Positions 1 to 64,000 of a stretch of 64,000 nt of DNA are shown here, one piece after another; the first letter of the stretch is position 1, and each line of letters begins with the position of its first letter. This DNA comes from Amycolatopsis thailandensis (GTDB lineage: Bacteria > Actinomycetota > Actinomycetes > Mycobacteriales > Pseudonocardiaceae), in the NCBI RefSeq assembly GCF_002234405.1, contig NZ_NMQT01000094.1, positions 1 through 64,000 of the forward strand, in the 5' to 3' direction. The translations under genes were made by a program, and so were the position numbers. The notes under the pieces are model-generated. The model was not told the origin of the DNA, made no database searches, and saw only the letters and a list, made by a program, of their open reading frames with translations.

Positions 1-58
1 ACGCCACATTTGCCTTACCCCTCAACAACCCGAATCGCCACTCACGACCACAGTGCGA

Positions 59-185
59 GCGGGCCGGAAGGCGTGACTCGCGTGATCAGACACGTGACTC
101 GCTCGCGGCCGGGGTTCGCCGCGAGTCGTCCGCCTGGACACACGTGTCGTCCATCTGATCACGTGTGCCGTCCCTCCGGTCACAC
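59..185. repeat. 21-bp modular repeat array 1 (2 forward units, spacer, 3 reverse units)
   Basis: Two forward units (59-79, 80-100) end in GTGACTC. A 22-nt GC-rich centre (101-122) follows, then three reverse-oriented units (123-143, 144-164, 165-185) such as GTGTCGTCCATCTGATCACG. Every unit is exactly 21 bp and matches the units of the arrays at 28343-28491 and 59285-59564. The first unit is the most degenerate. No coding role is apparent. Confidence 0.75.
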
Positions 186-248
186 CCGACAGTAGAGACG
201 GTTGGTTCTATTGAGGGGCAGGGCAAAGGTGTCATGTTCCCGGTCCTT

Positions 249-301
249 GTTCCCAATGTCGCATTTGAGGCGCTCAGCGTCTCAAATGCGACATTGGGAA
301 C
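249..301. repeat. Perfect 21-bp-stem palindrome
   Basis: The left arm 249-269 begins GTTCCCAATGTCGCATTTGA. It is exactly complementary to 281-301 across an 11-nt loop. It lies between array 1 and the groEL terminator and has no T-tract on either side, so it is not a classical intrinsic terminator. Confidence 0.85.
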
Positions 302-331
302 CTCCTCACCGCTGCCCTTCACGGGCAAAGG

Positions 332-366
332 AAAAGCCCGGACGCGCGAGGCGCGTCCGGGCTTTT
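332..366 (-). terminator. groEL2 terminator hairpin
   Basis: A 16-bp perfect stem, AAAAGCCCGGACGCGC with its complement, around a 3-nt loop lies 20 bp past the groEL stop. On the minus strand the stem ends in GGGCTTTT followed by CC, a short U-run typical of actinobacterial intrinsic terminators. Confidence 0.85.
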
Positions 367-385
367 CGGTGTTACGGGCTCGAAC

Positions 386-2137
<1,752 letters not shown>

Positions 2138-2180
2138 TCACCGTCCCGACCTTCAGGCGTGCGGTCGGTGACCGCTCCGC

Positions 2181-2207
2181 CTGGCACTCGACGGCGTCGA
2201 GTGCCAA
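2181..2207. promoter_or_regulatory. CIRCE operator (proximal)
   Basis: The sequence CTGGCACTC, nine bases, then GAGTGCCAA is a near-consensus CIRCE element (TTAGCACTC-N9-GAGTGCTAA), the binding site of the heat-shock repressor HrcA. It lies about 170 bp before the groEL2 start codon. Confidence 0.9.
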
Positions 2208-2215
2208 TGTCGTGT

Positions 2216-2241
2216 TTAGCACTCTCCAGGGTCGAGTGCAA
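2216..2241. promoter_or_regulatory. CIRCE operator (distal)
   Basis: TTAGCACTC, nine bases, GAGTGCAA: the left half is a perfect CIRCE half-site and the right differs by one base. It starts 35 bp from the first CIRCE, which places the two on nearly the same helical phase. Confidence 0.92.
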
Positions 2242-2269
2242 GAACCGCAGGTCAGAGCGGTGCGGTAGC

Positions 2270-2343
2270 TGAAGGGGACTTTCCCCTAATCAGACGCGGC
2301 GAAGGACGCTTTCACCACATCGCATGCGGTGAAAGCGTCCTTC
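2270..2343. repeat. Modular palindromic element (type GCTGAAGGGG)
   Basis: A short hairpin, AAGGGGACTTTCCCCT, is followed by a 16-bp perfect stem (GAAGGACGCTTTCACC, 2301-2316, with 2328-2343) around an 11-nt loop. The same two-module layout and much of the sequence recur at 36891-36962. It touches the kinase stop and may end transcription there. Confidence 0.75.
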
Positions 2344-2354
2344 AGCCCTCCGTC

Positions 2355-3815
2355 TCAGTTGCTCGGCTTGATCGAGATCGACGTCGGCGGAGCTTTCGCC
2401 GAGGACCCCGGGGCCTGCGACTGCGAGTTGCCGGGACCGACCGGGATGTTCGGCGCGGTGGTCTGCGGTCCGTTGCCGCTGTTCGAGTCACCGAAGATGA
2501 AGATCGCGGCGACGATCGCGCCCGCGACCACGAGGACGCCGACGATGATCCAGATCCACTTGGCGCCGCCGCCCTTCTTGGGCTGCTGCTGGAACCCGCC
2601 CTGCTGCTGGTGCGGCGGCGGGCCGTAACCCGGAGGCGGCCCCTGCTGGAAGCCACCCTGCTGCTGGAAGCCGCCTTGCTGCGGCGGCGGGCCGTAGCCC
2701 GGAGGCGGCCCCTGCTGGTAACCGCCCTGCTGGAAGCCACCCTGCTGCGGCGGCGGGCCGTAGCAGGGGGGCGGCCCCTGCGGCGGCAGGCCTTGCGGCG
2801 GGGGGCCCTGCGGTCCCGGCCCCTGCTGGCCGTAGCCGGGCTGCTGTCCTCCGTACGGGTGCACGGGGCCCCCCTCTCCCTGTGGCGGCGTGTTCTGCCG
2901 TGGCGGTACCGCCTGCTGGACGGTCGCGGCCGCCGCCTGCCCGGGCGGGCCCGGGGGCTCGTTCGAAGTCGCGAGCGGACCCAGGGCATGCCTGGCGGCC
3001 GCGATCATCTCAACACAGTTCGGGTAGCGATCGGCGGGATTCTTCGCCATTCCCTTCCGGACGACCTCGTCGATCCCGGCGGGGAGGCCGACGATCCGCG
3101 AGATGGCCGGGGGTTCGCCGTTCAGATGCCCCTTGATGACCGTCTGCACGTCGCCCTTGAAGGGCGGGCTGCCGGTCAGGCAGGCGTAGAGGACACAGGT
3201 GAGCGCGTACTGGTCGGTGCGGCCGTCGAGCGGCTCGCCGCGCAGGTGCTCGGGGGCCGCGTACGTCGGCGAGCCGAGGAAGTCGCCGCCGCGGGTCCGG
3301 TGACCGGTGGCGCCGCGGCGGGTCAGGCCGAAGTCGGCGACGTAGACGTGCTCGCGCGAGGTCTCCTTGCTGGTGACCAGGACGTTGGCTGGTTTGACGT
3401 CGAGGTGCACGAGACCCCGGTTGTGCAGGGTGTCGAGCGCGTCGGCGACCTGGTCGAGCATGGTCAGGGCGCGAGCGGGCGCGATGGGGCCGCCGGAGAT
3501 CAGCCCGGCGAGGTCCCCGCCGTCGACCATCCGCATGGCGATGTAGAGCATGCCTTCGAGCTCGCCGAAGTCGTACAAGGGCACGACGTTGGCATGGTCG
3601 ATCGCGGACGTGTTCCGCGCTTCGTCGACGAAGCGCTCGCGGAACTCGGCGTCGGCCCCGAGGTGATCACCGATGACCTTCAGTGCCACCTTGCGTCCGA
3701 GCCGCACGTCCGTGGCCTTATAGGTCACGCTCATGCCGCCCTTGCCGAGCACACCGTCGATGCGGTAGTTGCCCAGCCGGCGACCGGTCAGGTCCCCCGA
3801 CTCATCGCCTGTCAC
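2355..3815 (-). CDS. Membrane-anchored Ser/Thr protein kinase (PknB-like, no PASTA)
   Basis: This is a eukaryotic-type signalling kinase of 486 aa. The cytosolic kinase domain (about 15-275) has the glycine loop GKGGMSVTYKA (~24-34), Lys46, the catalytic loop HLDVKPANVL (137-146), DFG (161-163) and APE (187-189). It has HLD instead of the usual HRD, so it is a non-RD-type kinase. A low-complexity Gln/Pro/Gly linker with PPPGYGPPPQQGGF-like repeats (about 300-405) leads to one membrane segment (WIWIIVGVLVVAGAIVAAIFIF) and a ~45-residue Ser/Pro/Thr-rich outer tail. There is no PASTA or other known sensor domain, so the signal is unknown. Confidence 0.95.
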   Translation of the reverse strand: MTGDESGDLTGRRLGNYRIDGVLGKGGMSVTYKATDVRLGRKVALKVIGDHLGADAEFRERFVDEARNTSAIDHANVVPLYDFGELEGMLYIAMRMVDGGDLAGLISGGPIAPARALTMLDQVADALDTLHNRGLVHLDVKPANVLVTSKETSREHVYVADFGLTRRGATGHRTRGGDFLGSPTYAAPEHLRGEPLDGRTDQYALTCVLYACLTGSPPFKGDVQTVIKGHLNGEPPAISRIVGLPAGIDEVVRKGMAKNPADRYPNCVEMIAAARHALGPLATSNEPPGPPGQAAAATVQQAVPPRQNTPPQGEGGPVHPYGGQQPGYGQQGPGPQGPPPQGLPPQGPPPCYGPPPQQGGFQQGGYQQGPPPGYGPPPQQGGFQQQGGFQQGPPPGYGPPPHQQQGGFQQQPKKGGGAKWIWIIVGVLVVAGAIVAAIFIFGDSNSGNGPQTTAPNIPVGPGNSQSQAPGSSAKAPPTSISIKPSN

Positions 3816-3871
3816 GCAGCGCAGCCTAACGCGCCAGTTCCCAGGGCCGCCGGGGGTCGCCCGAAGTCCTC

Positions 3872-4078
3872 TTATGAGACCTTGCGTACGTCCGCGGCTT
3901 GACTCCGCCCGTCGCGGCCGGATTGGACTTCGAATTCCACGCGATCCCCCTCGTCGAGCGTCCGGAATCCATCGGCCTGAATGGCCGAGTAGTGGACGAA
4001 GACGTCGGGCCCTTCAGTGGATTCGATGAATCCGTAGCCCTTTTCCGAGTTGAACCACTTGACGGTGCCGACTGCCAC
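3872..4078 (-). CDS. Cold-shock domain protein
   Basis: A 68-aa CspA-family single-strand nucleic-acid chaperone that binds RNA/ssDNA and relieves secondary structure. The RNP1 motif KGYGFI and RNP2 motif VFVHY are intact, after the signature VGTVKWFN. I chose the GTG start because AGGGAGG lies just upstream and the family begins here; an upstream ATG would add 34 residues with no homology to the family. It is monocistronic-looking, between the kinase and the AIM24 pair. Confidence 0.95.
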
Positions 4079-4192
4079 GGCGCCCTCCCTCAGCACGGGA
4101 CCCGCCGCCCTCGTCTGCCCCGGACGGCGGTTTGAAGTGCAGTTCACGCTACCCGAATTACCGGCGTCGGCAATGCTCAATTCGTCCCAAGG

Positions 4193-4816
4193 TCACCCGC
4201 GAGAAAGCCGCCTATTGCGCGCTTGCACAAGGACGCGTCCTGGTCCTGCGAAGTCGAGCGCGAGCCCTTCGCCGGTGCGGACCGACTGCGGTCCGGACTG
4301 GTCGACGGCGCGGAGACGGCACTGCACGGTGTCCGGATACGCCAGCAGGAAGTCCGGCCGCACCGTGACGAGCTCGCCCGCGGTGAGCTCGAAGGCGTCG
4401 ACGGGGCCTTGCGCGGCCAGTACGAGCGGACCGCTTCCGCTGTAGTGCTCCAGGAAGCCGGAGTCCGCGCCGAAGAGCTTTTGCAGCGGCGCCCAGCCGG
4501 GGTCCTGCCGGATGGTCGCCGGCCGGGCGAGGATCGCGTCCCGGCTCACGCACCAGCCCGCGCCGCCGGTGAATTCCAGGGGGTAGACGTCCCCGGCGGT
4601 CAGCGGCGCGAAGTCGATCCAGCCGCCGCCTTCGGGCGCGTTGAACACCGACGGCGCGGCTTTGCCCGCCCGGGAACCTCCGCGCGCGGGCACGGTTTCG
4701 GTGATGCCGAAGCTGCTGGCCAGCATGGTGTCCCCGGCGGCCTGGACGGCTTCGCCGGGGGACAGCAGCACGCGTGCGACCCCGAAGTTCGGGGTGTGCC
4801 TCGTCTGGACGCGCAT
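4193..4816 (-). CDS. AIM24 family protein (first copy)
   Basis: A 207-aa AIM24/DUF124-family protein. Members form a beta-helical fold and have no established enzymatic role in bacteria. It begins MRVQTRHTPNFGVARVLLSPGEAV, and conserved glycines (WCVSRDAIL, GSGPLVLAAQG, GEGLALDFAGPG) match its neighbour. Its start is 4 bp beyond the stop of the next AIM24 gene, so the two are co-transcribed paralogues. The function is unknown; I infer a shared membrane- or envelope-related role only from the family. Confidence 0.85.
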   Translation of the reverse strand: MRVQTRHTPNFGVARVLLSPGEAVQAAGDTMLASSFGITETVPARGGSRAGKAAPSVFNAPEGGGWIDFAPLTAGDVYPLEFTGGAGWCVSRDAILARPATIRQDPGWAPLQKLFGADSGFLEHYSGSGPLVLAAQGPVDAFELTAGELVTVRPDFLLAYPDTVQCRLRAVDQSGPQSVRTGEGLALDFAGPGRVLVQARNRRLSRG

Positions 4817-4820
4817 GCGC

Positions 4821-5498
4821 TCAGCGGGAGGGGACCTGGGCGATCACCCAGGCGGACAGCGCCGACGGGTTGCGGGTCTGGGTGAGCAGCTGGCCCGGCC
4901 CGGCGAAGTCGAAGACGAGGCCTTCACCGCTCTTCATCGACTGGATGACGCCCGTGGCGACCTTGCGGATCTGGTACTGGACGGTGTCGGCGAACGCGAC
5001 GACGTGCCCGGTGTCGATGGTGATCACCTCGCCCTGCTGGAGGGTGACCGTCTCCAGCGCGCCGTAGCAGGCCACGACCAGCGGGCCCTGTCCCGTCGCG
5101 TGGGTGAGGAAGCCGCCCTCGCCGCCGACGAGGTTCTTGAGCCCGCCCCATTTGGTCTCGGTCTGCACGCTGTGGGAGGACGCGAGCCACGAGCCGCGGG
5201 TGACGCACCAGCCGGTGCGGCCGTCGAGGTTGATGACCTGCATGTCGCCCGGCAGGTTCGCGGCGACGTCGACCCAGCCGCCGTTCTGCGGGGCGGTGTA
5301 GGTGGAGATGAAGAAGGACTCGCCGGAGAGGAAGGCGCGGCCGAGGCCCTTCATGATGCCGCCCTGCGCCTGGGACTGGACCTGCACGCCATAGCTCGTC
5401 GCCATCATCGCGCCGGACTCGACCTGCGCCGGTTCCCCGGGCGCGAGCATGAGCCTCGCCACCGCGAACGATGGCTGGTGACGGATCTGAACCTGCAT
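4821..5498 (-). CDS. AIM24 family protein (second copy)
   Basis: A 225-aa AIM24/DUF124 protein, first gene of the AIM24 pair. It starts MQVQIRHQPSFAVARLML and aligns with the downstream copy over its whole length (GWCVTRGSWLAS, ATGQGPLVVACYG, GEGLVFDFAGPGQLLTQTRNP). It has an extra glycine-rich SQAQGGIMKGLGRAFLSGES stretch near residue 45 that the other copy has largely lost. The ATG at 5498 follows GGGGAGAAG. The gene is divergent from moeA, 75 bp away. Confidence 0.88.
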   Translation of the reverse strand: MQVQIRHQPSFAVARLMLAPGEPAQVESGAMMATSYGVQVQSQAQGGIMKGLGRAFLSGESFFISTYTAPQNGGWVDVAANLPGDMQVINLDGRTGWCVTRGSWLASSHSVQTETKWGGLKNLVGGEGGFLTHATGQGPLVVACYGALETVTLQQGEVITIDTGHVVAFADTVQYQIRKVATGVIQSMKSGEGLVFDFAGPGQLLTQTRNPSALSAWVIAQVPSR

Positions 5499-5573
5499 GT
5501 CTTCTTCTCCCCGGGTGGTTCGTCGTGACGCGCAGAGTCTTGCATGCGGGGCCCGAGGCGGGAGGATGGTCCG

Positions 5574-6767
5574 GTGATCTCCGTCGACGCCCACCGTGAG
5601 ACCGTCACCGGCCTGCTCGGAAACGCCCCCGTCATCAGCCTCCCGCTCGCCTCCGCCGCCGGGCTCGTCCTGGCCGAGGACGTCCTCGCGGGGGTTTCGC
5701 TGCCTCCCTTCGACAACTCCGCGATGGACGGTTACGCCGTCCGCGCCGAGGATGTCGCGGAAGTCCCGGTGACGCTGCCGGTCGCCGACGACATCCCCGC
5801 GGGCCGGATCGAGATCGCGAAACTGGAGCCGGGTACCGCGCACCGGATCATGACCGGTGCCCCGCTGCCGCCCGGCGCCGACGCGGTGGTGATGGTGGAG
5901 CACACGGACGGCGGCGTGACGGACGTCCGGATTCTCAGGACGGCCGTCCCGGACGCGCACATCCGGCATCGGGGCGAGGACGTCGTCGAGGGCACGGTGG
6001 CGCTTTCGGCGGGGACGGTGCTGGGCCCGGCGCAACTGGGCCTCGCGGCGGCCGTCGGGCTCGCCGAGGTGCCCGTGTTCAGGCCGTTGAAGGTGCTCGT
6101 CGTGTCCACCGGGACCGAACTCGTCGACGCGCCGGAACCCTTGCGGCACGGGCAGATCTACGAGTCGAACAGCATCATGCTGGCGTCCGCCATCCGCGCG
6201 CTCGGCTGCGAGGCCGAGGTCGTGCGCAGTGTCGTCGACGACGTGGACGAGTTCCGCGCGGTGATCGAGCCGCGGCTGGCGGACGTGGATCTGCTGGTGA
6301 CCTCGGGCGGCGTGAGCGCGGGCGCGTACGAAGTGGTGAAGGACGCGCTGACCGGGCAGGGCGTGGAGTTCCGGAAGATCGCGATGCAGCCGGGCGGGCC
6401 GCAGGGCTGCGGACGCTGGAACGGTGTGCCGGTGGTGACGCTGCCGGGGAACCCGGTGAGCGTGCTCGTCTCGTTCGAAGCGTTCCTGCGGCCGGCGTTG
6501 CTGTCGGCGATGGGACATACGGGCGTCGACCGGCAGCGGGTGCGGGCGCGGCTGACCGAGGCGATGAAGTCCCCCGCCGGACGGCGTCAGTTCCGGCGGG
6601 GCTTCTACACGCATTCCGAGGGCGAGGTCACCGGGATCGTCGGACCGCGCGGCGGGCCGGGGTCGCATCTGCTGGCGTCGTTCACGCAGGCGAACTGCCT
6701 GATCGTGCTGCCGGAGGACGTCGACTCGGCCGAGCAGGGCGACGAGGTGACCGTCCTCCTGCTCTGA
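5574..6767 (+). CDS. moeA: Molybdopterin molybdotransferase MoeA
   Basis: Inserts molybdate into adenylylated molybdopterin, the last step of Mo-cofactor synthesis (cytosol). The 397-aa protein shows the family landmarks PPFDNSAMDGYAV (~48), MTGAPLPPGADAVVMVEHT (~92), VLVVSTGTEL, the MPT-binding TSGGVSAGAYEVVKD (~243) and PGNPVSVLVSF (~293). GTG 5574 is preferred because GGGAGGA is correctly spaced before it; an ATG at 5544 would add 10 residues. In M. tuberculosis the corresponding gene (moeA2) adjoins psd-pssA; here an MFS/ArsR pair separates them. Confidence 0.93.
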   Translation: MISVDAHRETVTGLLGNAPVISLPLASAAGLVLAEDVLAGVSLPPFDNSAMDGYAVRAEDVAEVPVTLPVADDIPAGRIEIAKLEPGTAHRIMTGAPLPPGADAVVMVEHTDGGVTDVRILRTAVPDAHIRHRGEDVVEGTVALSAGTVLGPAQLGLAAAVGLAEVPVFRPLKVLVVSTGTELVDAPEPLRHGQIYESNSIMLASAIRALGCEAEVVRSVVDDVDEFRAVIEPRLADVDLLVTSGGVSAGAYEVVKDALTGQGVEFRKIAMQPGGPQGCGRWNGVPVVTLPGNPVSVLVSFEAFLRPALLSAMGHTGVDRQRVRARLTEAMKSPAGRRQFRRGFYTHSEGEVTGIVGPRGGPGSHLLASFTQANCLIVLPEDVDSAEQGDEVTVLLL

Positions 6768-6770
6768 CCT

Positions 6771-6790
6771 GCGTTTAGCGGGCTAAACGC
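6771..6790. terminator. Short hairpin between convergent moeA and MFS genes
   Basis: GCGTTTAGC, a 2-nt loop, GCTAAACGC: a 9-bp perfect stem filling the 15-bp gap and containing the MFS stop codon. It resembles the arm of the GCGTTT-type palindromes and the mini-hairpin at 51186-51207. Probable bidirectional terminator. Confidence 0.6.
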
Positions 6791-8027
6791 GATCCGCGGG
6801 GAAGTCGCGGCGGCGGCCGATCGGGGTGAAGAGCAGGGCGAAGACGGCGACGACCTCCAGCCCGGCCATCAACCCCAGGGTCTGCCGCACGCCCGCGACC
6901 TCCCCGAGGAAGCCGCCGAGCAGGCCGCCGAGCGCGATCGCGCCGAAGCTCAGCACGGACATGCTCGCGGTGACCCGGCCGAACATCGCCGCCGGGACGT
7001 AGCGCTGCTTGAAGGTGGCGTTGAGGACGTTCGAGCCGACGACCCCGGCGCTGAGCGCGAACCCGGCGGCGACGAAGAAGGCGAGTCCCCAGCCGCCGTT
7101 CGCCAGTGGGCCCAGCAGCATCATCAGTGCCCCGAAACCCTCGCAGAGCACGAAAGCGCGGGCGGTGCCGATCCGCGCGGCGAGTTTGCCCGACAGCGCG
7201 GCGCCGAAGACGCCGCCCGCGCCGACGAGCGCGAGGACCAGGCCGACGGCCCCCGGTCCCACTCCGAGGTCGCGGGCGAGGAACACGACCTCGATCGACT
7301 GGTAGCCCATGAGGGCGACGTTCGAGACCGCGCCGAAGACCGCGAAGACGCGCAAATACGGGTCGTGGACGACGAACGCGAGGCCCTCGCGGATCTCGTC
7401 CCGCAGCCGCGAACGCGGCCCGGCCGGGCGCGCGGGTTCGCGATACCGGATGGATCGCAGGCACAGCACGGAAATCCCGAAGCTGACGGCGTCGGCGAGC
7501 ACCCCGGTGACCGCGCCGAAGCCCTGCGCCAGGAGACCGGCGAGGCCGGGTCCGCCGATCTGCGCGGCGGATTCACTGCCCTGCAGCTTCTCGTTGGCCT
7601 CCTGCAGCTGCTCCTTGTCGACCAGCGAAGGCAGGTACGCGCGGTACGCGACGTTGAAGAACACCTTCGCGACGCCGCCCACGAAGGCGACGACGAGCAA
7701 CTGGGTCATCGTGAGCAGACCGAACCAGGCGGCGACCGGGACGCTCAGGAACACCAGCATGGAGAAGGTGTTGCACGCCAGCATGATCGGCCGTTTCGGC
7801 CGTCGGTCGACCCAGGCGCCGGCGGGCAGGCCGATCAGCAGCCACGGCAGCCAGGCGGCCGCGGTCAGCAGCCCGACCGCGAACGTGCTCGCCTGCAACG
7901 CGACCACCGCGACGAGCGGTAGCGCGACGACGGCGATGGAGCTGCCGAGCACGCTGGTCGTCTCGCCGGTCCACAGCAGCCGGAAGTCTCGGGAACGCAG
8001 CAATCCGCCGCGTTCGCGGACGCTCAC
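6783..8027 (-). CDS. MFS transporter (EntS/enterobactin-exporter-like group)
   Basis: A 414-aa major-facilitator protein with about 12 hydrophobic segments and the loop 2-3 signature PAGAWVDRRPKRPIM (~70). The general layout fits the MFS_3 / EntS-like exporters. The substrate cannot be told. It starts with GTG overlapping the stop of the ArsR-type regulator by 4 bp, so the two form one operon and the regulator presumably controls the exporter. Confidence 0.88.
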   Translation of the reverse strand: MSVRERGGLLRSRDFRLLWTGETTSVLGSSIAVVALPLVAVVALQASTFAVGLLTAAAWLPWLLIGLPAGAWVDRRPKRPIMLACNTFSMLVFLSVPVAAWFGLLTMTQLLVVAFVGGVAKVFFNVAYRAYLPSLVDKEQLQEANEKLQGSESAAQIGGPGLAGLLAQGFGAVTGVLADAVSFGISVLCLRSIRYREPARPAGPRSRLRDEIREGLAFVVHDPYLRVFAVFGAVSNVALMGYQSIEVVFLARDLGVGPGAVGLVLALVGAGGVFGAALSGKLAARIGTARAFVLCEGFGALMMLLGPLANGGWGLAFFVAAGFALSAGVVGSNVLNATFKQRYVPAAMFGRVTASMSVLSFGAIALGGLLGGFLGEVAGVRQTLGLMAGLEVVAVFALLFTPIGRRRDFPADRV

Positions 8028-8587
8028 GGCCGGGCCGGGACGGCTCGGGTGGAGATGAAGACGGGACGGCGTTCCTGGCCGTCGTCGGGGAGCTCACGGC
8101 CGCTGTAGGACTTGATCAGCTCGTGGACCTTTTGTTCGAGTTCGGCCAGTTCGGCGACGGACATCTTCGCCCAGCTGTCGGTGGCGAAGGCGGCCCGATG
8201 CCACTCCTCGGGGTAGCTCTCGCGTTCCGCGAACCATTGGCGCGCCATGGAAACCTGGCGTTCGAGGGCGAGGGATTCGGCGGCGGCCGCGACCGGGTCG
8301 TCGGGGAAGTCCGACGGTGACCAGGAAACCGCGTAACTCGCGCGGCGCCACCAGCGCTCCCGCCGGTCCCTGGCGAGCTCCGGCGCTTCTTCGACCAGCT
8401 CGACGGCGGCCAGCACCTTCAGGTGGTGGCTGACGTTCCCCACCGCCTGCCCGGTCCGCTCGGCGAGCACGGACGCCGTGCACGGGCCGTCGAGGCGGAG
8501 GACGTCGAGCAGGCGGCGCCGCAGCGGATGCGACATCGCGGCGAGCACCTTCGAATCGTGGACTTCGTGTACCTCACGGTCGGCCAT
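8024..8587 (-). CDS. ArsR/HTH_20-type winged-helix regulator
   Basis: A 187-aa repressor-like protein. An N-terminal winged helix (about 10-85; HPLRRRLLDVLRLDGPCTA..LAERTGQAVGNVSHHLKVL) is followed by a helical region rich in Trp/Arg/Glu. There are no metal-binding Cys residues, so it is unlikely to sense metals. ATG 8587 is chosen as it lies just inside the palindromic operator region; a start at 8638 would run through the operator. It is the first gene of the regulator-exporter operon. Confidence 0.88.
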   Translation of the reverse strand: MADREVHEVHDSKVLAAMSHPLRRRLLDVLRLDGPCTASVLAERTGQAVGNVSHHLKVLAAVELVEEAPELARDRRERWWRRASYAVSWSPSDFPDDPVAAAAESLALERQVSMARQWFAERESYPEEWHRAAFATDSWAKMSVAELAELEQKVHELIKSYSGRELPDDGQERRPVFISTRAVPARP

Positions 8588-8603
8588 GACGCACAACAGT
8601 AGT

Positions 8604-8637
8604 TGCACAAGAGTTCTTGTACAAGTGTCTTTGTGCA
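8604..8637. promoter_or_regulatory. Putative operator of the ArsR/MFS operon
   Basis: A nested palindrome. The inner CTTGTACAAG (8616-8625) is perfect, and it is flanked by TGCACAA (8604-8610) and TTGTGCA (8631-8637). It sits 17-50 bp upstream of the regulator start, as expected for autoregulation. Confidence 0.7.
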
Positions 8638-8655
8638 CTACTCCATTCGCGTCGG

Positions 8656-8661
8656 TAATCT
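8656..8661 (+). promoter_or_regulatory. -10 box of leaderless glsB-like gene
   Basis: TAATCT (TANNNT) ends 6 nt before the ATG at 8668, so transcription should start at or next to the start codon. Confidence 0.55.
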
Positions 8662-8667
8662 CGGGGT

Positions 8668-8949
8668 ATGGGCTTCTTCTCGTGGATCGTGTTCGGTGCC
8701 ATCGCCGGGTGGCTGGCCAACGTCGTGGTGGGCGGCCCGGACCGCCGGGGCGGCTGCCTGTTCAGCATCCTGGTCGGCGTGCTGGGCGCGGCGCTGGGCG
8801 GTTTCATCTACCGGCTGGCGACGGGCAACGAGCGGTCCTTCGAGTTCGACTTCCCCAGCTTCGGCGTCGCCATTCTCGGCGCGATCGTGCTGCTCGCCCT
8901 GCTGCGCCTGGTGCGGGGCTCCGGCAGGAGCGACTCGTACCGCCGATGA
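8668..8949 (+). CDS. GlsB/YeaQ/YmgE family membrane protein
   Basis: A 93-aa 'transglycosylase-associated' small membrane protein with three hydrophobic segments. Glycine-rich motifs (GAIAGWLANVVVGG, GCLFSILVGVLGAALGGFI) are typical. The family is linked to general stress, but its molecular role is unknown. No Shine-Dalgarno sequence precedes the ATG, which fits a leaderless mRNA. Confidence 0.88.
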   Translation: MGFFSWIVFGAIAGWLANVVVGGPDRRGGCLFSILVGVLGAALGGFIYRLATGNERSFEFDFPSFGVAILGAIVLLALLRLVRGSGRSDSYRR

Positions 8950-8955
8950 CCAGCG

Positions 8956-8981
8956 GAGTAACCGTTGGTAACGGTTTACTC
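8956..8981 (+). terminator. Hairpin downstream of glsB-like gene
   Basis: GAGTAACCGTT, a 3-nt loop, AACGGTTTACTC: an 11-bp stem with one bulged T, starting 7 bp after the stop codon. Confidence 0.5.
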
Positions 8982-9028
8982 GCGACCGGTGATCATCGAC
9001 GTCCGGCGCACTAGAGTGGGACGTTCGC

Positions 9029-9253
9029 TCAGTTCCAGCGGCCGCGTCCGGGTGCATGTGCCGTCGGGGGGCATATGCACCTGGACGCGCGTGCGTCGGC
9101 GATGAGCGAGGCGGCGCGGACGGGGTCCACGAGTGACGGCATGGGCGCCGCCGAAATGTCCCTCTTCCAGGCTCGGAACAGCTCGGCGAGTCGTTCGCCT
9201 GCGGGGTCCGGACTGGCGGGCATGCATGGTTCCTCAAGGTCGGTCATCGGCAT
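9029..9253 (-). CDS. Small hypothetical protein
   Basis: A 74-aa acidic/Pro-rich N-terminus followed by ERLAELFRAWKRDISAAPMP and a C-terminal stretch with two cysteines (RCICPP). I do not recognise the family. Support for it being real is that it fills an otherwise empty gap with plausible codon use. ATG 9253 or 9247 are both possible. It is antisense to nothing known. Confidence 0.45.
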   Translation of the reverse strand: MPMTDLEEPCMPASPDPAGERLAELFRAWKRDISAAPMPSLVDPVRAASLIADARASRCICPPTAHAPGRGRWN

Positions 9254-9426
9254 CAATTACCTAGAGTTATCGCTTATTTCCACCTTCCGTTACCGGGATG
9301 TGGTGCCTCCCACCCGGGCCGGGGAAACCCTTCCGGGGGAGGCCACGGCCCGGCCCCGGACAGGGCGGTAGCGTGGTGGCTCTTCCTGTCCCGACCCCCC
9401 GACACGAACTGCGGTGAACCCGACCA

Positions 9427-10155
9427 ATGAGCGGCAACCGGCCGGAAGCCACTGGTAATCCCCTCGCGCACGCCGTGAAGCTGGCCCGCGAGACCGTTCC
9501 GCCGATGCACCCGGCCGGCAGGCCGTTCGTGTTCGGCGGTCTCGCCGCGACGCTGGTGCTGCGGAAGTTCTCCAAGCGCCTCGGTGTCGTCGGCGCGCTC
9601 GCGACGGCCGCCACGGCCGCGTTCTTCCGTGAACCCAAGCGCGTCCCGCCCGCCCAGTCCGGCCTCGCGGTCGCGTCGGCGGACGGTCTGGTCTCGCTGA
9701 TCGAAGAGGCCGTGCCGCCGCCCGAGCTGGGGCTGTCCGCCGAACCGCGGATGCGGGTGAGCGTGTTCCTGTCGGTGTTCGACGTGCACGTCCAGCGGAT
9801 CCCGGCGTCGGGTGTGATCGAACGGGTCGCGTACCGGCCCGGGAAGTTCCTGTCCGCGGACCTGGACAAGGCGAGCGAGGACAACGAGCGCAACTCCGTG
9901 CTCATGCGCACCGAAGACGGCCACGAGCTCGTCGTGGTGCAGATCGCCGGGCTGGTGGCGCGGCGCATCCTTTGCGAAATCCGTGAGGGCGACAAGGTCG
10001 GCGTCGGCGCGACGTACGGCATCATCCGCTTCGGCTCGCGAGTCGACCTGTACCTGCCCCCGGGCAGCAAGGTTCTCGTCTCGAAGGGCCAGCGCACGAT
10101 CGGCGGCGAGACGCCGATCGCCGAGCTGCCCACGGCGCCGCACCCGGAAGGCTGA
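9427..10155 (+). CDS. psd: Phosphatidylserine decarboxylase
   Basis: Decarboxylates phosphatidylserine to phosphatidylethanolamine at the inner membrane. The 242-aa protein is the short 'type A'-like form: one hydrophobic segment near 30-60, the FDVHVQRIPASGVIERV motif (~117-133), and the self-cleavage site GSR (~203) in IIRFGSRVDLYLP, where the serine becomes the pyruvoyl cofactor. It lies 3 bp upstream of pssA, so substrate synthesis and decarboxylation are co-expressed. Confidence 0.93.
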   Translation: MSGNRPEATGNPLAHAVKLARETVPPMHPAGRPFVFGGLAATLVLRKFSKRLGVVGALATAATAAFFREPKRVPPAQSGLAVASADGLVSLIEEAVPPPELGLSAEPRMRVSVFLSVFDVHVQRIPASGVIERVAYRPGKFLSADLDKASEDNERNSVLMRTEDGHELVVVQIAGLVARRILCEIREGDKVGVGATYGIIRFGSRVDLYLPPGSKVLVSKGQRTIGGETPIAELPTAPHPEG

Positions 10156-10158
10156 TCC

Positions 10159-11127
10159 ATGGTCCGCGTGACCACTCCCGGCGTGCGGCTGCTGCCCAAC
10201 GCCATCACGGTGCTCGCTTTGTGCGCCGGTCTGTCGTCGGTGCAGTTCGCGCTGATCGGCAACTATCCGATGGCGATCGCGTCGATCGGGATCGCCGCGG
10301 TGCTCGACAGCCTGGACGGCCGGATCGCGCGGCTGCTGGACGCGACGTCGAAGATGGGGCAGGAGCTCGACTCGCTGTCCGACGGCATCTCGTTCGGTGT
10401 CGCGCCGGCGCTGGTGCTGTACGTGTGGCACGCCGAGGGCGAGCGGATCGGCTGGGTGGCGTCGCTGATCTTCGCGGTCTGCATGATCCTGCGGCTGGCG
10501 CGGTTCAACACGCTGATCGAGGACACCGAGCAGCCGCCGTACGCGGGCGAGTTCTTCGTGGGCGTGCCCGCGCCCGCCGGCGGCCTGCTGGCGATGCTGC
10601 CGCTGATCCTGGAACTTCAGTTCGGGCAGGGCTGGTGGTCGCACCAGTACGTCGTGTGGGTGTGGACGATCGCCGTGGCCGCGCTGCTGATCAGCCGGAT
10701 CCCGACGCTTTCGCTGAAGACGGTGAAGGCGCCGGCGAAGGCGATCGCGCCGCTGCTGGTCGGGGTGGGCCTGCTGGCCGCCGCGATCATCCAGTTCCCG
10801 CTGGTGGCGCTGGCGATCGCGCTGGTGCTGTACCTGGCGCACATCCCGTACTCGGTGTACCGGCAGCGCTGGCTCGCCAAGCACCCCGAGGCGTGGATGG
10901 CGCCGCCGCGGGAACGGCGCGCGATCCGGCGTTCTTCGAGCCGCCGCCGGCTGGGCCTGCGCCCGCCGCTGCGGCGTGTGGTGGCCGGTGCCGCCCAGCG
11001 GGTCCGGCTGCAACGAGGCGAACAGCACGTCGCGCGCGCTCCGCGCACCCTCACCGACAAGGACCGGGAGAACGCCCGGGGCCCGCGGCGCCGCTCATGG
11101 CGGCGAATCGGCCTCCGCAAACGCTGA
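10159..11127 (+). CDS. pssA: CDP-diacylglycerol-serine O-phosphatidyltransferase
   Basis: Makes phosphatidylserine from CDP-diacylglycerol and L-serine in the membrane. The CDP-alcohol phosphotransferase signature is complete: DSLDGRIARLLDATSKMGQE then LDSLSD (residues ~50-74). Several membrane helices follow. A ~75-residue strongly basic, poorly conserved cytosolic tail (RRSSSRRRLGLRPPLRR...) is longer than in many homologues. Directly follows psd. Confidence 0.93.
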   Translation: MVRVTTPGVRLLPNAITVLALCAGLSSVQFALIGNYPMAIASIGIAAVLDSLDGRIARLLDATSKMGQELDSLSDGISFGVAPALVLYVWHAEGERIGWVASLIFAVCMILRLARFNTLIEDTEQPPYAGEFFVGVPAPAGGLLAMLPLILELQFGQGWWSHQYVVWVWTIAVAALLISRIPTLSLKTVKAPAKAIAPLLVGVGLLAAAIIQFPLVALAIALVLYLAHIPYSVYRQRWLAKHPEAWMAPPRERRAIRRSSSRRRLGLRPPLRRVVAGAAQRVRLQRGEQHVARAPRTLTDKDRENARGPRRRSWRRIGLRKR

Positions 11128-11251
11128 TCCCCACCCGACTCTTCGCCAACTCCCCACCCCCAGCCCCCCGCCCATCCCTGGGGGACGGCCCCGCGCCCAG
11201 CGTATCGGCGCCCCCGGACGGGACCTGGGGAAACGGGGGTGAAAGGCGGTA

Positions 11252-11283
11252 GTTGTCCACAAGTGGGTGTTCCTGTGGACAAC
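11252..11283. promoter_or_regulatory. Inverted pair of DnaA-box-like sites
   Basis: TTGTCCACA (11253-11261) and its inverse TGTGGACAA (11274-11282) both match the actinobacterial DnaA-box consensus. Together with the flanking G/C they make a 10-bp perfect inverted repeat around 12 nt. Only two boxes and no dnaA/dnaN genes, so this is not oriC. It may be a DnaA-binding or terminator-like site. Confidence 0.5.
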
Positions 11284-11330
11284 TTGGGGACAAACATGAA
11301 CAGCGCTCACCTGCCCGCCAGGTCCCGGAT

Positions 11331-11383
11331 GTTGCGAAAGCCACGTTCGCAACGTTGAAGGTTGCGAACGTGGCTTTCGCAAC
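11331..11383. repeat. Nested palindrome, GTTGCGAAAG family (inverted form)
   Basis: The arm 11331-11353 (GTTGCGAAAGCCACGTTCGC plus AAC) is fully complementary to 11361-11383 around GTTGAAG. Each arm is itself a hairpin. The same module, but with two identical direct arms, occurs at 51099-51151. Confidence 0.85.
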
Positions 11384-11421
11384 GTCCGCCAGGCCGGGGG
11401 GCGGGAGCCTGGCACGAAGTG

Positions 11422-11472
11422 TCATGAAAGGGTCGTTCAGGACGAAAAGTGTCCTGAAAGACCCTTTCATGA
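11422..11472. repeat. Palindrome, TCATGAAAGGG family
   Basis: TCATGAAAGGGTC and TTCAGGAC are paired with GTCCTGAA and GACCCTTTCATGA around GAAAAGT, with one mismatch. It is closely related to the palindromes at 22089 and 30361. Confidence 0.85.
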
Positions 11473-11568
11473 TATCCGGGGCAAGACCCGAGCCAGGCGC
11501 GCGTCTCGTTCCCCGGCGACCCGCCCGGGGGTTCCTGTCCTTCGAGCGCTGGGAACGGTCCGCGTGGA

Positions 11569-11574
11569 TAGGGT
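11569..11574 (+). promoter_or_regulatory. -10 box of leaderless ATPase gene
   Basis: TAGGGT (TANNNT) ends 6 nt before the GTG at 11581. No Shine-Dalgarno is seen. Confidence 0.45.
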
Positions 11575-11580
11575 GACGGG

Positions 11581-13860
11581 GTGAGCGCACCCCAGATCAC
11601 GCTGACCGTCCGGCACACCCCGTCCGCCTTGGACTCCCGCCGCGGCGTCGTCCGGCTGCATCCCGAAGTCCTCGACGCGCTCGGCCTGATGGCCTGGGAC
11701 GCGGTCCGCGTCACCGGCGCGCGGGTCAGCTCGGCGCTGGCCGCCCCGTCGGACGCGGAGGGGATCCCGGGCGTGATCCTCCTCGACGACGTCACGATGT
11801 CGAACCTCGGCGTGACCGAGGGCTCGGAGGTCGTCGTCGCCCCGGCGGAGGTGTCGGCCGCGAAGACGGTCACCGTGGCGGGCTCGCGGATCGCGAGCGT
11901 GTCGCTCTCCCCGCACACCCTGCGGCTCGCCCTGATCGGCAAGGTGCTGACGGTCGGCGACGCGGTTTCCCTGCTCCCCCAGGATCTCGCGCCGCCGCCG
12001 GGCTCCGACGTGTCCGCCGTCCGCGGTCAGCTTTCCCGCGCCATCGGCATGACGTGGACGAACGAGCTGCTCACGGTCACGGCCACCGAGCCGTCGGGGC
12101 CGGTCGCCGTCGGACCGTCCACTGTGGTCAGCTGGCGCGACGGCGCCCGCACCGGCGAGGCCGAGCCCGCCGCCGCGCCCGCTCGCGCCGGGACGACGCT
12201 GGTCCGCAGCACGCCCGCCACCCCGCACGAGGATTTCATCGACGCCGAGATCGTCGAAGACGAGCAGATCGACGAGGTCGCCGAGGAATCCGTGCCGCCT
12301 CTGTCGGATCTCGCCGGATCCGAATCGGCAGCGCGCAAGCTCGCCGAGTGGTTCGACCTGGCCTTCCACCGCCCGGAACTGCTCGCCAAACTCGGGACGT
12401 CGGCGCATCTGGGGGTCCTGCTGTCCGGGCCGGAAGGTGTCGGGAAGGCGACGCTGGTCCGTGCCGTGGCGCAGGCCGAGAAGGTGCGGGTGGTGTCGAT
12501 CGCGGCGCCGAACATCGCCGTTCTCGACCCGAACGTGGCCGCCGCGCGGCTGCGCGAGGCGATCGAGCAGGCAACCCGCGACGAAGAACCCGCCGTCCTG
12601 ATGATCACCGACATCGACACGCTGCTGCCCGCGTCCCAGCCGCCGCCACTCGCGACGGTCGTCCTCGACGACCTGCGCAAGGCCTTGCGCAACAAGGGCT
12701 TCGCCGTCGTCGCCACCACCGGACGGGCCGAGTCCACCGATCCCCGGCTGCGCGCCGCCGACCTGCTCGACCGCGAACTCGGCCTGCCGCTCCCGGACGC
12801 GAAGACCCGCATGGAACTGCTGCGGGTGCTGCTCCGCGAAGCCCCGCTGGAGTCCGGCGTCGACGTCGGGCCGATCGCCGAACGCACCCCCGGCTTCGTG
12901 GCCGCCGACCTGATCGCGCTCCGCCGCGACGCCGCCCTCCGCGCCGCGTTGCGCCAGCGTGACGCGGACGAGCCACGCATCTCCCAGCAGGATCTGCTCG
13001 ACGCGCTGACCACCGTCCGCCCCATCTCGATGTCCACTTCGGACAATCTGGCCACCGGCGGGCTGACCCTCGACGACGTCGGCAACATGACCGACGTCAA
13101 GCAGTCGCTCACCGAGGCGGTGCTGTGGCCGCTGCGCTATCCGGACTCGTTCGCCCGCCTCGGCGTCGACCCGCCGCGCGGCGTGCTGCTGTACGGGCCG
13201 CCCGGCGGCGGCAAGACGTTCCTGGTCCGGGCCCTCGCGGGCACCGGCGCGCTGAACGTGTTCGCGGTCAAGGGCGCCGAACTGATGGACAAATGGGTCG
13301 GCGAGTCCGAGCGCGCGGTGCGGGAACTGTTCCGCCGCGCCGCCGAGGCCGCGCCGTCGCTGATCTTCCTCGACGAGATCGACGCGCTGGCCCCTCGGCG
13401 CGGCCAGTCCTCGGACTCCGGAGTGTCGGACCGGGTCGTCGCGGCCCTGCTCACCGAGCTGGACGGCGTCGAGCCGATGCGCGAGGTCGTCGTCCTCGGC
13501 GCGACGAACCGGCCGGAGCTGGTCGACCCGGCCCTGCTGCGGCCGGGACGGCTTGAGCGCCGCGTCTACGTCCCGCCGCCGGACGCGCACGCGCGTGAGG
13601 CGATCTTGGCCGCCAGCGCCAAGAACACGCCACTCGCGTCCGATGTGGACCTCGCCGCGTATGCGGCCACTTTGGACGGTTACTCGGCGGCGGACTGCGC
13701 GGCGCTGATCCGGGAGGCCGCGCTGACCGCGATGCGGGAGTCGCTGGAGGCCAAGGAGGTCACCGCCGGGCATCTGGCGAAGGCGGCGGAGACCGTGCGG
13801 CCGTCGCTCGACCCGGCCCAGCTGGCGGCTCTGGAGGCCTACGCGCAGAACCAGGTCTGA
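11581..13860 (+). CDS. CDC48-family double-AAA ATPase with degenerate first AAA domain
   Basis: A 759-aa protein with a CDC48-like N-domain (1-~105), a linker with an acidic patch, and two AAA modules. The second is canonical: GPPGGGKT (~538), IFLDEIDAL (~598), ATNRPELVDPALLRPGRLE. The first has GPEGVGKA in place of GKT/S (~283) and ITDIDTL in place of LDEIDAL, so it probably binds or hydrolyses ATP poorly. Homologues (Rv0435c in M. tuberculosis) sit beside psd-pssA. Substrates are unknown; protein unfolding is inferred from the family. Confidence 0.93.
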   Translation: MSAPQITLTVRHTPSALDSRRGVVRLHPEVLDALGLMAWDAVRVTGARVSSALAAPSDAEGIPGVILLDDVTMSNLGVTEGSEVVVAPAEVSAAKTVTVAGSRIASVSLSPHTLRLALIGKVLTVGDAVSLLPQDLAPPPGSDVSAVRGQLSRAIGMTWTNELLTVTATEPSGPVAVGPSTVVSWRDGARTGEAEPAAAPARAGTTLVRSTPATPHEDFIDAEIVEDEQIDEVAEESVPPLSDLAGSESAARKLAEWFDLAFHRPELLAKLGTSAHLGVLLSGPEGVGKATLVRAVAQAEKVRVVSIAAPNIAVLDPNVAAARLREAIEQATRDEEPAVLMITDIDTLLPASQPPPLATVVLDDLRKALRNKGFAVVATTGRAESTDPRLRAADLLDRELGLPLPDAKTRMELLRVLLREAPLESGVDVGPIAERTPGFVAADLIALRRDAALRAALRQRDADEPRISQQDLLDALTTVRPISMSTSDNLATGGLTLDDVGNMTDVKQSLTEAVLWPLRYPDSFARLGVDPPRGVLLYGPPGGGKTFLVRALAGTGALNVFAVKGAELMDKWVGESERAVRELFRRAAEAAPSLIFLDEIDALAPRRGQSSDSGVSDRVVAALLTELDGVEPMREVVVLGATNRPELVDPALLRPGRLERRVYVPPPDAHAREAILAASAKNTPLASDVDLAAYAATLDGYSAADCAALIREAALTAMRESLEAKEVTAGHLAKAAETVRPSLDPAQLAALEAYAQNQV

Positions 13861-13917
13861 AGTACATGAAGGCCCCCTTCCTTGCGCCTGGCGCAAGGAA
13901 GGGGGCCTTCATGTACT
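13861..13917. repeat. 27-bp perfect palindrome between convergent genes
   Basis: The arm starts AGTACATGAAGGCCCCCTTC, has 27 bp in total, a 3-nt loop and an exactly complementary arm. It fills the whole gap between the ATPase stop and the LytR_C stop. Likely bidirectional terminator or repeat element. Confidence 0.9.
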
Positions 13918-13921
13918 GCTG

Positions 13922-14560
13922 CTAGGAGCCGCCGCTCTTGTCGTTTTCGTCGTAGTCCTTGGTGAGGATCACGATCACGCCGGCGGCGGCGTTTTGAATG
14001 CCCTCGAACCTCGGCTGGGCTTCGATGCCGAACTCCAGCGCCAGCGCCTTCGCCGCGGCCTCCTCGTCGGTGCCCGGCCGGTAGTAGGCCGCCGACTTCG
14101 GGAGCTTGCCCTGGTGGGGGCCGACCTCGGTGACGTTCCAGCCGGAGGCGCGGAAATCGTTCGCGGCCCGCTCGGCGAGACCCTGGATCAGGCTGTTGTT
14201 GTAGACGCGCACTGTCACCCACTTGTGCGCCGCCTGCTGATCGCCCCCCGGCTGACCCGGGCCGGGCTTGCCGGTCTGCCCAGGCTGGCTCGCCGGGGGC
14301 GCGGAGCTCGCGGGCGCGCTCGACGGCGGCGCCGACGAGGCGGGCGGTGAGCTGGCCGGAGGCGTGCCCTGCGGCTCGGACGAAGGCGGTGTCGCGCCGT
14401 CCGACGTCGTGGGCGTCGTGCCGGGCGGTGTGGCGGTGTCCGAGTCACCGCCGCCGCTGGTCAGGGTGATCCCGCCGATCACGGCGGCGATCACGGCGAC
14501 ACCGACCAAGGCCAGTCCGGCGGCCTTCATCGGCCGGGACAGACCCGAAAACAGACTCAT
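13922..14560 (-). CDS. Membrane-anchored LytR C-terminal domain protein
   Basis: A 212-aa protein with an N-terminal membrane segment (~12-35), a long Pro/Ser/Thr-rich extracellular linker and a C-terminal LytR_C domain (VTVRVYNNSLIQGLAERAAN). The family resembles M. tuberculosis Rv0431 and is associated with envelope/vesicle control; it lacks the LCP catalytic domain. Start ATG 14560 overlaps the DUF3263 stop by 4 bp (ATGA), so the two are translationally coupled. Confidence 0.88.
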   Translation of the reverse strand: MSLFSGLSRPMKAAGLALVGVAVIAAVIGGITLTSGGGDSDTATPPGTTPTTSDGATPPSSEPQGTPPASSPPASSAPPSSAPASSAPPASQPGQTGKPGPGQPGGDQQAAHKWVTVRVYNNSLIQGLAERAANDFRASGWNVTEVGPHQGKLPKSAAYYRPGTDEEAAAKALALEFGIEAQPRFEGIQNAAAGVIVILTKDYDENDKSGGS

Positions 14561-14868
14561 GAGAGATCGATCCCCAGTCGCCGGGCCGCGCGATTGCGCT
14601 GCCGGGCCGCTCGCGTCTTTCGCAGGCGCTTCACCAGCATCGGGTCGGCCTGCATGGCTTCGGTCTTCTCGAGCAGCCGGTTCAGCAATTGGTAGTAGCG
14701 TGTCGACGACATCGAGAAGCGTTCGCGGATGGCCTGTTCTTTCGCGCCGGCGTATTTCCACCACTGACGTTCGAACGCGAGCATGTCGAGTTCGCGCTCG
14801 CTGAGGCCGTTCACGGTCTCCGACGGGGACGGCTGGTCGGGCTCGGCCATCGACTCCGCGGCGTCCAT
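14557..14868 (-). CDS. DUF3263 protein
   Basis: A 103-aa helical protein with LSERELDMLAFERQWWKYAG and the KEQAIRERFSMSSTRYYQLLNRLL segment that looks like a helix-turn-helix. The C-terminus is very basic (RKTRAARQRNRAARRLG). It resembles Rv0430. I infer DNA binding from these features; no target is known. GAGGAG precedes the ATG. Coupled to the LytR_C gene. Confidence 0.85.
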   Translation of the reverse strand: MDAAESMAEPDQPSPSETVNGLSERELDMLAFERQWWKYAGAKEQAIRERFSMSSTRYYQLLNRLLEKTEAMQADPMLVKRLRKTRAARQRNRAARRLGIDLS

Positions 14869-15013
14869 CCGACTCCTCGCAATCAGGTCAGTGCTCGGCG
14901 GCGTGAAACCACAGGCTTGTCATTCCGCGGCGCCATTAGACCACGGATGCCGCGCCCGGCCTCGGTATCGGCGTCGGCGCGTCATGGGTAAGGGTGTACC
15001 AGAAGGGTCCGAC

Positions 15014-15019
15014 TAAACT
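15014..15019 (+). promoter_or_regulatory. -10 box of leaderless def
   Basis: TAAACT (TANNNT) ends 6 nt before the GTG of def at 15026, with no Shine-Dalgarno sequence. Confidence 0.55.
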
Positions 15020-15025
15020 GCGCCC

Positions 15026-15598
15026 GTGACCGTCCATCCCATCGTGATCGCCGGCGAGCCCGTGCTGCACAACCCGACTCGGGAGATCACCGAGTTCGAC
15101 GCCAAGCTGCGCACCCTCGTCGACGACATGTTCGAGACCATGTACGCCGCCGAAGGGGTCGGCCTCGCGGCCAACCAGATCGGCCTCGACCAGCGCGTGT
15201 TCGTCTACGACTGCCCCGACGACGAGGGCACGCGCCACAAGGGTGTCGTGGTGAACCCGAAGCTCGAGACCTCGGAGATCCCGGAGACGATGCCGGATCC
15301 GGACGACGACTGGGAAGGCTGCCTGTCGGCTCCCGGCGAGTCGTACCCGACCGGACGCGCTTCGTGGGCGAAGGTCACCGGCTTCGACGTCGACGGCAAC
15401 CCGATCGAGGTCGAAGGCACCGGGTACCTCGCGCGCTGCCTCCAGCACGAGACCGATCACCTGGACGGCTTCATCTACCTCGACCGGCTGGTCGGGCGGC
15501 ACGCGCGCGCGGCCAAGAAGATGCTCAAGGCGAACAAGTGGGGCGTTCCGGGCAACTCGTGGCTGCCGGAGGCGCGGCCCGAGCCCGCCGACGACTGA
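15026..15598 (+). CDS. def: Peptide deformylase
   Basis: Removes the formyl group from nascent N-terminal Met; metal-dependent, acts at the ribosome. All three motifs are present: [10 protein letters not shown] (~46), EGCLSAPG (~99) and QHETDHLDG (~141), which supply Cys and two His as metal ligands and the catalytic Glu. It has 190 aa. The insertion [12 protein letters not shown] and the C-terminal extension are typical of actinobacterial type-I-like forms. GTG start at the predicted transcription start. Confidence 0.96.
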
Positions 15599-15618
15599 CC
15601 CTCTCGCACCTCCCCGCG

Positions 15619-15673
15619 TGCAATGAAGGGGCCTTTCATAGCAAAATTTGCTATGAAAGGCCCCTTCATTGCA
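15619..15673. repeat. 27-bp perfect palindrome between def and glucoamylase
   Basis: The arm TGCAATGAAGGGGCCTTTCA (first 20 of 27 bp) pairs perfectly with the other arm around a single central base. It lies within the 89-bp convergent gap. The AAAGGCCCC core recurs in other palindromes here. Confidence 0.9.
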
Positions 15674-15687
15674 GTAGCGGGCGGAGC

Positions 15688-17856
15688 TCAGCAGCCCAGG
15701 AAGTGACAACGCACGACCCGAGGCTGCTCGATCACCTTCCCGGCCTGCACCGACCAGGCCAGCCGCAGGTACTGAGCGTGGGTCCACGCCAGCGGCGTCG
15801 CGGACGCCGTCGGGGTGCCCGCCGGGAAACCCGTCTGCCCCGAAGGCGCGTTCTCGTCCCAGACCTGCTCCGGCATCGTGTCCCCGGAGCTGCTGACGCG
15901 CCCCAGGTCGCGAAGGCGCTTCGCGGCCGTACCCCGGTCACCGGCGGCGAGGTCGTACTCGCCGCGTTCACCCGCGAGCAGCGGCCACAGTCGCCCGAAA
16001 GTGGTTCGGCTTTCGGCCGGGAACGTGTAGTCCCAGGGTGAGCCGTCGGCCTTCTCGCCGTACCCGTCCTTCGTGTAGCGGTGCCAGAACTGCCCCGTCG
16101 GAGTGGTGAACGCGATGTCGACGTCGGTGACCGCGATGCTGTTGCGGATCACCGGATCGTCGGCCCGGTAGATGCCCAGCCGCACCAGTTCGAGGAAACC
16201 GGCGTCGGTCACGGCCCGCTGGTCCATGGTCACGCTGGAATTGCCGAGGTTGTACTTCGTGCCGTTGTTCGCGTCGCCGTCCTTGGTCAGCCGGACGAAG
16301 TACGGATCCTTCGACAGCGGACCGTTCGTGGTCACCGTCCACCGGGCGAGCTTCGCCTTGAACGCGTCGGCGGTGTCGAGGTAGCGCTTCGCGTCGGCGG
16401 CGGCGCCGTTCGCCTTGGCGAGATCCGCCGCGCAGACCAGCCCGGCGATCACGGCGGCGATCGTCGAGGGCGAGTAGCCGTCCTGTTCCTCCCAGCGCTC
16501 CTGCTGGCTGTACGGCGACGCGTGCCCGTTGTCCGCCTTGTAGGACAACAGGAATTCCGCCGCCTTGCGCACACCCTGCCAGGTTTTGGCGTCGGTGCGG
16601 CCGAGCTGCTGCGCGAGCACGATCGGCAGCGCCGTCTCGTCGAGCTGGATCGACGTCCAGTACGGCGTGCCGTCGACGTGGCTGTTCTGCGGCAGATGCC
16701 CGTCCGGCAGCTGCTGCGTGCCGAACATGTAGTCGACCGACCGGTTGGCGGCGTCGCGGTCGCCGGCGGCGAGCAGGCCGGTCGCGATCTGATAGAGGTC
16801 ACGCGGCCAGACCAGGTGATACGTGCCCGACGGCGACCACTCCGGGTCGTTGTTCCCGAACCGCCAAGGCATGCTCGGCGACGCGATGAGCGCCCCCTGG
16901 TGGAGCTTGTCCTCGCTCGCCGCGAGCATGAGCACGGACGCCTGATAGAGGTCGCGCTCCTGCTTGGTCTTGAGCGACGACGGCGCGTCCTTCACCTGAC
17001 GGAGGTACTGCTTCCAGCCGCGGTCGTACGCGCGGGCGGCGTCGGCGAATCCTCGTCGCAGCGAGGCTTTCGCGTTCGTGAGCGCGTCGGAGCCCTTCGC
17101 GCCCATGCCGAGCGAAAGCGTGAAGTCCCGCGAGCGCAGACCGTCGGCCGAGGTCTGCCCGGTGATCAGCACGTTGCCCTTGGCCGCGGTCGCGTAATTC
17201 TTGAGCGCGAAGGATTTCGTCAGCTGGGTGATGCCGTCGGAGGAACCCGAGTACCCCACGGAGGTCCGCGAGAACGCCGGTTCCGCGGCCAGCGCGGCCG
17301 CGGTCTTCGCGTCGGACGAGACCGCGCTCGTGCCGTCGGTGCGCGCGGAATCGTCGGAACCCTCGTTGGTGAGATCGGGATCCGCGACCGCGAACACCTG
17401 GTACGGGCGGCCGGTCAGCGAAACGAAGTCGACGTCGATCAGCACGCTCGTGCGAGCCGGGTCGGTGACGTAGGTCTTCCGGAGCTTCCAGCGACGCTGG
17501 TCGTCGGTGATCGTCTGTTCGTAGGTCAGGCCGCCGGTGCGGCGCACCTGCTGGTTCTTCGCCGAGGAGTCGACGGCGGCGAAGCTCTTCCCGTCGGTGA
17601 CGACGAGGTCGAGCGCCCGGACGCTCGGAGTCGACAGATCCGGGTAGTAGACCTCGGACATCCGGCCGCCCTGGAGGGTGAACCAGACGTTGCTGGCCCG
17701 TTCGCGGGCGGTGCCGAAGCCGGTTTTGTCCGCCGGGAGCCAGCTCGGATGGGCGCCGGGCGCACCGGGCGCCTCACCATCCTCTGCGGCGGCCACCGCC
17801 GGGATCAGTCCCGCGAGCAGCACGCCCGCCAACGCCGGGAGCATGAATCTGCGCAT
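15688..17856 (-). CDS. Secreted glucoamylase (GH15)
   Basis: Releases glucose from the non-reducing ends of starch-like or isomalto-glucans outside the cell. The 722-aa protein has a signal peptide (MRRFMLPALAGVLLAGLIPAVAAA), a beta-sandwich GH15 N-domain (~40-290) and a catalytic (alpha/alpha)6 barrel. It contains WPRDLYQIATG, QLDETALPI, RWEEQDGYSPST (acid Glu) and MPEQVWDE (base Glu). ATG 17856 is used because it gives the signal peptide and follows GGGGTGGG. Bacterial glucoamylases/glucodextranases share this layout, so substrate linkage is uncertain. Confidence 0.93.
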   Translation of the reverse strand: MRRFMLPALAGVLLAGLIPAVAAAEDGEAPGAPGAHPSWLPADKTGFGTARERASNVWFTLQGGRMSEVYYPDLSTPSVRALDLVVTDGKSFAAVDSSAKNQQVRRTGGLTYEQTITDDQRRWKLRKTYVTDPARTSVLIDVDFVSLTGRPYQVFAVADPDLTNEGSDDSARTDGTSAVSSDAKTAAALAAEPAFSRTSVGYSGSSDGITQLTKSFALKNYATAAKGNVLITGQTSADGLRSRDFTLSLGMGAKGSDALTNAKASLRRGFADAARAYDRGWKQYLRQVKDAPSSLKTKQERDLYQASVLMLAASEDKLHQGALIASPSMPWRFGNNDPEWSPSGTYHLVWPRDLYQIATGLLAAGDRDAANRSVDYMFGTQQLPDGHLPQNSHVDGTPYWTSIQLDETALPIVLAQQLGRTDAKTWQGVRKAAEFLLSYKADNGHASPYSQQERWEEQDGYSPSTIAAVIAGLVCAADLAKANGAAADAKRYLDTADAFKAKLARWTVTTNGPLSKDPYFVRLTKDGDANNGTKYNLGNSSVTMDQRAVTDAGFLELVRLGIYRADDPVIRNSIAVTDVDIAFTTPTGQFWHRYTKDGYGEKADGSPWDYTFPAESRTTFGRLWPLLAGERGEYDLAAGDRGTAAKRLRDLGRVSSSGDTMPEQVWDENAPSGQTGFPAGTPTASATPLAWTHAQYLRLAWSVQAGKVIEQPRVVRCHFLGC

Positions 17857-18029
17857 ATCCCACCCCAGACTTCTGTAACGGTGCAGAACCTCCGGGATTC
17901 TGTCGTGAATCCCCCGCGCGCACAGGACCCGAACCGGTGAACCGTCGACGCTGTCGACAAGTCCCCACCCGAGGGCGGGTTGATTGATCCGGCCCCGGCG
18001 TGGCATGGTCGAGGCACAACCAAACAACC

Positions 18030-18135
18030 GCGGGAGCTCGCGCCATGGCGGGCTGAGAGGGCGGCTGGAGTCTTTCCGGAAGACCCGGCGCCGCCGACCG
18101 CATGAACCTGACCGGGTAATGCCGGCGTAGGGAGT
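18030..18135 (+). ncRNA. TPP riboswitch (thiC leader)
   Basis: The thi-box core is present: GGGAGC, GGCTGAGAGG (18051-18060), GACCGCATGAACCTGACCGG and the closing GTAATGCCGGCGTAGGGAG. It lies immediately before thiC, with the last GGGAG doubling as the ribosome-binding site. TPP binding should therefore hide the thiC start region and lower translation. Confidence 0.96.
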
Positions 18136-18137
18136 GA

Positions 18138-20596
<2,459 letters not shown>

Positions 20597-20599
<3 letters not shown>

Positions 20600-20666
20600 C
20601 GCATTTCGTCCTCTGAATGCGATCCTTGCGTGAGCAACGATCGCATTCAGAGGACCAAATGCGTCA
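20597..20666. repeat. Palindrome, GCATTTCGTCCTCT family
   Basis: TGACGCATTT, GTCCTCTGAATGCGATC and their complements pair around a 14-nt loop with one mismatch. It spans the whole convergent gap and includes the thiD stop codon. The same family is at 40774 and 50890. Confidence 0.88.
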
Positions 20667-21062
20667 GCCGACGGGCTCCATCACCCGCGAGTCGTAGCCC
20701 TTGCGGGATTCGAGGATGCCGTCGAAGTTGGCGACCGACCATTCGCTGACCGCCATGAGCAGCTTGCTCGCGCTCGAACCGCGCTCGGTCAGCGCGTACT
20801 CGACGGTCGGCGGCGTGGTCGGGAAGACCGTGCGCGTGACCAGGCCGTCGCGTTCGAGGGCGCGCAGGTTCTGGGTCAGCATCTTCTGGCTGATCCCGCC
20901 GACCGCGCGGCGCAGTTCACCGAACCGGTGCGGCCGCCGGGACAGCGCGCCGAGCACCAGCGCGGTCCACTTGTTGGCGAGCAGATCGAGGACGTCGCGG
21001 CACGGGCAGTTCCGCAGATAGATGTCCCACGGCGATTCCGGCACTTCACAGGTAGTTTCCAT
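20664..21062 (-). CDS. HxlR family transcriptional regulator
   Basis: A 132-aa MarR-like winged-helix protein with the HxlR signature [22 protein letters not shown] and [23 protein letters not shown]. The cysteine pair near residue 20 could serve as a redox or quinone sensor, as in QorR/YodB relatives. It is divergent from a quinone-oxidoreductase-like gene, which it probably controls. Confidence 0.9.
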
Positions 21063-21063
21063 C

Positions 21064-21080
21064 AGGTACCTAGTTTACCT
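21064..21080. promoter_or_regulatory. Possible HxlR operator
   Basis: AGGTACCTAGTTTACCT lies just upstream of the regulator, with 5-bp outer arms AGGTA/TACCT. Weak dyad; assigned mainly by position in the divergent promoter region. Confidence 0.35.
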
Positions 21081-21150
21081 TCAAGTGCCTTCTGGCGAGA
21101 AGTGACCAAGCGGCCGAACATGGAGAGCACCTACAACGGAGGAGCTTTCG

Positions 21151-22074
21151 ATGCGCGTCGTGACCCAGCAGCGGCTTGGTGGCCCTGAAGTGCTGGAGGT
21201 GACCGAGACCGACCGTCCGGCCCCTGGACCGACGGAGGTGCTCGTGCGGGTGCGCGCCGCCGGGATCAACCCGGTCGACTGGAAGACACGGGCCTACGGC
21301 GTGTTCCTGGGCGAGCCGCCCTTCGTCCTCGGCTGGGACGTGTCCGGAGTCGTGGAGGAACTCGGCGTCGGCACGACGCGCTTCGCCGTCGGCGACGAGG
21401 TCCTCGGTTTCCCGTGGTTCCCCCGGCAGGCCGGTGGTTACGGCGAATACGTGACCGCGCCCGCCCGCCAGTTCGTGCCCAAACCCGCCGGGCTGAGCCA
21501 CGAGCAGGCCGCCGGGCTGCCACTCGCCGGGCTCACCGCGTGGCAGGGCCTGGTGGACATCGCCGGCCTCCAGCCGGGACAGCGGGTGCTGATCGACGCG
21601 GCCGCGGGCGGTGTCGGGCACCTCGCCGTCCAGGTGGCGAAGGCGCGTGGCGCGTACGTCCTTGGCACGGCGAGCGCCGGGAAGCACGGCTTCCTCCGCG
21701 ATCTCGGCGTCGACGAGCCGATCGACTACCGCGACGAGACCGCGACGGCGTCCGATGTGGACGTCGTGTTCGGGCTGGTCGGCGCGGAAAGCGACCTGCG
21801 CTGGCTGGACGCGGTGAAGCCCGGCGGCCTGCTCATCGCGGTACCCGGTGGCGTGAGCGAGGCCGTCGCCGCCAAGGCCGGAAAGCTCGGCGTGCGGACG
21901 TCGGGGATGCTCGCCGAACCCGATCAGCTCGGCTTGCTGGCGCTGACCGAGCTGATCGAGAAGGGCGAACTGCGCGTCCACGTCGAGCAGACGTTTCCGC
22001 TGGCGGAGGTCGCCAAGGCGCACGAAGTCGGCGAAGGCGGGCGTGTCACCGGGAAGCTCGTCCTGACCGTCTGA
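21151..22074 (+). CDS. NADPH:quinone reductase-like MDR protein
   Basis: A 307-aa zinc-free medium-chain dehydrogenase/reductase. It shows the family opener GGPEVLEVTE, AGINPVDWKTR (~35), LGWDVSGVV, and the Rossmann segment DAAAGGVGHLAVQVAKARGA (~150). It probably reduces quinones or alkenals with NADPH in the cytosol. GGAGG upstream of ATG 21151. The divergent HxlR gene suggests electrophile induction. Confidence 0.9.
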   Translation: MRVVTQQRLGGPEVLEVTETDRPAPGPTEVLVRVRAAGINPVDWKTRAYGVFLGEPPFVLGWDVSGVVEELGVGTTRFAVGDEVLGFPWFPRQAGGYGEYVTAPARQFVPKPAGLSHEQAAGLPLAGLTAWQGLVDIAGLQPGQRVLIDAAAGGVGHLAVQVAKARGAYVLGTASAGKHGFLRDLGVDEPIDYRDETATASDVDVVFGLVGAESDLRWLDAVKPGGLLIAVPGGVSEAVAAKAGKLGVRTSGMLAEPDQLGLLALTELIEKGELRVHVEQTFPLAEVAKAHEVGEGGRVTGKLVLTV

Positions 22075-22088
22075 GGGTGGGCGGCGGG

Positions 22089-22145
22089 GTGTCATGAGGG
22101 GTCCCCATAGGACGGTTTTCGTCCCATGGGGACCCCTCATGACAC
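22089..22145. repeat. Palindrome, GTCATGAGGGG family
   Basis: GTGTCATGAGGGGTCCCCAT and GGAC pair with GTCC and ATGGGGACCCCTCATGACAC around GGTTTTC, with one mismatch. It fills the convergent gap between the MDR gene and the PI-PLC gene. Confidence 0.9.
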
Positions 22146-22155
22146 TTACCCGGAC

Positions 22156-23175
22156 CTAACCGCGCGGAAGTGCCTGCGGCAGCACGGTGGTCAGCCCCGT
22201 CCAGTCCGAGGTCAGCACCGAAGCGTGGTTCTTCGCCAGCAGCACCGCCCGCGCGTTCGCCTGCTCCACGGAGGGCGCGCGGGAGTCGATGGCCGGCGCG
22301 ACGTTGTGCGCGTCGGTCATCACCACGTAGTAGTGGTTGTCGTCGTACCAGCCGGGCCCGGTCTGTGTCAGGAACGCGTTCGCGTCGCCGTCGAAGACGA
22401 CGAACCACGGCCGCAGCCCGGTGTCGGCGTATTTCGTCCGCGGGTCGCCGGGCGCCGCGCCGTGCACAGCCGGGAAGATCTGCGCCTCGCCGACGCGGCC
22501 GGAGTCCTTAAGCGACCGCAGATACCGCGCGTACTCGACGTCGGTCTTGAGCGTGTCCGTCGGATTGCCCTCTTCGACCGTGCCGGGGATCACCTCGATG
22601 ATCACCTTGCCGCGCAGCGCGTCCAGCGACGGCCAGTTGTCCGCTTTGGCCGCCTCGTCGAGCGTCGCGTACCCGCCGAGCAGGTCCGCCGGCCGGAAGA
22701 CCGCGCTGCCGAGGTGCGCCCGGACGGACGCGTCGAGTTCGTCCGGGCCGAGGCCGCGGTTGTCCGCGAACCCGGTCTTCATCTCCAGTTTGAGCGTCAC
22801 CGGTTTGCTGTCCGGATGCGCGCCCAGCCAGACGCGGATGTCGTCGAGGCAGTGTTCGAGATTCTTGTTCCGCCCACCGGAGTACAACTGCGACGGCGAA
22901 CTCGCCGCGACGCAATTGTTGTTGTTCCCCAAAGGGTTCGAGTGACTCACTTTCCACTCGCGAGTGATGATGTTCGGCCAGACGTCGAGTTCGATCAGCG
23001 AGGTGCCGGCGTCCAGTGAGCGCGCCAAGTAGTCGTAGGCACCGGTCTCGTAGGTGTTGTGGACGCCGATCGTGGTCACGTGGGAGACCTTGGCGGTGTC
23101 GGCGTTCGCGACCGTTCCGGACAGCGAGGCCGCCACGATCACGCCGGCGAGGGATACCGCGGGGAGGAGTTTCAT
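22156..23175 (-). CDS. Secreted phosphatidylinositol-specific phospholipase C-like protein
   Basis: A 339-aa secreted protein of the calcium-dependent PI-PLC-C1-like family. It has a signal peptide (MKLLPAVSLAGVIVAASLSGTVANA), the catalytic-His motif IGVHNTYE (~37), LIELDVWPN (~60), and KLEMKTG later. It would hydrolyse phosphoinositides or related lipids outside the cell. The two Cys (in NNNNCVAASS and EHCLDD) may form a disulfide. It is monocistronic and divergent from the second thiD. Confidence 0.85.
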   Translation of the reverse strand: MKLLPAVSLAGVIVAASLSGTVANADTAKVSHVTTIGVHNTYETGAYDYLARSLDAGTSLIELDVWPNIITREWKVSHSNPLGNNNNCVAASSPSQLYSGGRNKNLEHCLDDIRVWLGAHPDSKPVTLKLEMKTGFADNRGLGPDELDASVRAHLGSAVFRPADLLGGYATLDEAAKADNWPSLDALRGKVIIEVIPGTVEEGNPTDTLKTDVEYARYLRSLKDSGRVGEAQIFPAVHGAAPGDPRTKYADTGLRPWFVVFDGDANAFLTQTGPGWYDDNHYYVVMTDAHNVAPAIDSRAPSVEQANARAVLLAKNHASVLTSDWTGLTTVLPQALPRG

Positions 23176-23284
23176 CCGAGCCCTTTCGCACGCGGGAAGT
23201 GCAATGGCTCACACACTGTGCCACCGTGATCGGGTGCGGCCGAACCCCTGTTGAACCAAAAGGACCAGTCGGGAAAATGAACTC

Positions 23285-24115
23285 ATGAGCGAGAACCCGA
23301 GCCCGCCGTCGGCGCTGACCATCGCAGGCTCCGACTCCGGCGGCGCCGCCGGCCTCCAGGCCGACCTGCGCACGTTCCTCACCTGTGGCGTGCACGGCCT
23401 GGTCGCGGTGACCGCCGTGACCGTCCAGAACACCCTCGGCGTGCACGACCGCACCGACATCCCGGCGCATATCGTCGCCGGGCAGATCGAGGCCGTCGCC
23501 GCCGACATGGGCGTCAACGCGGCCAAGACCGGCATGCTGGCCTCGGCCGAGATCATCCACGCCGTCGCCGCGGCCTGCGACAAGGCCGAGATCGGCCGCG
23601 ACGCCAAGGTGCCGTTCGTGGTCGACCCGGTCGCGGCGTCGATGCACGGGCATCCGCTGTTCGACGAAGCCGGGCTGGTGGCGCTGCGCGACGAACTCCT
23701 GCCGCGCGCGACCGTCCTCACCCCGAACCTCGACGAGGTCCGCCTGCTGACCGGCATGACGGTGACCACCCGCGAACAGATGCACCAGGCCGCCGTCGTC
23801 CTGCACCGGCTCGGCCCGAAGTACGTGCTCGTGAAGAGCGGCCACCTCGTCTCCGACCCGGAATGCGTCGACGTGCTCTTCGACGGCTCCACGTTCGTCG
23901 AGCTGCCGGGCGAGCGGTACGCGACGCAGCACACGCACGGCGCCGGGGACACCATGGCGTCGGCGTTGACGGCCGGTCTCGCGAAGGGGATGTCCGTCGT
24001 GGAAGCGGCCCGCTACGGCAAGTGGTTCGTCTCACACGCGGTCGAAAACGCCTATCCCATGGGCGCGAAGGTCGGTCCGGTTTCGGCGTTTTGGCGGCTT
24101 GCGCCGGAGCATTGA
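23285..24115 (+). CDS. thiD: ThiD/PdxK-like HMP kinase, copy 2
   Basis: A 276-aa ribokinase-family paralogue of the ThiD at 19784, alike over the whole length ([50 protein letters not shown]). Its anion-hole motif is HGAGDTMAS. It may phosphorylate HMP, HMP-P or pyridoxal-type substrates. It lies outside the riboswitch operon, so its expression is not TPP-coupled, which suggests salvage. 26 bp before the channel gene. Confidence 0.88.
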
Positions 24116-24128
24116 GAACGCGTCCGGT

Positions 24129-24134
24129 TACGAT
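24129..24134 (+). promoter_or_regulatory. -10 box of leaderless channel gene
   Basis: TACGAT (TANNNT) ends 7 nt before the GTG at 24142; no Shine-Dalgarno sequence. Confidence 0.45.
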
Positions 24135-24141
24135 CTGTGCC

Positions 24142-24942
24142 GTGTCCGGACGCGAGCGGGTGGCCAGAATCGTCGAGGCCCGCGCATTCCAGAACTTCAT
24201 CATCGCGGTGATCGTCTTCAACGCCGTCACACTCGGCTTGGAGACCTCGACGAGAATGCTCGCGGAGTACGGGCCGCTGTTGCACACGGTCGACTACATC
24301 GCGCTCACGATCTTCGTGCTCGAACTCGCCGCGAAGTTCTACGCCTATCGCGCGAAGTTCTTCCGCGACCCGTGGAACATCTTCGACCTGCTCGTGGTCG
24401 GCATCGCGGTGATCCCCACGACCGGCCCGTTCGCGGTGCTGCGGGCGTTGCGGGTCTTGCGGGTGCTGCGGCTGATCTCGGTGGTGCCGTCGATGCGGAA
24501 GGTCGTCACCGGCCTGCTCGCGTCGATCCCCGGGATGGCGTCGATCGCCGCGCTCCTCGCGTTGATCATCTTCGTGGCGGGCGTGATGGCGACGAAGCTC
24601 TTCGGCGCGATTTCGCCGGAGAACTTCGGGGATCTCGGCACTTCGCTGTTCACGCTGTTCCAGGTGATGACCGGCGAGGCGTGGCCGGACATCGCCAAGG
24701 AGATCATGAAGGAAGCACCCATGGCCTGGGTGTTCTTCGTGGTCTACATCCTCGTGTCCAGCTTCGCGGTGCTGAACCTCTTCATCGCCGTCGTGGTCAG
24801 CGGGATGGAGGACGAGCTTCGCCAGGACATCCGTGAGGAGGAGGCGAAGCAAGCCGAAACCCAGGCTCAGGCGAACAAGGAGATCCTCGACGAGCTCCGC
24901 GCCCTTCGTGCCGAAGTCGCGGAGCTACGTCAGAACGCTTAG
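24142..24942 (+). CDS. Single-domain voltage-gated cation channel (NavBac-like)
   Basis: A 266-aa six-helix channel subunit expected to form tetramers in the membrane. S1 is FQNFIIAVIVFNAVTLGLET; S4 is VLRALRVLRVLRLISV with Arg at every third position (four gating charges); S5-S6 enclose the pore FQVMTGEAWPDIAKE. The C-terminus is a charged coiled coil, as in NaChBac. The filter is TGEAWPD rather than TLESW: it keeps the Glu and adds an Asp at the position acidic in Ca-selective mutants, so calcium permeation is possible. The end overlaps the convergent MarR gene by 4 bp. Confidence 0.9.
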   Translation: MSGRERVARIVEARAFQNFIIAVIVFNAVTLGLETSTRMLAEYGPLLHTVDYIALTIFVLELAAKFYAYRAKFFRDPWNIFDLLVVGIAVIPTTGPFAVLRALRVLRVLRLISVVPSMRKVVTGLLASIPGMASIAALLALIIFVAGVMATKLFGAISPENFGDLGTSLFTLFQVMTGEAWPDIAKEIMKEAPMAWVFFVVYILVSSFAVLNLFIAVVVSGMEDELRQDIREEEAKQAETQAQANKEILDELRALRAEVAELRQNA

Positions 24943-25373
24943 CGGTCTTCGTCCGCGATGAGCGCTTCGAGAGCGGGAAGAGCCGCCGCGAGCGCCGCCT
25001 GGTGCTCCGGGGTCAGCCTGTCGAGGCGCGTCCCCAGTTCGCGGACGCGCGTCGACCGGACACCGGAAACCAGCCTCTCGCCCTCTTCCGTGGCCTTCGC
25101 GAGCCAGGCGCGCCTGTCGATCGGGTCCGATTCACGGCTGACGTAGCCCGCTTCGACCAGTGAAGCGACGATCCTCGACATGGTGGCCGCGGCGACGCCT
25201 TCCTTCGCCGCGAGATCACCCAGACGGAGCTGTCCGTAGTTCACGAGCGTCGCGAGCGCGGAGATCGCGCCGTGGCCTGGCCCGGGCACGCCCGCCTGGC
25301 GCAGTGACCTCGACAATCGGCCCACCGCCAGGAACAACCTGCCCGAAACGTCCTGGACCGCTGACGTGGTCAC
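24939..25373 (-). CDS. MarR family transcriptional regulator
   Basis: A 144-aa winged-helix dimer-type regulator (GQLRLGDLAAKEGVAAATMSRIVASLVEAGYVSR, then DRRAWLAKATEEG). GTG 25373 is chosen because AGAGGAG stands 7 nt before it; an upstream in-frame ATG at 25427 would add 18 residues. It has no divergent partner, so its target is unknown. It is convergent with the channel gene. Confidence 0.85.
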   Translation of the reverse strand: MTTSAVQDVSGRLFLAVGRLSRSLRQAGVPGPGHGAISALATLVNYGQLRLGDLAAKEGVAAATMSRIVASLVEAGYVSRESDPIDRRAWLAKATEEGERLVSGVRSTRVRELGTRLDRLTPEHQAALAAALPALEALIADEDR

Positions 25374-25482
25374 CACTGGCTCCTCTGGGTACACGGTGGC
25401 GGGTGCGCCGCCGGAGAGTGCCGTCAACCATACGGGCTCTCAGGGCGTACTCGCTGTGAAGGCCGTGAACCGTACAAAAGGG

Positions 25483-27514
<2,032 letters not shown>

Positions 27515-27523
27515 GACGATCAC

Positions 27524-27613
27524 GCTCCCTGCGCCGGCATGACCCGGATCAGGTTCCACGGTCGGAGCGGTTTCGGCTCCCTCTCAGCCCGTCCTCGGGC
27601 TCCCGTGCGGACC
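27524..27613 (-). ncRNA. TPP riboswitch (thiO leader)
   Basis: On the minus strand: GGGAGCCCGAGGACGGGCTG, then AGAGGGAG, ACCGTGGAACCTGATCCGGG, TCATGCCGGCGCAGGGAGCG. All thi-box parts are present, and the final GGGAG serves the thiO start. The thiO ATG is 9 bp beyond it. Confidence 0.95.
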
Positions 27614-27633
27614 ACCCCACCGTAGCGCGCGGG

Positions 27634-27639
27634 TACCGT
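27634..27639 (+). promoter_or_regulatory. -10 box of leaderless thiE
   Basis: TACCGT (TANNNT) ends 7 nt before the thiE ATG at 27647. thiE therefore appears not to have a riboswitch leader of its own. Confidence 0.5.
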
Positions 27640-27646
27640 CGCCGCC

Positions 27647-28303
27647 ATGCCCACCCTGTCTGGTCCTCAGATCCGCGCCGCCCTCGCGGACGCCCGCCTG
27701 TACCTCTGCACCGACGCCCGGTCCGGTCGCGGCGATCTCGCCGAATTCGCCGACGCGGCGCTGGCCGGCGGGGTCGACATCATCCAGCTGAGGGACAAGA
27801 CGATCGAGGCGAAACAAGAGATCGCCGCGCTGGAAGTGCTGGCGGAGGCGTGCGAGAAGCACGGCAAACTGCTGGCGGTGAACGACCGCGCGGACGTCGC
27901 GCTCGCCGCCGGCGCGCACGTGCTGCACCTGGGGCAGGACGACATCCCGGTCCCGCTGGCGCGTCGTGTGCTCGGGGACGACGTGGTGATCGGCCGGTCC
28001 ACCCATTCGGCCGAACAGGCCAAGGCGGCCGCCGAGGAACCCGGCGTGGACTACTTCTGCACCGGTCCGTGCTGGCCGACGCCGACGAAGCCGGGGCGGC
28101 CCGCTCCCGGGCTCGACCTGGTGCGCTCCACCGCGGCCTTCGGGACGTCGCGGCCGTGGTTCGCGATCGGCGGCATCGACACCGAACGGCTGCCCGAGGT
28201 GCTGGACGCGGGGGCGTCGCGGATCGTCGTCGTCCGGGCGATCACCGAGGCCGAGGACCCCGAAGCGGCCGCTCGCACGCTTCGCGGGTCCCTCATCTCG
28301 TGA
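27647..28303 (+). CDS. thiE: Thiamine-phosphate synthase ThiE
   Basis: Joins HMP-PP and thiazole-phosphate to thiamine-phosphate. 218 aa, TIM-barrel. Motifs: IIQLRDK (~45), [25 protein letters not shown] (~75-100), [13 protein letters not shown] and FAIGGID. Divergent from thiO-thiS-thiG, with about 130 bp shared. Confidence 0.95.
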
Positions 28304-28342
28304 GTGGCGAGAACTGGTGAAGCCGACCACGGGGGCGGTTTC

Positions 28343-28491
28343 GTGTGACTGGAGGGACGGCACACGTGATCAGACGGACGACACGTGTGTCCAGACGGAC
28401 GACACTCGGCAGGAGCCCGGCCGCGAGCGTGTCGTCCCTCCAGTCACGCGTGTCGTCCGTCTGATCACACGCGCCGTCCACTCGATCACGC
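28343..28491. repeat. 21-bp modular repeat array 2 (3 forward units, spacer, 3 reverse units)
   Basis: Forward units 28343-28363, 28364-28384 and 28385-28405 share the core GACGGACGACAC. A 23-nt GC-rich centre (28406-28428) follows, then reverse units 28429-28449, 28450-28470 and 28471-28491 with core GTGTCGTCCGTCTGATCAC. All units are exactly 21 bp. It occupies the convergent gap between thiE and a membrane-protein gene and could form a long interrupted hairpin. Confidence 0.9.
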
Positions 28492-28526
28492 GCCGGTGAA
28501 ACGTCGCACCAGGTCCTCGTGAGGGA

Positions 28527-29246
28527 TCAGGGCGCGGGGGTGCCGGAGGCCGGGGCCGACGGGGTCGTCGAGGGCGCCTGAGAGGTCGAAGGCGTCGTGG
28601 ACGGCGTCGTCGGAGGCGCCTGCGTGGTCGTGGGCGCCGTCGGTGTCGTCGTGGGGGTCGGCGTGGTCGACGGCGGCGTCTCGGGCCGGTTGTCCTGGGT
28701 CTCCGAACGGGACGTCGCGGGTGGGCTGTCGTGCTTGTCCTTCCGCTCCTGGTCCTGCCCGCCGCCGACGATCTTCCCCAGCGTCGTCCCTGTCCCGCCG
28801 CCGAAGGTCTTCCCGGTCGCGCCCTCGAAACCGGTGATCGCGACGAGCGCCACCACGAACGCCACCACGCTGACCCCGGCGATCACCGCCCAGCGCGGTT
28901 TGAACTTCCGCCCGGACGGCTCTTCCTCCTCCGCGGGGGTGAGCCGGACGGTCTCCTGCTCCGACGGGTCGAGCACCTTGCGGCGGCCGGGAACGGTCAG
29001 CACCATCCCCGCCTTGAGCGCGGCGTCCTTCGTCCGCTGGAGCGAACGCAGGTACAACTCGCCACCGAGCGTGGTGATCACACTCGCCAGCCCGGCGCCC
29101 GCCACCGTTCCCGCCACACCGAGCGTGGAACCCAGCAGGGCCGCGGTGATCGCGGCCATCGCGGCCGCCGTCACCTGGACGATCCTGCCCTGCTTCTCCG
29201 TCTTTTCGGTCTTTTCGATGGCCTTTTCGGAGGTCTCCTTGGTCAT
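28527..29246 (-). CDS. Hypothetical membrane protein with Thr/Pro-rich tail
   Basis: A 239-aa protein I do not recognise by family. It has a Lys/Glu-rich N-terminus (KETSEKAIEKTEKTEK), a glycine/alanine-rich hydrophobic hairpin (~25-65), a charged linker, a second membrane segment WAVIAGVSVVAFVVALVAI (~118) and a ~75-residue Thr/Pro/Ser tail. The tail resembles a cell-wall-spanning segment, so it probably faces outwards. Confidence 0.75.
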   Translation of the reverse strand: MTKETSEKAIEKTEKTEKQGRIVQVTAAAMAAITAALLGSTLGVAGTVAGAGLASVITTLGGELYLRSLQRTKDAALKAGMVLTVPGRRKVLDPSEQETVRLTPAEEEEPSGRKFKPRWAVIAGVSVVAFVVALVAITGFEGATGKTFGGGTGTTLGKIVGGGQDQERKDKHDSPPATSRSETQDNRPETPPSTTPTPTTTPTAPTTTQAPPTTPSTTPSTSQAPSTTPSAPASGTPAP

Positions 29247-29315
29247 GATCCCGTTCTGCAGCTAGTCGGTCCTCACCCAGTCCTAACGAGTAAGGCGCGC
29301 GGGATGCTCCCTTCG

Positions 29316-29324
29316 TTGTCCACA
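29316..29324 (+). promoter_or_regulatory. Single DnaA-box-like site
   Basis: TTGTCCACA is a perfect match to the actinobacterial DnaA-box consensus, in the divergent region before the dehydratase gene. One site alone can be chance. Confidence 0.3.
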
Positions 29325-29383
29325 CGTGAGGAGCGCCACCCTGTCTGTCCAAAAAGGACTGTCCATGGTTCACAACTCCTTGA

Positions 29384-29389
29384 CATAAT
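29384..29389 (+). promoter_or_regulatory. Possible -10 box of leaderless dehydratase gene
   Basis: CATAAT ends 7 nt before ATG 29397; no Shine-Dalgarno sequence is seen. It departs from TANNNT at the first base. Confidence 0.35.
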
Positions 29390-29396
29390 CGGGCGT

Positions 29397-30344
29397 ATGG
29401 ACCTGGTTTCGATCGAGGAAATCCGCGACGCGGCGAGCCGTGTCAAAGGCGCCGCGGTGCGCACGCCGTTGCTGGAACAGTCTTGGGCGCCGTTGTGGCT
29501 CAAACCGGAAAGCCTTCAGCCGATCGGCGCTTTCAAGGTGCGCGGTGCCTACAACGCGATCGCCGCGCTGAACGAAGATCAGCGCGCCCGCGGCGTTTGC
29601 GCGTTCTCCAGCGGCAACCACGCGCAAGCGGTCGCCTACGCGGCGAAGCGATTCGGGATTCCCGCGACGATCATCGTCCCGGACGTCGCGCCGCGCGCCA
29701 AGGTCGAAGCCACCAAGGCGCTCGGCGCCGAAGTCATCGAAGTCCCGATCGACCGCCAGGAGTCCTCCGCGCTCGCCGTCGCCGAGGAGCGGGCGCTCAC
29801 CATGATCCCGCCGTTCGACCACCGCGACGTCATCGCCGGACAGGGCACCGTCGGCCTGGAGATCGCCGAGGACCTGCCGGACGCCGGTGTCGTGCTCGTC
29901 CCGCTCAGCGGCGGCGGACTGGCCTCGGGCGTCGGCACGGCGATCAAAGCGCTGCTCCCCGGCGCGAAGGTCATCGGCGTCGAGCCCGAACTCGCGGCCG
30001 ACACCGCCGAGGGGCTGCGCGCGGGCAGGCGCATCGAATGGCCGATGGACCTGCGGGCACGGACCAGCGCGGACGGCCTGCGCGCCCAGCCGTCGGACCT
30101 GACCTTCGCCCACCTCCAGGCGGTGCTCGACGACGTCGTCACGGTGTCCGAGGAGGAGATTGGGGAGGCCGTCCGGACGCTGGCGCACCGCGCCCGCCTG
30201 ATCGCCGAACCGAGCGGGGCCACCGCGACAGCCGCGTACCTGTCCCACCGCGACGCGCTGCCGCCGGGAAAGGTCGTTTCGGTCGTTTCGGGCGGCAATA
30301 TGGACCCGGCGACGCTGGCCGCCCTCCTGGCTGACCGGGGCTGA
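29397..30344 (+). CDS. PLP-dependent threonine/serine dehydratase
   Basis: A 315-aa fold-type II PLP enzyme that deaminates Thr or Ser to a 2-oxoacid and ammonia. The PLP lysine lies in IGAFKVRGAYNAI (~43), the substrate loop is SSGNHAQAVAYAAK, and the phosphate cup is PLSGGGLASGVG. There is no C-terminal ACT regulatory domain, so it resembles catabolic rather than biosynthetic (IlvA) forms. Convergent with the MFS exporter. Ser racemase-type activity cannot be excluded. Confidence 0.9.
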   Translation: MDLVSIEEIRDAASRVKGAAVRTPLLEQSWAPLWLKPESLQPIGAFKVRGAYNAIAALNEDQRARGVCAFSSGNHAQAVAYAAKRFGIPATIIVPDVAPRAKVEATKALGAEVIEVPIDRQESSALAVAEERALTMIPPFDHRDVIAGQGTVGLEIAEDLPDAGVVLVPLSGGGLASGVGTAIKALLPGAKVIGVEPELAADTAEGLRAGRRIEWPMDLRARTSADGLRAQPSDLTFAHLQAVLDDVVTVSEEEIGEAVRTLAHRARLIAEPSGATATAAYLSHRDALPPGKVVSVVSGGNMDPATLAALLADRG

Positions 30345-30360
30345 CCGACCGGCCGCCGGA

Positions 30361-30415
30361 TGTCAGGAAAGGGGCTTTCAGGACATTTTTCGTCCTGAAA
30401 GCCCCTTTCCTGACA
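30361..30415. repeat. 24-bp perfect palindrome, TCAGGAAAGGGG family
   Basis: The arm TGTCAGGAAAGGGGCTTTCA plus GGAC pairs exactly with the other arm around ATTTTTC. It sits in the convergent gap between dehydratase and exporter; its closest relatives are at 11422 and 22089. Confidence 0.92.
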
Positions 30416-30427
30416 CGCGAGAGGGGG

Positions 30428-31936
30428 CTAGCCGGGGTGTCCGGCGGGCCGGACGTGCGTCGGCGGCGAGTCGACCCCGCAGTGGAGGCATTCACCCGGA
30501 TGCGGCGACTCGTCCTCGACCTCGGAGGAAGCAGGCGGGTCGAGGACGCCGTTGTGGATGCCGAGCGCGATCAGCCCGCCCCCGATCGCCAGCGCCGCGC
30601 ACACCAGCAACGCCGTCCGCCAGCCCGCGGTCAGCGCGACCGGATCGGTGTAGGCGGCGCCGGAGAGTCCGGCGACGGCGGGCAGCACGGCGATCGCGAG
30701 CAGGCCGCCGGAGCGGGCGATGGCGTTGTTGACCCCGGAGGCGACGCCGGCGTACCGGTCCGGCGCGGCGGCGAGCACCGTCGCGGTCACCGGCGCGACG
30801 ACCGTCGCCAGCCCGGCGCCGAACACGACGACGGCGGGCAGCACCGACCCGAGGTACGACGACCCCGGCCCGACCCGCATCAGCAGGAGCATGCCCACGC
30901 CGACCAGGATCGGTCCGATGACCAGTTGCGCGCGCGGCCCGATCTTCTGCGCCAGCGCGCCCGACCGGCCGGAGAACAGCAGCATGATGACGGTGATCGG
31001 CAGCCCCGCCAGCCCCGCCGCGGTCGGTGAATAGCCCAGCGACACCTGGAGCTGCATCACCATCAGCATCATCACGCCGCCGAGCGCCGCGTAGACGACG
31101 AAGGTCAGCGCGTTGGCGAGGCTGAACGTCCGGTCGCGGAACAGTTTCGGCGGCACCAGCGGATCGGCCGAGCGGTGCTGGATCACCAGGAACGCCCCCA
31201 GCCCCGCGACGCCGAGCACGATGGCCACCAGGACGACGACGTCGCCGATACCGCGTCCGGGCGCTTCGACGAGCGCGCCGGTGAGCCCGGCGAGGCCGAT
31301 CGCGCCGACGGCGGCCGCGGTGAAGTCCGGATGCCCGGTCGCCTCTTCGTCGCGCGACTCGGGCACGTAGCGCCGGGCGAGCAGGACGCAGACGGCGGCG
31401 AGCGGCAGGTTGATCAGGAACGCCAGCCGCCAGGACCACACCTGCACCAGGACGCCGCCGAGCAGCGGGCCGATCGCGGCCGCGATCCCGCCGAGGCCGG
31501 ACCAGGCGCCGATCGCGCGGGCCCGGTCGTCGTGGGTGAAGGACGCCTGGAGGATCGCGAGCGAACCGGGCGTGAGCAAAGCTCCCCCGATCCCTTGGAG
31601 GATCCGGGTCGCGACGAGCATCTCGGTCGTGGTCGCGGCGGCGCACAGCCCGGACGCGATCCCGAACCAGACGACGCCGAGGACGAACATCCGGCGGCGG
31701 CCGTAGCGGTCGCCGAGCGAACCGGCGACGAGGATCAGCGCGGCGAGCGCGAGCAGGTAGCCGTCGAGGATCCATTGAAGGCCCGCGACGGACGCCCCGA
31801 GTTCTTCGCCGATCCTCGGCAACGCGACGTTGACGATCGTCCCGTCGAGCATCGCCATGCCCGAGCCCACGATGGTCGTCGCGAGCACCCCGCGCGCCAC
31901 CGGCGTCCCCCAGCGGATTCCCGCCCCGTCAGTCAT
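30428..31936 (-). CDS. EmrB/QacA-type multidrug MFS transporter (DHA2)
   Basis: A 502-aa 14-TM proton-antiport drug exporter. Signatures: MAMLDGTIVNVALPRIGEEL near the N-terminus (motif D1), SLGDRYGRRRMFVLG (motif A, ~75) and LLGGVLVQVWSWRLAFLINLPL (motif C). The short C-terminus has ECLHCG. The substrate cannot be told. ATG 31936 gives the usual N-terminus. Confidence 0.92.
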   Translation of the reverse strand: MTDGAGIRWGTPVARGVLATTIVGSGMAMLDGTIVNVALPRIGEELGASVAGLQWILDGYLLALAALILVAGSLGDRYGRRRMFVLGVVWFGIASGLCAAATTTEMLVATRILQGIGGALLTPGSLAILQASFTHDDRARAIGAWSGLGGIAAAIGPLLGGVLVQVWSWRLAFLINLPLAAVCVLLARRYVPESRDEEATGHPDFTAAAVGAIGLAGLTGALVEAPGRGIGDVVVLVAIVLGVAGLGAFLVIQHRSADPLVPPKLFRDRTFSLANALTFVVYAALGGVMMLMVMQLQVSLGYSPTAAGLAGLPITVIMLLFSGRSGALAQKIGPRAQLVIGPILVGVGMLLLMRVGPGSSYLGSVLPAVVVFGAGLATVVAPVTATVLAAAPDRYAGVASGVNNAIARSGGLLAIAVLPAVAGLSGAAYTDPVALTAGWRTALLVCAALAIGGGLIALGIHNGVLDPPASSEVEDESPHPGECLHCGVDSPPTHVRPAGHPG

Positions 31937-32086
31937 AAGTCGACTGAAGCACGCCGCCCCGCCCCAAGCCACCCGCAAAGAAAACGATTTACCTGACACG
32001 TCAGATAAAAGACGAAAACGTTTTGCAGGGCGGCCTACAAGATCACGCGAGTCCGCTACGACCCGGCGCCCTGCGAAACGTTTCCG

Positions 32087-32851
32087 TCAGCGCGCCTCAG
32101 GCAACAGCGTGGTGACGAATTTGTAACGGTCGCCACGGTAGATCGCCCTCGCGAACTCGACCGGTTTTCCGTCGGTGGCGAAAGAATGCCTCGAAAGGAG
32201 CAACATCGGCATTCCGACGTCGGCGCCGAGCATCTCGGCCTCGTGCGGTCCGGCGAGCGCGGTCTCGATCGTTTCCTCGGCCCTTTCGAGCTCGACGCCG
32301 TAGTGCTCCCTCAGCACGGCGTACAGCGAACCACCTGCGGAAACGTGTTTGCGCAAACCGCGGAAGCGGCCGAGCGGGAGATGCGTGGTCTCCAGCGCCA
32401 TCGGCTGCGAATCGGCCAGCCGGAGACGGCGAAGGCGAAGGATCTTCGCGCCGACGCGGATTCCGAGGAGTTTCGCCAGATCGGCTTCGACCGGGAGTTC
32501 GTCGATCTCCAGCAGCTTGGACGACGGCTTGAGACCCTGCTTGCGCATGTCCTCGGTGTAGGACGACAACTGGAGGCGCTGCGCGAGTTTCGGCTCGGCG
32601 GCGAAGGTGCCCTTGCCCTGCACGCGGTGGAGCCTGCCCTCGGCGGTGAGATCGGCGAGCGCCTGGCGGACCGTGGTGCGCGAAACGGTGAATTCTCCCG
32701 CGAGTGCCCGTTCCGTCGGAATCGGCGACCCTGGCGGCAACGCGTCGAGCAGATCGAGCAGATGCTGTTTCAGCGCCCAGTACTTGGGTTCGCGCTGTCC
32801 GCGCATCCCAGCCGTAGCGCCCGCCTCACTCGCGGTGGTTGTCTCCAACAT
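32087..32851 (-). CDS. dasR: DasR-like GntR/UTRA regulator
   Basis: A 254-aa GntR-HutC type regulator. The winged helix (KYWALKQHLLDLLDALPPGS...SRTTVRQALADLTAEGRLHRV) precedes a UTRA effector domain. LSSYTEDMRKQGLKPSS, AEETIETALAGP and GMPMLLLSRHSF closely match Streptomyces DasR, which senses amino-sugar phosphates and represses GlcNAc/chitin genes. ATG 32851 has AGGGAG upstream. Divergent from the SIS/kinase pair, with a dre-like site in between. Confidence 0.9.
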   Translation of the reverse strand: MLETTTASEAGATAGMRGQREPKYWALKQHLLDLLDALPPGSPIPTERALAGEFTVSRTTVRQALADLTAEGRLHRVQGKGTFAAEPKLAQRLQLSSYTEDMRKQGLKPSSKLLEIDELPVEADLAKLLGIRVGAKILRLRRLRLADSQPMALETTHLPLGRFRGLRKHVSAGGSLYAVLREHYGVELERAEETIETALAGPHEAEMLGADVGMPMLLLSRHSFATDGKPVEFARAIYRGDRYKFVTTLLPEAR

Positions 32852-32938
32852 GACCGACTCCCTAAGCCTTCCCACTCAAACGCGCACCGTCCCCGCTAGG
32901 AAACGTACCCTTCACCACAAACGTCCATTCGGGCTAGC

Positions 32939-32955
32939 ATTGGTCTAGACCTACT
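32939..32955. promoter_or_regulatory. dre-like operator (DasR binding site)
   Basis: ATTGGTCTAGACCTACT contains the perfect 10-bp palindrome GGTCTAGACC (32942-32951). This matches the core of the DasR-responsive element, placed about 40 bp upstream of the SIS gene and 90 bp from dasR. Confidence 0.88.
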
Positions 32956-32991
32956 CGGGGGACGAAGTACGTCCCGGTGGAAGGGAACGAG

Positions 32992-34035
32992 ATGACCGAA
33001 CAGCGCCCCGGCGAGCACATGGCCGCGGAGATCTCCCAGCAACCCGCCATTCTGGCAGGAATCGTGGAGCGACAGGCCGAAATCGCCGAGGTGGCCGAAG
33101 CCATCTCCAAGCGCCCGCCCAGGTTCGCACTGCTCGCCGCCCGCGGCTCCAGCGACCACGCCGCCCTGTATGCGAAGTACCTGATCGAAGTACTCCTCGG
33201 TCTCCCCTGCGGTCTCGTCTCGCCCTCCACCGCGACTTTGTACGGCGCCCGTCCCGATCTGCGGGACGTTCTCTTCATCACAGTAAGCCAAAGCGGTGGT
33301 TCCCCGGATCTCATCGAGGTCACCGAAACCGCGCGTCGCCAGGGAGCGCTGACCGTCTCGGTCACCAACACCCCGGAGTCGCCGCTGCGCGCCGCCGCCG
33401 AACTCGGCGTCGACATCGGCGCGGGGCTGGAAAAGGCGGTGGCCGCCACGAAGACGTACTCGGCCACCTTGCTCTCCCTTTACCTGCTGATCGACGCGGT
33501 CCGCGGCGGCAAGGGCGAGGACGCGGAGAAGCTGGGCGAGCTCGCCCAGCAGACCCTCGACGGCGCGGACGAAGGCGTCCAGCGCGCGGTGGACCGCTAC
33601 CGGTTCGTCGACCGGGTGCTCACCACCGGCCGCGGCTACTCCTACGCCTCGGCGCTGGAAGGTTCTTTGAAGCTGGCCGAAACCAGCTACCTCGCGGCCC
33701 GCGCGTACAGCGGCGCGGACCTGTTGCACGGCCCGGTCGCCGCCGTCGACGGCGAGACAGCGGTGCTCGCGGTGACGAGCCAGGGACACGGCGTCGGCGC
33801 GATGCAGGAGGTCCTCGAAGCGGTGGGCAAGCGTGGCGCGGACGTGCTCGCGGTCGGTTCGGCTTCGGCCGACGTCCCCGCGGCGCTGCGGATCGGTGTC
33901 GCGCCTTCCGCCGAGGAGGTCGCCCCGATCCTGGAGATCCTGCCCATCCAGCGGATCGCGCTCGGCCTTTCGCTGGCGCGCGGCGGTGACCCGGACAGCC
34001 CCCGCGGGCTGCTCAAGGTGACCAAGACCCGGTGA
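32992..34035 (+). CDS. Double-SIS amino-sugar phosphate deaminase/isomerase
   Basis: A 347-aa protein with two SIS domains like the isomerase half of GlmS. FALLAARGSSDHAALYAKYL (~45), FITVSQSGGSPDLIEVTETAR, KTYSATLLSLYLL and RGYSYASALEGSLKLAETSY are the sugar-phosphate-binding segments. With DasR and a GlcNAc kinase it most likely converts GlcN-6-P to Fru-6-P plus ammonia (NagB-II type). ATG 32992 follows GGAAGGG. Confidence 0.85.
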   Translation: MTEQRPGEHMAAEISQQPAILAGIVERQAEIAEVAEAISKRPPRFALLAARGSSDHAALYAKYLIEVLLGLPCGLVSPSTATLYGARPDLRDVLFITVSQSGGSPDLIEVTETARRQGALTVSVTNTPESPLRAAAELGVDIGAGLEKAVAATKTYSATLLSLYLLIDAVRGGKGEDAEKLGELAQQTLDGADEGVQRAVDRYRFVDRVLTTGRGYSYASALEGSLKLAETSYLAARAYSGADLLHGPVAAVDGETAVLAVTSQGHGVGAMQEVLEAVGKRGADVLAVGSASADVPAALRIGVAPSAEEVAPILEILPIQRIALGLSLARGGDPDSPRGLLKVTKTR

Positions 34036-35012
34036 CGCACGTCATCGGTGTGGACGCCGGAGGAACGTCGACGCGAGCGATCGCCGTCGACGCCTCCGGC
34101 GTCGTGCTCGGCGCCGGGCGCGCGGGCGGGGCGAACCCCAACTCCCATCCTCCGGCGGAAGCCGCGGCGCGGATCGCGAGCGCGATCACCGCAGCGCTGG
34201 GCGGGCTGGACCCGGCCGCGACGGCGGCGTGCGTCGTCGGCATGGCGGGGGTCAGCAAGCTGAGCGATCCGGCGATCGCGGAGATCTTCGAAACCACTTG
34301 GAAGAACGTGGGAATCAGTCCTGTGCGGACGGTCCCCGACTCCGAGGTCGCCTACGCGTCGGCCACGTCCGCGCCGGACGGTTCGGTCCTCGTGGCAGGC
34401 ACCGGATCGATCGCCGGGCGGGTCCGCGGCAGGCGCGTGGTTTCCACCGCCGGCGGCTACGGCTGGTTGCTGGGTGACGAAGGTTCGGCGTACTGGCTCG
34501 GCCGCGAAGCCGTTCGCTCCACATTGGATGTTCTGGGCCTCGGCGGCGAACCCGGTCCGCTCGCGCGCGCCGTGCTCGCCGAAGTGCTCGGTCCGTCCGC
34601 AGTGGACTCAGTGGACTCGGGCGACCGATCGGGGCTGTGGCGCGCGCTCATCACGAGCGCCAACTCCGAGGCGCCGATCCGGCTCGCCAGGTTCGCGCCG
34701 TTCGTCAGCCGGGCCGACCGCGAAGGCGACCCGGTGGCGGACGAGATCACCACCCGCGCGGCGGCCCATCTGGTGACCAGCGTCATGGCCGCGCGGGATC
34801 CCGGCGAGACCACGCCGATCGTCCTGGTGGGAAGCGTGCTGTCGCCGGAAGGGCCGGTCGGGGCGAAGGTCCGCGCCGAGCTGACCGGCCTCGAAGCCCT
34901 GACCAGCACGGACGGCGTACTGGGAGCCGCGTGGCTCGCCGCCGTCGACGCCTACGAAGAAGGGGCTCCACGACCGGTGTCCGCAGCGGAAAACACCAAA
35001 AACGCGCCCTAA
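34032..35012 (+). CDS. BadF-type N-acetylglucosamine kinase
   Basis: A 326-aa ASKHA-fold kinase (BadF/BadG/BcrA/D family) that would phosphorylate intracellular GlcNAc or a related amino sugar. ATP-site motifs are VIGVDAGGTSTRAIAVD at the N-terminus, VPDSEVAYASA (~103) and SVLVAGTGSIAGRVRG (~118), followed by GGYGWLLGDEGSAYWLG, characteristic of GlcNAc kinases. The GTG start overlaps the SIS gene by 4 bp, so the two are coupled. Confidence 0.9.
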   Translation: MTHVIGVDAGGTSTRAIAVDASGVVLGAGRAGGANPNSHPPAEAAARIASAITAALGGLDPAATAACVVGMAGVSKLSDPAIAEIFETTWKNVGISPVRTVPDSEVAYASATSAPDGSVLVAGTGSIAGRVRGRRVVSTAGGYGWLLGDEGSAYWLGREAVRSTLDVLGLGGEPGPLARAVLAEVLGPSAVDSVDSGDRSGLWRALITSANSEAPIRLARFAPFVSRADREGDPVADEITTRAAAHLVTSVMAARDPGETTPIVLVGSVLSPEGPVGAKVRAELTGLEALTSTDGVLGAAWLAAVDAYEEGAPRPVSAAENTKNAP

Positions 35013-35060
35013 AAGACCAAACCATCGACTCCGGGGGCGAACTCCGGGTACCGTAGGACC

Positions 35061-35094
35061 CGGCCCCCGGACCCTCCCCCCTCGCCGGGGGCCG
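35061..35094. terminator. Bidirectional GC hairpin
   Basis: CGGCCCCCGG and CCGGGGGCCG make a 10-bp perfect stem between the convergent kinase gene and the DUF3159 gene. Confidence 0.6.
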
Positions 35095-35096
35095 CC

Positions 35097-35786
35097 TTAT
35101 GTCCTGGGCAGCCCGCCGGGCGCGGGATCAGAGGGATCCTCGTACTCCTCCACGACCCGCAGACCGGGATGTTCCGGCGGCAGGGTCCGGTACAGCACCC
35201 AGCCGCTGACGGCGACGGTCACCGCGACCAGCGGCCAGGAGAGCACGGTCCGCGCGATGCCGAGCGCGACCACCTGACCGCTCCACCACAGCGAGCCGTA
35301 GACGACGACGCGCAACGTGTACTGGAGGAAGACCCACACCCAGCTCGCCCGCGAATACGCGCGCAGCAGCGCGGGATCGCGGCGCCAGCGGGTCTTCTGC
35401 CCGATGACGAGCCCGACGACGACGCCGAGCAACGGCCACCGGACCACGATGCTGGCCGCCCACAGCAGCGCGCTGGCCACATTGGACAGCAGCTGGATGA
35501 GGAAGAAGTCTTCGGCGCGGCCGGTGTGCAGGGCGATCAGCGCGGCGGCGATCACCGCGGCGAGGCTCACCACGACCGCGCGGGCCTTGTCGCCGCGCGC
35601 GACCCGGAACCCGCCGAGCAGCACCGCCACCCCGATGGCCACGCCGGCCCCCCAGGCGATCGACTGGCCCGCGATCAGCCAGCCGAGGACGAAGGCCGCG
35701 GGCGGGATACTCGCGTCGATGGCGCCACGCCGCCCGCCGAGGATCTGGGCGAGCGACTCGCGCGGGGCTCGTGAGGTCACCCTCAC
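35097..35786 (-). CDS. DUF3159 membrane protein
   Basis: A roughly 229-aa actinobacterial membrane protein of unknown function with five to six hydrophobic segments. Characteristic stretches are LGGRRGAIDASIPPAAFVLG at the N-terminus, KTRWRRDPALLRAYSRASWVW (~125) and a short cytosolic acidic C-terminus. Start is uncertain: GTG 35786 or GTG 35780 fit best; the ATG at 35855 would add a non-conserved Cys/Arg-rich leader. Confidence 0.82.
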   Translation of the reverse strand: MRVTSRAPRESLAQILGGRRGAIDASIPPAAFVLGWLIAGQSIAWGAGVAIGVAVLLGGFRVARGDKARAVVVSLAAVIAAALIALHTGRAEDFFLIQLLSNVASALLWAASIVVRWPLLGVVVGLVIGQKTRWRRDPALLRAYSRASWVWVFLQYTLRVVVYGSLWWSGQVVALGIARTVLSWPLVAVTVAVSGWVLYRTLPPEHPGLRVVEEYEDPSDPAPGGLPRT

Positions 35787-36053
35787 AGCCTGCCGGATCC
35801 ATGACCTCCGACACCCGGGCGGGGAGACGTTCGCCACATACCGTGTCCGTTTCACGCCTACTTGAGGTGAATCTCAGCAGCCCAGGAGTGTACATCCCAG
35901 TAATGGAGATGCATGGACGTCCGACAAAATAAGAGACTGTGTCAACGGGCTGAACCACGTGTTTCGGCCAGGTGGGATTGCAGGGGCGCTCTCAGCTGTT
36001 AGTTGTGGTGTACAAGTACCAACCGGGGGCACACGGACGGAAGGGGACCCAAC

Positions 36054-36893
36054 GTGTACGGATTCGACAGCTACGTGGCGATCGGTGACAGCTTCACCGA
36101 AGGACTCAACGATGATCTGCCGGACGGCACTTTTCGGGGCTGGGCGGACAGGCTGGCGGAGATCCTCGCCGAAGGCAGGCACGATTTCCAGTACGCGAAC
36201 CTCGCCCTCCGCGGAAAGATGCTCGACGAGATCCTCGAAGAGCAGTTGCCGATCGCGCTCGCGGTGAAGCCCGACCTGGTCACGCTGTGCGCGGGCGGGA
36301 ACGACATCATCGTGCCCGGCGCGGACGTGGACGCCGTCGCCGCGCGGCTGGAGGCGGGGGTCGCCAAGCTGCGCGAGGCCGGGATCCCGGTGCTGATCTT
36401 CAACGGCCCGGACACCAAGTACCTGTCCGTGATGCACGTCCTGCGGGGGAAGGTCGGCATCTACAACGCGCATCTGTGGGCGATCGCCGACCGGCACGGC
36501 GCCAAGATGGTCGACATGTGGGCGATGGCCCCGTTGCACGACCGCCGCGCCTGGAGCGACGACAGGCTGCACTTCACCCCCGAGGCCCACCGGCGGATCG
36601 CGCTGCGCGCGGCCGAGGTCCTCGGCGTCCCGGTCGCCGACGACTGGCGTGAGCCGTGGCCGGCGTCCGAGCAGCCGAGTACCTGGATCACTTCCCGCCG
36701 CTCCGACCTCGAGTGGACGAAGGCGCACCTGCTGCCGTGGATCCGGCGTCAGCTCAGGGGCGAGTCGATGGGCGACGGCCTGTCCCCGAAGCGCCCCGAA
36801 CTCGCGCCGCTGCTCCCGCTGGAGCAGATCGAGTCGGCGAGCGTCACGCTCCCGGCCAAGGACCTGCGGGAGATCCACCACCACGCGAGCTGA
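36054..36893 (+). CDS. SGNH/GDSL-family hydrolase
   Basis: A 279-aa serine esterase/lipase-like protein. Block I GDSFTEG supplies the nucleophile near residue 10, GGND (~80) the oxyanion Asn, and DRLHFTPEAH (~170) the Asp/His pair. It has no signal peptide, so it probably acts in the cytosol. A ~90-residue Trp/Arg-rich C-terminal extension (SRRSDLEWTKAHLLPW) is typical of actinobacterial members. GTG 36054 follows AAGGGGA. Confidence 0.88.
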   Translation: MYGFDSYVAIGDSFTEGLNDDLPDGTFRGWADRLAEILAEGRHDFQYANLALRGKMLDEILEEQLPIALAVKPDLVTLCAGGNDIIVPGADVDAVAARLEAGVAKLREAGIPVLIFNGPDTKYLSVMHVLRGKVGIYNAHLWAIADRHGAKMVDMWAMAPLHDRRAWSDDRLHFTPEAHRRIALRAAEVLGVPVADDWREPWPASEQPSTWITSRRSDLEWTKAHLLPWIRRQLRGESMGDGLSPKRPELAPLLPLEQIESASVTLPAKDLREIHHHAS

Positions 36894-36962
36894 AGGGGCC
36901 TTTCCCCTCATCTGGCGCCACGAAGGGGCCCTTCACCGCACCGCCTGCGGGAAGGGCCCCTT
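36891..36962. repeat. Modular palindromic element (type GCTGAAGGGG), second copy
   Basis: GCTGAAGGGGCCTTTCCCCT, then a 12-16-bp imperfect stem built on AAGGGGCCCTTC. It is clearly homologous to 2270-2343 in order and sequence. It starts at the stop codon of the SGNH gene. Confidence 0.75.
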
Positions 36963-36997
36963 CGGCATCTCTGAAGTCGTCGCGCCGGCCCCACCAC

Positions 36998-37024
36998 GTG
37001 TCGCGAAAGTCGCTTTCGCGACAC
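36998..37024. repeat. Hairpin, GTCGCGAAAG family
   Basis: GTGTCGCGAAAG, a 3-nt loop, CTTTCGCGACAC: a 12-bp perfect stem. It is a single-arm relative of the GTTGCGAAAG elements at 11331 and 51099. Confidence 0.8.
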
Positions 37025-37079
37025 CTGAAGTCCTGCCTTGAGGGTCAGGGTCCCGGCAAAGTCGCGTAAGCGGTCGTGT

Positions 37080-37118
37080 GTGGAGGATTCGGGACGTTCA
37101 ACGTCCTGAATCCTCCAC
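37080..37118. repeat. Palindrome GTGGAGGATTC family
   Basis: GTGGAGGATTC and GGACGTT pair with AACGTCC and GAATCCTCCAC with one mismatch. A weathered relative (GAATCCGGCCGTTGAACGTC) lies about 70 bp downstream. Confidence 0.8.
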
Positions 37119-37334
37119 GCTCGGCCTCGTCTCGGTGCCGAGTGGAGCTTGTGCCGGACGGCGGTGTGGTCGACGGGGGAAGAATCCGGCCGTTGAACGT
37201 CCCGGATCCTCCGTTGATCAAGGCCCGAGATCGTGCGACCGCACGACATGCGGGGAAGGGTCCCTTCGGCCCCCTAGGCATCACCCGAACGGGTCATGTC
37301 CCGTTCGTCCGATGCACCCAAGCCTGGCCCGGCT

Positions 37335-37340
37335 TACAGT
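37335..37340 (+). promoter_or_regulatory. -10 box of leaderless OmpA-like gene
   Basis: TACAGT (TANNNT) ends 6 nt before ATG 37347, with no Shine-Dalgarno. Confidence 0.5.
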
Positions 37341-37346
37341 CCCTTC

Positions 37347-38066
37347 ATGCCCGGTACACGCTGGAGCCGCTTGCTGCCTACAGCGCTGCTGGTCACGCTC
37401 GCCTTGACGGCGATCTCCGTCTGGTCGACCTCGGACGACATCGAGGCCGGGCTGACAGCGCGCGCGAAGAACGCCCTCGCCGACGTCGGTGTCTCCGGCG
37501 GCGAGGTGACCTTCTCCGGCCGCGACGCGAACCTCACCGGCTTCCCGCCGGACAAGGCCGCGCAGGCGATGGACGCCATCCAGCGGATCGACGGGGTCCG
37601 CACGGTCGAGATCTCCGGTGACACCGCCCCGCCCGCCGGTCCGGTGACGACCAGCGGCGAGCCGTCGAGCCCGCCGCCCGCTCCGCCGAGCCCGCCACCC
37701 AGCTCGACCGCTCCGGCCAAGCCGACGGACAAGGCCGGCTTCCAGGCCGAGATCGACCGTCTGCTGGCCGCGACGCCGATCACGTTCGAACCGGACACCA
37801 CCGATCTCACCGCGGACGGTGAGCGCGGCGCGCTGGAGATCGCGAAGCTGCTCACGGACGCGCCGCGCGAACTGCGGTTCCGGATCACCGGGACGGTGGC
37901 GACCGGTTCGGACAGGAAGCTCTCGCTGAACCGGGCGCTGACGGTGGAACGGCTGCTGGAGCGCAACGGGGTCAAACGCGACCAGGCGTACTCCACCCAA
38001 CGCAGGACCTCCGACGGCGCGAGCGGCGAGGGCCGCCGTGTCGACATCACGGCAGAACAGAGGTGA
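37347..38066 (+). CDS. ArfA/OmpATb-like membrane protein
   Basis: A 239-aa envelope protein with one N-terminal membrane segment (LLPTALLVTLALTAISVW), a BON-like domain (~28-88, GLTARAKNALADVGVSGGEV), a Pro/Ser linker (~95-125) and an OmpA-type C-domain (ITFEPDTTDLTADG ... LSLNRALTVERLLERNGV). The layout matches mycobacterial ArfA, implicated in acid adaptation. The small membrane-protein gene 7 bp downstream matches the arfB position. Peptidoglycan binding is inferred from the OmpA domain. Confidence 0.82.
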   Translation: MPGTRWSRLLPTALLVTLALTAISVWSTSDDIEAGLTARAKNALADVGVSGGEVTFSGRDANLTGFPPDKAAQAMDAIQRIDGVRTVEISGDTAPPAGPVTTSGEPSSPPPAPPSPPPSSTAPAKPTDKAGFQAEIDRLLAATPITFEPDTTDLTADGERGALEIAKLLTDAPRELRFRITGTVATGSDRKLSLNRALTVERLLERNGVKRDQAYSTQRRTSDGASGEGRRVDITAEQR

Positions 38067-38073
38067 TGGCTGA

Positions 38074-38499
38074 ATGCTCTGGCTCTTCGGGCAGATCTGG
38101 CTCTGGCTGCTCATCTCCTTCGCCCTCGGCTGCGGGGTCACGTGGCTGATGACGCGCGGCGAACGACGTGAGCGCACCGCGCCCGAGCCGTCGGCCCGCG
38201 TGCCGGAACGCGCCGCCGTGCACGCCGAGCCCGAACCAGAGCCGGTGCCCGAACTGCTCTCCTCCGAACAGACGCAGTTCATCCCGCCCGCGCGGATCCA
38301 GGACGACGACGAGCCGTACGACCAGGAGGCGGAAGGCCATCGCGAGGGCCAGCTGACCCCGGAACCGGTGCGGGCCTACCGCCCGGAGCAGCCCGAACCC
38401 GCCGCCCGCAACGGCGAGGGCGGGCACGAACCCGAGCCGGTGTGGCCGAGCGACGAGGACTGGCCGCCCGCCGGGCACCGGCCGGGGCAGAGCGGCTGA
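38074..38499 (+). CDS. Small membrane protein with acidic tail (ArfB-like position)
   Basis: A 141-aa protein with one N-terminal membrane segment (WLFGQIWLWLLISFALGCGV) and a long, disordered Pro/Glu-rich cytosolic tail ending WPSDEDWPPAGH. It follows the ArfA-like gene after 7 bp. Similarity to mycobacterial ArfB rests on size of the membrane part and position only. Confidence 0.75.
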   Translation: MLWLFGQIWLWLLISFALGCGVTWLMTRGERRERTAPEPSARVPERAAVHAEPEPEPVPELLSSEQTQFIPPARIQDDDEPYDQEAEGHREGQLTPEPVRAYRPEQPEPAARNGEGGHEPEPVWPSDEDWPPAGHRPGQSG

Positions 38500-38591
38500 C
38501 ACTCGCCTGGTAAATTCGGCTACGCACTGTGAGCGTGACGCCGGGTACGTTTCTTCGTTCGGGAGCTCCGGCACACGAAGGAGGCTCCGAT

Positions 38592-39068
38592 TTGGCGCTC
38601 CCCTATTGGACGCCGCACAACCTGCTGCCTCCGGGCCGCCACCCCGCCGACCTGGCCGACGTCTACGAGCGGCTGGTCTTCGACGCGCCGCATCAGAACG
38701 ACCGGGAAATCCTGTTCAGCGCGCTGAACAGCTACCTGGGGGTCGCCCGGCGGATCATGCCGACCGGCCGCGCGTGGATCGGCGGCGGCCTGACCGCCAG
38801 GACCCCGCACGCGCCGCTCGGGCTCGACGTGGTGCTGATCCCGGACGAATGGGGCGCGCTCAAACGGCTAGACGACGCGGGCCGCTCGGCGCTGTACGGG
38901 CTGTTGACCCTGCGCGGGGTCATCGTCGGCCAGCCCGCCATGTACCTGGACCAGGTCCAGCCCGTCGGCGGCATGCTCGACGGCTTCCTCTGCCGCCCCG
39001 GCGACGAGGAGATCTGGGAAGAAGTGTGGGCTGCCGGTGGCAGGGGGATTCCGGAAGTGATCTGGTGA
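38592..39068 (+). CDS. DUF6932-like (nucleotidyltransferase-fold?) protein
   Basis: A 158-aa protein with NLLPPGRHPADLADVYERLVFDAP at the start, RAWIGGGLTARTPHAPLGLD plus VVLIPDEW in the middle. The GGG...LDVVLIPD segment resembles the nucleotidyltransferase-like core of DUF6932 proteins, though with only one clear acidic residue in it. TTG 38592 is chosen because GAAGGAGG lies 7 nt upstream. Coupled by GTGA to the next gene. Function unknown. Confidence 0.7.
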   Translation: MALPYWTPHNLLPPGRHPADLADVYERLVFDAPHQNDREILFSALNSYLGVARRIMPTGRAWIGGGLTARTPHAPLGLDVVLIPDEWGALKRLDDAGRSALYGLLTLRGVIVGQPAMYLDQVQPVGGMLDGFLCRPGDEEIWEEVWAAGGRGIPEVIW

Positions 39069-39949
39069 GGAACGAATTCCGGCGCATCGCCGACGAGATC
39101 CCCGGCGGTACCTGGCTCGACGACCTCGCCCGCGCTTCGGCGATGGCCGCGTACGCGAAGTTCGAACGGACGTCGCGCTCGCCGCTGCTTCGCGTGTCCG
39201 TGATCGGTGAGTCGCATCTCGACGCGTACACCTTCTCGGACATCAGCCGCGCGTTGCAGGACGCGACGGCCAAGATCGGGCACATCATCCGGAACCCGTC
39301 GGGCGAGGTGACCTTCGTCCAGCCCGCGGACCGGGAGAAGGCCCCGCTGATCCAGCGCGGCCAGGCGGGCAACGCGATCTTCTTCGGCTTCCCCGAACCG
39401 GCGCTCGACGACGCGCTCATCCACGACGGGATCGAGTCGCTGTCCGAACGCGCGGTCAAGGAACTGTGCGACTTCCTGCCGGCCAACGGCTCCGACGACG
39501 GCGCGCTGGACGCGGTGCTGTTGCAGCGCGACACCGTCCGCAACGCGGTCAGCGACATCGTCAACGCGGTCAGCAAGCACGCCGGGATCGGCATGGCGCT
39601 GACCCCGACCGCCGGCGACGAGCTGACCCGCAGCATGACCACCGAGCAGGCGCGGATCCTGTCCGGGAGCCTGCGCGAGTCACGCGAGGCCGTCGGTTAT
39701 GAGACGGTCAGCGGCAGGCTGGACGGCGTCCGTACCCGGCGCCGGATCTTCTATCTCGAACGCGAGTCGGGCGGCACGATCCAGGGCGCTGTCGCACCGG
39801 ATCTGCTCGACGAGATCAAGGAGAACCTCGACCGGCCGGTGACCGCCCGGCTGCGGGTCGTGCGGACGACGACCATCGACGGTCGCCGCGGCCGCCCGGT
39901 GCACGAACTGCTGGAGATCACCCCGGAAGTCAGCCTGTTCGATCAGTGA
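39065..39949 (+). CDS. Unrecognised partner protein of the DUF6932-like gene
   Basis: A 294-aa soluble protein I do not recognise. Notable stretches are LRVSVIGESHLDAYTFSDIS (~45), IRNPSGEVTFVQPADREKAP (~75), AIFFGFPEP, ERAVKELCDFLPANG and a C-terminal RRRIFYLERESGGTIQGAV. It has no membrane segment or signal peptide. The GTG start overlaps the upstream stop, so a two-protein unit is likely. Long shared translation coupling suggests stoichiometric partners. Confidence 0.7.
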   Translation: MRNEFRRIADEIPGGTWLDDLARASAMAAYAKFERTSRSPLLRVSVIGESHLDAYTFSDISRALQDATAKIGHIIRNPSGEVTFVQPADREKAPLIQRGQAGNAIFFGFPEPALDDALIHDGIESLSERAVKELCDFLPANGSDDGALDAVLLQRDTVRNAVSDIVNAVSKHAGIGMALTPTAGDELTRSMTTEQARILSGSLRESREAVGYETVSGRLDGVRTRRRIFYLERESGGTIQGAVAPDLLDEIKENLDRPVTARLRVVRTTTIDGRRGRPVHELLEITPEVSLFDQ

Positions 39950-40110
39950 TCGGGTTTCCGATATTTGGTGATACCACATTTCTCGTCAAAAAATATCGAT
40001 GACCGCTTGATCATCGTGGAATGATGACTTTTTCCGGCAGGTAACAATTTCGGCCATTGCCCCGAACGATGGGTTAACGTCTTCGGACGGAAGCCTCCGA
40101 AAGGGCACGT

Positions 40111-40761
40111 ATGCCGACCGATCCACCACTCCCGCACCCGCCGGCGACCCGCTACGGCCCGGGGTTCGCCACCCACGGAACTCGTCATCGGAAGCCCAAG
40201 AACGGCCTGGTCATCGCCGGTTTCCTGGTCGGACTGGCGGCCCTCGGGGTCGCCTTCGTCCCGGTCGCCGGGGTGGCAGCCTGGCCGCTCGCCGTGACCG
40301 GAGTGATTCTTTCCGTGATCGGTTTGACCAAAATCAAGAAGGGCGAAGCAGACAAGAAGGGAATGGGGATCGCGGGACTCGCGCTTTCCGTTGCCGGTTT
40401 GCTGGCCGCGGGCGGGTTACTGGTCTACACCAACTTCTTTGCTACCGGCCGGTCGGGACTGCACATCCCGGCGGTCGCGGGGGACAAGCACACCGTCGAG
40501 TTCGTCGTCAGCGCGTCCGGCGGCGCGACCGTCCGGTTCGGTTCGCTCAACGACCAGCGCAGCGAAACGACCCCGGCGAGCACCGACGACTGGCGCGGCA
40601 CGGCGTCGTTCAACTCGGGCGACTATCTGCTCACCGTCACCGCGGACACCCGGAACGCGTCGGTCAGCAACCAGATCTCCTGCACGATCCTGGTCAACGG
40701 CCAGAAGGTGGCGGAGAACAAGGGGCAGACCATCGCCTTGTGCACCGCGAGCACCGGCTGA
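40111..40761 (+). CDS. Membrane protein with DUF4190-like and MmpS-like parts
   Basis: A 216-aa protein. The N-terminal Pro-rich leader is followed by two or three hydrophobic segments (GLVIAGFLVGLAALGVAFVP ... AWPLAVTGVILSVIGL ... AGLALSVAGLLAAGGLLVY), as in DUF4190 proteins. The outer C-terminal domain (HTVEFVVSASGGATVRFGSL ... CTILVNGQKVAENKGQTIALC) resembles the MmpS lipid-transport accessory domain and has a Cys pair that may form a disulfide. Confidence 0.75.
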   Translation: MPTDPPLPHPPATRYGPGFATHGTRHRKPKNGLVIAGFLVGLAALGVAFVPVAGVAAWPLAVTGVILSVIGLTKIKKGEADKKGMGIAGLALSVAGLLAAGGLLVYTNFFATGRSGLHIPAVAGDKHTVEFVVSASGGATVRFGSLNDQRSETTPASTDDWRGTASFNSGDYLLTVTADTRNASVSNQISCTILVNGQKVAENKGQTIALCTASTG

Positions 40762-40773
40762 CCCCTCAACGCG

Positions 40774-40829
40774 TTTCGTCCTCTGAATGCGGTAGTTGCG
40801 CAGGCAAGTACCGCATTCAGAGGACGAAA
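40774..40829. repeat. Palindrome, GTTTCGTCCTCTGAATGCGG family
   Basis: TTTCGTCCTCTGAATGCGGT plus A pairs with TACCGCATTCAGAGGACGAAA around a 14-nt loop. Same family as 20597 and 50890. It lies in the 279-bp convergent gap before the AfsR-like gene; the rest of the gap is plain GC-rich DNA. Confidence 0.9.
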
Positions 40830-41040
40830 GGCGGCCAGCCGCCTGGCGGCCGGCCGGTATCGCCCCCACCTCCACCGGCCGGACCGCCACGAGCCGCTCC
40901 TGGCGGCCCTTCAGACGGCCCCGAAAGGGCCGCCCGAGCGCCGATCCCTACCGCATGCCCCTCCCCTAGGGCTCGATCGACACTGAACGGGACCCTACGC
41001 GCGTGAACCGCGAGGCCACTAAGAATCCGCTAAGGATCAC

Positions 41041-43830
41041 TCACGGACCTTCGCCGAGGTCCGTCAGTTCCGCACGGACCAGCGCGGCGAGCTTCGGATT
41101 GGCGTCCGCCAGGATTTTCAACGCGAGCGCGAACTGCTCGCGGGCACCGTCCACATCCGACCCGGCCCGCAGGATCCTGCCCAGGGTCAGCCGCAGTACG
41201 CCTTCCTGGAGGACGAAGCGGCGGCTGATCGTCAGGTCCACGGCCTCCCAGACGTACCGTTCGGCGGCGGCGAGTTCGCCGATCCGCATGCTCAGTTCGG
41301 CCAGGTTGTTCAGCGAGACGACGACGTAGCTTTCGTCGCCGAGGGTCCGGTCGATCTCCAGGGAGGCGACCTGGTGCCCGATCGCCTCGATGAACCGTCC
41401 GGACCGTTTTTCGGCCTCCGCGCAGTTGTTGAGCGCCTGCCCGCAGAGTTCGAGATCGCCGGTCAGCTCCGTCTCTTCGATCGCCTGCCGCAGCGTCCTG
41501 ATGGCGTCGTCGTACCGCTCCAGCAGGGTCAGCGCGGAGCCGAGGTGGATGTTCGCCGAGACCATCAGCCGGTTGTCGCCGATCGCGCTCGCGAGTTCGA
41601 GCGCGCGTTCGGCGTCGGCCAGACAGCCTTGCGGGAGTTCGAAGGTGAGCGCGATGGCGCAGCGGGAGATCAGCATCCAGCAGCGGCCGAGGACGTCGCC
41701 GGACCGCTCGGCGGCCTCCAGTCCGATCTCGACCAGCCGTGTCCAGTCGTCGAGCAGCGGGTACACCGCGCGATAGGTGTGCGCGACCCGGGCCAGCCGC
41801 CAGACGTCCCCGTGACGCCCGTCGGCACGGGCCGCTTCGAGGACCTCCAGGAGGTTCTCCCATTCCGCGGCGAACCAGTCCTGCGCTTCGGCGAAGGAGC
41901 CCATCGGCGGCGTCTGGGCGTCGGTCAGCACGCCGGTGAAGTCGAGGGGGTCGACGATCCGCAGCATCTTCCGCCGGGCCCGGTCGGCGACGGACTGGTA
42001 GTACCGCACGGATCGGGTCAGCACGTCCCGCCGGTCGGTCTCGTCGAGTTCGTTCTCCGCCAGCTCGCGCAGGAACAGGCGGACGAGGTCGTGCGGGACG
42101 AAGGAGTCGCGGCCGGTTTCGGCGAGCAGGTTGTGCGCGGCGAGGACCCGCAGATGCCGTCGCGCCTCGGCGACCGTGATCCCGCCGATCGCGGCCGTCA
42201 GATGCGAACCGGCCGAAACGCACTGCACGACGCCGAGCCGCAGGAACGTGTCCGCGACCTCGGGCGGCAGGCCGCGGAACGAGACGTCGAACGCCGCGCG
42301 GACCCCGTCGTCCGGGCCCTCGACGTCGAGCGCGGCCAGCCTGGTGCGCTCGTTGCCGAGTTCTTCGACCAGGTCCTGCGCGGACCACTGCGCGCTGGCG
42401 GCGAGCCGGGCGCCCGCGATCCGCAGCGCCAGCGGGAGATATCCGCAGAGCCGGGCGAGCGCGTGGTTGAGGTCGAACCCGGCGGGCCCGGCGAGTTCCT
42501 CGATCAGCCGGACGGCGTCGCCGGGCGCGAGCGTGCCGAGGACGCGCAGTTTGGCCGCGTTGGACACGGCGAGGCCGTCGAGCCGCGACCGGCTGGTCAC
42601 CAGCGTCATCGACCGTGAGCCGGGCGGCAGCAGCGGCCGGACCTGTTCGGCGGAGCGGGCGTTGTCGAGGATGACCAGCATCCGGCGGCCGGCGATCATC
42701 GAGCGGTAGAGCGCGACGCGTTCGTGGACCTGCTCCGGGACGCCCTCGGCGGGGACGCCGAGCCCGAGCAGGAACTGGGTGAGCAGTTCGGCGGGCTCCA
42801 GCGGCGGGTGGTGCGGGTCGAAACCGCGCAGCGAGGCGAAAAGGATGCCGTCGGGGAAGCGGCGGACGGCGCGATGCGCCCACCACACCACCAGGCTGCT
42901 CTTGCCGATCCCGGCCGTTCCGGTCACCACGCCGACCGCGGTCTCGCCCGCTTCGGCCCGCTCGGCGAGTCCGTCGAGCCAGGCCAGATCGGCCTCGCGT
43001 CCGGCGAGGTTCGGCACGGCGGGCGGCAGCTGCTGGACGGGGTGCGTCTCGGCCTTCGGTTCCGCGAAGACCTTGACCGGCAGGTCGTCGTTCAAAACGC
43101 GTTCGTGCAGCCAGCGCAGGTCCGCGCCGGGTTCGACGCCGAGGGTCCGCAGGGTCGCGCGGGACACCGTGCGGTAGAGCTCGAGCGCGTCGCCGCGGCG
43201 TCCGGCGTGATACAGCGCGCGCATCAGCTGACCGGCGGTGCGCTCGGCCAGCGGGTTCGCGCGGACCAGCGGGCTGAGCTCGACGATGAGTTCCGCGTGC
43301 CTGCCGAGTTCGAGGTCCGCGTCGACCCTGGCGCCGTGGACGGCGAGCCGCAGGTCCTCCAGTTCGGGGGCGCGCACGGAACCGGGCACCCCGGCCAGCG
43401 CGGGCCCCTGCCAGAGCGCGAGGGCCTCGGCGAGCAGCTCGGACGCCTTCTCCGGGTCTTCGGTCGAGGACTGTTCCAGCAGCGCGCGGGCGCGGTGGAC
43501 GTCGATCCTCGCCGGTTCGACGGTGAGCTGGTAGCCGGGCGGCGCGGTGTGGATCCGGGCGCCGCGCGGATGGTCGCCCTGGATGTCGCGGAGTACGCGC
43601 CGCAGGTGGGAGACGTTGCCGTGGACGATCGTGCGGGCGGTGGCGGGCGGGTCGTGACCCCACAGCGCGTCGATGATCTCGTCGAGCGCGACGACCTTGT
43701 TGACCTTCAGTGCCAGCAGCGCGAGCAGGCCGCGGACGCCGGGACCGCCGACGGGGACGGGCCGTTCGCCGTCGAGGAGCCGCACGGGACCGAGGAGCTG
43801 GAAACGGGCAGGGGAACCGTTTTCGCCCAT
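41041..43830 (-). CDS. AfsR/SARP-type transcriptional regulator with NB-ARC and TPR domains
   Basis: A 929-aa STAND regulator. It has an OmpR-like DNA-binding domain (~8-95), a BTAD (~100-245, ending EPGADLRWLHERVL), an NB-ARC ATPase (Walker A GTAGIGKS ~302; MLVILDNARS; GYLPLALRIAGARL) and C-terminal TPR repeats (~600-929). AfsR relatives activate secondary-metabolism or global genes, often under Ser/Thr-kinase control. No biosynthetic cluster adjoins it, so a pleiotropic role is more likely. ATG 43830 gives the standard N-terminus. Confidence 0.93.
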   Translation of the reverse strand: MGENGSPARFQLLGPVRLLDGERPVPVGGPGVRGLLALLALKVNKVVALDEIIDALWGHDPPATARTIVHGNVSHLRRVLRDIQGDHPRGARIHTAPPGYQLTVEPARIDVHRARALLEQSSTEDPEKASELLAEALALWQGPALAGVPGSVRAPELEDLRLAVHGARVDADLELGRHAELIVELSPLVRANPLAERTAGQLMRALYHAGRRGDALELYRTVSRATLRTLGVEPGADLRWLHERVLNDDLPVKVFAEPKAETHPVQQLPPAVPNLAGREADLAWLDGLAERAEAGETAVGVVTGTAGIGKSSLVVWWAHRAVRRFPDGILFASLRGFDPHHPPLEPAELLTQFLLGLGVPAEGVPEQVHERVALYRSMIAGRRMLVILDNARSAEQVRPLLPPGSRSMTLVTSRSRLDGLAVSNAAKLRVLGTLAPGDAVRLIEELAGPAGFDLNHALARLCGYLPLALRIAGARLAASAQWSAQDLVEELGNERTRLAALDVEGPDDGVRAAFDVSFRGLPPEVADTFLRLGVVQCVSAGSHLTAAIGGITVAEARRHLRVLAAHNLLAETGRDSFVPHDLVRLFLRELAENELDETDRRDVLTRSVRYYQSVADRARRKMLRIVDPLDFTGVLTDAQTPPMGSFAEAQDWFAAEWENLLEVLEAARADGRHGDVWRLARVAHTYRAVYPLLDDWTRLVEIGLEAAERSGDVLGRCWMLISRCAIALTFELPQGCLADAERALELASAIGDNRLMVSANIHLGSALTLLERYDDAIRTLRQAIEETELTGDLELCGQALNNCAEAEKRSGRFIEAIGHQVASLEIDRTLGDESYVVVSLNNLAELSMRIGELAAAERYVWEAVDLTISRRFVLQEGVLRLTLGRILRAGSDVDGAREQFALALKILADANPKLAALVRAELTDLGEGP

Positions 43831-44011
43831 GGCAAGCACCCCTCCTCCGATCTCTCCCCTTACCGGAGTAGCCAACCTACCGCGCGAAGACGCCGCCAAC
43901 CAGAAAACACGAGGAAAGAGAGACATAGCGGGACACAACCGACCCCGCGAATTGATCCAGGTCTGGAGCCGGGGTGTCCTCGGTGGTCGTACTGGCACTT
44001 CTTGCTCACCG

Positions 44012-44068
44012 AGTCCGTGAAGGCCTCCTTCCCTACCTTCAGGGTGGGGAAGGAGGCCTTCACGGACT
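44012..44068. repeat. Palindrome, GTGAAGGCCTCCTTC family
   Basis: AGTCCGTGAAGGCCTCCTTC and its complement pair over about 26 bp around TTCA, with one mismatch. Closely related to 51008-51054. It lies about 200 bp upstream of the AfsR-like gene. Confidence 0.9.
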
Positions 44069-44180
44069 TGAGCTGAGGCCAACCGCGGCCCAGATCCGCG
44101 CAGGTAACCAAATACCGGTCCGCCCACCCGCTGCACACGAAGGCTGGAGCCGTCGCTTTGGAAGCGCGTCAGCGCGGCGC

Positions 44181-44227
44181 AATAAAAAGAGCTCCGTGCC
44201 ATCAGTCCCGATCTGATGGCACGGAGC
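44181..44227 (-). terminator. Rho-independent terminator of ectABCD
   Basis: A 15-bp perfect stem GCTCCGTGCCATCAG with its complement around 7 nt, followed on the minus strand by TCTTTTTATT. This is the best classical intrinsic terminator in the window. It lies about 220 bp after the ectD stop. Confidence 0.9.
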
Positions 44228-44344
44228 CGGGGGATGTCCGATTTGGGCCGCCTGGGGGCGCGACCCACACCGGACATCGGCGTCCACGTCCGTCCGGGTG
44301 GGCTCACCCCGAGCGAAGAACCCGTTCGACCGTCGACAACACCT

Positions 44345-44374
44345 ACGTGAGCGAGCCCACTGGCCCGCTCACGT
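44345..44374 (-). terminator. Hairpin after ectD
   Basis: ACGTGAGCG and CGCTCACGT form a 9-bp stem with a 12-nt loop about 70 bp past ectD, without a U-tract. Possibly a processing or attenuating hairpin. Confidence 0.4.
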
Positions 44375-44446
44375 GGCGACAACGTAACAGGGCGCACACT
44401 CGTGGCTACAGGCACCCCTTGATAGCCTTCGCCACCTGCGGTTCGT

Positions 44447-45346
44447 CTACCGCGACAGCGGGGTCGAGTCGCGGCCGGCGATGAACGCGGGACGGCGTTC
44501 GATGGCCGCGAAGGGCTCCCGCAACGCGTTCTCGACGCTGTTGAACACGATGAAGATGTTCGACCGCGGGTACGGCGTGATGTTGTTGGACGAACCGTGC
44601 ATCACATTCGAATCGAACCAGAGCGCCGAACCGGCCTGTCCGGTGAATTGGTCGATTCCGTATTCGGCGGCGAGTTTGGTGATGTCATCCTCGCCGGGAA
44701 CACCGACCCGCTGCTCTTTCAGCGAGCTCTTGTAGTTGCTCTGCGGGGTTTCCCCGGCGCATTGGACGAAGGTCCTCTGCGACCCCGGCATCACCATCAG
44801 CCCGCCGTTGAACGGGTAGTTGTCGGTGAGCGCGATGGAGCAGCTGACCGCTCGCGGCGCGGGCATGCCGTCTTCGGCGTGCCAGGTTTCGAAGTCCGAG
44901 TGCCAGTAGAACCCGGTGCCCTTGAAGCCGGGCATGTAGTTCACGCGGCTCTGGTGGATGTAGACCTCGGAGCCGAGGATCTGCCGGGCCCGGTCGAGGA
45001 CGCGCGGGTCGCGGACGAGTTCCGCGATCAGCGCGCTGGTCTCGTGGACGTCGAAGATGGAGCGGACCTCACCGGTTTTGGCTTCGGTGATGACACGCTC
45101 GTCGTCGCGGTGGTCCCCCGACGACATCCGCACGAGTTCCTGCCAGTACGTCTGGATCTCGCCAGGCGACAACAACTGGTCGACGACGGTGTAACCACGG
45201 GTCTCGTGGTTGGCGAGGGTGGCCGCGTCGAGCGGCCCGTCGCCCTCGGTGCCCCAGACGGTGGGGTGTGTCCTGGGCAGGTGTTCGGGCTTACCCGTGA
45301 TGCGGGTCGGGTAACTGTCGTCGACTCGGGTGTCGGTCAGCGTCAA
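44447..45346 (-). CDS. ectD: Ectoine hydroxylase EctD
   Basis: Fe(II)/2-oxoglutarate dioxygenase that turns ectoine into 5-hydroxyectoine. 299 aa. The iron ligands lie in FYWHSDFETWHAEDG (His, Asp) and SNVMHGSSNN (distal His), with the EctD signature between. TTG start with GAGGAGG 8 nt upstream. Last gene of ectABCD; its presence implies hydroxyectoine production for osmotic, heat or desiccation stress. Confidence 0.97.
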   Translation of the reverse strand: MTLTDTRVDDSYPTRITGKPEHLPRTHPTVWGTEGDGPLDAATLANHETRGYTVVDQLLSPGEIQTYWQELVRMSSGDHRDDERVITEAKTGEVRSIFDVHETSALIAELVRDPRVLDRARQILGSEVYIHQSRVNYMPGFKGTGFYWHSDFETWHAEDGMPAPRAVSCSIALTDNYPFNGGLMVMPGSQRTFVQCAGETPQSNYKSSLKEQRVGVPGEDDITKLAAEYGIDQFTGQAGSALWFDSNVMHGSSNNITPYPRSNIFIVFNSVENALREPFAAIERRPAFIAGRDSTPLSR

Positions 45347-45370
45347 AGCGGTCGCCTCCTCGAGCGATTC

Positions 45371-45760
45371 CTACGGTTCGGTTACGAGCGGGTACACGCC
45401 GTTCTCGTCGTGGACCTCACGGCCGGTGACGGGCGGGTTGAACACGCAGACGCACTTGATCTCGGTCTTGGGCCGGACCTGGTGCTTGTCGTGGTCGTTG
45501 AGCAGGTACAACGTGCCCGGCTTCAGCTGGAAGACCTCGCCGGTCGCGGTGTTCTCGAGCTCTCCCTCACCGGAGGTGATGAAGACCGCTTCGATGTGGT
45601 TCGCGTACCAGAAGTCGTTTACCGTCCCGGCGTAGAGCGTGGTCTCGTGCACCGAGAACCCGACGCCTTCCTTGGCGAGCACGATGCGCTTGCTTCGCCA
45701 GTTCGGGGTCTTGATGTCGGCGTCGGTATCGGTGACCTCGTCGAGTGTTCTGACAAGCAA
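45371..45760 (-). CDS. ectC: Ectoine synthase EctC
   Basis: Cupin enzyme that cyclises N-gamma-acetyl-diaminobutyrate to ectoine. 129 aa, starting (TTG) [20 protein letters not shown]; metal-site Glu/His residues are in [16 protein letters not shown] and [11 protein letters not shown] 45760 is chosen because AAGGAG is 7 nt upstream and the family begins M(I/L)VRTLDE. Third gene of the operon. Confidence 0.97.
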
Positions 45761-45804
45761 CGGAAAACTCCTTCTCGTTCTTGGTTGAGGGCGGCCGGTT
45801 CGGG

Positions 45805-47055
45805 TCAGTTGAGGACGGCGGCGACGGCCTCGTCGATGATCGACAGGCCCTTCGTGAGCTCGTCCTCGGTCAGGGTGAGCGGCGGGAGCACCTTCATGAC
45901 CTCGCCGTCGGGGCCGGAGGTCTCCATCAGCAGTCCGCGCTCGAAAGCGGCGGCGCAGACCTTGCCCGCGAGGTCCCCGTTGGGGAACTCGATGCCGCGG
46001 GCAAGGCCGCGGCCCTTCGCGAACAGGTTCGCGTCCGGGTACGCCTCGACGATGCCCTGGAAGGCGGCGGCGATGCGCTCGCCCTTGGCCTTCGTCGACT
46101 TCTCCAGTTCGTCGTCGCTCCAGTAGACGCGCAGCGCCTCGGCCGCGGTGACGAACGCCGGGCTGATGCCGCGGAAGGTGCCGTTGTGCTCGCCCGGCTC
46201 CCAGACGTCGAGGTCGGGGCGGATCAGCGTCAGCGCCATCGGGATGCCGTAGCCGCCGATGGACTTCGAGAGGCAGACGATGTCGGGCTTGATGCCCGCG
46301 TCCTCGAAGCTGAAGAACGGGCCGGTGCGGCCGCAGCCCATCTGGACGTCGTCGAGGATCAGCAGGATGCCGTGCTTCTTGCACAGGTCGTCCAGCGCCT
46401 TGAGCCACTCGATGCGCGCGGCGTTGATGCCGCCCTCGCCCTGGACGCCCTCGACGATGACGGCGGCGGGCTCGTTCAGGCCGCTGCCGGAGTCTTCGAG
46501 CAGCTTCTCGAAGTAAAGGAAGTCCGGAATGGAGCCGTCGAAGTAGTTGTCGTACGGCATCGGCGTGGCGTGCACCAGCGGGACACCGGCGCCGCCGCGC
46601 TTCATCGAGTTGCCGGTCACCGAAAGGGCGCCCAGCGTCATGCCGTGGAAGGCGTTGGTGAAGTTGATGACCGATTCCTTGCCGGTCACCTTGCGCGCGA
46701 GCTTCAGCGCGGCCTCGACCGCGTTCGCGCCACCGGGGCCGGGGAAGACGACCTTGTAGTCGAGGTCGCGCGGCTGGAGGATCTTCTCCTTGAACGTCTG
46801 GAGGAAGTCTCGCTTGGCCACGGTGAACATGTCGAGCGCGTGCGTGACGCCGTCACGGGCGATGTAGTCGATCAGCGCCCGCTTGAGCGCCGGGTTGTTG
46901 TGCCCGTAGTTGAGCGCGCCGGCGCCGGCGAAGAAGTCGAGATAGGCCTTGCCGTCTTCGTCGTACAGGTAGCTCCCCTGAGCCCTGTCGAACACCACGG
47001 GCCAGCCGCGGCTGTAACTGCGTACTTCGGATTCGAGTTCCTCGAAAATACTCAT
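45805..47055 (-). CDS. ectB: Diaminobutyrate-2-oxoglutarate transaminase EctB
   Basis: PLP class III aminotransferase making L-2,4-diaminobutyrate from aspartate semialdehyde. 416 aa. Motifs: [21 protein letters not shown] (~110), [16 protein letters not shown] (~225) and the PLP lysine in [15 protein letters not shown] (~260). ATG 47055 preferred over an adjacent GTG. Second gene of ectABCD. Confidence 0.97.
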
Positions 47056-47092
47056 CACGTTTTCTTTCTCCCTGGGATCCCCGGTTTACGTC

Positions 47093-47584
47093 CTAGTTGT
47101 TGCCGAGCGGACCGATTCGGTACAGGTCCTCCTGCTCATGCGTTCCTTCCTCGGCCGGGAAATCCGTCGCGGAGAACAGATCCTGGCGTTCCAAGGTGGC
47201 GTCCCAGCGCTTGGCGAACGAGGCGAACAACCGGATCGAAGCCTCGTTGTCCGGGGTGATCGTCGTTTCCAGGTACCGCACACCTTGTGCGGCGAGCCTG
47301 CTGAACAGGTCGTCGAGCAGTGCCCCGGCCAGGCCTTTTCCGCGCTGGGACGCGTCGACCGCGACCTGCCAGACGAAGCCGGTGTCCTGCTTCCGATACC
47401 CGATCACGAAACCGACCGGCTCGCCGTCGACTTTCGCGACGACCGAGGTGTCTGCGAAATCGTGGCACCACAGCAAATAGGCGTAAGGCGTGTTGAGATC
47501 GAGCTTCTTCGAATCGCGGGCGATTCTCCAGAGCGCGGCACCGTCTGCCTTGGTCGGATTTTCGATCAAGTGCTTTCCGGACAT
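47093..47584 (-). CDS. ectA: Diaminobutyrate acetyltransferase EctA
   Basis: GNAT enzyme that acetylates diaminobutyrate. 163 aa, with GFVWQVAVDASQRGKGLAGA as the acetyl-CoA loop (~80-105) and LETTITPDNEASIRLFASFA. First gene of ectABCD; ATG 47584 is used (a TTG two codons earlier is possible). The 235-bp upstream gap holds a GGTAACGGTAAC direct repeat (~47679-47690) and a CCGTTACC further out, which might be regulatory, but I see no clear promoter. Confidence 0.95.
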   Translation of the reverse strand: MSGKHLIENPTKADGAALWRIARDSKKLDLNTPYAYLLWCHDFADTSVVAKVDGEPVGFVIGYRKQDTGFVWQVAVDASQRGKGLAGALLDDLFSRLAAQGVRYLETTITPDNEASIRLFASFAKRWDATLERQDLFSATDFPAEEGTHEQEDLYRIGPLGNN

Positions 47585-47819
47585 GTCCAAGAAACGTACC
47601 GGAGGATTCGGGCGCGGTCAGATCAGCGCGGCGGCGGCAACGCGGCTACCTGCAACAACCCGGAAACACACGTGACAAAGGTAACGGTAACGTTTGAAGC
47701 GCAGCACTTGTGGGTAAGGCCGCTTCGTTGCGGTCTCACTGCATGTGACGATACCAACCGTTACCACTTCGTCGCACGGTCAGGACGCGATTCGGCGCGC
47801 CGAAACCGCGAGGAGGGGC

Positions 47820-50786
47820 CTACTTGCGGCGTGCCCGCCTCCGGAAGACGGAACCCAGCGGCGTCCAGATGGCGGGCAGCAGGAGCAGCAGGCAAACGAC
47901 GAGCCACCAGACCGGCGCCTCGCCGCGCCGCCAGCCCGCGACGACGTCGCCGAGCCAGCCGAACAGCGGCTCGCGGACCGGCGGCAGGAACGCGGCGAAC
48001 AGCAGACCCGCTCCCACCAGCACGCAGAGCACCGTGAGCACCATCCGCCACGTCTTGCGCAACGTCATCAGGCTGACCGCCAGGAACACGATGGCGCCCG
48101 CGGCCACCGGGACGCCGACCCATTGCAGGACGGGACCGCCCTGTCCGCCGATGACGAAACCGGCCAGCACCGTGATCAGCGCGGCGAGCACGTTCCACGG
48201 CGCGGGCAGGGTGGCCGCGCCGCGCGTGATCCACCAAGCGCTGCGCCCCGCCGCCTGGGCGAAGGTCGCGGCGGGCTGGACCGTTTTCGGCACCCGCGTC
48301 GCCCCCGCCGCCGCGTTGAGCCCGGCGGCACCCGCCTTGACCAGCGTCTTCGTCAGCAGCATCGTGCCGCGTTCGTGTTCGAACCGCTCGCCGGAGACCT
48401 GGCAAGCCTGGAACGCGCGCTGGGTCTGCTCGTCGGTTTCCGGCTCGTTCTCGATCAGTTTTCTGAACCGTTCCGACGGTTTCCCGTTCCCTTTGGCCGT
48501 TTTCGCGTCGTGTCCGCTGTGGAGGCCGACGCAGGGCAGTTCTTCGCGTGCGATCTCCAGCTGCCGCACCCGCGCGAGCACCATCGCCGTCACCGGCATA
48601 CTGATCGGGAGGGCGGCTTCGCCTTCGACGTCGGCGAGTTCGCCGTCGAGGCCGAGGAAGGCCAGCTCTTCGGTCAATTGCGCGCACAGCGCGTCCGCTT
48701 CCTCCTGCGCCAGCCCGTCTTCCGTACCGGGCCGGCGCCAGCCGATCTTCGTGAAGGTGTCCCGCACCTGTATCCGGAACGCCTCCCGCCCGACGACGTC
48801 ACGCAGCAGCCGCAGGCGTTTCGGGTCGAGCAGGCATTGGATCAGCCAGCCGGCGCCGTCGACCCGGCCCCACATCCAGTCGTTCGCGCGCCAGGACGCC
48901 TTGTAGAACGCGCCGAAGTAGTCGGCCTGCATGCCGGTGAGCTTCGTCCACGAACGACGGCGCTTCATGTCCAGCAGCGTCCGGGAATCCGCACTCACCT
49001 GGACGAGATCGACGCGCTGATCGACCGACGGCGGCTGCGCGAGCAGTCCCCGGGTCGCGATGTGCAGGCGCACCAAGCGCGAAGTGACGACCGCGTCACC
49101 GGCGCTCTTGTCGTCGGAAGTGAGCCCGGTCCACGCCAGCAGCGTGCTGACCGTGTCGGCGGCCTCGGTATCGGGTTTCTCTTGCGCCAGCGGCAAAAGG
49201 ATCGGCGTCGCCTGCCGGAGCGCGGCGACCACGAGCGGCCACGCCTCCTTGAGCGTGTCCGACCGGCCGAGTCCGGCCCATTTCCTGGCGAGCCCCTCGA
49301 TCCAGGCCGCCAGGGTGTCCGCGGACTTCGGCGGTTCCTGTTCGGTGACCCAGCTCGCGATCCGGTAGCCCCGCGCGGCCTTGTGCCGGGCCTCGTGCAG
49401 CAGCACCCGGCATTGATTGAGCTGTGTGGCCTGCTCCGGCGACGGATCGAGCCGGAAGCCCGCGTTCACCAGCTGGAGTCCGGTCGCCACCGAATCGTCG
49501 AGCGCGGTGGTGCGGAAGGCGATCAGGTCGCCGAGTTCGCAGGTGTCCTTCGGCGGCTCGGTGGGCAGGCCGTCGCGCAGGCCCGCCGCCGCGGCCGCGC
49601 GCAGCTGCGCCGCCGTACCGGACGCCCACTGACGTCCCTCCACATCGGACAGCGAGAGCCTGCGGGTCGCCTCTCGGACCAGCGCGGTGGCGTCCTCCTG
49701 GACCCGCCTGTCGCGGTAGTCGTTCATCAGGCGCTGGTCGACCAGTGTGCCGGGGCCGCCGCGAACCCCCATCGCGGCAAGGGAAACACGGGTTCCCCTG
49801 GTCCGGACGACGGCGTCGTTGTGCCGGGTCAGGTCTTCGAGCTCGGCGCTGATCGTCTGGCTCAGCACGGTGCCGACGACCTTGCTCATCGCGCTGCCGA
49901 GCAACGGCGGCCGCTCCGGATCGACCACGACCCGGTCCGCTTCGCGTTCCGCCGTCGGCACCACGTACAGCAGCAATCGCCGGACGTCCGAATGCGACTG
50001 CCGTTCGAAGATCTCCCGCAACGCCGGGCGCAACGGTTTGTTCAGCAGCACTCCGCCGTCGGTGAGCCAATGCGACCGCGAGACGTCGGTGTACTTTGTC
50101 ATGTCCGGATGCAGTGGCCCGGTCTTCTCGCCGATCGGCATCCGGGAAAGCTCGAACGCGCCGGGGAACGACGCGGTGGAGCGGGCCGCGAGCGCGAGCG
50201 GCCCCACCACGTCGTCAGTCCATAAAGGACCGTCGAACCGGAAGAGCAGGCGATGTTCGGTGTCCCGCACCAGGTTTCCGAGCGCGTCGTCGAACCTGGT
50301 CGTCTCGCCGTCGATCATCGTGCCGGTGAGCAGCACGGTGATGTCGGGACAGTCGGGTTTCACCGTCGCCTTGTCGGTGATCCGGTGCAGCGCGTCCTTC
50401 AGGTCCGCCAGCAGCACTTTGTCGCCGTCGAGCAGCGAACGCGGCGCCTTTTCGCCGGGGTCGCGGATCAGGTTGTCGAGCGATCCCGTGCTGATCCACG
50501 TGTCGCGAAGCACCTGCGGGCTCGACCGGAACGCCTCCGCCAGCCCGAGGCACGCCGCGTTGATGCCGCCCGCGCTCGTGCCGGTGAGCACGTCGAGCGA
50601 GACGGTGGCGTTGAGCAGATCGAGCAGGGCGCGATACGGCCCCTCGGCTTCCGGCGTTCTCGACGCCTGAAGCAGATGCGAGGTCTCGGTGGCGACCCCG
50701 CCCATCCAGACCGCGAGGCTCGCCCCGCCCACCATGGTCATCGCCAGCCGGATCTCCTGCGGCCACGGGCTCCCCGCGTCGGCCAT
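47820..50786 (-). CDS. Large patatin-like phospholipase (DUF3376 type)
   Basis: A 988-aa protein. The N-terminal patatin domain (~12-260) has the oxyanion stretch MTMVGGASLAVWMGGV, the nucleophile elbow GTSAGG (~74) and the dyad Asp in LTDGGVLLNKPL (~238). A long helical middle region and two to four C-terminal hydrophobic segments (~850-975; LAALITVLAGFVIGGQGG, ...MVLTVLCVLVGAGLLFAAFL) follow. Such actinobacterial proteins are predicted membrane-bound lipid acyl hydrolases; the substrate is unknown. ATG 50786 follows GGGGAGGG. Confidence 0.88.
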   Translation of the reverse strand: MADAGSPWPQEIRLAMTMVGGASLAVWMGGVATETSHLLQASRTPEAEGPYRALLDLLNATVSLDVLTGTSAGGINAACLGLAEAFRSSPQVLRDTWISTGSLDNLIRDPGEKAPRSLLDGDKVLLADLKDALHRITDKATVKPDCPDITVLLTGTMIDGETTRFDDALGNLVRDTEHRLLFRFDGPLWTDDVVGPLALAARSTASFPGAFELSRMPIGEKTGPLHPDMTKYTDVSRSHWLTDGGVLLNKPLRPALREIFERQSHSDVRRLLLYVVPTAEREADRVVVDPERPPLLGSAMSKVVGTVLSQTISAELEDLTRHNDAVVRTRGTRVSLAAMGVRGGPGTLVDQRLMNDYRDRRVQEDATALVREATRRLSLSDVEGRQWASGTAAQLRAAAAAGLRDGLPTEPPKDTCELGDLIAFRTTALDDSVATGLQLVNAGFRLDPSPEQATQLNQCRVLLHEARHKAARGYRIASWVTEQEPPKSADTLAAWIEGLARKWAGLGRSDTLKEAWPLVVAALRQATPILLPLAQEKPDTEAADTVSTLLAWTGLTSDDKSAGDAVVTSRLVRLHIATRGLLAQPPSVDQRVDLVQVSADSRTLLDMKRRRSWTKLTGMQADYFGAFYKASWRANDWMWGRVDGAGWLIQCLLDPKRLRLLRDVVGREAFRIQVRDTFTKIGWRRPGTEDGLAQEEADALCAQLTEELAFLGLDGELADVEGEAALPISMPVTAMVLARVRQLEIAREELPCVGLHSGHDAKTAKGNGKPSERFRKLIENEPETDEQTQRAFQACQVSGERFEHERGTMLLTKTLVKAGAAGLNAAAGATRVPKTVQPAATFAQAAGRSAWWITRGAATLPAPWNVLAALITVLAGFVIGGQGGPVLQWVGVPVAAGAIVFLAVSLMTLRKTWRMVLTVLCVLVGAGLLFAAFLPPVREPLFGWLGDVVAGWRRGEAPVWWLVVCLLLLLPAIWTPLGSVFRRRARRK

Positions 50787-50889
50787 GTGCGCCCTCCCCA
50801 AGGCTTAAGTGCAGGAGCACTGTAGACCGGACGGCCGAACCGGTGTACCGCCGTTGGTGCCGAAATTCGTTCACCCGTAAGGGCAAATC

Positions 50890-50958
50890 CCCGCGTTTCG
50901 TCCTCTGGACGCGGTAGTTGGGCATGCGAACTACCGCGTTTAGAGGACGAAACGCGGG
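50890..50958. repeat. Palindrome, GTTTCGTCCTCT family
   Basis: CCCGCGTTTCGTCCTCT and ACGCGGTAGTT pair with their complements around a ~9-nt loop with two mismatches. Same family as 20597 and 40774. Confidence 0.88.
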
Positions 50959-51007
50959 AAGGGGCGGGGCGTTCGCGACACGCCTCCCCTCGGGCGACGC
51001 CCACGTG

Positions 51008-51054
51008 GTGAAGGCCTCCTTCACTACCTTGAGGGTAGGTAAGGAGGCCTTCAC
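51008..51054. repeat. Palindrome, GTGAAGGCCTCCTTC family
   Basis: GTGAAGGCCTCCTT and ACTACC pair with their complements around TTGA. Close to 44012-44068. Confidence 0.88.
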
Positions 51055-51098
51055 GGACCTTGCGACGCGGCCAGGAAGCGAAGCCACGGGCCGAACGC

Positions 51099-51151
51099 GT
51101 TGCGAAAGCCACTTTCGCAACGTTGAAGGTTGCGAAAGCCACTTTCGCAAC
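51099..51151. repeat. GTTGCGAAAG element (direct form)
   Basis: Two identical 23-bp arms (51099-51121, 51129-51151), each a 10-bp hairpin GTTGCGAAAG/CTTTCGCAAC, separated by GTTGAAG. Compare 11331-11383, where the second arm is inverted. Confidence 0.88.
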
Positions 51152-51185
51152 GTCGCCGACAGGTCCAGCGGACCGAGCGAACTAC

Positions 51186-51207
51186 CGCATTTAGAGGACT
51201 AAATGCG
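51186..51207. repeat. Half-size GCATTTAG hairpin
   Basis: CGCATTTAG, AGGA, CTAAATGCG: a 9-bp stem. With the preceding ACTACC it reads like the right arm only of the GTTTCGTCCTCT family. Confidence 0.7.
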
Positions 51208-51224
51208 CGAGGAGGCAGGGAAGG

Positions 51225-52469
51225 TCAGGCGGCGAAGTGTTCCAGCAGGAGCACTTGGGCCTCACCGACGGCGAAGCCCAGGACGGCTCCGGTCGCGATC
51301 AGGATCCATTCGTCCTGCTGGAAAGCCGGCCGCAGCAGTCCCTCGAATTCGCGCGGCGACAGCTCCTTCATCTTGGTCACCAGCACGTTCCGGATGTCCA
51401 TCGCGTCGTTGGCGTAGTCCTCGATGTACCGCATGGTCTCCGGCAGCTTGTCCATGATCTTCTCGGCGATGTTCAGCTTCATGTCCTGATACCGCCTGCT
51501 GCCGACGGCGAACACCACCAGCGGCTTCCCGACACCGACGCGGCGGCCGAGCTGTTCGTCGAGCTGACGCTGGATGAGCCCGAGCACCCGGTCCGAAAGC
51601 GGCCCGTGCAGCACCGCCTCGATCACGTTGTGCGGGGTGATGATCTCCTTCGCGATCAGCGCGCCGTACGCCTCCGCGACCTCACCGCGCCGCTTCAGGA
51701 ACAGACCTTGCCAGCGCACGCCGAAGTACCGGCGTTCCTCGATCGGGTAGAAGATCATGCGCAGCGCCAGCCAGTCGGTGAACCAGCCGGTGAAAAGACC
51801 GAACAGCGGCATGATCAACGGGAATTTGAACAGCACCCAGGCGACCATCTGGATGACGCCGATCAGCCCGCCGAAGACGATGCCGGAGCGGGCGATGAAC
51901 TTGAACTCCTTGTCGCCCGCCTCCTGGAAGATCCGGTTCAGCAGCCGTTTGTCCTTGACCAGGGCGGTGACCACCATGCCCTTGAGGTCGAACACACTGT
52001 CCACATCGGACTTGATGAGCTCCAGCACGGCCGTGACCATCTTCGGCGTCTCGGCCTGGACGCGCTGGATCACCAGCCGCTGCATCCCTACCGGCAGCGA
52101 TTCCCACAGCCCCGGCTGGTAGTGGGCCGCGACGTCGCGCACGATGTCCTCGACGGCGGCTTGCAGCGGTTTTTCGATCTCCCGCGCGATTCTCTGCGGA
52201 TCGAGCCGGGCGACGACCTCGGCGGGCTTGATCAGCTGCTCGGTCATCGTGTCGCAGGCGATGCTCGCCATCCGCGCGGCGCGTTTGGGCACGATGCCCT
52301 GCCAGCCGAGGAACGGTTTGATGCCGATGAACTCGACCGGCTGGAACATCATCCGGATCGCGACGAGTTTGGTGGTGTAGCCGATCAGGGCGGCGACGAT
52401 CGGGATGGAGACGTAGATCGGCCAGTGACGGCCGAAATCTTCGAGGATCCCGTCGAGGAACGCACCCAT
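51225..52469 (-). CDS. DUF445 membrane protein
   Basis: A 414-aa protein of the DUF445 family (YheB-like), function unknown. It has an N-terminal membrane segment (IYVSIPIVAALIGYTTKLVA) followed by RMMFQPVEFIG, a central hydrophobic pair (IVFGGLIGVIQMVAWVLFKF ... GWFTDWLALRMIFYPIEER) and a C-terminal membrane segment. The internal TDWLALRMIFYPIE repeats the N-terminal TKLVAIRMMFQPVE, a duplicated motif of this family. 7 bp downstream of the Abi-alpha-like gene. Confidence 0.88.
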   Translation of the reverse strand: MGAFLDGILEDFGRHWPIYVSIPIVAALIGYTTKLVAIRMMFQPVEFIGIKPFLGWQGIVPKRAARMASIACDTMTEQLIKPAEVVARLDPQRIAREIEKPLQAAVEDIVRDVAAHYQPGLWESLPVGMQRLVIQRVQAETPKMVTAVLELIKSDVDSVFDLKGMVVTALVKDKRLLNRIFQEAGDKEFKFIARSGIVFGGLIGVIQMVAWVLFKFPLIMPLFGLFTGWFTDWLALRMIFYPIEERRYFGVRWQGLFLKRRGEVAEAYGALIAKEIITPHNVIEAVLHGPLSDRVLGLIQRQLDEQLGRRVGVGKPLVVFAVGSRRYQDMKLNIAEKIMDKLPETMRYIEDYANDAMDIRNVLVTKMKELSPREFEGLLRPAFQQDEWILIATGAVLGFAVGEAQVLLLEHFAA

Positions 52470-52476
52470 GCCGGGG

Positions 52477-53259
52477 TCAGCCGGCGCTCGGGTCGCAGGC
52501 CTGCCAGAACCGGTCGCCGAGCCGGGAGATGTGCACCGTGCGCTTGACGAACTTGGCCCGCTTGACCGACTTCTCCGCCTCGCGGACCGTCTCGTCGGTC
52601 AGCAGGATCTCGTACTGCGTCTCCAGCGCGGGCACCTCTTCGTCCAGCTCCACCAGGCCGAGCCCGATCAGCCGGGTGAGGTAGCCGGGCACCTGGTCGG
52701 GCAGCGACACCCCGGCGGCCTTGCCGACGGTGGAGGCGTTGCGCAGCACGAACCGCCCGGCGCCACCGAGGTTGGTCCGCTCGGCGACGTCGACGGCGGG
52801 GAACGGCGAGCCGTCGGAGAGCGCGGAAAGAATGCGGGCCTCGTCCGGCGTCAGCTGCCGCAGGATGATCGCGTAGAGGTATTCGCGCGCCCTCTCACGG
52901 CCGAAGCCGATCGAGTGGTTGAGCAGTTCGGCCATCGCCGCGCGGAGCGGTTCGAGCTGAGCGCGCGTGTGCACGAGGGTGATGGTCGCTTCGACCGGGC
53001 GCGCGCCGTTGGAGTCGGGGCGGTTCATCGCGGACGCGGCGGTGAGCGCGGCGTGATACGGGTCGTCGACCTCGTCGAGGCGGCGGCGCAGCTCCGAAAG
53101 CAGCTGCCGCTCGCCCTGCTTGACGATCTGCTCCGCGATTTCGACGCCGGGGAGCTTGCGGGTGAACTCGAAACCCGTGCGGGCGGCCCAGCCCGCGAGC
53201 TGTCCCGCGCGTTTGGCGAATGCGGCCAGGTCGTCACCGGCGGGTCGATCGTTGCTCAC
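52477..53259 (-). CDS. Abi-alpha/DUF4393-like protein
   Basis: A 260-aa protein resembling DUF4393, named Abi-alpha after an abortive-infection link. Notable are the N-terminal amphipathic part (LAGWAARTGFEFTRKLPGVE), AMAELLNHSIGFGRERAREY, ILRQLTPDEARILSALSDG and NLGGAGRFVLRN, then LTRLIGLGLVELDEE. GTG 53259 follows GAGGGGAG. It is co-transcribed with the DUF445 gene. Phage defence is only a family-name hint; a housekeeping role is equally likely. Confidence 0.7.
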   Translation of the reverse strand: MSNDRPAGDDLAAFAKRAGQLAGWAARTGFEFTRKLPGVEIAEQIVKQGERQLLSELRRRLDEVDDPYHAALTAASAMNRPDSNGARPVEATITLVHTRAQLEPLRAAMAELLNHSIGFGRERAREYLYAIILRQLTPDEARILSALSDGSPFPAVDVAERTNLGGAGRFVLRNASTVGKAAGVSLPDQVPGYLTRLIGLGLVELDEEVPALETQYEILLTDETVREAEKSVKRAKFVKRTVHISRLGDRFWQACDPSAG

Positions 53260-53347
53260 GGACACTCCCCTCGCGTTCGCGCTGATGCTACCTGCGAGTA
53301 GGCCGAACGGCCGAAATTGTGATCGACGCGGGTGTTTGGATGAATAC

Positions 53348-54190
53348 ATGAGCTTCACGCGCTGGGGTCCGCCGATCGACGTCCTCCCGCTGTTCGCGCG
53401 GGAGGAACAAGCCCTGCTCGACGTCCTCACCGGATTGGACGCGGCACAGTGGTCCGCGCCGACGATGTGCGCGGGCTGGACCGTGCACGATCTCGCCGCC
53501 CACATCCTGGGCGACAAACTCGGCAGGCTGTCCCGCGACCGTGACGACTACCGGACGACGGCGCCGCGCGAGGGTGAACGGTTCGGCGACTTCATCGACC
53601 GGATCAACGACGAATGGGTGGTCGCGTGCCGACGGCTGTCCCCCGAGGTGCTGTTCGCGATGCTGGTGGACAGCACCTCGCAGATCGCGGAGATGTTCGG
53701 CCGCGCCGACCTCGACGCGATCGGCGAGCCGGTGAGCTGGGCCGGTGCCGAACCCGCGCCGGTCTGGCTCGACGTCGCCCGCGAGTACACCGAATTCTGG
53801 GTGCACCAGCAGCAGATCCGCGAAGCCGTCGGCGCCCGGATACTCGACGAGCGCGAGTTCCGCGGACCGGTGATCGACACCTTCATGCGGGCACTGCCGC
53901 ACACTCTGCGTGACATCGAAGCGAGGACAGGGCGGCAGGTCGCCTACACCGTCACCGGCCAGGGCGGTGGGAAGTGGACCGCGCAGCGGACCGCGGAAGG
54001 CTGGGTGCTCGACAGTGTCGCGCCGACGTCACGCGCGCCCCTGGCCTCGGTGATGACGGACGCGGACACCTTCTGGCGGCTGTGCACCCGGAACCCGGCG
54101 GACCGGGACCGGGTCACCACCAGCGGGGACGAAAACGTTTGCGCCGTCGTGCTCGGGATGACGTCGATCATCACATCGAGTAACGGCTGA
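53348..54190 (+). CDS. Maleylpyruvate isomerase-type mycothiol-dependent enzyme
   Basis: A 280-aa DinB/MDMPI-fold protein. TMCAGWTVHDLAAHILGDKL (~40-58) and EFWVHQQQIREAVG (~140) supply the metal-binding His residues, and the C-terminal domain carries WTAQRTAEGWVLD. Members of this family use mycothiol in thiol transfer or isomerisation; the substrate is unknown. Its end overlaps the convergent PPOX gene by 20 bp. Confidence 0.85.
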   Translation: MSFTRWGPPIDVLPLFAREEQALLDVLTGLDAAQWSAPTMCAGWTVHDLAAHILGDKLGRLSRDRDDYRTTAPREGERFGDFIDRINDEWVVACRRLSPEVLFAMLVDSTSQIAEMFGRADLDAIGEPVSWAGAEPAPVWLDVAREYTEFWVHQQQIREAVGARILDEREFRGPVIDTFMRALPHTLRDIEARTGRQVAYTVTGQGGGKWTAQRTAEGWVLDSVAPTSRAPLASVMTDADTFWRLCTRNPADRDRVTTSGDENVCAVVLGMTSIITSSNG

Positions 54191-54569
54191 CCTTCTCCGG
54201 GTGGATGAGGAGCCGGACGAGCTCCAGGGTTTGGATGCCGGCGAGTTCGCCCGCGTGGGCCGGGTCTTCGAGGTCCCAGTAACGCTCGGCGAGCCGGGCG
54301 GCCAGCTCGTACGCCCCGTCGGGCTCCACCGTGACTCGACCGGCGACCGAAATCCAGCGTTCGCGTTCACCGACCGGCGCGGCCACGATGATCGACGCGC
54401 GGGGATCGCCGCTCACCTTCCGGACCTTGGGCGAGTCCTCGGGCGTGAACAGCTGGATGGTGCCGTCGTCGGCGGCTTCGAACCACACCGGCCGGACCGG
54501 ACCGTCGGCCACGGTCAGGAACCCGTGCAGGGGACGGCGGAGGAATTCGAGGTCTTCGGCGGTCAGCAT
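54171..54569 (-). CDS. PPOX-class (F420/FMN-type) pyridoxamine-phosphate-oxidase-fold protein
   Basis: A 132-aa split-barrel flavin- or F420-binding protein. Motifs: FLTVADGPVRPVWFEAADDG, FTPEDSPKVRKVSGDPRASIIV and WISVAGRVTV. Such actinobacterial proteins reduce diverse substrates or bind cofactor; the substrate is unknown. ATG 54569 preferred. Confidence 0.82.
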   Translation of the reverse strand: MLTAEDLEFLRRPLHGFLTVADGPVRPVWFEAADDGTIQLFTPEDSPKVRKVSGDPRASIIVAAPVGERERWISVAGRVTVEPDGAYELAARLAERYWDLEDPAHAGELAGIQTLELVRLLIHPEKVSRYSM

Positions 54570-54638
54570 GAGCACGATTCAACCCGGCGGGCTTGGACGT
54601 GCCCATAGGTGAAAAGCCGGATCACCTGTGTATTCGTC

Positions 54639-54644
54639 TAGCCT
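54639..54644 (+). promoter_or_regulatory. -10 box of leaderless AraC gene
   Basis: TAGCCT (TANNNT) ends 7 nt before the GTG at 54652. Confidence 0.5.
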
Positions 54645-54651
54645 CGTAGCT

Positions 54652-55581
54652 GTGGACGTCTTCAGTGACCTGATCCGCGGGGTGCGGTCCCACGGCTCGT
54701 TGTTCGGCAGTTCGACCCTGTCCCCGCCCTGGTCACTGCGTTTCGTGGACGGCGCGCCGCTGACCCTGTGCGCCGTGCTCACCGGGGCGGGCTGGATCGT
54801 GCCGGAGGACGGCCCGCCCGAGCCGCTTCGCGCGGGCGAGACGATCATCGTGCGCGGCCCGGCGACGTTCGCCTTCGTCGACGAGGTCGGCACGACGGCC
54901 GAGCCGATCGCGTGCGGCGAGCACTGCGCGACCCCCGAACAGGGCGGGACCAAGCACCGCCTCGGCTGGGTCGACGACCCCGGCGGCGAGACGACCTTGA
55001 TCGTCGGCGCGTATCCGGTGCGCGGCGAGATCGGCCGCCCGCTGCTGGACGCGCTGCCCGTCGTGCTGCGGGTGGACGCCGGGGGCGCGGGCGATCCCGT
55101 GCTGGACCACCTCGCCGCCGAGGTCGCCATCGACGCGCCGGGTCAGCAAGTCGTCCTCGACCGGCTGCTGGACTGGATGCTGGTCTGCTCCCTGCGCGAA
55201 TGGTTCGACCGGCCCGGCGGTGAGCCCCCGGCGTGGTGGGCGGCTCAGCGGGATCCGGTGGTCGGCGACGCGCTGCGCCTGCTGCACGCCGAACCGGCGG
55301 CGCCGTGGACGGTCGGCTCGCTGGCCGGGCGGACCGGGGTGTCCCGGTCGACGCTGGCCAAGCGGTTCGCCGATCTGGTCGGGGAACCGCCGCTGACCTA
55401 CCTCACCCGCTGGCGTATGACCCTCGCGGCGGATCTCCTGGCGGGCGAGGAGTCCACGACGATCTCGGACATCGCCCGCACCGTCGGCTACTCCGACGCC
55501 TTCGGGTTCAGCGCGGCGTTCAAACGCGTGCGGGGCGTCAACCCCAGCGAGTTCCGGACCGGCGTCGCTCAGCGCAGCTGA
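54652..55581 (+). CDS. AraC-family regulator with cupin sensor domain
   Basis: A 309-aa protein. The N-terminal cupin_6 domain (~1-170) opens VDVFSDLIRGVRSHGSLFGS; the C-terminal AraC double helix-turn-helix has WTVGSLAGRTGVSRSTLAKRFADLV and TISDIARTVGYSDAFGFSAAFKR. The target is unknown. GTG 54652 is at the predicted transcription start. Its 3' end overlaps the convergent LapA-like gene. Confidence 0.9.
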   Translation: MDVFSDLIRGVRSHGSLFGSSTLSPPWSLRFVDGAPLTLCAVLTGAGWIVPEDGPPEPLRAGETIIVRGPATFAFVDEVGTTAEPIACGEHCATPEQGGTKHRLGWVDDPGGETTLIVGAYPVRGEIGRPLLDALPVVLRVDAGGAGDPVLDHLAAEVAIDAPGQQVVLDRLLDWMLVCSLREWFDRPGGEPPAWWAAQRDPVVGDALRLLHAEPAAPWTVGSLAGRTGVSRSTLAKRFADLVGEPPLTYLTRWRMTLAADLLAGEESTTISDIARTVGYSDAFGFSAAFKRVRGVNPSEFRTGVAQRS

Positions 55582-55931
55582 TGCCGGGACTTCTTGGCCT
55601 GCTTGCGCAATTGCAGGATCCGGGCACCGCCGACGAGCGCGACCAGCGCGCCACCGGCGATCACGGAGAACAGCATCGCGACGGCCAGCGGCATGCTGCC
55701 GGACATGCCCAGGAAGTGGACGGTCGCCGTGTCCTGGTTCTGGAGGATGAACACGAGCAGGAACACCAGCACGATCAGCGCCACGATGACGGCGATCCAC
55801 GTGCCGCTCACCCGGGTGCGTTTCAGCTTCGGGCCTGCCTCGAATTTCCCGCTGTGGCGCGCGCCGGCGGCTTCGGGCGGCTTGACGGGCTCGACCGGAA
55901 CCTCGGCGGCGCCCTCCTGCGGCTGCGTCAT
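55569..55931 (-). CDS. LapA-domain membrane protein
   Basis: A 120-aa protein with a cytosolic acidic N-terminus, two membrane segments (WIAVIVALIVLVFLLVFI, then LAVAMLFSVIAGGALVALVG) and a basic C-terminus (LRKQAKKSRHQLR). QNQDTATVHFLG is the LapA/DUF1049 signature. Role in actinobacteria unknown. Confidence 0.85.
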   Translation of the reverse strand: MTQPQEGAAEVPVEPVKPPEAAGARHSGKFEAGPKLKRTRVSGTWIAVIVALIVLVFLLVFILQNQDTATVHFLGMSGSMPLAVAMLFSVIAGGALVALVGGARILQLRKQAKKSRHQLR

Positions 55932-55969
55932 GCAGGACAGTGTCCGCCGAAGTCCGCGCGATCGCGCTC

Positions 55970-57118
55970 TCAAGCGTCCGAACGGGTGACCTCGTCCGCC
56001 ACGCGCAGCACGCGCAAGGTGTTCTCACCGGCCAGCTTCGCGCACTCTTCCTCGCTCCAGCCACGTTCCAACAGCGCGGCGAACAGCACCGGATACTTCG
56101 AAACGTCTTCGAGGCCTTCGGGCAGCGTCGCGACTCCGTCGTAGTCCCCGCCGAGGCCGATGTGGTCGACACCGGCCACTTCACGCGCGTGTTCGATGTG
56201 CGCGACGACGTCGTCGATGGTGGCCTTCGGCTTCTCGGGCCCGCCTCGCTCGGCGGTGAACTTCGTGCGCTGGTCGATGTTCCGGTAGTCCTTGCCCGCG
56301 GCTTCCATGTCCTGACGCAGCTGGTCGTCCCACTCGGAGACCTTCGGCGAGATGAAGCCCGGCACGAACGTCACCATCGCGACGCCGTCCTTGGCCGCCA
56401 GGGTTTCGAGGACGTCGTCGGGGATGTTGCGGGCGTGGTCGTTGACCGCGACGCACGAGGAGTGGCTGAAGATCACCGGCGCGGAGCTGACCTCCAGCGC
56501 GTCGCGCATGGTGCTCGGAGCGACGTGCGAAAGGTCGACCAGCATGCCGATCTTGTTCATCTCGCGGACGACGTCACGGCCGAAGTCGGTGAGCCCGTCG
56601 TGCGCGGGTTCGTCGGTGCCGGAGTCGGCCCAGGTGGTGTTGTAGTTGTGCGTCAGCGTCATGTAGCGGACGCCGAGGCGGCGCAGGATCCTCAGCACGC
56701 CAAGGGATTCGGCGATGCTGTGGCCGCCTTCGGCACCCAGCAGGGAAGCGATCTTGCCGTCGCGGAAGGCGGCTTCGGCCTCGTCGGCGGTGTCCACGAG
56801 GGCCAGGCGATCGGGGTATCGCTCGGCCATCTGGTGCACGATCTCGATCTGTTCGAGGACCGCCGTCACCGCGCTGTGCCCCTCGAACTGGCAGGGCACG
56901 TAGACGGACCAGAACTGCATCCCGAGCCTGCCTTCGGCGAGCTTCGGGAAGTCGGTGTGCAGATGCGGCTGGTGGACGGTGAGGTCCGTGCCTGCCACGG
57001 CCTCGACCGGATCCGGCCCGGTCGTGACCCGCAGCTCCCATGGCAGATCGTTGTGCCCGTCCGCGAGGAGGACCCTGTCGAGCAGGGCTTGGGCGCGGAC
57101 GAGGTCCCCGTTAGTCAT
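55970..57118 (-). CDS. Membrane dipeptidase-like metallohydrolase (M19)
   Basis: A 382-aa zinc peptidase of the renal-dipeptidase family, here without a signal peptide, so probably cytosolic. Metal ligands: DGHNDLPW (~20), LLGAEGGHS (~125, bridging Glu), HSS in IFSHSS (~220), and GLGGDYDG (~318). Cleaves dipeptides or D-amino-acid/lactone substrates. Leaderless start. Confidence 0.9.
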   Translation of the reverse strand: MTNGDLVRAQALLDRVLLADGHNDLPWELRVTTGPDPVEAVAGTDLTVHQPHLHTDFPKLAEGRLGMQFWSVYVPCQFEGHSAVTAVLEQIEIVHQMAERYPDRLALVDTADEAEAAFRDGKIASLLGAEGGHSIAESLGVLRILRRLGVRYMTLTHNYNTTWADSGTDEPAHDGLTDFGRDVVREMNKIGMLVDLSHVAPSTMRDALEVSSAPVIFSHSSCVAVNDHARNIPDDVLETLAAKDGVAMVTFVPGFISPKVSEWDDQLRQDMEAAGKDYRNIDQRTKFTAERGGPEKPKATIDDVVAHIEHAREVAGVDHIGLGGDYDGVATLPEGLEDVSKYPVLFAALLERGWSEEECAKLAGENTLRVLRVADEVTRSDA

Positions 57119-57124
57119 CGGACG

Positions 57125-57130
57125 ATTTTA
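57125..57130 (-). promoter_or_regulatory. -10 box of leaderless M19 gene
   Basis: On the minus strand TAAAAT (TANNNT) ends 6 nt before ATG 57118. Confidence 0.5.
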
Positions 57131-57769
57131 CGTTCGCGTGCTTTGCTCTCCCCGCCGCGGGTTGAGCCACCCCGCGGCCGCTACCAAACCGTTGCCGGTC
57201 ACCTGATGCCCGCCGGGATGCCGGTGGGCGACGACCTCCGCGTCACGTTCGCGCAGGTCACGGACGAGTGTCTCCGCCGAAGCCAGCGGCGCCATCGGAT
57301 CGTGTTCGCCGTTCGACAGGAAGACCCGCGTCCCGGACAGGTCGTTCCGCGGCGGGTCCGGCAGCGGTGACATCGCCGCGAACAGCGCGGCCTCCCGGAC
57401 GGCGTCCGGGCGGAGCAGGGTCACCGCGGCGGCGATGTTCGCGCCGTTGGAGAACCCGATGGCGACCAGCCGCCGGTCCCCGAGGCCGTACTCCTCGCGC
57501 GAGGCGGCCACGAAATCGGCCAGCTGGTTCGCGCGGAGGACGACGTCCTCGTGATCGAAGACGCCTTCCGCGAGCCGCCGGAACCAGCGCGCCGCACCGT
57601 GTTCCGACACCGGACCGGCGGGCGCGAGCAGCGCGGAGGCCGGGCTCAGCTGACGCGCGAGCGGCACGAGGTCGTCCGGTCCGCCGCCGGTGCCGTGCAG
57701 GAGCAGCAGCACCGGCTCGTCCGGCGATCCCTCGACGTACTTGTGCTCCAGCGATTCCGGCGCGGTCAT
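57128..57769 (-). CDS. MhqD-like alpha/beta hydrolase (phospholipase/carboxylesterase family)
   Basis: A 213-aa serine hydrolase. The oxyanion motif LLLHGTGGGPDDL (~22), nucleophile elbow GFSNGA (~107) with Ser in place, Asp in NGEHDPMAP and His in HPGGHQ complete the triad. ATG overlaps the upstream dioxygenase gene (ATGA). The partnering matches B. subtilis MhqD with MhqO in quinone stress. Confidence 0.87.
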   Translation of the reverse strand: MTAPESLEHKYVEGSPDEPVLLLLHGTGGGPDDLVPLARQLSPASALLAPAGPVSEHGAARWFRRLAEGVFDHEDVVLRANQLADFVAASREEYGLGDRRLVAIGFSNGANIAAAVTLLRPDAVREAALFAAMSPLPDPPRNDLSGTRVFLSNGEHDPMAPLASAETLVRDLRERDAEVVAHRHPGGHQVTGNGLVAAAGWLNPRRGEQSTRT

Positions 57770-58725
57770 CGCGGGTTGTTCTCGCTCGGGAGGTCCAGCT
57801 TCGGCAGCATCGCCTCGATGTCCTCGCGCTTGGGCTCCAGCCACGGCGGCAGCTTCAGCGCGCGGCCGAGTTCGAGCAGCGGCTCGTCGATCGCGAACCC
57901 GGGTTCGTCGGTCGCGACCTCGAGCAGGGTGCCGCCCGGTTCGCGGAAGTAGATCGAGCGGAAGTACTGACGGTCCAGGATGGACGTCACGTTCACGCCG
58001 TCGTCGATCAGCTCGTCGCGCCACGCGGCCTGGGTCGCCTCGTCGGGCGCGCGCCAGGCGACGTGGTGCACGGTGCCCGCCGCCACGAGCCCGCGCGGCG
58101 CGTCCGGCGTCACGAGGACGTCGACGAGCGCGCCGGGGCCGCCTTCTCCGGCGGAGAACCGCAGACGGTTTTCCTCCTGGTTCACGAAGGTCAGGCCGAG
58201 CCCGTCGGTCAGCATCCCGGCGGTCGCGTCCTCTTTGGACACCGACAGCGTGACGGAGTGCAGGCCGCGGATCGCGTGCTCGGCGGGCACGAGTTTCGTG
58301 TCCCACGGGTCGCGCGGGTCGCGCTGCGGATGGGCGACGAGGGCGAGCTTCAGGCCGTCCGGGTCGGCGAAGGTGAGTGTCTCCTCGCCGTCGGAGTTGC
58401 GGATCTGGCTCGTCTCGACGCGGTTTTCGGCGAGGTGCCGCTTCCACCAGCCGAGCGAGGCCTCCGGCACGGAGAACGACGTCGTGGTCGCCTGGCCGGT
58501 GCCGTGACGGCCCTTCGGCGCGTCCCGCCACGGGAAGAAGGTCATCAGCGAGCCGGGCTTGCCTGCCTCGTCGCCGTAGTACAGGTGAAAGGTGCCTGGG
58601 TCATCGAAGTTGACCGTCGTCTTCACCAGCCGCAGGCCGAGGGCCCGGGTGTAGAAGTCCACGTTGCGCTGGGGATCGCCACCGATGGCGGTGACGTGGT
58701 GCAGGCCCGAAGTCTTGATCGACAT
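57766..58725 (-). CDS. MhqO-like ring-cleaving VOC dioxygenase
   Basis: A 319-aa extradiol-type dioxygenase with two VOC modules (GLHHVTAIGGDPQRNVDFYT and GLHSVTLSVSKEDATAG). Metal residues: HHVT (first His), HHVAWRAPDE (second His) and REPGGTLLEVATDEPGF (Glu). Expected to open hydroquinone/catechol-type rings. First gene of the operon, divergent from a MarR regulator. Confidence 0.88.
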   Translation of the reverse strand: MSIKTSGLHHVTAIGGDPQRNVDFYTRALGLRLVKTTVNFDDPGTFHLYYGDEAGKPGSLMTFFPWRDAPKGRHGTGQATTTSFSVPEASLGWWKRHLAENRVETSQIRNSDGEETLTFADPDGLKLALVAHPQRDPRDPWDTKLVPAEHAIRGLHSVTLSVSKEDATAGMLTDGLGLTFVNQEENRLRFSAGEGGPGALVDVLVTPDAPRGLVAAGTVHHVAWRAPDEATQAAWRDELIDDGVNVTSILDRQYFRSIYFREPGGTLLEVATDEPGFAIDEPLLELGRALKLPPWLEPKREDIEAMLPKLDLPSENNPR

Positions 58726-58771
58726 GGTGCCCCTCCTCTGGGAGCCGGTACAAGAAAGCTAACTCGGAAAC

Positions 58772-58787
58772 ATCTCGCGCGCAAGAT
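58772..58787. promoter_or_regulatory. Putative MarR operator of the mhq-like operon
   Basis: ATCTCGCGCGCAAGAT is a 16-bp palindrome with one mismatched pair, in the shared divergent promoter. Confidence 0.65.
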
Positions 58788-58811
58788 ATATTCCTGAAAG
58801 AGTTTTGGGTG

Positions 58812-58817
58812 TACCCT
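58812..58817 (+). promoter_or_regulatory. -10 box of leaderless marR gene
   Basis: TACCCT (TANNNT) ends 7 nt before GTG 58825. Confidence 0.5.
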
Positions 58818-58824
58818 CGCTCGC

Positions 58825-59286
58825 GTGACAGTGGTGAAATCGGGGGAACCGAACGACGACGAAGTGGTCACGTGGTGGGGCCTGGTGATCGAGGGCTACC
58901 TGGCCACGCAGAACAAGCTGATGGGCGAGATCGCCGAACGGTTCGGCCTGGCGCCGGCGTCGTTCGACATCCTGATCAGGCTCGTGCGCTCACCCGAGCA
59001 CCGGATGCCGATGACGCGGCTGGCCGTCGAGGCGGCGTTGTCCAGCGGCGGGTTCACCAAGGTCGCGGACCGGCTGGTCGCCGCGGACTTGATCTGCCGC
59101 GTGCCCAGCCCGGACGACCGGCGCGTCACGTTCGCGGCGCTCACCGAGCACGGCCTCGACGTCGCGGAACAGGCGCGGGAGGCATGCGCGGAGATCCTGC
59201 GGCGCATCGTCCTGGCCCCGCTCGGTGACGACGCCTCCGGCCTCGCCGAAGCCATGCGGACCCTGCGGACCGTCAACGGCGCTTGA
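58825..59286 (+). CDS. MarR-family regulator (MhqR-like position)
   Basis: A 153-aa winged-helix protein (SFDILIRLVRSPEHRMPMTRLAVEAALSSGGFTKVADRLVAADLI...SPDDRRVTFAALT). It probably represses the adjacent dioxygenase-hydrolase operon and is relieved by quinones or phenols. Leaderless GTG start. The stop codon touches 21-bp array 3. Confidence 0.9.
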   Translation: MTVVKSGEPNDDEVVTWWGLVIEGYLATQNKLMGEIAERFGLAPASFDILIRLVRSPEHRMPMTRLAVEAALSSGGFTKVADRLVAADLICRVPSPDDRRVTFAALTEHGLDVAEQAREACAEILRRIVLAPLGDDASGLAEAMRTLRTVNGA

Positions 59287-59564
59287 GTTCCGCCTTCAAA
59301 CACGCGAGTTCCGCTTCCAAGCACGCGAGTTCCGGCTTCAAGCACGAGTGTCGTCCCTCTGATCACGCGTGTCGTCCGTCCAGTCACGCGAGCCGGCCAT
59401 CGAGTCACGTCGGCTCGGCTCGCGGTTTCGGCGAACTCGCGTGCTCAGAGGCGGGACTCGCGTGATTGGAGGCGGGACACGCGTGATTGGAGACGGATCT
59501 CGCGTGATTGAAGGCGGGACTCGCGTGATCAGACGGACGACACGTGTGATCGGGTGGACGTCAG
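59285..59564. repeat. 21-bp modular repeat array 3 (6 reverse units, spacer, 6 forward units)
   Basis: Six reverse units occupy 59285-59305, -59326, -59347, -59368, -59389, -59410. A 28-nt centre (59411-59438) follows, then six forward units at 59439-59459, -59480, -59501, -59522, -59543, -59564, for example GCGTGATTGGAGGCGGGACA. Every step is 21 bp with no slippage. It fills the convergent gap between marR and the ligase gene and reaches 4 bp into the ligase stop region. Same unit family as 59-185 and 28343-28491, with the arm order reversed relative to array 2. Confidence 0.93.
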
Positions 59565-61168
59565 CCGGGCAGGGGTGAGGCGGGGTCGGGCTGGTAGGCC
59601 TGGACCTCGTACATGTCCCGCACCAGTTCCCGGATGACGTTGCGCCGGATCTTCCCGGTCGCCGTCTTCGGCAGTTCGCCGAGCTCGACGACGCCCCGCG
59701 GCCGTTTGAACGACGCCAGCCCGGCCCGGCAGAAGTCGATCAGCTCGTCCGCGTCCAGCCGCTGACCGGGCACGCCGACCACGCACGCGACCGGTTTCTC
59801 GATGCCGTCGGCGTCGAAGGCGGCCACGACCGCGACCTCGGCGACCGCCGGATGCTGGAGCAGCCTGTCCTCGACCTCGGCGGGCGAAACCCAGATCCCG
59901 CCCGGTTTCAGCATGTCGTTGAACCGCCCGAGACAGGTGTAGGTGCCGTCCGCGTCGCGCACGAAACTGTCGCCCGTCCGCAACCATTCCCCTTGGAAGA
60001 CCTGCTTCGTCGTCTCGTACCGCGCCCAGTACCCGGTCGCTATCGACGGTCCGGCGACGAACAGCTCACCGGGCTGCCCGTCCGGCACGGGGTCGCCGTG
60101 TTCGTCGCGCAGCGCGACTTCGTAGCCGGGCACCGGGATCCCTGTGCTGCCGGGGCGAACCTGGTGCGGCCGGTTGGTCAGGAAGACGTGCAGTGCCTCC
60201 GTCGAGCCGATCCCGTCGAGGATCTCGACGCCGAACCGGTCGCGAAACCGTTCGTAAAGCGCGGCGGGCAGTGGTTCCCCCGCCGAAACCGCCTGTCGTA
60301 CCGAGACGAACGTGTCGTCGGGGATGTCGCTGGCGAGCAACGCCGCGTAGAAGGTCGGGACGGCGAAGAACAACGTCGGCCGCTCCGCGCGGGCCCTGGC
60401 GGCGATCAGTCCCGGGGTCGGTCTCGCCGGTTCGAGCAGCGTCGTCCCGCCCGCCGCGAGCGGGAAGAACGCCGAATTCCCCAGCCCGTAAGCGAAGAAC
60501 AGCTTCGGAACGGAAAGGAAACGATCGTTCGGCCCGATGTCCAGCACCCCGCGCGCGTAGGTCTCGCAGACCGCGCGGATCCCCGCGTGCCGGTGCATCG
60601 CGCCCTTCGGCTTCCCCGTCGTACCCGAGGTGTACAGCCAGAGCGCGGGCGAATCCTCCCAGGTCGCCGCCGGTTCGAAACCACTTTCGTCCACTGTGGA
60701 CAGATCGCTCCACTCGTGCGCGCGGACCCCGGGCGGCAGTTCGGCCGCTTTGGCCCTGTCCAGCACGACGTCGGTGACCTCCGGCGCCAGCCCCAACGCG
60801 ATCGTCGCCTGCGCGGCGAACTCGCCGGAGACGCACAGCACCCTGGCGCGCGAGTCGGCGAGCACCTTGCCCAGGTCCATACCGGTGACCATGGTGGACA
60901 CCGGTACCGCGACCGCTCCGGCCAGCATCGCGCCGAGGATCCCGGTGAGCAGCTCGACGTCGTCGACCATGCAGAACAGGACCCGCTCCTCGGGACGGAC
61001 CCCGATGGCCTTCAGCCCGGCCGCGAACCGGCGGGTCTCGGCCGCGAGCTCCGCGTACGTGAGACTTCGCCTGGGGGAAACGACGGCGTTCTTCGCCCCA
61101 CGCCCTTCCGCCGAATGCCTGTCGAGCAGGTAGCTCGTCGCGTTGAACCCGGTAGCAGCAGCGGTCAC
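59561..61168 (-). CDS. Benzoate-CoA ligase
   Basis: Adenylate-forming enzyme making benzoyl-CoA from benzoate, ATP and CoA. 535 aa. Motifs: WLYTSGTTGKPKGAMH (~185), LFFAYGLGNSAFFPL (typical of benzoate-CoA ligases), DGIGSTEALHVFLTN, LGRFNDMLKPGGIWVSPAEVE and the catalytic Lys in PKTATGKIRRNVIREL. Third gene after boxC-boxB, 19 bp behind boxB. Confidence 0.93.
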   Translation of the reverse strand: MTAAATGFNATSYLLDRHSAEGRGAKNAVVSPRRSLTYAELAAETRRFAAGLKAIGVRPEERVLFCMVDDVELLTGILGAMLAGAVAVPVSTMVTGMDLGKVLADSRARVLCVSGEFAAQATIALGLAPEVTDVVLDRAKAAELPPGVRAHEWSDLSTVDESGFEPAATWEDSPALWLYTSGTTGKPKGAMHRHAGIRAVCETYARGVLDIGPNDRFLSVPKLFFAYGLGNSAFFPLAAGGTTLLEPARPTPGLIAARARAERPTLFFAVPTFYAALLASDIPDDTFVSVRQAVSAGEPLPAALYERFRDRFGVEILDGIGSTEALHVFLTNRPHQVRPGSTGIPVPGYEVALRDEHGDPVPDGQPGELFVAGPSIATGYWARYETTKQVFQGEWLRTGDSFVRDADGTYTCLGRFNDMLKPGGIWVSPAEVEDRLLQHPAVAEVAVVAAFDADGIEKPVACVVGVPGQRLDADELIDFCRAGLASFKRPRGVVELGELPKTATGKIRRNVIRELVRDMYEVQAYQPDPASPLPG

Positions 61169-61187
61169 GGGCGCACCTTCTATCGGC

Positions 61188-62609
61188 TCAGGTCAGGTAA
61201 ACGTATTCGTAATCGAACGGTTTCCCATTGATGCCCTGGCGTGGCGGCGCCACCCAGCTCGCGATCTTTCCTCGCTCGTACACCGGGTGCATCAGCGATC
61301 GGACGAAGGTCAGGTCTTCGGGAGTGGGCAGCCACTTGCGTTTGCCGGCCAGCCAGGTCCGCTCGTCGACAACGGTGCCGTCGGGCGTCACATGGTGGCC
61401 GGAGTTTATGCCGACTTCGCGATTGAATCCAGGGTGCGGGAGGACGAATCGGAAGTCGATACCGGCCTCGTCGAGGATCTTGTTCCAGCGGTTGACGCCG
61501 GTCTGGCAGTCGGCGCGGTACTCCTCACGGAGGTCGAGGTTCAGCAGCAGGATGGCCTGGTGTTCCTCGGTCTCCCAGGTGCCGTCGGCTCGCGGCCGGG
61601 ACAGCGACCCGGCGGCGTCGGTGAGCTTGTGGTCGTCTTTGCGGCGGGCCTCCTGCCAGCGGCCTTTCAGCCCGGCGGTGTAGTAGTTCGCGGCGTTGGT
61701 CGAGGTCTCTCCGCCGAAGAGGTCGAGGGAGACCGTGTAGTGGAAGTTGAGGTAGCGCTGGATCACTTCCAGCGGGATCCCGCCGTGTGCGGCGATGTCG
61801 AAGGTGTCGTGTTCGCGGACGAGTTCGGCACTGCGGGTGACCACCCGGTCGACCCCCGTGGTGCCGACGAACATGTGGTGCGCCTCTTCCTTGAGCATGA
61901 ATTCACAGGTACGGGAAAGAGGGTCGAAGCCGCTTTCCTTGAGGGTGCCGAGCTGATACTTGCCATCGCGATCGGTGAAATAGGTGAACATGTAGAACGC
62001 GAGCCAATCCGCGGTCTCCTCATTGAAGGCGCCGAGGATACGCGGGGCGTCCGGACTTCCGGAATTCCGGAGCAGGAGACCTTCCGCTTCGTCGCGGCCT
62101 TCCCTGCCGAAGTAGGCGTGCAACAGATACACCATCGCCCAGAGATGGCGGCCTTCTTCGACGTTGACCTGGAACAGGTTCCGCAGGTCGTAGAGGCTCG
62201 GCGCGGTGAGCCCCAGCAGTTTCTGCTGTTCGACCGACGCGGGTTCGGTGTCGCCCTGGATGACGATGAGCCGTTGCAGGTCGGCGCGGTATTCACCGGG
62301 AACCTGCTGCCAGGCCGGTTCCCCGCGATGCTCGCCGAAGGTGATCACCCGGTCCGGGTCCGGCTCCGCGAGGAAGATCCCCCAGCGGTAGTCGGGCACG
62401 TTGACGTGGTCGAAATGCGCCCAGCCGTCCCGGCCGACGCTGACCGCGGTGCGCAGGTACACGCCCTGGGTCCGCAAGGTGGGGCCCATTTCGCCCCACC
62501 AGTCGAGGAACTTCGGCTGCCAGCCCTCCAGCGCCCGCTGGAGCCGCCGGTCCCCGGAGAGATCGACGTTGTTGGGGATGCGCGCGTCGTAATCGATCTT
62601 GGTGGGCAT
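61188..62609 (-). CDS. boxB: Benzoyl-CoA 2,3-epoxidase subunit BoxB
   Basis: Di-iron oxygenase component that epoxidises benzoyl-CoA. 473 aa. Iron-ligand helices are visible in NVEEGRHLWAMVYLLHAYFG (~150) and FMLKEEAHHMFVGTTGVDRV (~235), with EETADWLAFYMF between. It needs the reductase BoxA, not in the window. 7 bp after boxC. Confidence 0.95.
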   Translation of the reverse strand: MPTKIDYDARIPNNVDLSGDRRLQRALEGWQPKFLDWWGEMGPTLRTQGVYLRTAVSVGRDGWAHFDHVNVPDYRWGIFLAEPDPDRVITFGEHRGEPAWQQVPGEYRADLQRLIVIQGDTEPASVEQQKLLGLTAPSLYDLRNLFQVNVEEGRHLWAMVYLLHAYFGREGRDEAEGLLLRNSGSPDAPRILGAFNEETADWLAFYMFTYFTDRDGKYQLGTLKESGFDPLSRTCEFMLKEEAHHMFVGTTGVDRVVTRSAELVREHDTFDIAAHGGIPLEVIQRYLNFHYTVSLDLFGGETSTNAANYYTAGLKGRWQEARRKDDHKLTDAAGSLSRPRADGTWETEEHQAILLLNLDLREEYRADCQTGVNRWNKILDEAGIDFRFVLPHPGFNREVGINSGHHVTPDGTVVDERTWLAGKRKWLPTPEDLTFVRSLMHPVYERGKIASWVAPPRQGINGKPFDYEYVYLT

Positions 62610-62616
62610 GAGCTGT

Positions 62617-64000
62617 TCAAACCCGCTTCCTGTCGAAGACGGCCTTCTGACCGGTACCGTAGCGACGCAGCGCGCCCTCGGGACCGGATGCGTTCGGACG
62701 GGTGAAGATCCAGTTCTGCCAGGCGGCGAGCCTGCCGAAGATCTTGCTTTCCGTCGTTTCGGGGCCGACGAACCGGTGATTCGCCTCCATTCCGGTCAGG
62801 GCGTCCGGACTGAGCGAGGCCCGCCCCTCCAGCGCGATCCGGATCTCGTCCGCCCAGTCGAGGTCGTCCGGGGCGTCGGTGACCAGGCCGAGGTCGTTCA
62901 CTTCCGCCGGGCTCAGCGGTTCGCCGCGTCGTTCCGCGAGCTTCGCGACTTGGCCCGGGTCGCCGAAGAAACGGGACTCCAGACGGGTCAGGCCGTTGCC
63001 CATCGGGAACCGGCCGAAGTTGGCTTCGGACAACGTGATCGACGCGCGTTCTTCACTGTCTTCGTCGTCGATCGGCGGACCGTCCAAGATGTACTGCCGG
63101 TCCGCGGCGAGCGCGAGTTCCAGCAGGAGCCCGGCGAAGCAGCCGCCGGGCTCGATGAGCGCGATCAGGCTGCGGCTGGTGACGTCGAGACGTTTCAGCG
63201 TCCGCTTCCAGTAATGGACGATTTCGTTGCTCAGACAGTCTTTCGCGTCGAAAACGGCGCGTTCGTGCTCCAAGACCTTCGCGGGATCGCCCTCGGTGCG
63301 GAGCACCCACGTGCCGAGTCCGGGTTCGTTGGTGCGCAGGCGAAGGATCGCGTCGTCCAGCTCCCGGGTGACGTCCAGTAGCCAGCCGTCGTCGTCTTCG
63401 GGCCCCTTGACGGTGATGGTCGCTTCGGACCGGCTCAGTGAAATGTCGACATAGCGATGCGTGAGCGGCGCCAGTTGGACACCTTCGCCGTCGAGCCGCT
63501 CGGTCGTCCGCGCGAGTTCCTTGGCCCTGACCAAGACGGCTTCGCGGAAACCCTTGCGCGGCACGAGTTCGTCGACGAGCCGCCAGTCGACCGCGGTCCG
63601 CCCTTTGACGCCGTCCGGCCGGGTGGCGAAGACGTCGGCGAGGTCCCGTCGCACACCGCGTTTGTCGACCACCCGGGTGAGCCCGCCGGTTCCGGGAAGG
63701 ACCCCGAGGAGCGGGACCTCAGGCAGTGCGACCGTCGAAGAGTTGTCGTCGACCAGCAGGATCTTCTCGCAGGCGAGCGCGATTTCGTACCCGCCGCCGG
63801 CGCACGTGCCGTTGACCGCGGCGACGTAGAGCTGACCGGAGTGCGCGGTGGCGTCCTCCATGGCGTTGCGGGTCTCATTGGTGAATTTGCAGAAGTTCAC
63901 CTTCCACTCGTGCGACGACGACGCCAGCATGCGGATGTTCGCCCCGGCGCAGAAGACGTTGTCCTTCGCGCTGGTCACGACGACCACGCGGACCTCGGGA
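62617..64000 (-). CDS. boxC: Benzoyl-CoA-dihydrodiol lyase BoxC (partial, 5' end outside)
   Basis: Opens 2,3-epoxybenzoyl-CoA with water and releases formate. At least 461 residues are present of an expected ~550; the start lies beyond the right edge. Crotonase-fold features: CAGANIRMLASSSHEW and NGTCAGGGYEIALACEKIL. The C-terminus ends AVFDRKRV. First known gene of the box operon here. Confidence 0.93.
   Translation of the reverse strand, partial: PEVRVVVVTSAKDNVFCAGANIRMLASSSHEWKVNFCKFTNETRNAMEDATAHSGQLYVAAVNGTCAGGGYEIALACEKILLVDDNSSTVALPEVPLLGVLPGTGGLTRVVDKRGVRRDLADVFATRPDGVKGRTAVDWRLVDELVPRKGFREAVLVRAKELARTTERLDGEGVQLAPLTHRYVDISLSRSEATITVKGPEDDDGWLLDVTRELDDAILRLRTNEPGLGTWVLRTEGDPAKVLEHERAVFDAKDCLSNEIVHYWKRTLKRLDVTSRSLIALIEPGGCFAGLLLELALAADRQYILDGPPIDDEDSEERASITLSEANFGRFPMGNGLTRLESRFFGDPGQVAKLAERRGEPLSPAEVNDLGLVTDAPDDLDWADEIRIALEGRASLSPDALTGMEANHRFVGPETTESKIFGRLAAWQNWIFTRPNASGPEGALRRYGTGQKAVFDRKRV

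Follow-up and report, generated by a model that had tools for sequence, protein, structure and literature searches.

To date, the closest described systems are dispersed extragenic repeats and long terminator hairpins. REP/BIME elements consist of palindromic units, fall into GTAG/CGTC-tagged families, and go with RAYT transposases, according to the accessible part of the source (PMC3733652). In Streptomyces, terminator hairpins are long, very stable, and poor in U, as far as the available sections describe them (PMC12207403), and the available text of a 40-genome survey reports that stem-loops concentrate in convergent intergenic spaces (PMC1590033).

In the Amycolatopsis thailandensis window, i.e., the whole 64,000-nt stretch of DNA that was analyzed, the gap between a MarR-family gene and an acyl-CoA ligase gene is filled by two facing arms of 21-bp units (forward units are written > and reverse units <). 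Insofar as the accessible part of PMC3733652 covers them, REP/BIME elements share several features with such arrays: both are dispersed, high in copy number, extragenic, located mainly in convergent and unidirectional gaps, and built of opposed units, and a role at mRNA 3′ ends has been proposed there as well. Unlike the REP/BIME palindrome of 20–40 bp with its GTAG or CGTC tag, however, the array unit is a directional 21-mer, which forms tandem, many-unit arms in strict phase. Membership in the RAYT/REP system is not supported, since the unit is not palindromic and a Y1/RAYT transposase (PF01797) was found in 0/14 Amycolatopsis genomes, the source genome included, and in 5/14 control genomes.

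The arrays also resemble the Streptomyces hairpins in being long, GC-rich, placed after stop codons, and low in U, but they differ from what the available sections of PMC12207403 describe in their modular build with a fixed period and in that 50/185 have no second arm. With the surveyed stem-loops they share the preference for convergent spaces; the available text of PMC1590033 describes no phased-unit array. Unlike a canonical intrinsic terminator, the arrays carry no U-tract, and, as in a phased protein-binding array, a conserved core recurs at constant spacing, save across >< junctions. The 21-bp array appears REP/BIME-like while differing in unit, phase, and transposase, and its function is one that we infer. 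The array was originally described as unnamed, which fits: it has no Rfam match, and no publication describing it was found in a literature search for which most subscription papers lay out of reach.

Architecture of the Arrays in the Window

The main array lies between two convergent genes, a MarR-family gene (58831..59286, + strand; Pfam MarR_2, 7.8e-10, and gene call) and an AMP-binding acyl-CoA ligase gene (59561..61168, − strand; Pfam AMP-binding, 1.1e-83), which we take from its neighboring genes to be benzoate-CoA ligase-like. The left arm (59285..59410, +) starts inside the MarR stop codon and consists of six 21-bp units in > orientation, with the consensus TCACGCGAGTYCCGCCTCCRA derived from the position matrix. 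It is followed by a GC-rich centre of 28 nt (59411..59438), which forms the >< junction, and by the right arm (59439..59564, −), whose six units in < orientation end at the ligase stop codon. The predicted six plus six units around a 28-nt centre are therefore present, although the outermost right unit is degenerate: the position matrix recovers 6+5 units at 59279–59549, in a frame shifted by 6. Direct repeats are spaced by 21 at each step listed, TRF likewise gives a period of 21, and the top inverted pairs join arms that are 88 nt long (80% matching) and 92 nt long (75%). By eye, centres resembling the 28-nt one also occur at three loci of relatives (L272, which has masked bases inside its array, L273, and L275).

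The two smaller arrays of the same units that had been noticed elsewhere in the window proved real, with the arm order <<>>, i.e., opposite to the >><< of the main array. The second array (28349..28485, coordinates by matrix; <<<, an 11-nt centre, >>>) is flanked by the convergent genes thiE (27647-28303, +) and one without a Pfam match (28527-29246, −). The third (65..179, coordinates by matrix; <<>> with a core distance of 41) is near the contig start, past the 3′ end of groEL (386-2014, −). A near-perfect hairpin of the AATGTCGCATTTGAG type was seen by eye at 200-300, and hairpins of other families occur in the convergent gaps starting at 13860, 15598, 20599, 22074, 30344, and 40761. The sole Rfam match in the window at gathering score is a TPP riboswitch (RF00059, 66 bits; 27509-27616, −) at the called start of a gene at 26444-27523 (−).

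Beyond the window, 185 Amycolatopsis arrays of at least three units were compared, a set that excludes smaller arrays, 2 exact duplicates, and 17 non-Amycolatopsis loci. They comprise 109 <> arrays, 21 >< arrays, 50 one-arm arrays (33 > and 17 <, strands being arbitrary), and 5 more complex ones. The >< type of the main array is rarer than <>.

Genomic Context and Orthologous Loci

A position between convergent genes, which the original prediction had raised, is the commonest: by a simple purpose-made gene caller, 103 of the 185 arrays are in convergent, 66 in same-strand, and 5 in divergent contexts, and 11 lie at stretch edges without gene context. In a sample of 30 arrays of the source genome, 13 were convergent, 14 same-strand, 1 divergent, and 2 at edges (Fisher p = 0.003 for convergent); these stretches were picked around known arrays, and the counts do not represent a density. 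Among at least 80 named loci, 68 arrays were divided into 39 convergent, 19 same-strand, 2 divergent, and 8 edge cases (Fisher p = 3e-16), with 17 loci outside Amycolatopsis included here; named loci outside the genus also enter the stop-to-stop counts, the unit-identity values, and the RNA-stability counts below. None of the 185 arrays (0/185) lies inside a called gene, so coding repeats were rejected.

The arrays are also oriented and placed relative to the flanking genes. Where the flanking genes share a strand, > units predominate in sense orientation in 40 arrays and in antisense orientation in 15, with 11 ties (p = 0.001); the counts are 30, 12, and 10 when each locus contributes a single array (p = 0.008). 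The one-arm arrays among them behave alike (15 vs 4; one per locus, 10 vs 4). Replication polarity was rejected as the origin of this bias on the basis of one genome, G239, which has dnaA near the contig end and shows no replichore bias (pairs counted by hand: 17 + and 15 − in the first contig half, 23 and 22 in the second). Both ends of convergent arrays lie within 30 bp of stop codons in 24/39 named cases among the matches listed and in 5/13 of the source genome. Furthermore, the stop codons fall in TGA positions of the unit: gene ends meeting < first do so at unit offset 0 in 27/107 cases (about 5 expected) and at offset 3-5 in 33/107, and those meeting > first at offset 0, 8, or 10 in 34/56.

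Three loci were compared with their orthologs, each in the best 30 loci of 60 genomes searched, by an ungapped stem score (match +1, mismatch −2; strong stem, at least 14). At the MarR–ligase locus, the source locus included, 17 loci have a convergent and 13 a co-directional neighbor. Arrays of at least three units, one of them one-arm, are present in 7 of the 17 convergent loci, in gaps of 107 to 274 bp, and the 10 array-free ones have a stem of at least 14 in five cases, of 12-13 in two, and a weak one in three. The 13 co-directional loci (gap of 13 bp or 4-bp overlap) have neither array nor hairpin. Several of the ligase loci L277-L280, L283, and L284, which carry another repeat family of the GTCCTCTGA type, hold the ligase stop codon within it. 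For thiE, a convergent neighbor was called in 24/30 loci; a stem of at least 14 is present in 15/16 of those with a gap of at least 57 bp, and a hairpin in the gap in 0/8 of those with a gap of at most 10 bp. Among these best 30 loci, an array of at least two units is found at thiE solely in the source genome, with other hairpins elsewhere. At groEL, arrays occur in 5/30 of the best loci (the source genome, L115, L116, L121, and L123), and L112 has one pair of units.

Array-free spacers of 30-400 bp in the source genome reveal the same tendency: stems of at least 14 are found in 53/62 convergent, 29/185 same-strand, and 2/108 divergent spacers and in 0 shuffled ones, and those of the convergent spacers belong to many sequence families. 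For array-free convergent spacers elsewhere, the fractions are 9/20 in five array-free congeners, 11/19 at named Amycolatopsis loci (among the matches listed), 5/8 in another genus, 1/3 in G231, and 3/13 in E. coli K-12, which places the source genome at the high end. Thus, a hairpin or an array is usual where a convergent gap exists, and convergent genes can also abut without either; as the eight abutting thiE pairs show, a hairpin is not obligatory between convergent genes.

The reading that we favor, although we regard it as evenly balanced, is that the array would be a two-sided transcript-ending or insulating element at gene 3′ ends, above all in convergent gaps. It rests on the observed location, phase, orientation, alternative hairpins, and stop-codon register, from which we infer the function itself; the role at transcript ends in particular is argued from location and from the alternation with other hairpins. 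Such an element might protect mRNA 3′ ends and might stop or release RNA polymerase arriving from either side. Polymerase would respond to the two-arm RNA structure, to a factor that recognizes the repeated unit (a DNA-binding protein, or one acting on RNA such as Rho), or to both. With a fixed length of 21 bp, the units would stay in mutual register however many were gained or lost. This reading applies to gaps, not to abutting genes, and the abutting thiE pairs without a hairpin count against it, as does the lower frequency of strong stems outside the source genome. In addition, the same location could arise if the repeats were tolerated only where they hit no promoter.

Unit Sequence, Period, and Phase

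The unit matrix is directional, and only its CGCG core is near-palindromic; the information resides mostly in the core positions, and the middle is degenerate. When the gap between two 9-bp cores was allowed to range over 0-30 nt in the source genome, every pair found lay exactly 21 bp apart (57/57), and the reversed-pattern control gave 0. For four relatives, the figure is 311/319, the 319 coming from the free-gap and the 311 from the fixed-gap search. These searches, which cover pairs within 39 bp, constitute the evidence for the period. The within-arm spacing from the later unit finding does not, because a same-orientation neighbor 21 bp away was mostly required there. The predicted fixed length thus holds genome-wide, and spacings other than 21 are rare.

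Simple slippage, which the original prediction had disfavored, was rejected together with a minisatellite origin. At the variable positions, units of different arrays have an identity of 0.485, vs a hand-derived value of about 0.48 for independent draws from the matrix, and copies within an array are only modestly more alike (0.55 for non-mirror to 0.61 for mirror units). The conserved core and the strict phase suggest that some factor recognizes the unit. A phased, sequence-specific component, either a protein or a Rho-like factor, may contribute.

Fixed length with variable sequence had also been taken as a sign of selection on phasing. Phasing finds support past what that first observation covered, in one type of junction. 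Across <> junctions, the core-to-core distance modulo 21 is 0 or 20, our definition of "in phase", in 89/115 cases (72/95 with one array per locus). This unrestricted count replaces an earlier 26/32, which took spacings of 28-34 only and was circular. Across >< junctions (n = 27), the type of the main array, there is no 21-bp phase over the inversion, and 10 lie at a distance of 49-52.

These features might be explained by phased sites for a putative DNA-binding protein: each near-palindromic CGCG core would bind one protein, and the cores, two helical turns apart, would be presented on one face; a filament could then block polymerases or handle supercoils between convergent genes, with the RNA hairpin as a by-product. 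The information-rich core beside a degenerate middle, the constant spacing, and the phase retained over <> inversions are consistent with this, as is the occurrence of one-arm arrays in like places. Prauserella, Kutzneria, and Pseudonocardia, among the matches listed, also have 21-bp arrays of different unit sequence, although these were found with a 21-bp pattern and only their continuation past the first pair is independent. The out-of-phase >< junctions, that of the main array included, and the core-less hairpins that fill the same gap in relatives make this explanation rather unlikely. A related proposal, in which cooperative phased binding of a putative protein (or a Rho-like RNA factor) would insulate convergent units from each other in an orientation-dependent manner, evolutionarily interchangeable with long hairpins, is tentative and, in our judgment, rather unlikely.

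Distribution across Genomes

The source genome (9.35 Mb in 421 contigs) contains 168 BLAST matches, and core pairs were detected in 16/26 sampled Amycolatopsis genomes, the source included, at 13 to 197 pairs each. Within the family, 45/297 genomes have core pairs; those of other genera (29/271) have at most 6 each, often at other spacings among the matches listed. A pattern scan of named genomes likewise gave mostly Amycolatopsis among the matches listed. Arrays are abundant in the source genome and its relatives, and the main array is one copy of a dispersed, modular Amycolatopsis repeat family. With other spacings rare as well, neither of the two results that would have spoken against the original prediction emerged. 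Tandem 21-bp repeats with CACGCGAGT or CACGCGTGT also occur in unrelated bacteria, perhaps by chance or convergence: a Gemmatimonadaceae MAG (L193), Kouleothrix (L201), and a deltaproteobacterial MAG (L213).

The presence of the family shifts quickly. Core pairs are lacking in 10/26 Amycolatopsis genomes, including that of the close relative G015, whose ThiE is 93% identical to that of the source genome. As a genome that may lack the relevant factor, G015 (loci L254-L256) lends itself to comparison. Such turnover would be expected of a neutral or selfish repeat that spreads, recombines, survives away from promoters, and supplies new stop codons; the restriction of arrays of at least two units at thiE to the source genome among the best 30 loci, the stop codons in unit TGA positions, and the convergent pairs without array or hairpin would fit as well. 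However, a repeat of this kind would not be expected to show an orientation bias relative to flanking genes, to alternate with other hairpins, or to keep its cores while the variable positions are randomized between arrays, and the 14/14 genomes without a transposase, as far as the Y1 family is concerned, also speak against it. We consider this origin unlikely.

Contribution of the Hairpin

RNA of the main array is predicted to fold strongly from both strands, at −182.3 kcal/mol (z −9.5) for the + strand and −159.5 kcal/mol (z −9.0) for the − strand, and 0/100 dinucleotide shuffles were as good in either case. In convergent spacers, a stem of at least 14 is present with 68/69 two-arm and 6/27 one-arm arrays, and 21/27 of the latter spacers have no other long hairpin. 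Covariation between the arms is weak: mirrored units score 0.627 vs 0.605 when permuted (p = 0.003), with 0.613 against 0.633 at offset −1, and the innermost mirrored pair reaches an identity of 0.708 at variable positions.

In same-strand arrays, the arm mismatches comprise 55 G.U-compatible, 59 A.C-compatible, and 170 transversion cases, and the sense RNA is less stable than the antisense in 25/33 (a few not Amycolatopsis). The antisense RNA may fold better because > units prevail in the sense direction. Selection on sense RNA through G.U pairs is not supported, as G.U is about equal to A.C and the sense folds are weaker. A U-tract (at least 5 T in 8 nt) was found at 0/272 array ends and at 2/169 random control positions.

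The long hairpin that had been put forward as an alternative to phasing can form in two-arm arrays, and other hairpins replace the array at orthologous loci, but the arms covary weakly and 50/185 arrays have only one. Base pairing alone does not account for the arrays. A plain long RNA hairpin, which would act through pairing alone to terminate transcription or to block exonucleases, agrees with the strong folds, the stems of two-arm spacers, and the innermost pair, but is very improbable given the weak covariation, the equality of G.U and A.C, the one-arm arrays, and the conserved core sequence. The favored two-sided element at gene 3′ ends is also burdened by these results, namely by the missing U-tract, by one-arm arrays at like places that mostly have no hairpin, and by an arm pairing that is weakly selected, with sense RNA less stable than antisense.

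Implications for Convergent Transcription in Amycolatopsis

How transcripts end between convergent genes is poorly settled in U-poor, GC-rich actinomycetes. The array family is countable and modular, and orthologous loci differ naturally in the number, phase, and orientation of its units. Together with the alternation between arrays and other hairpins, this natural variation makes the question of convergent transcript ends directly testable.
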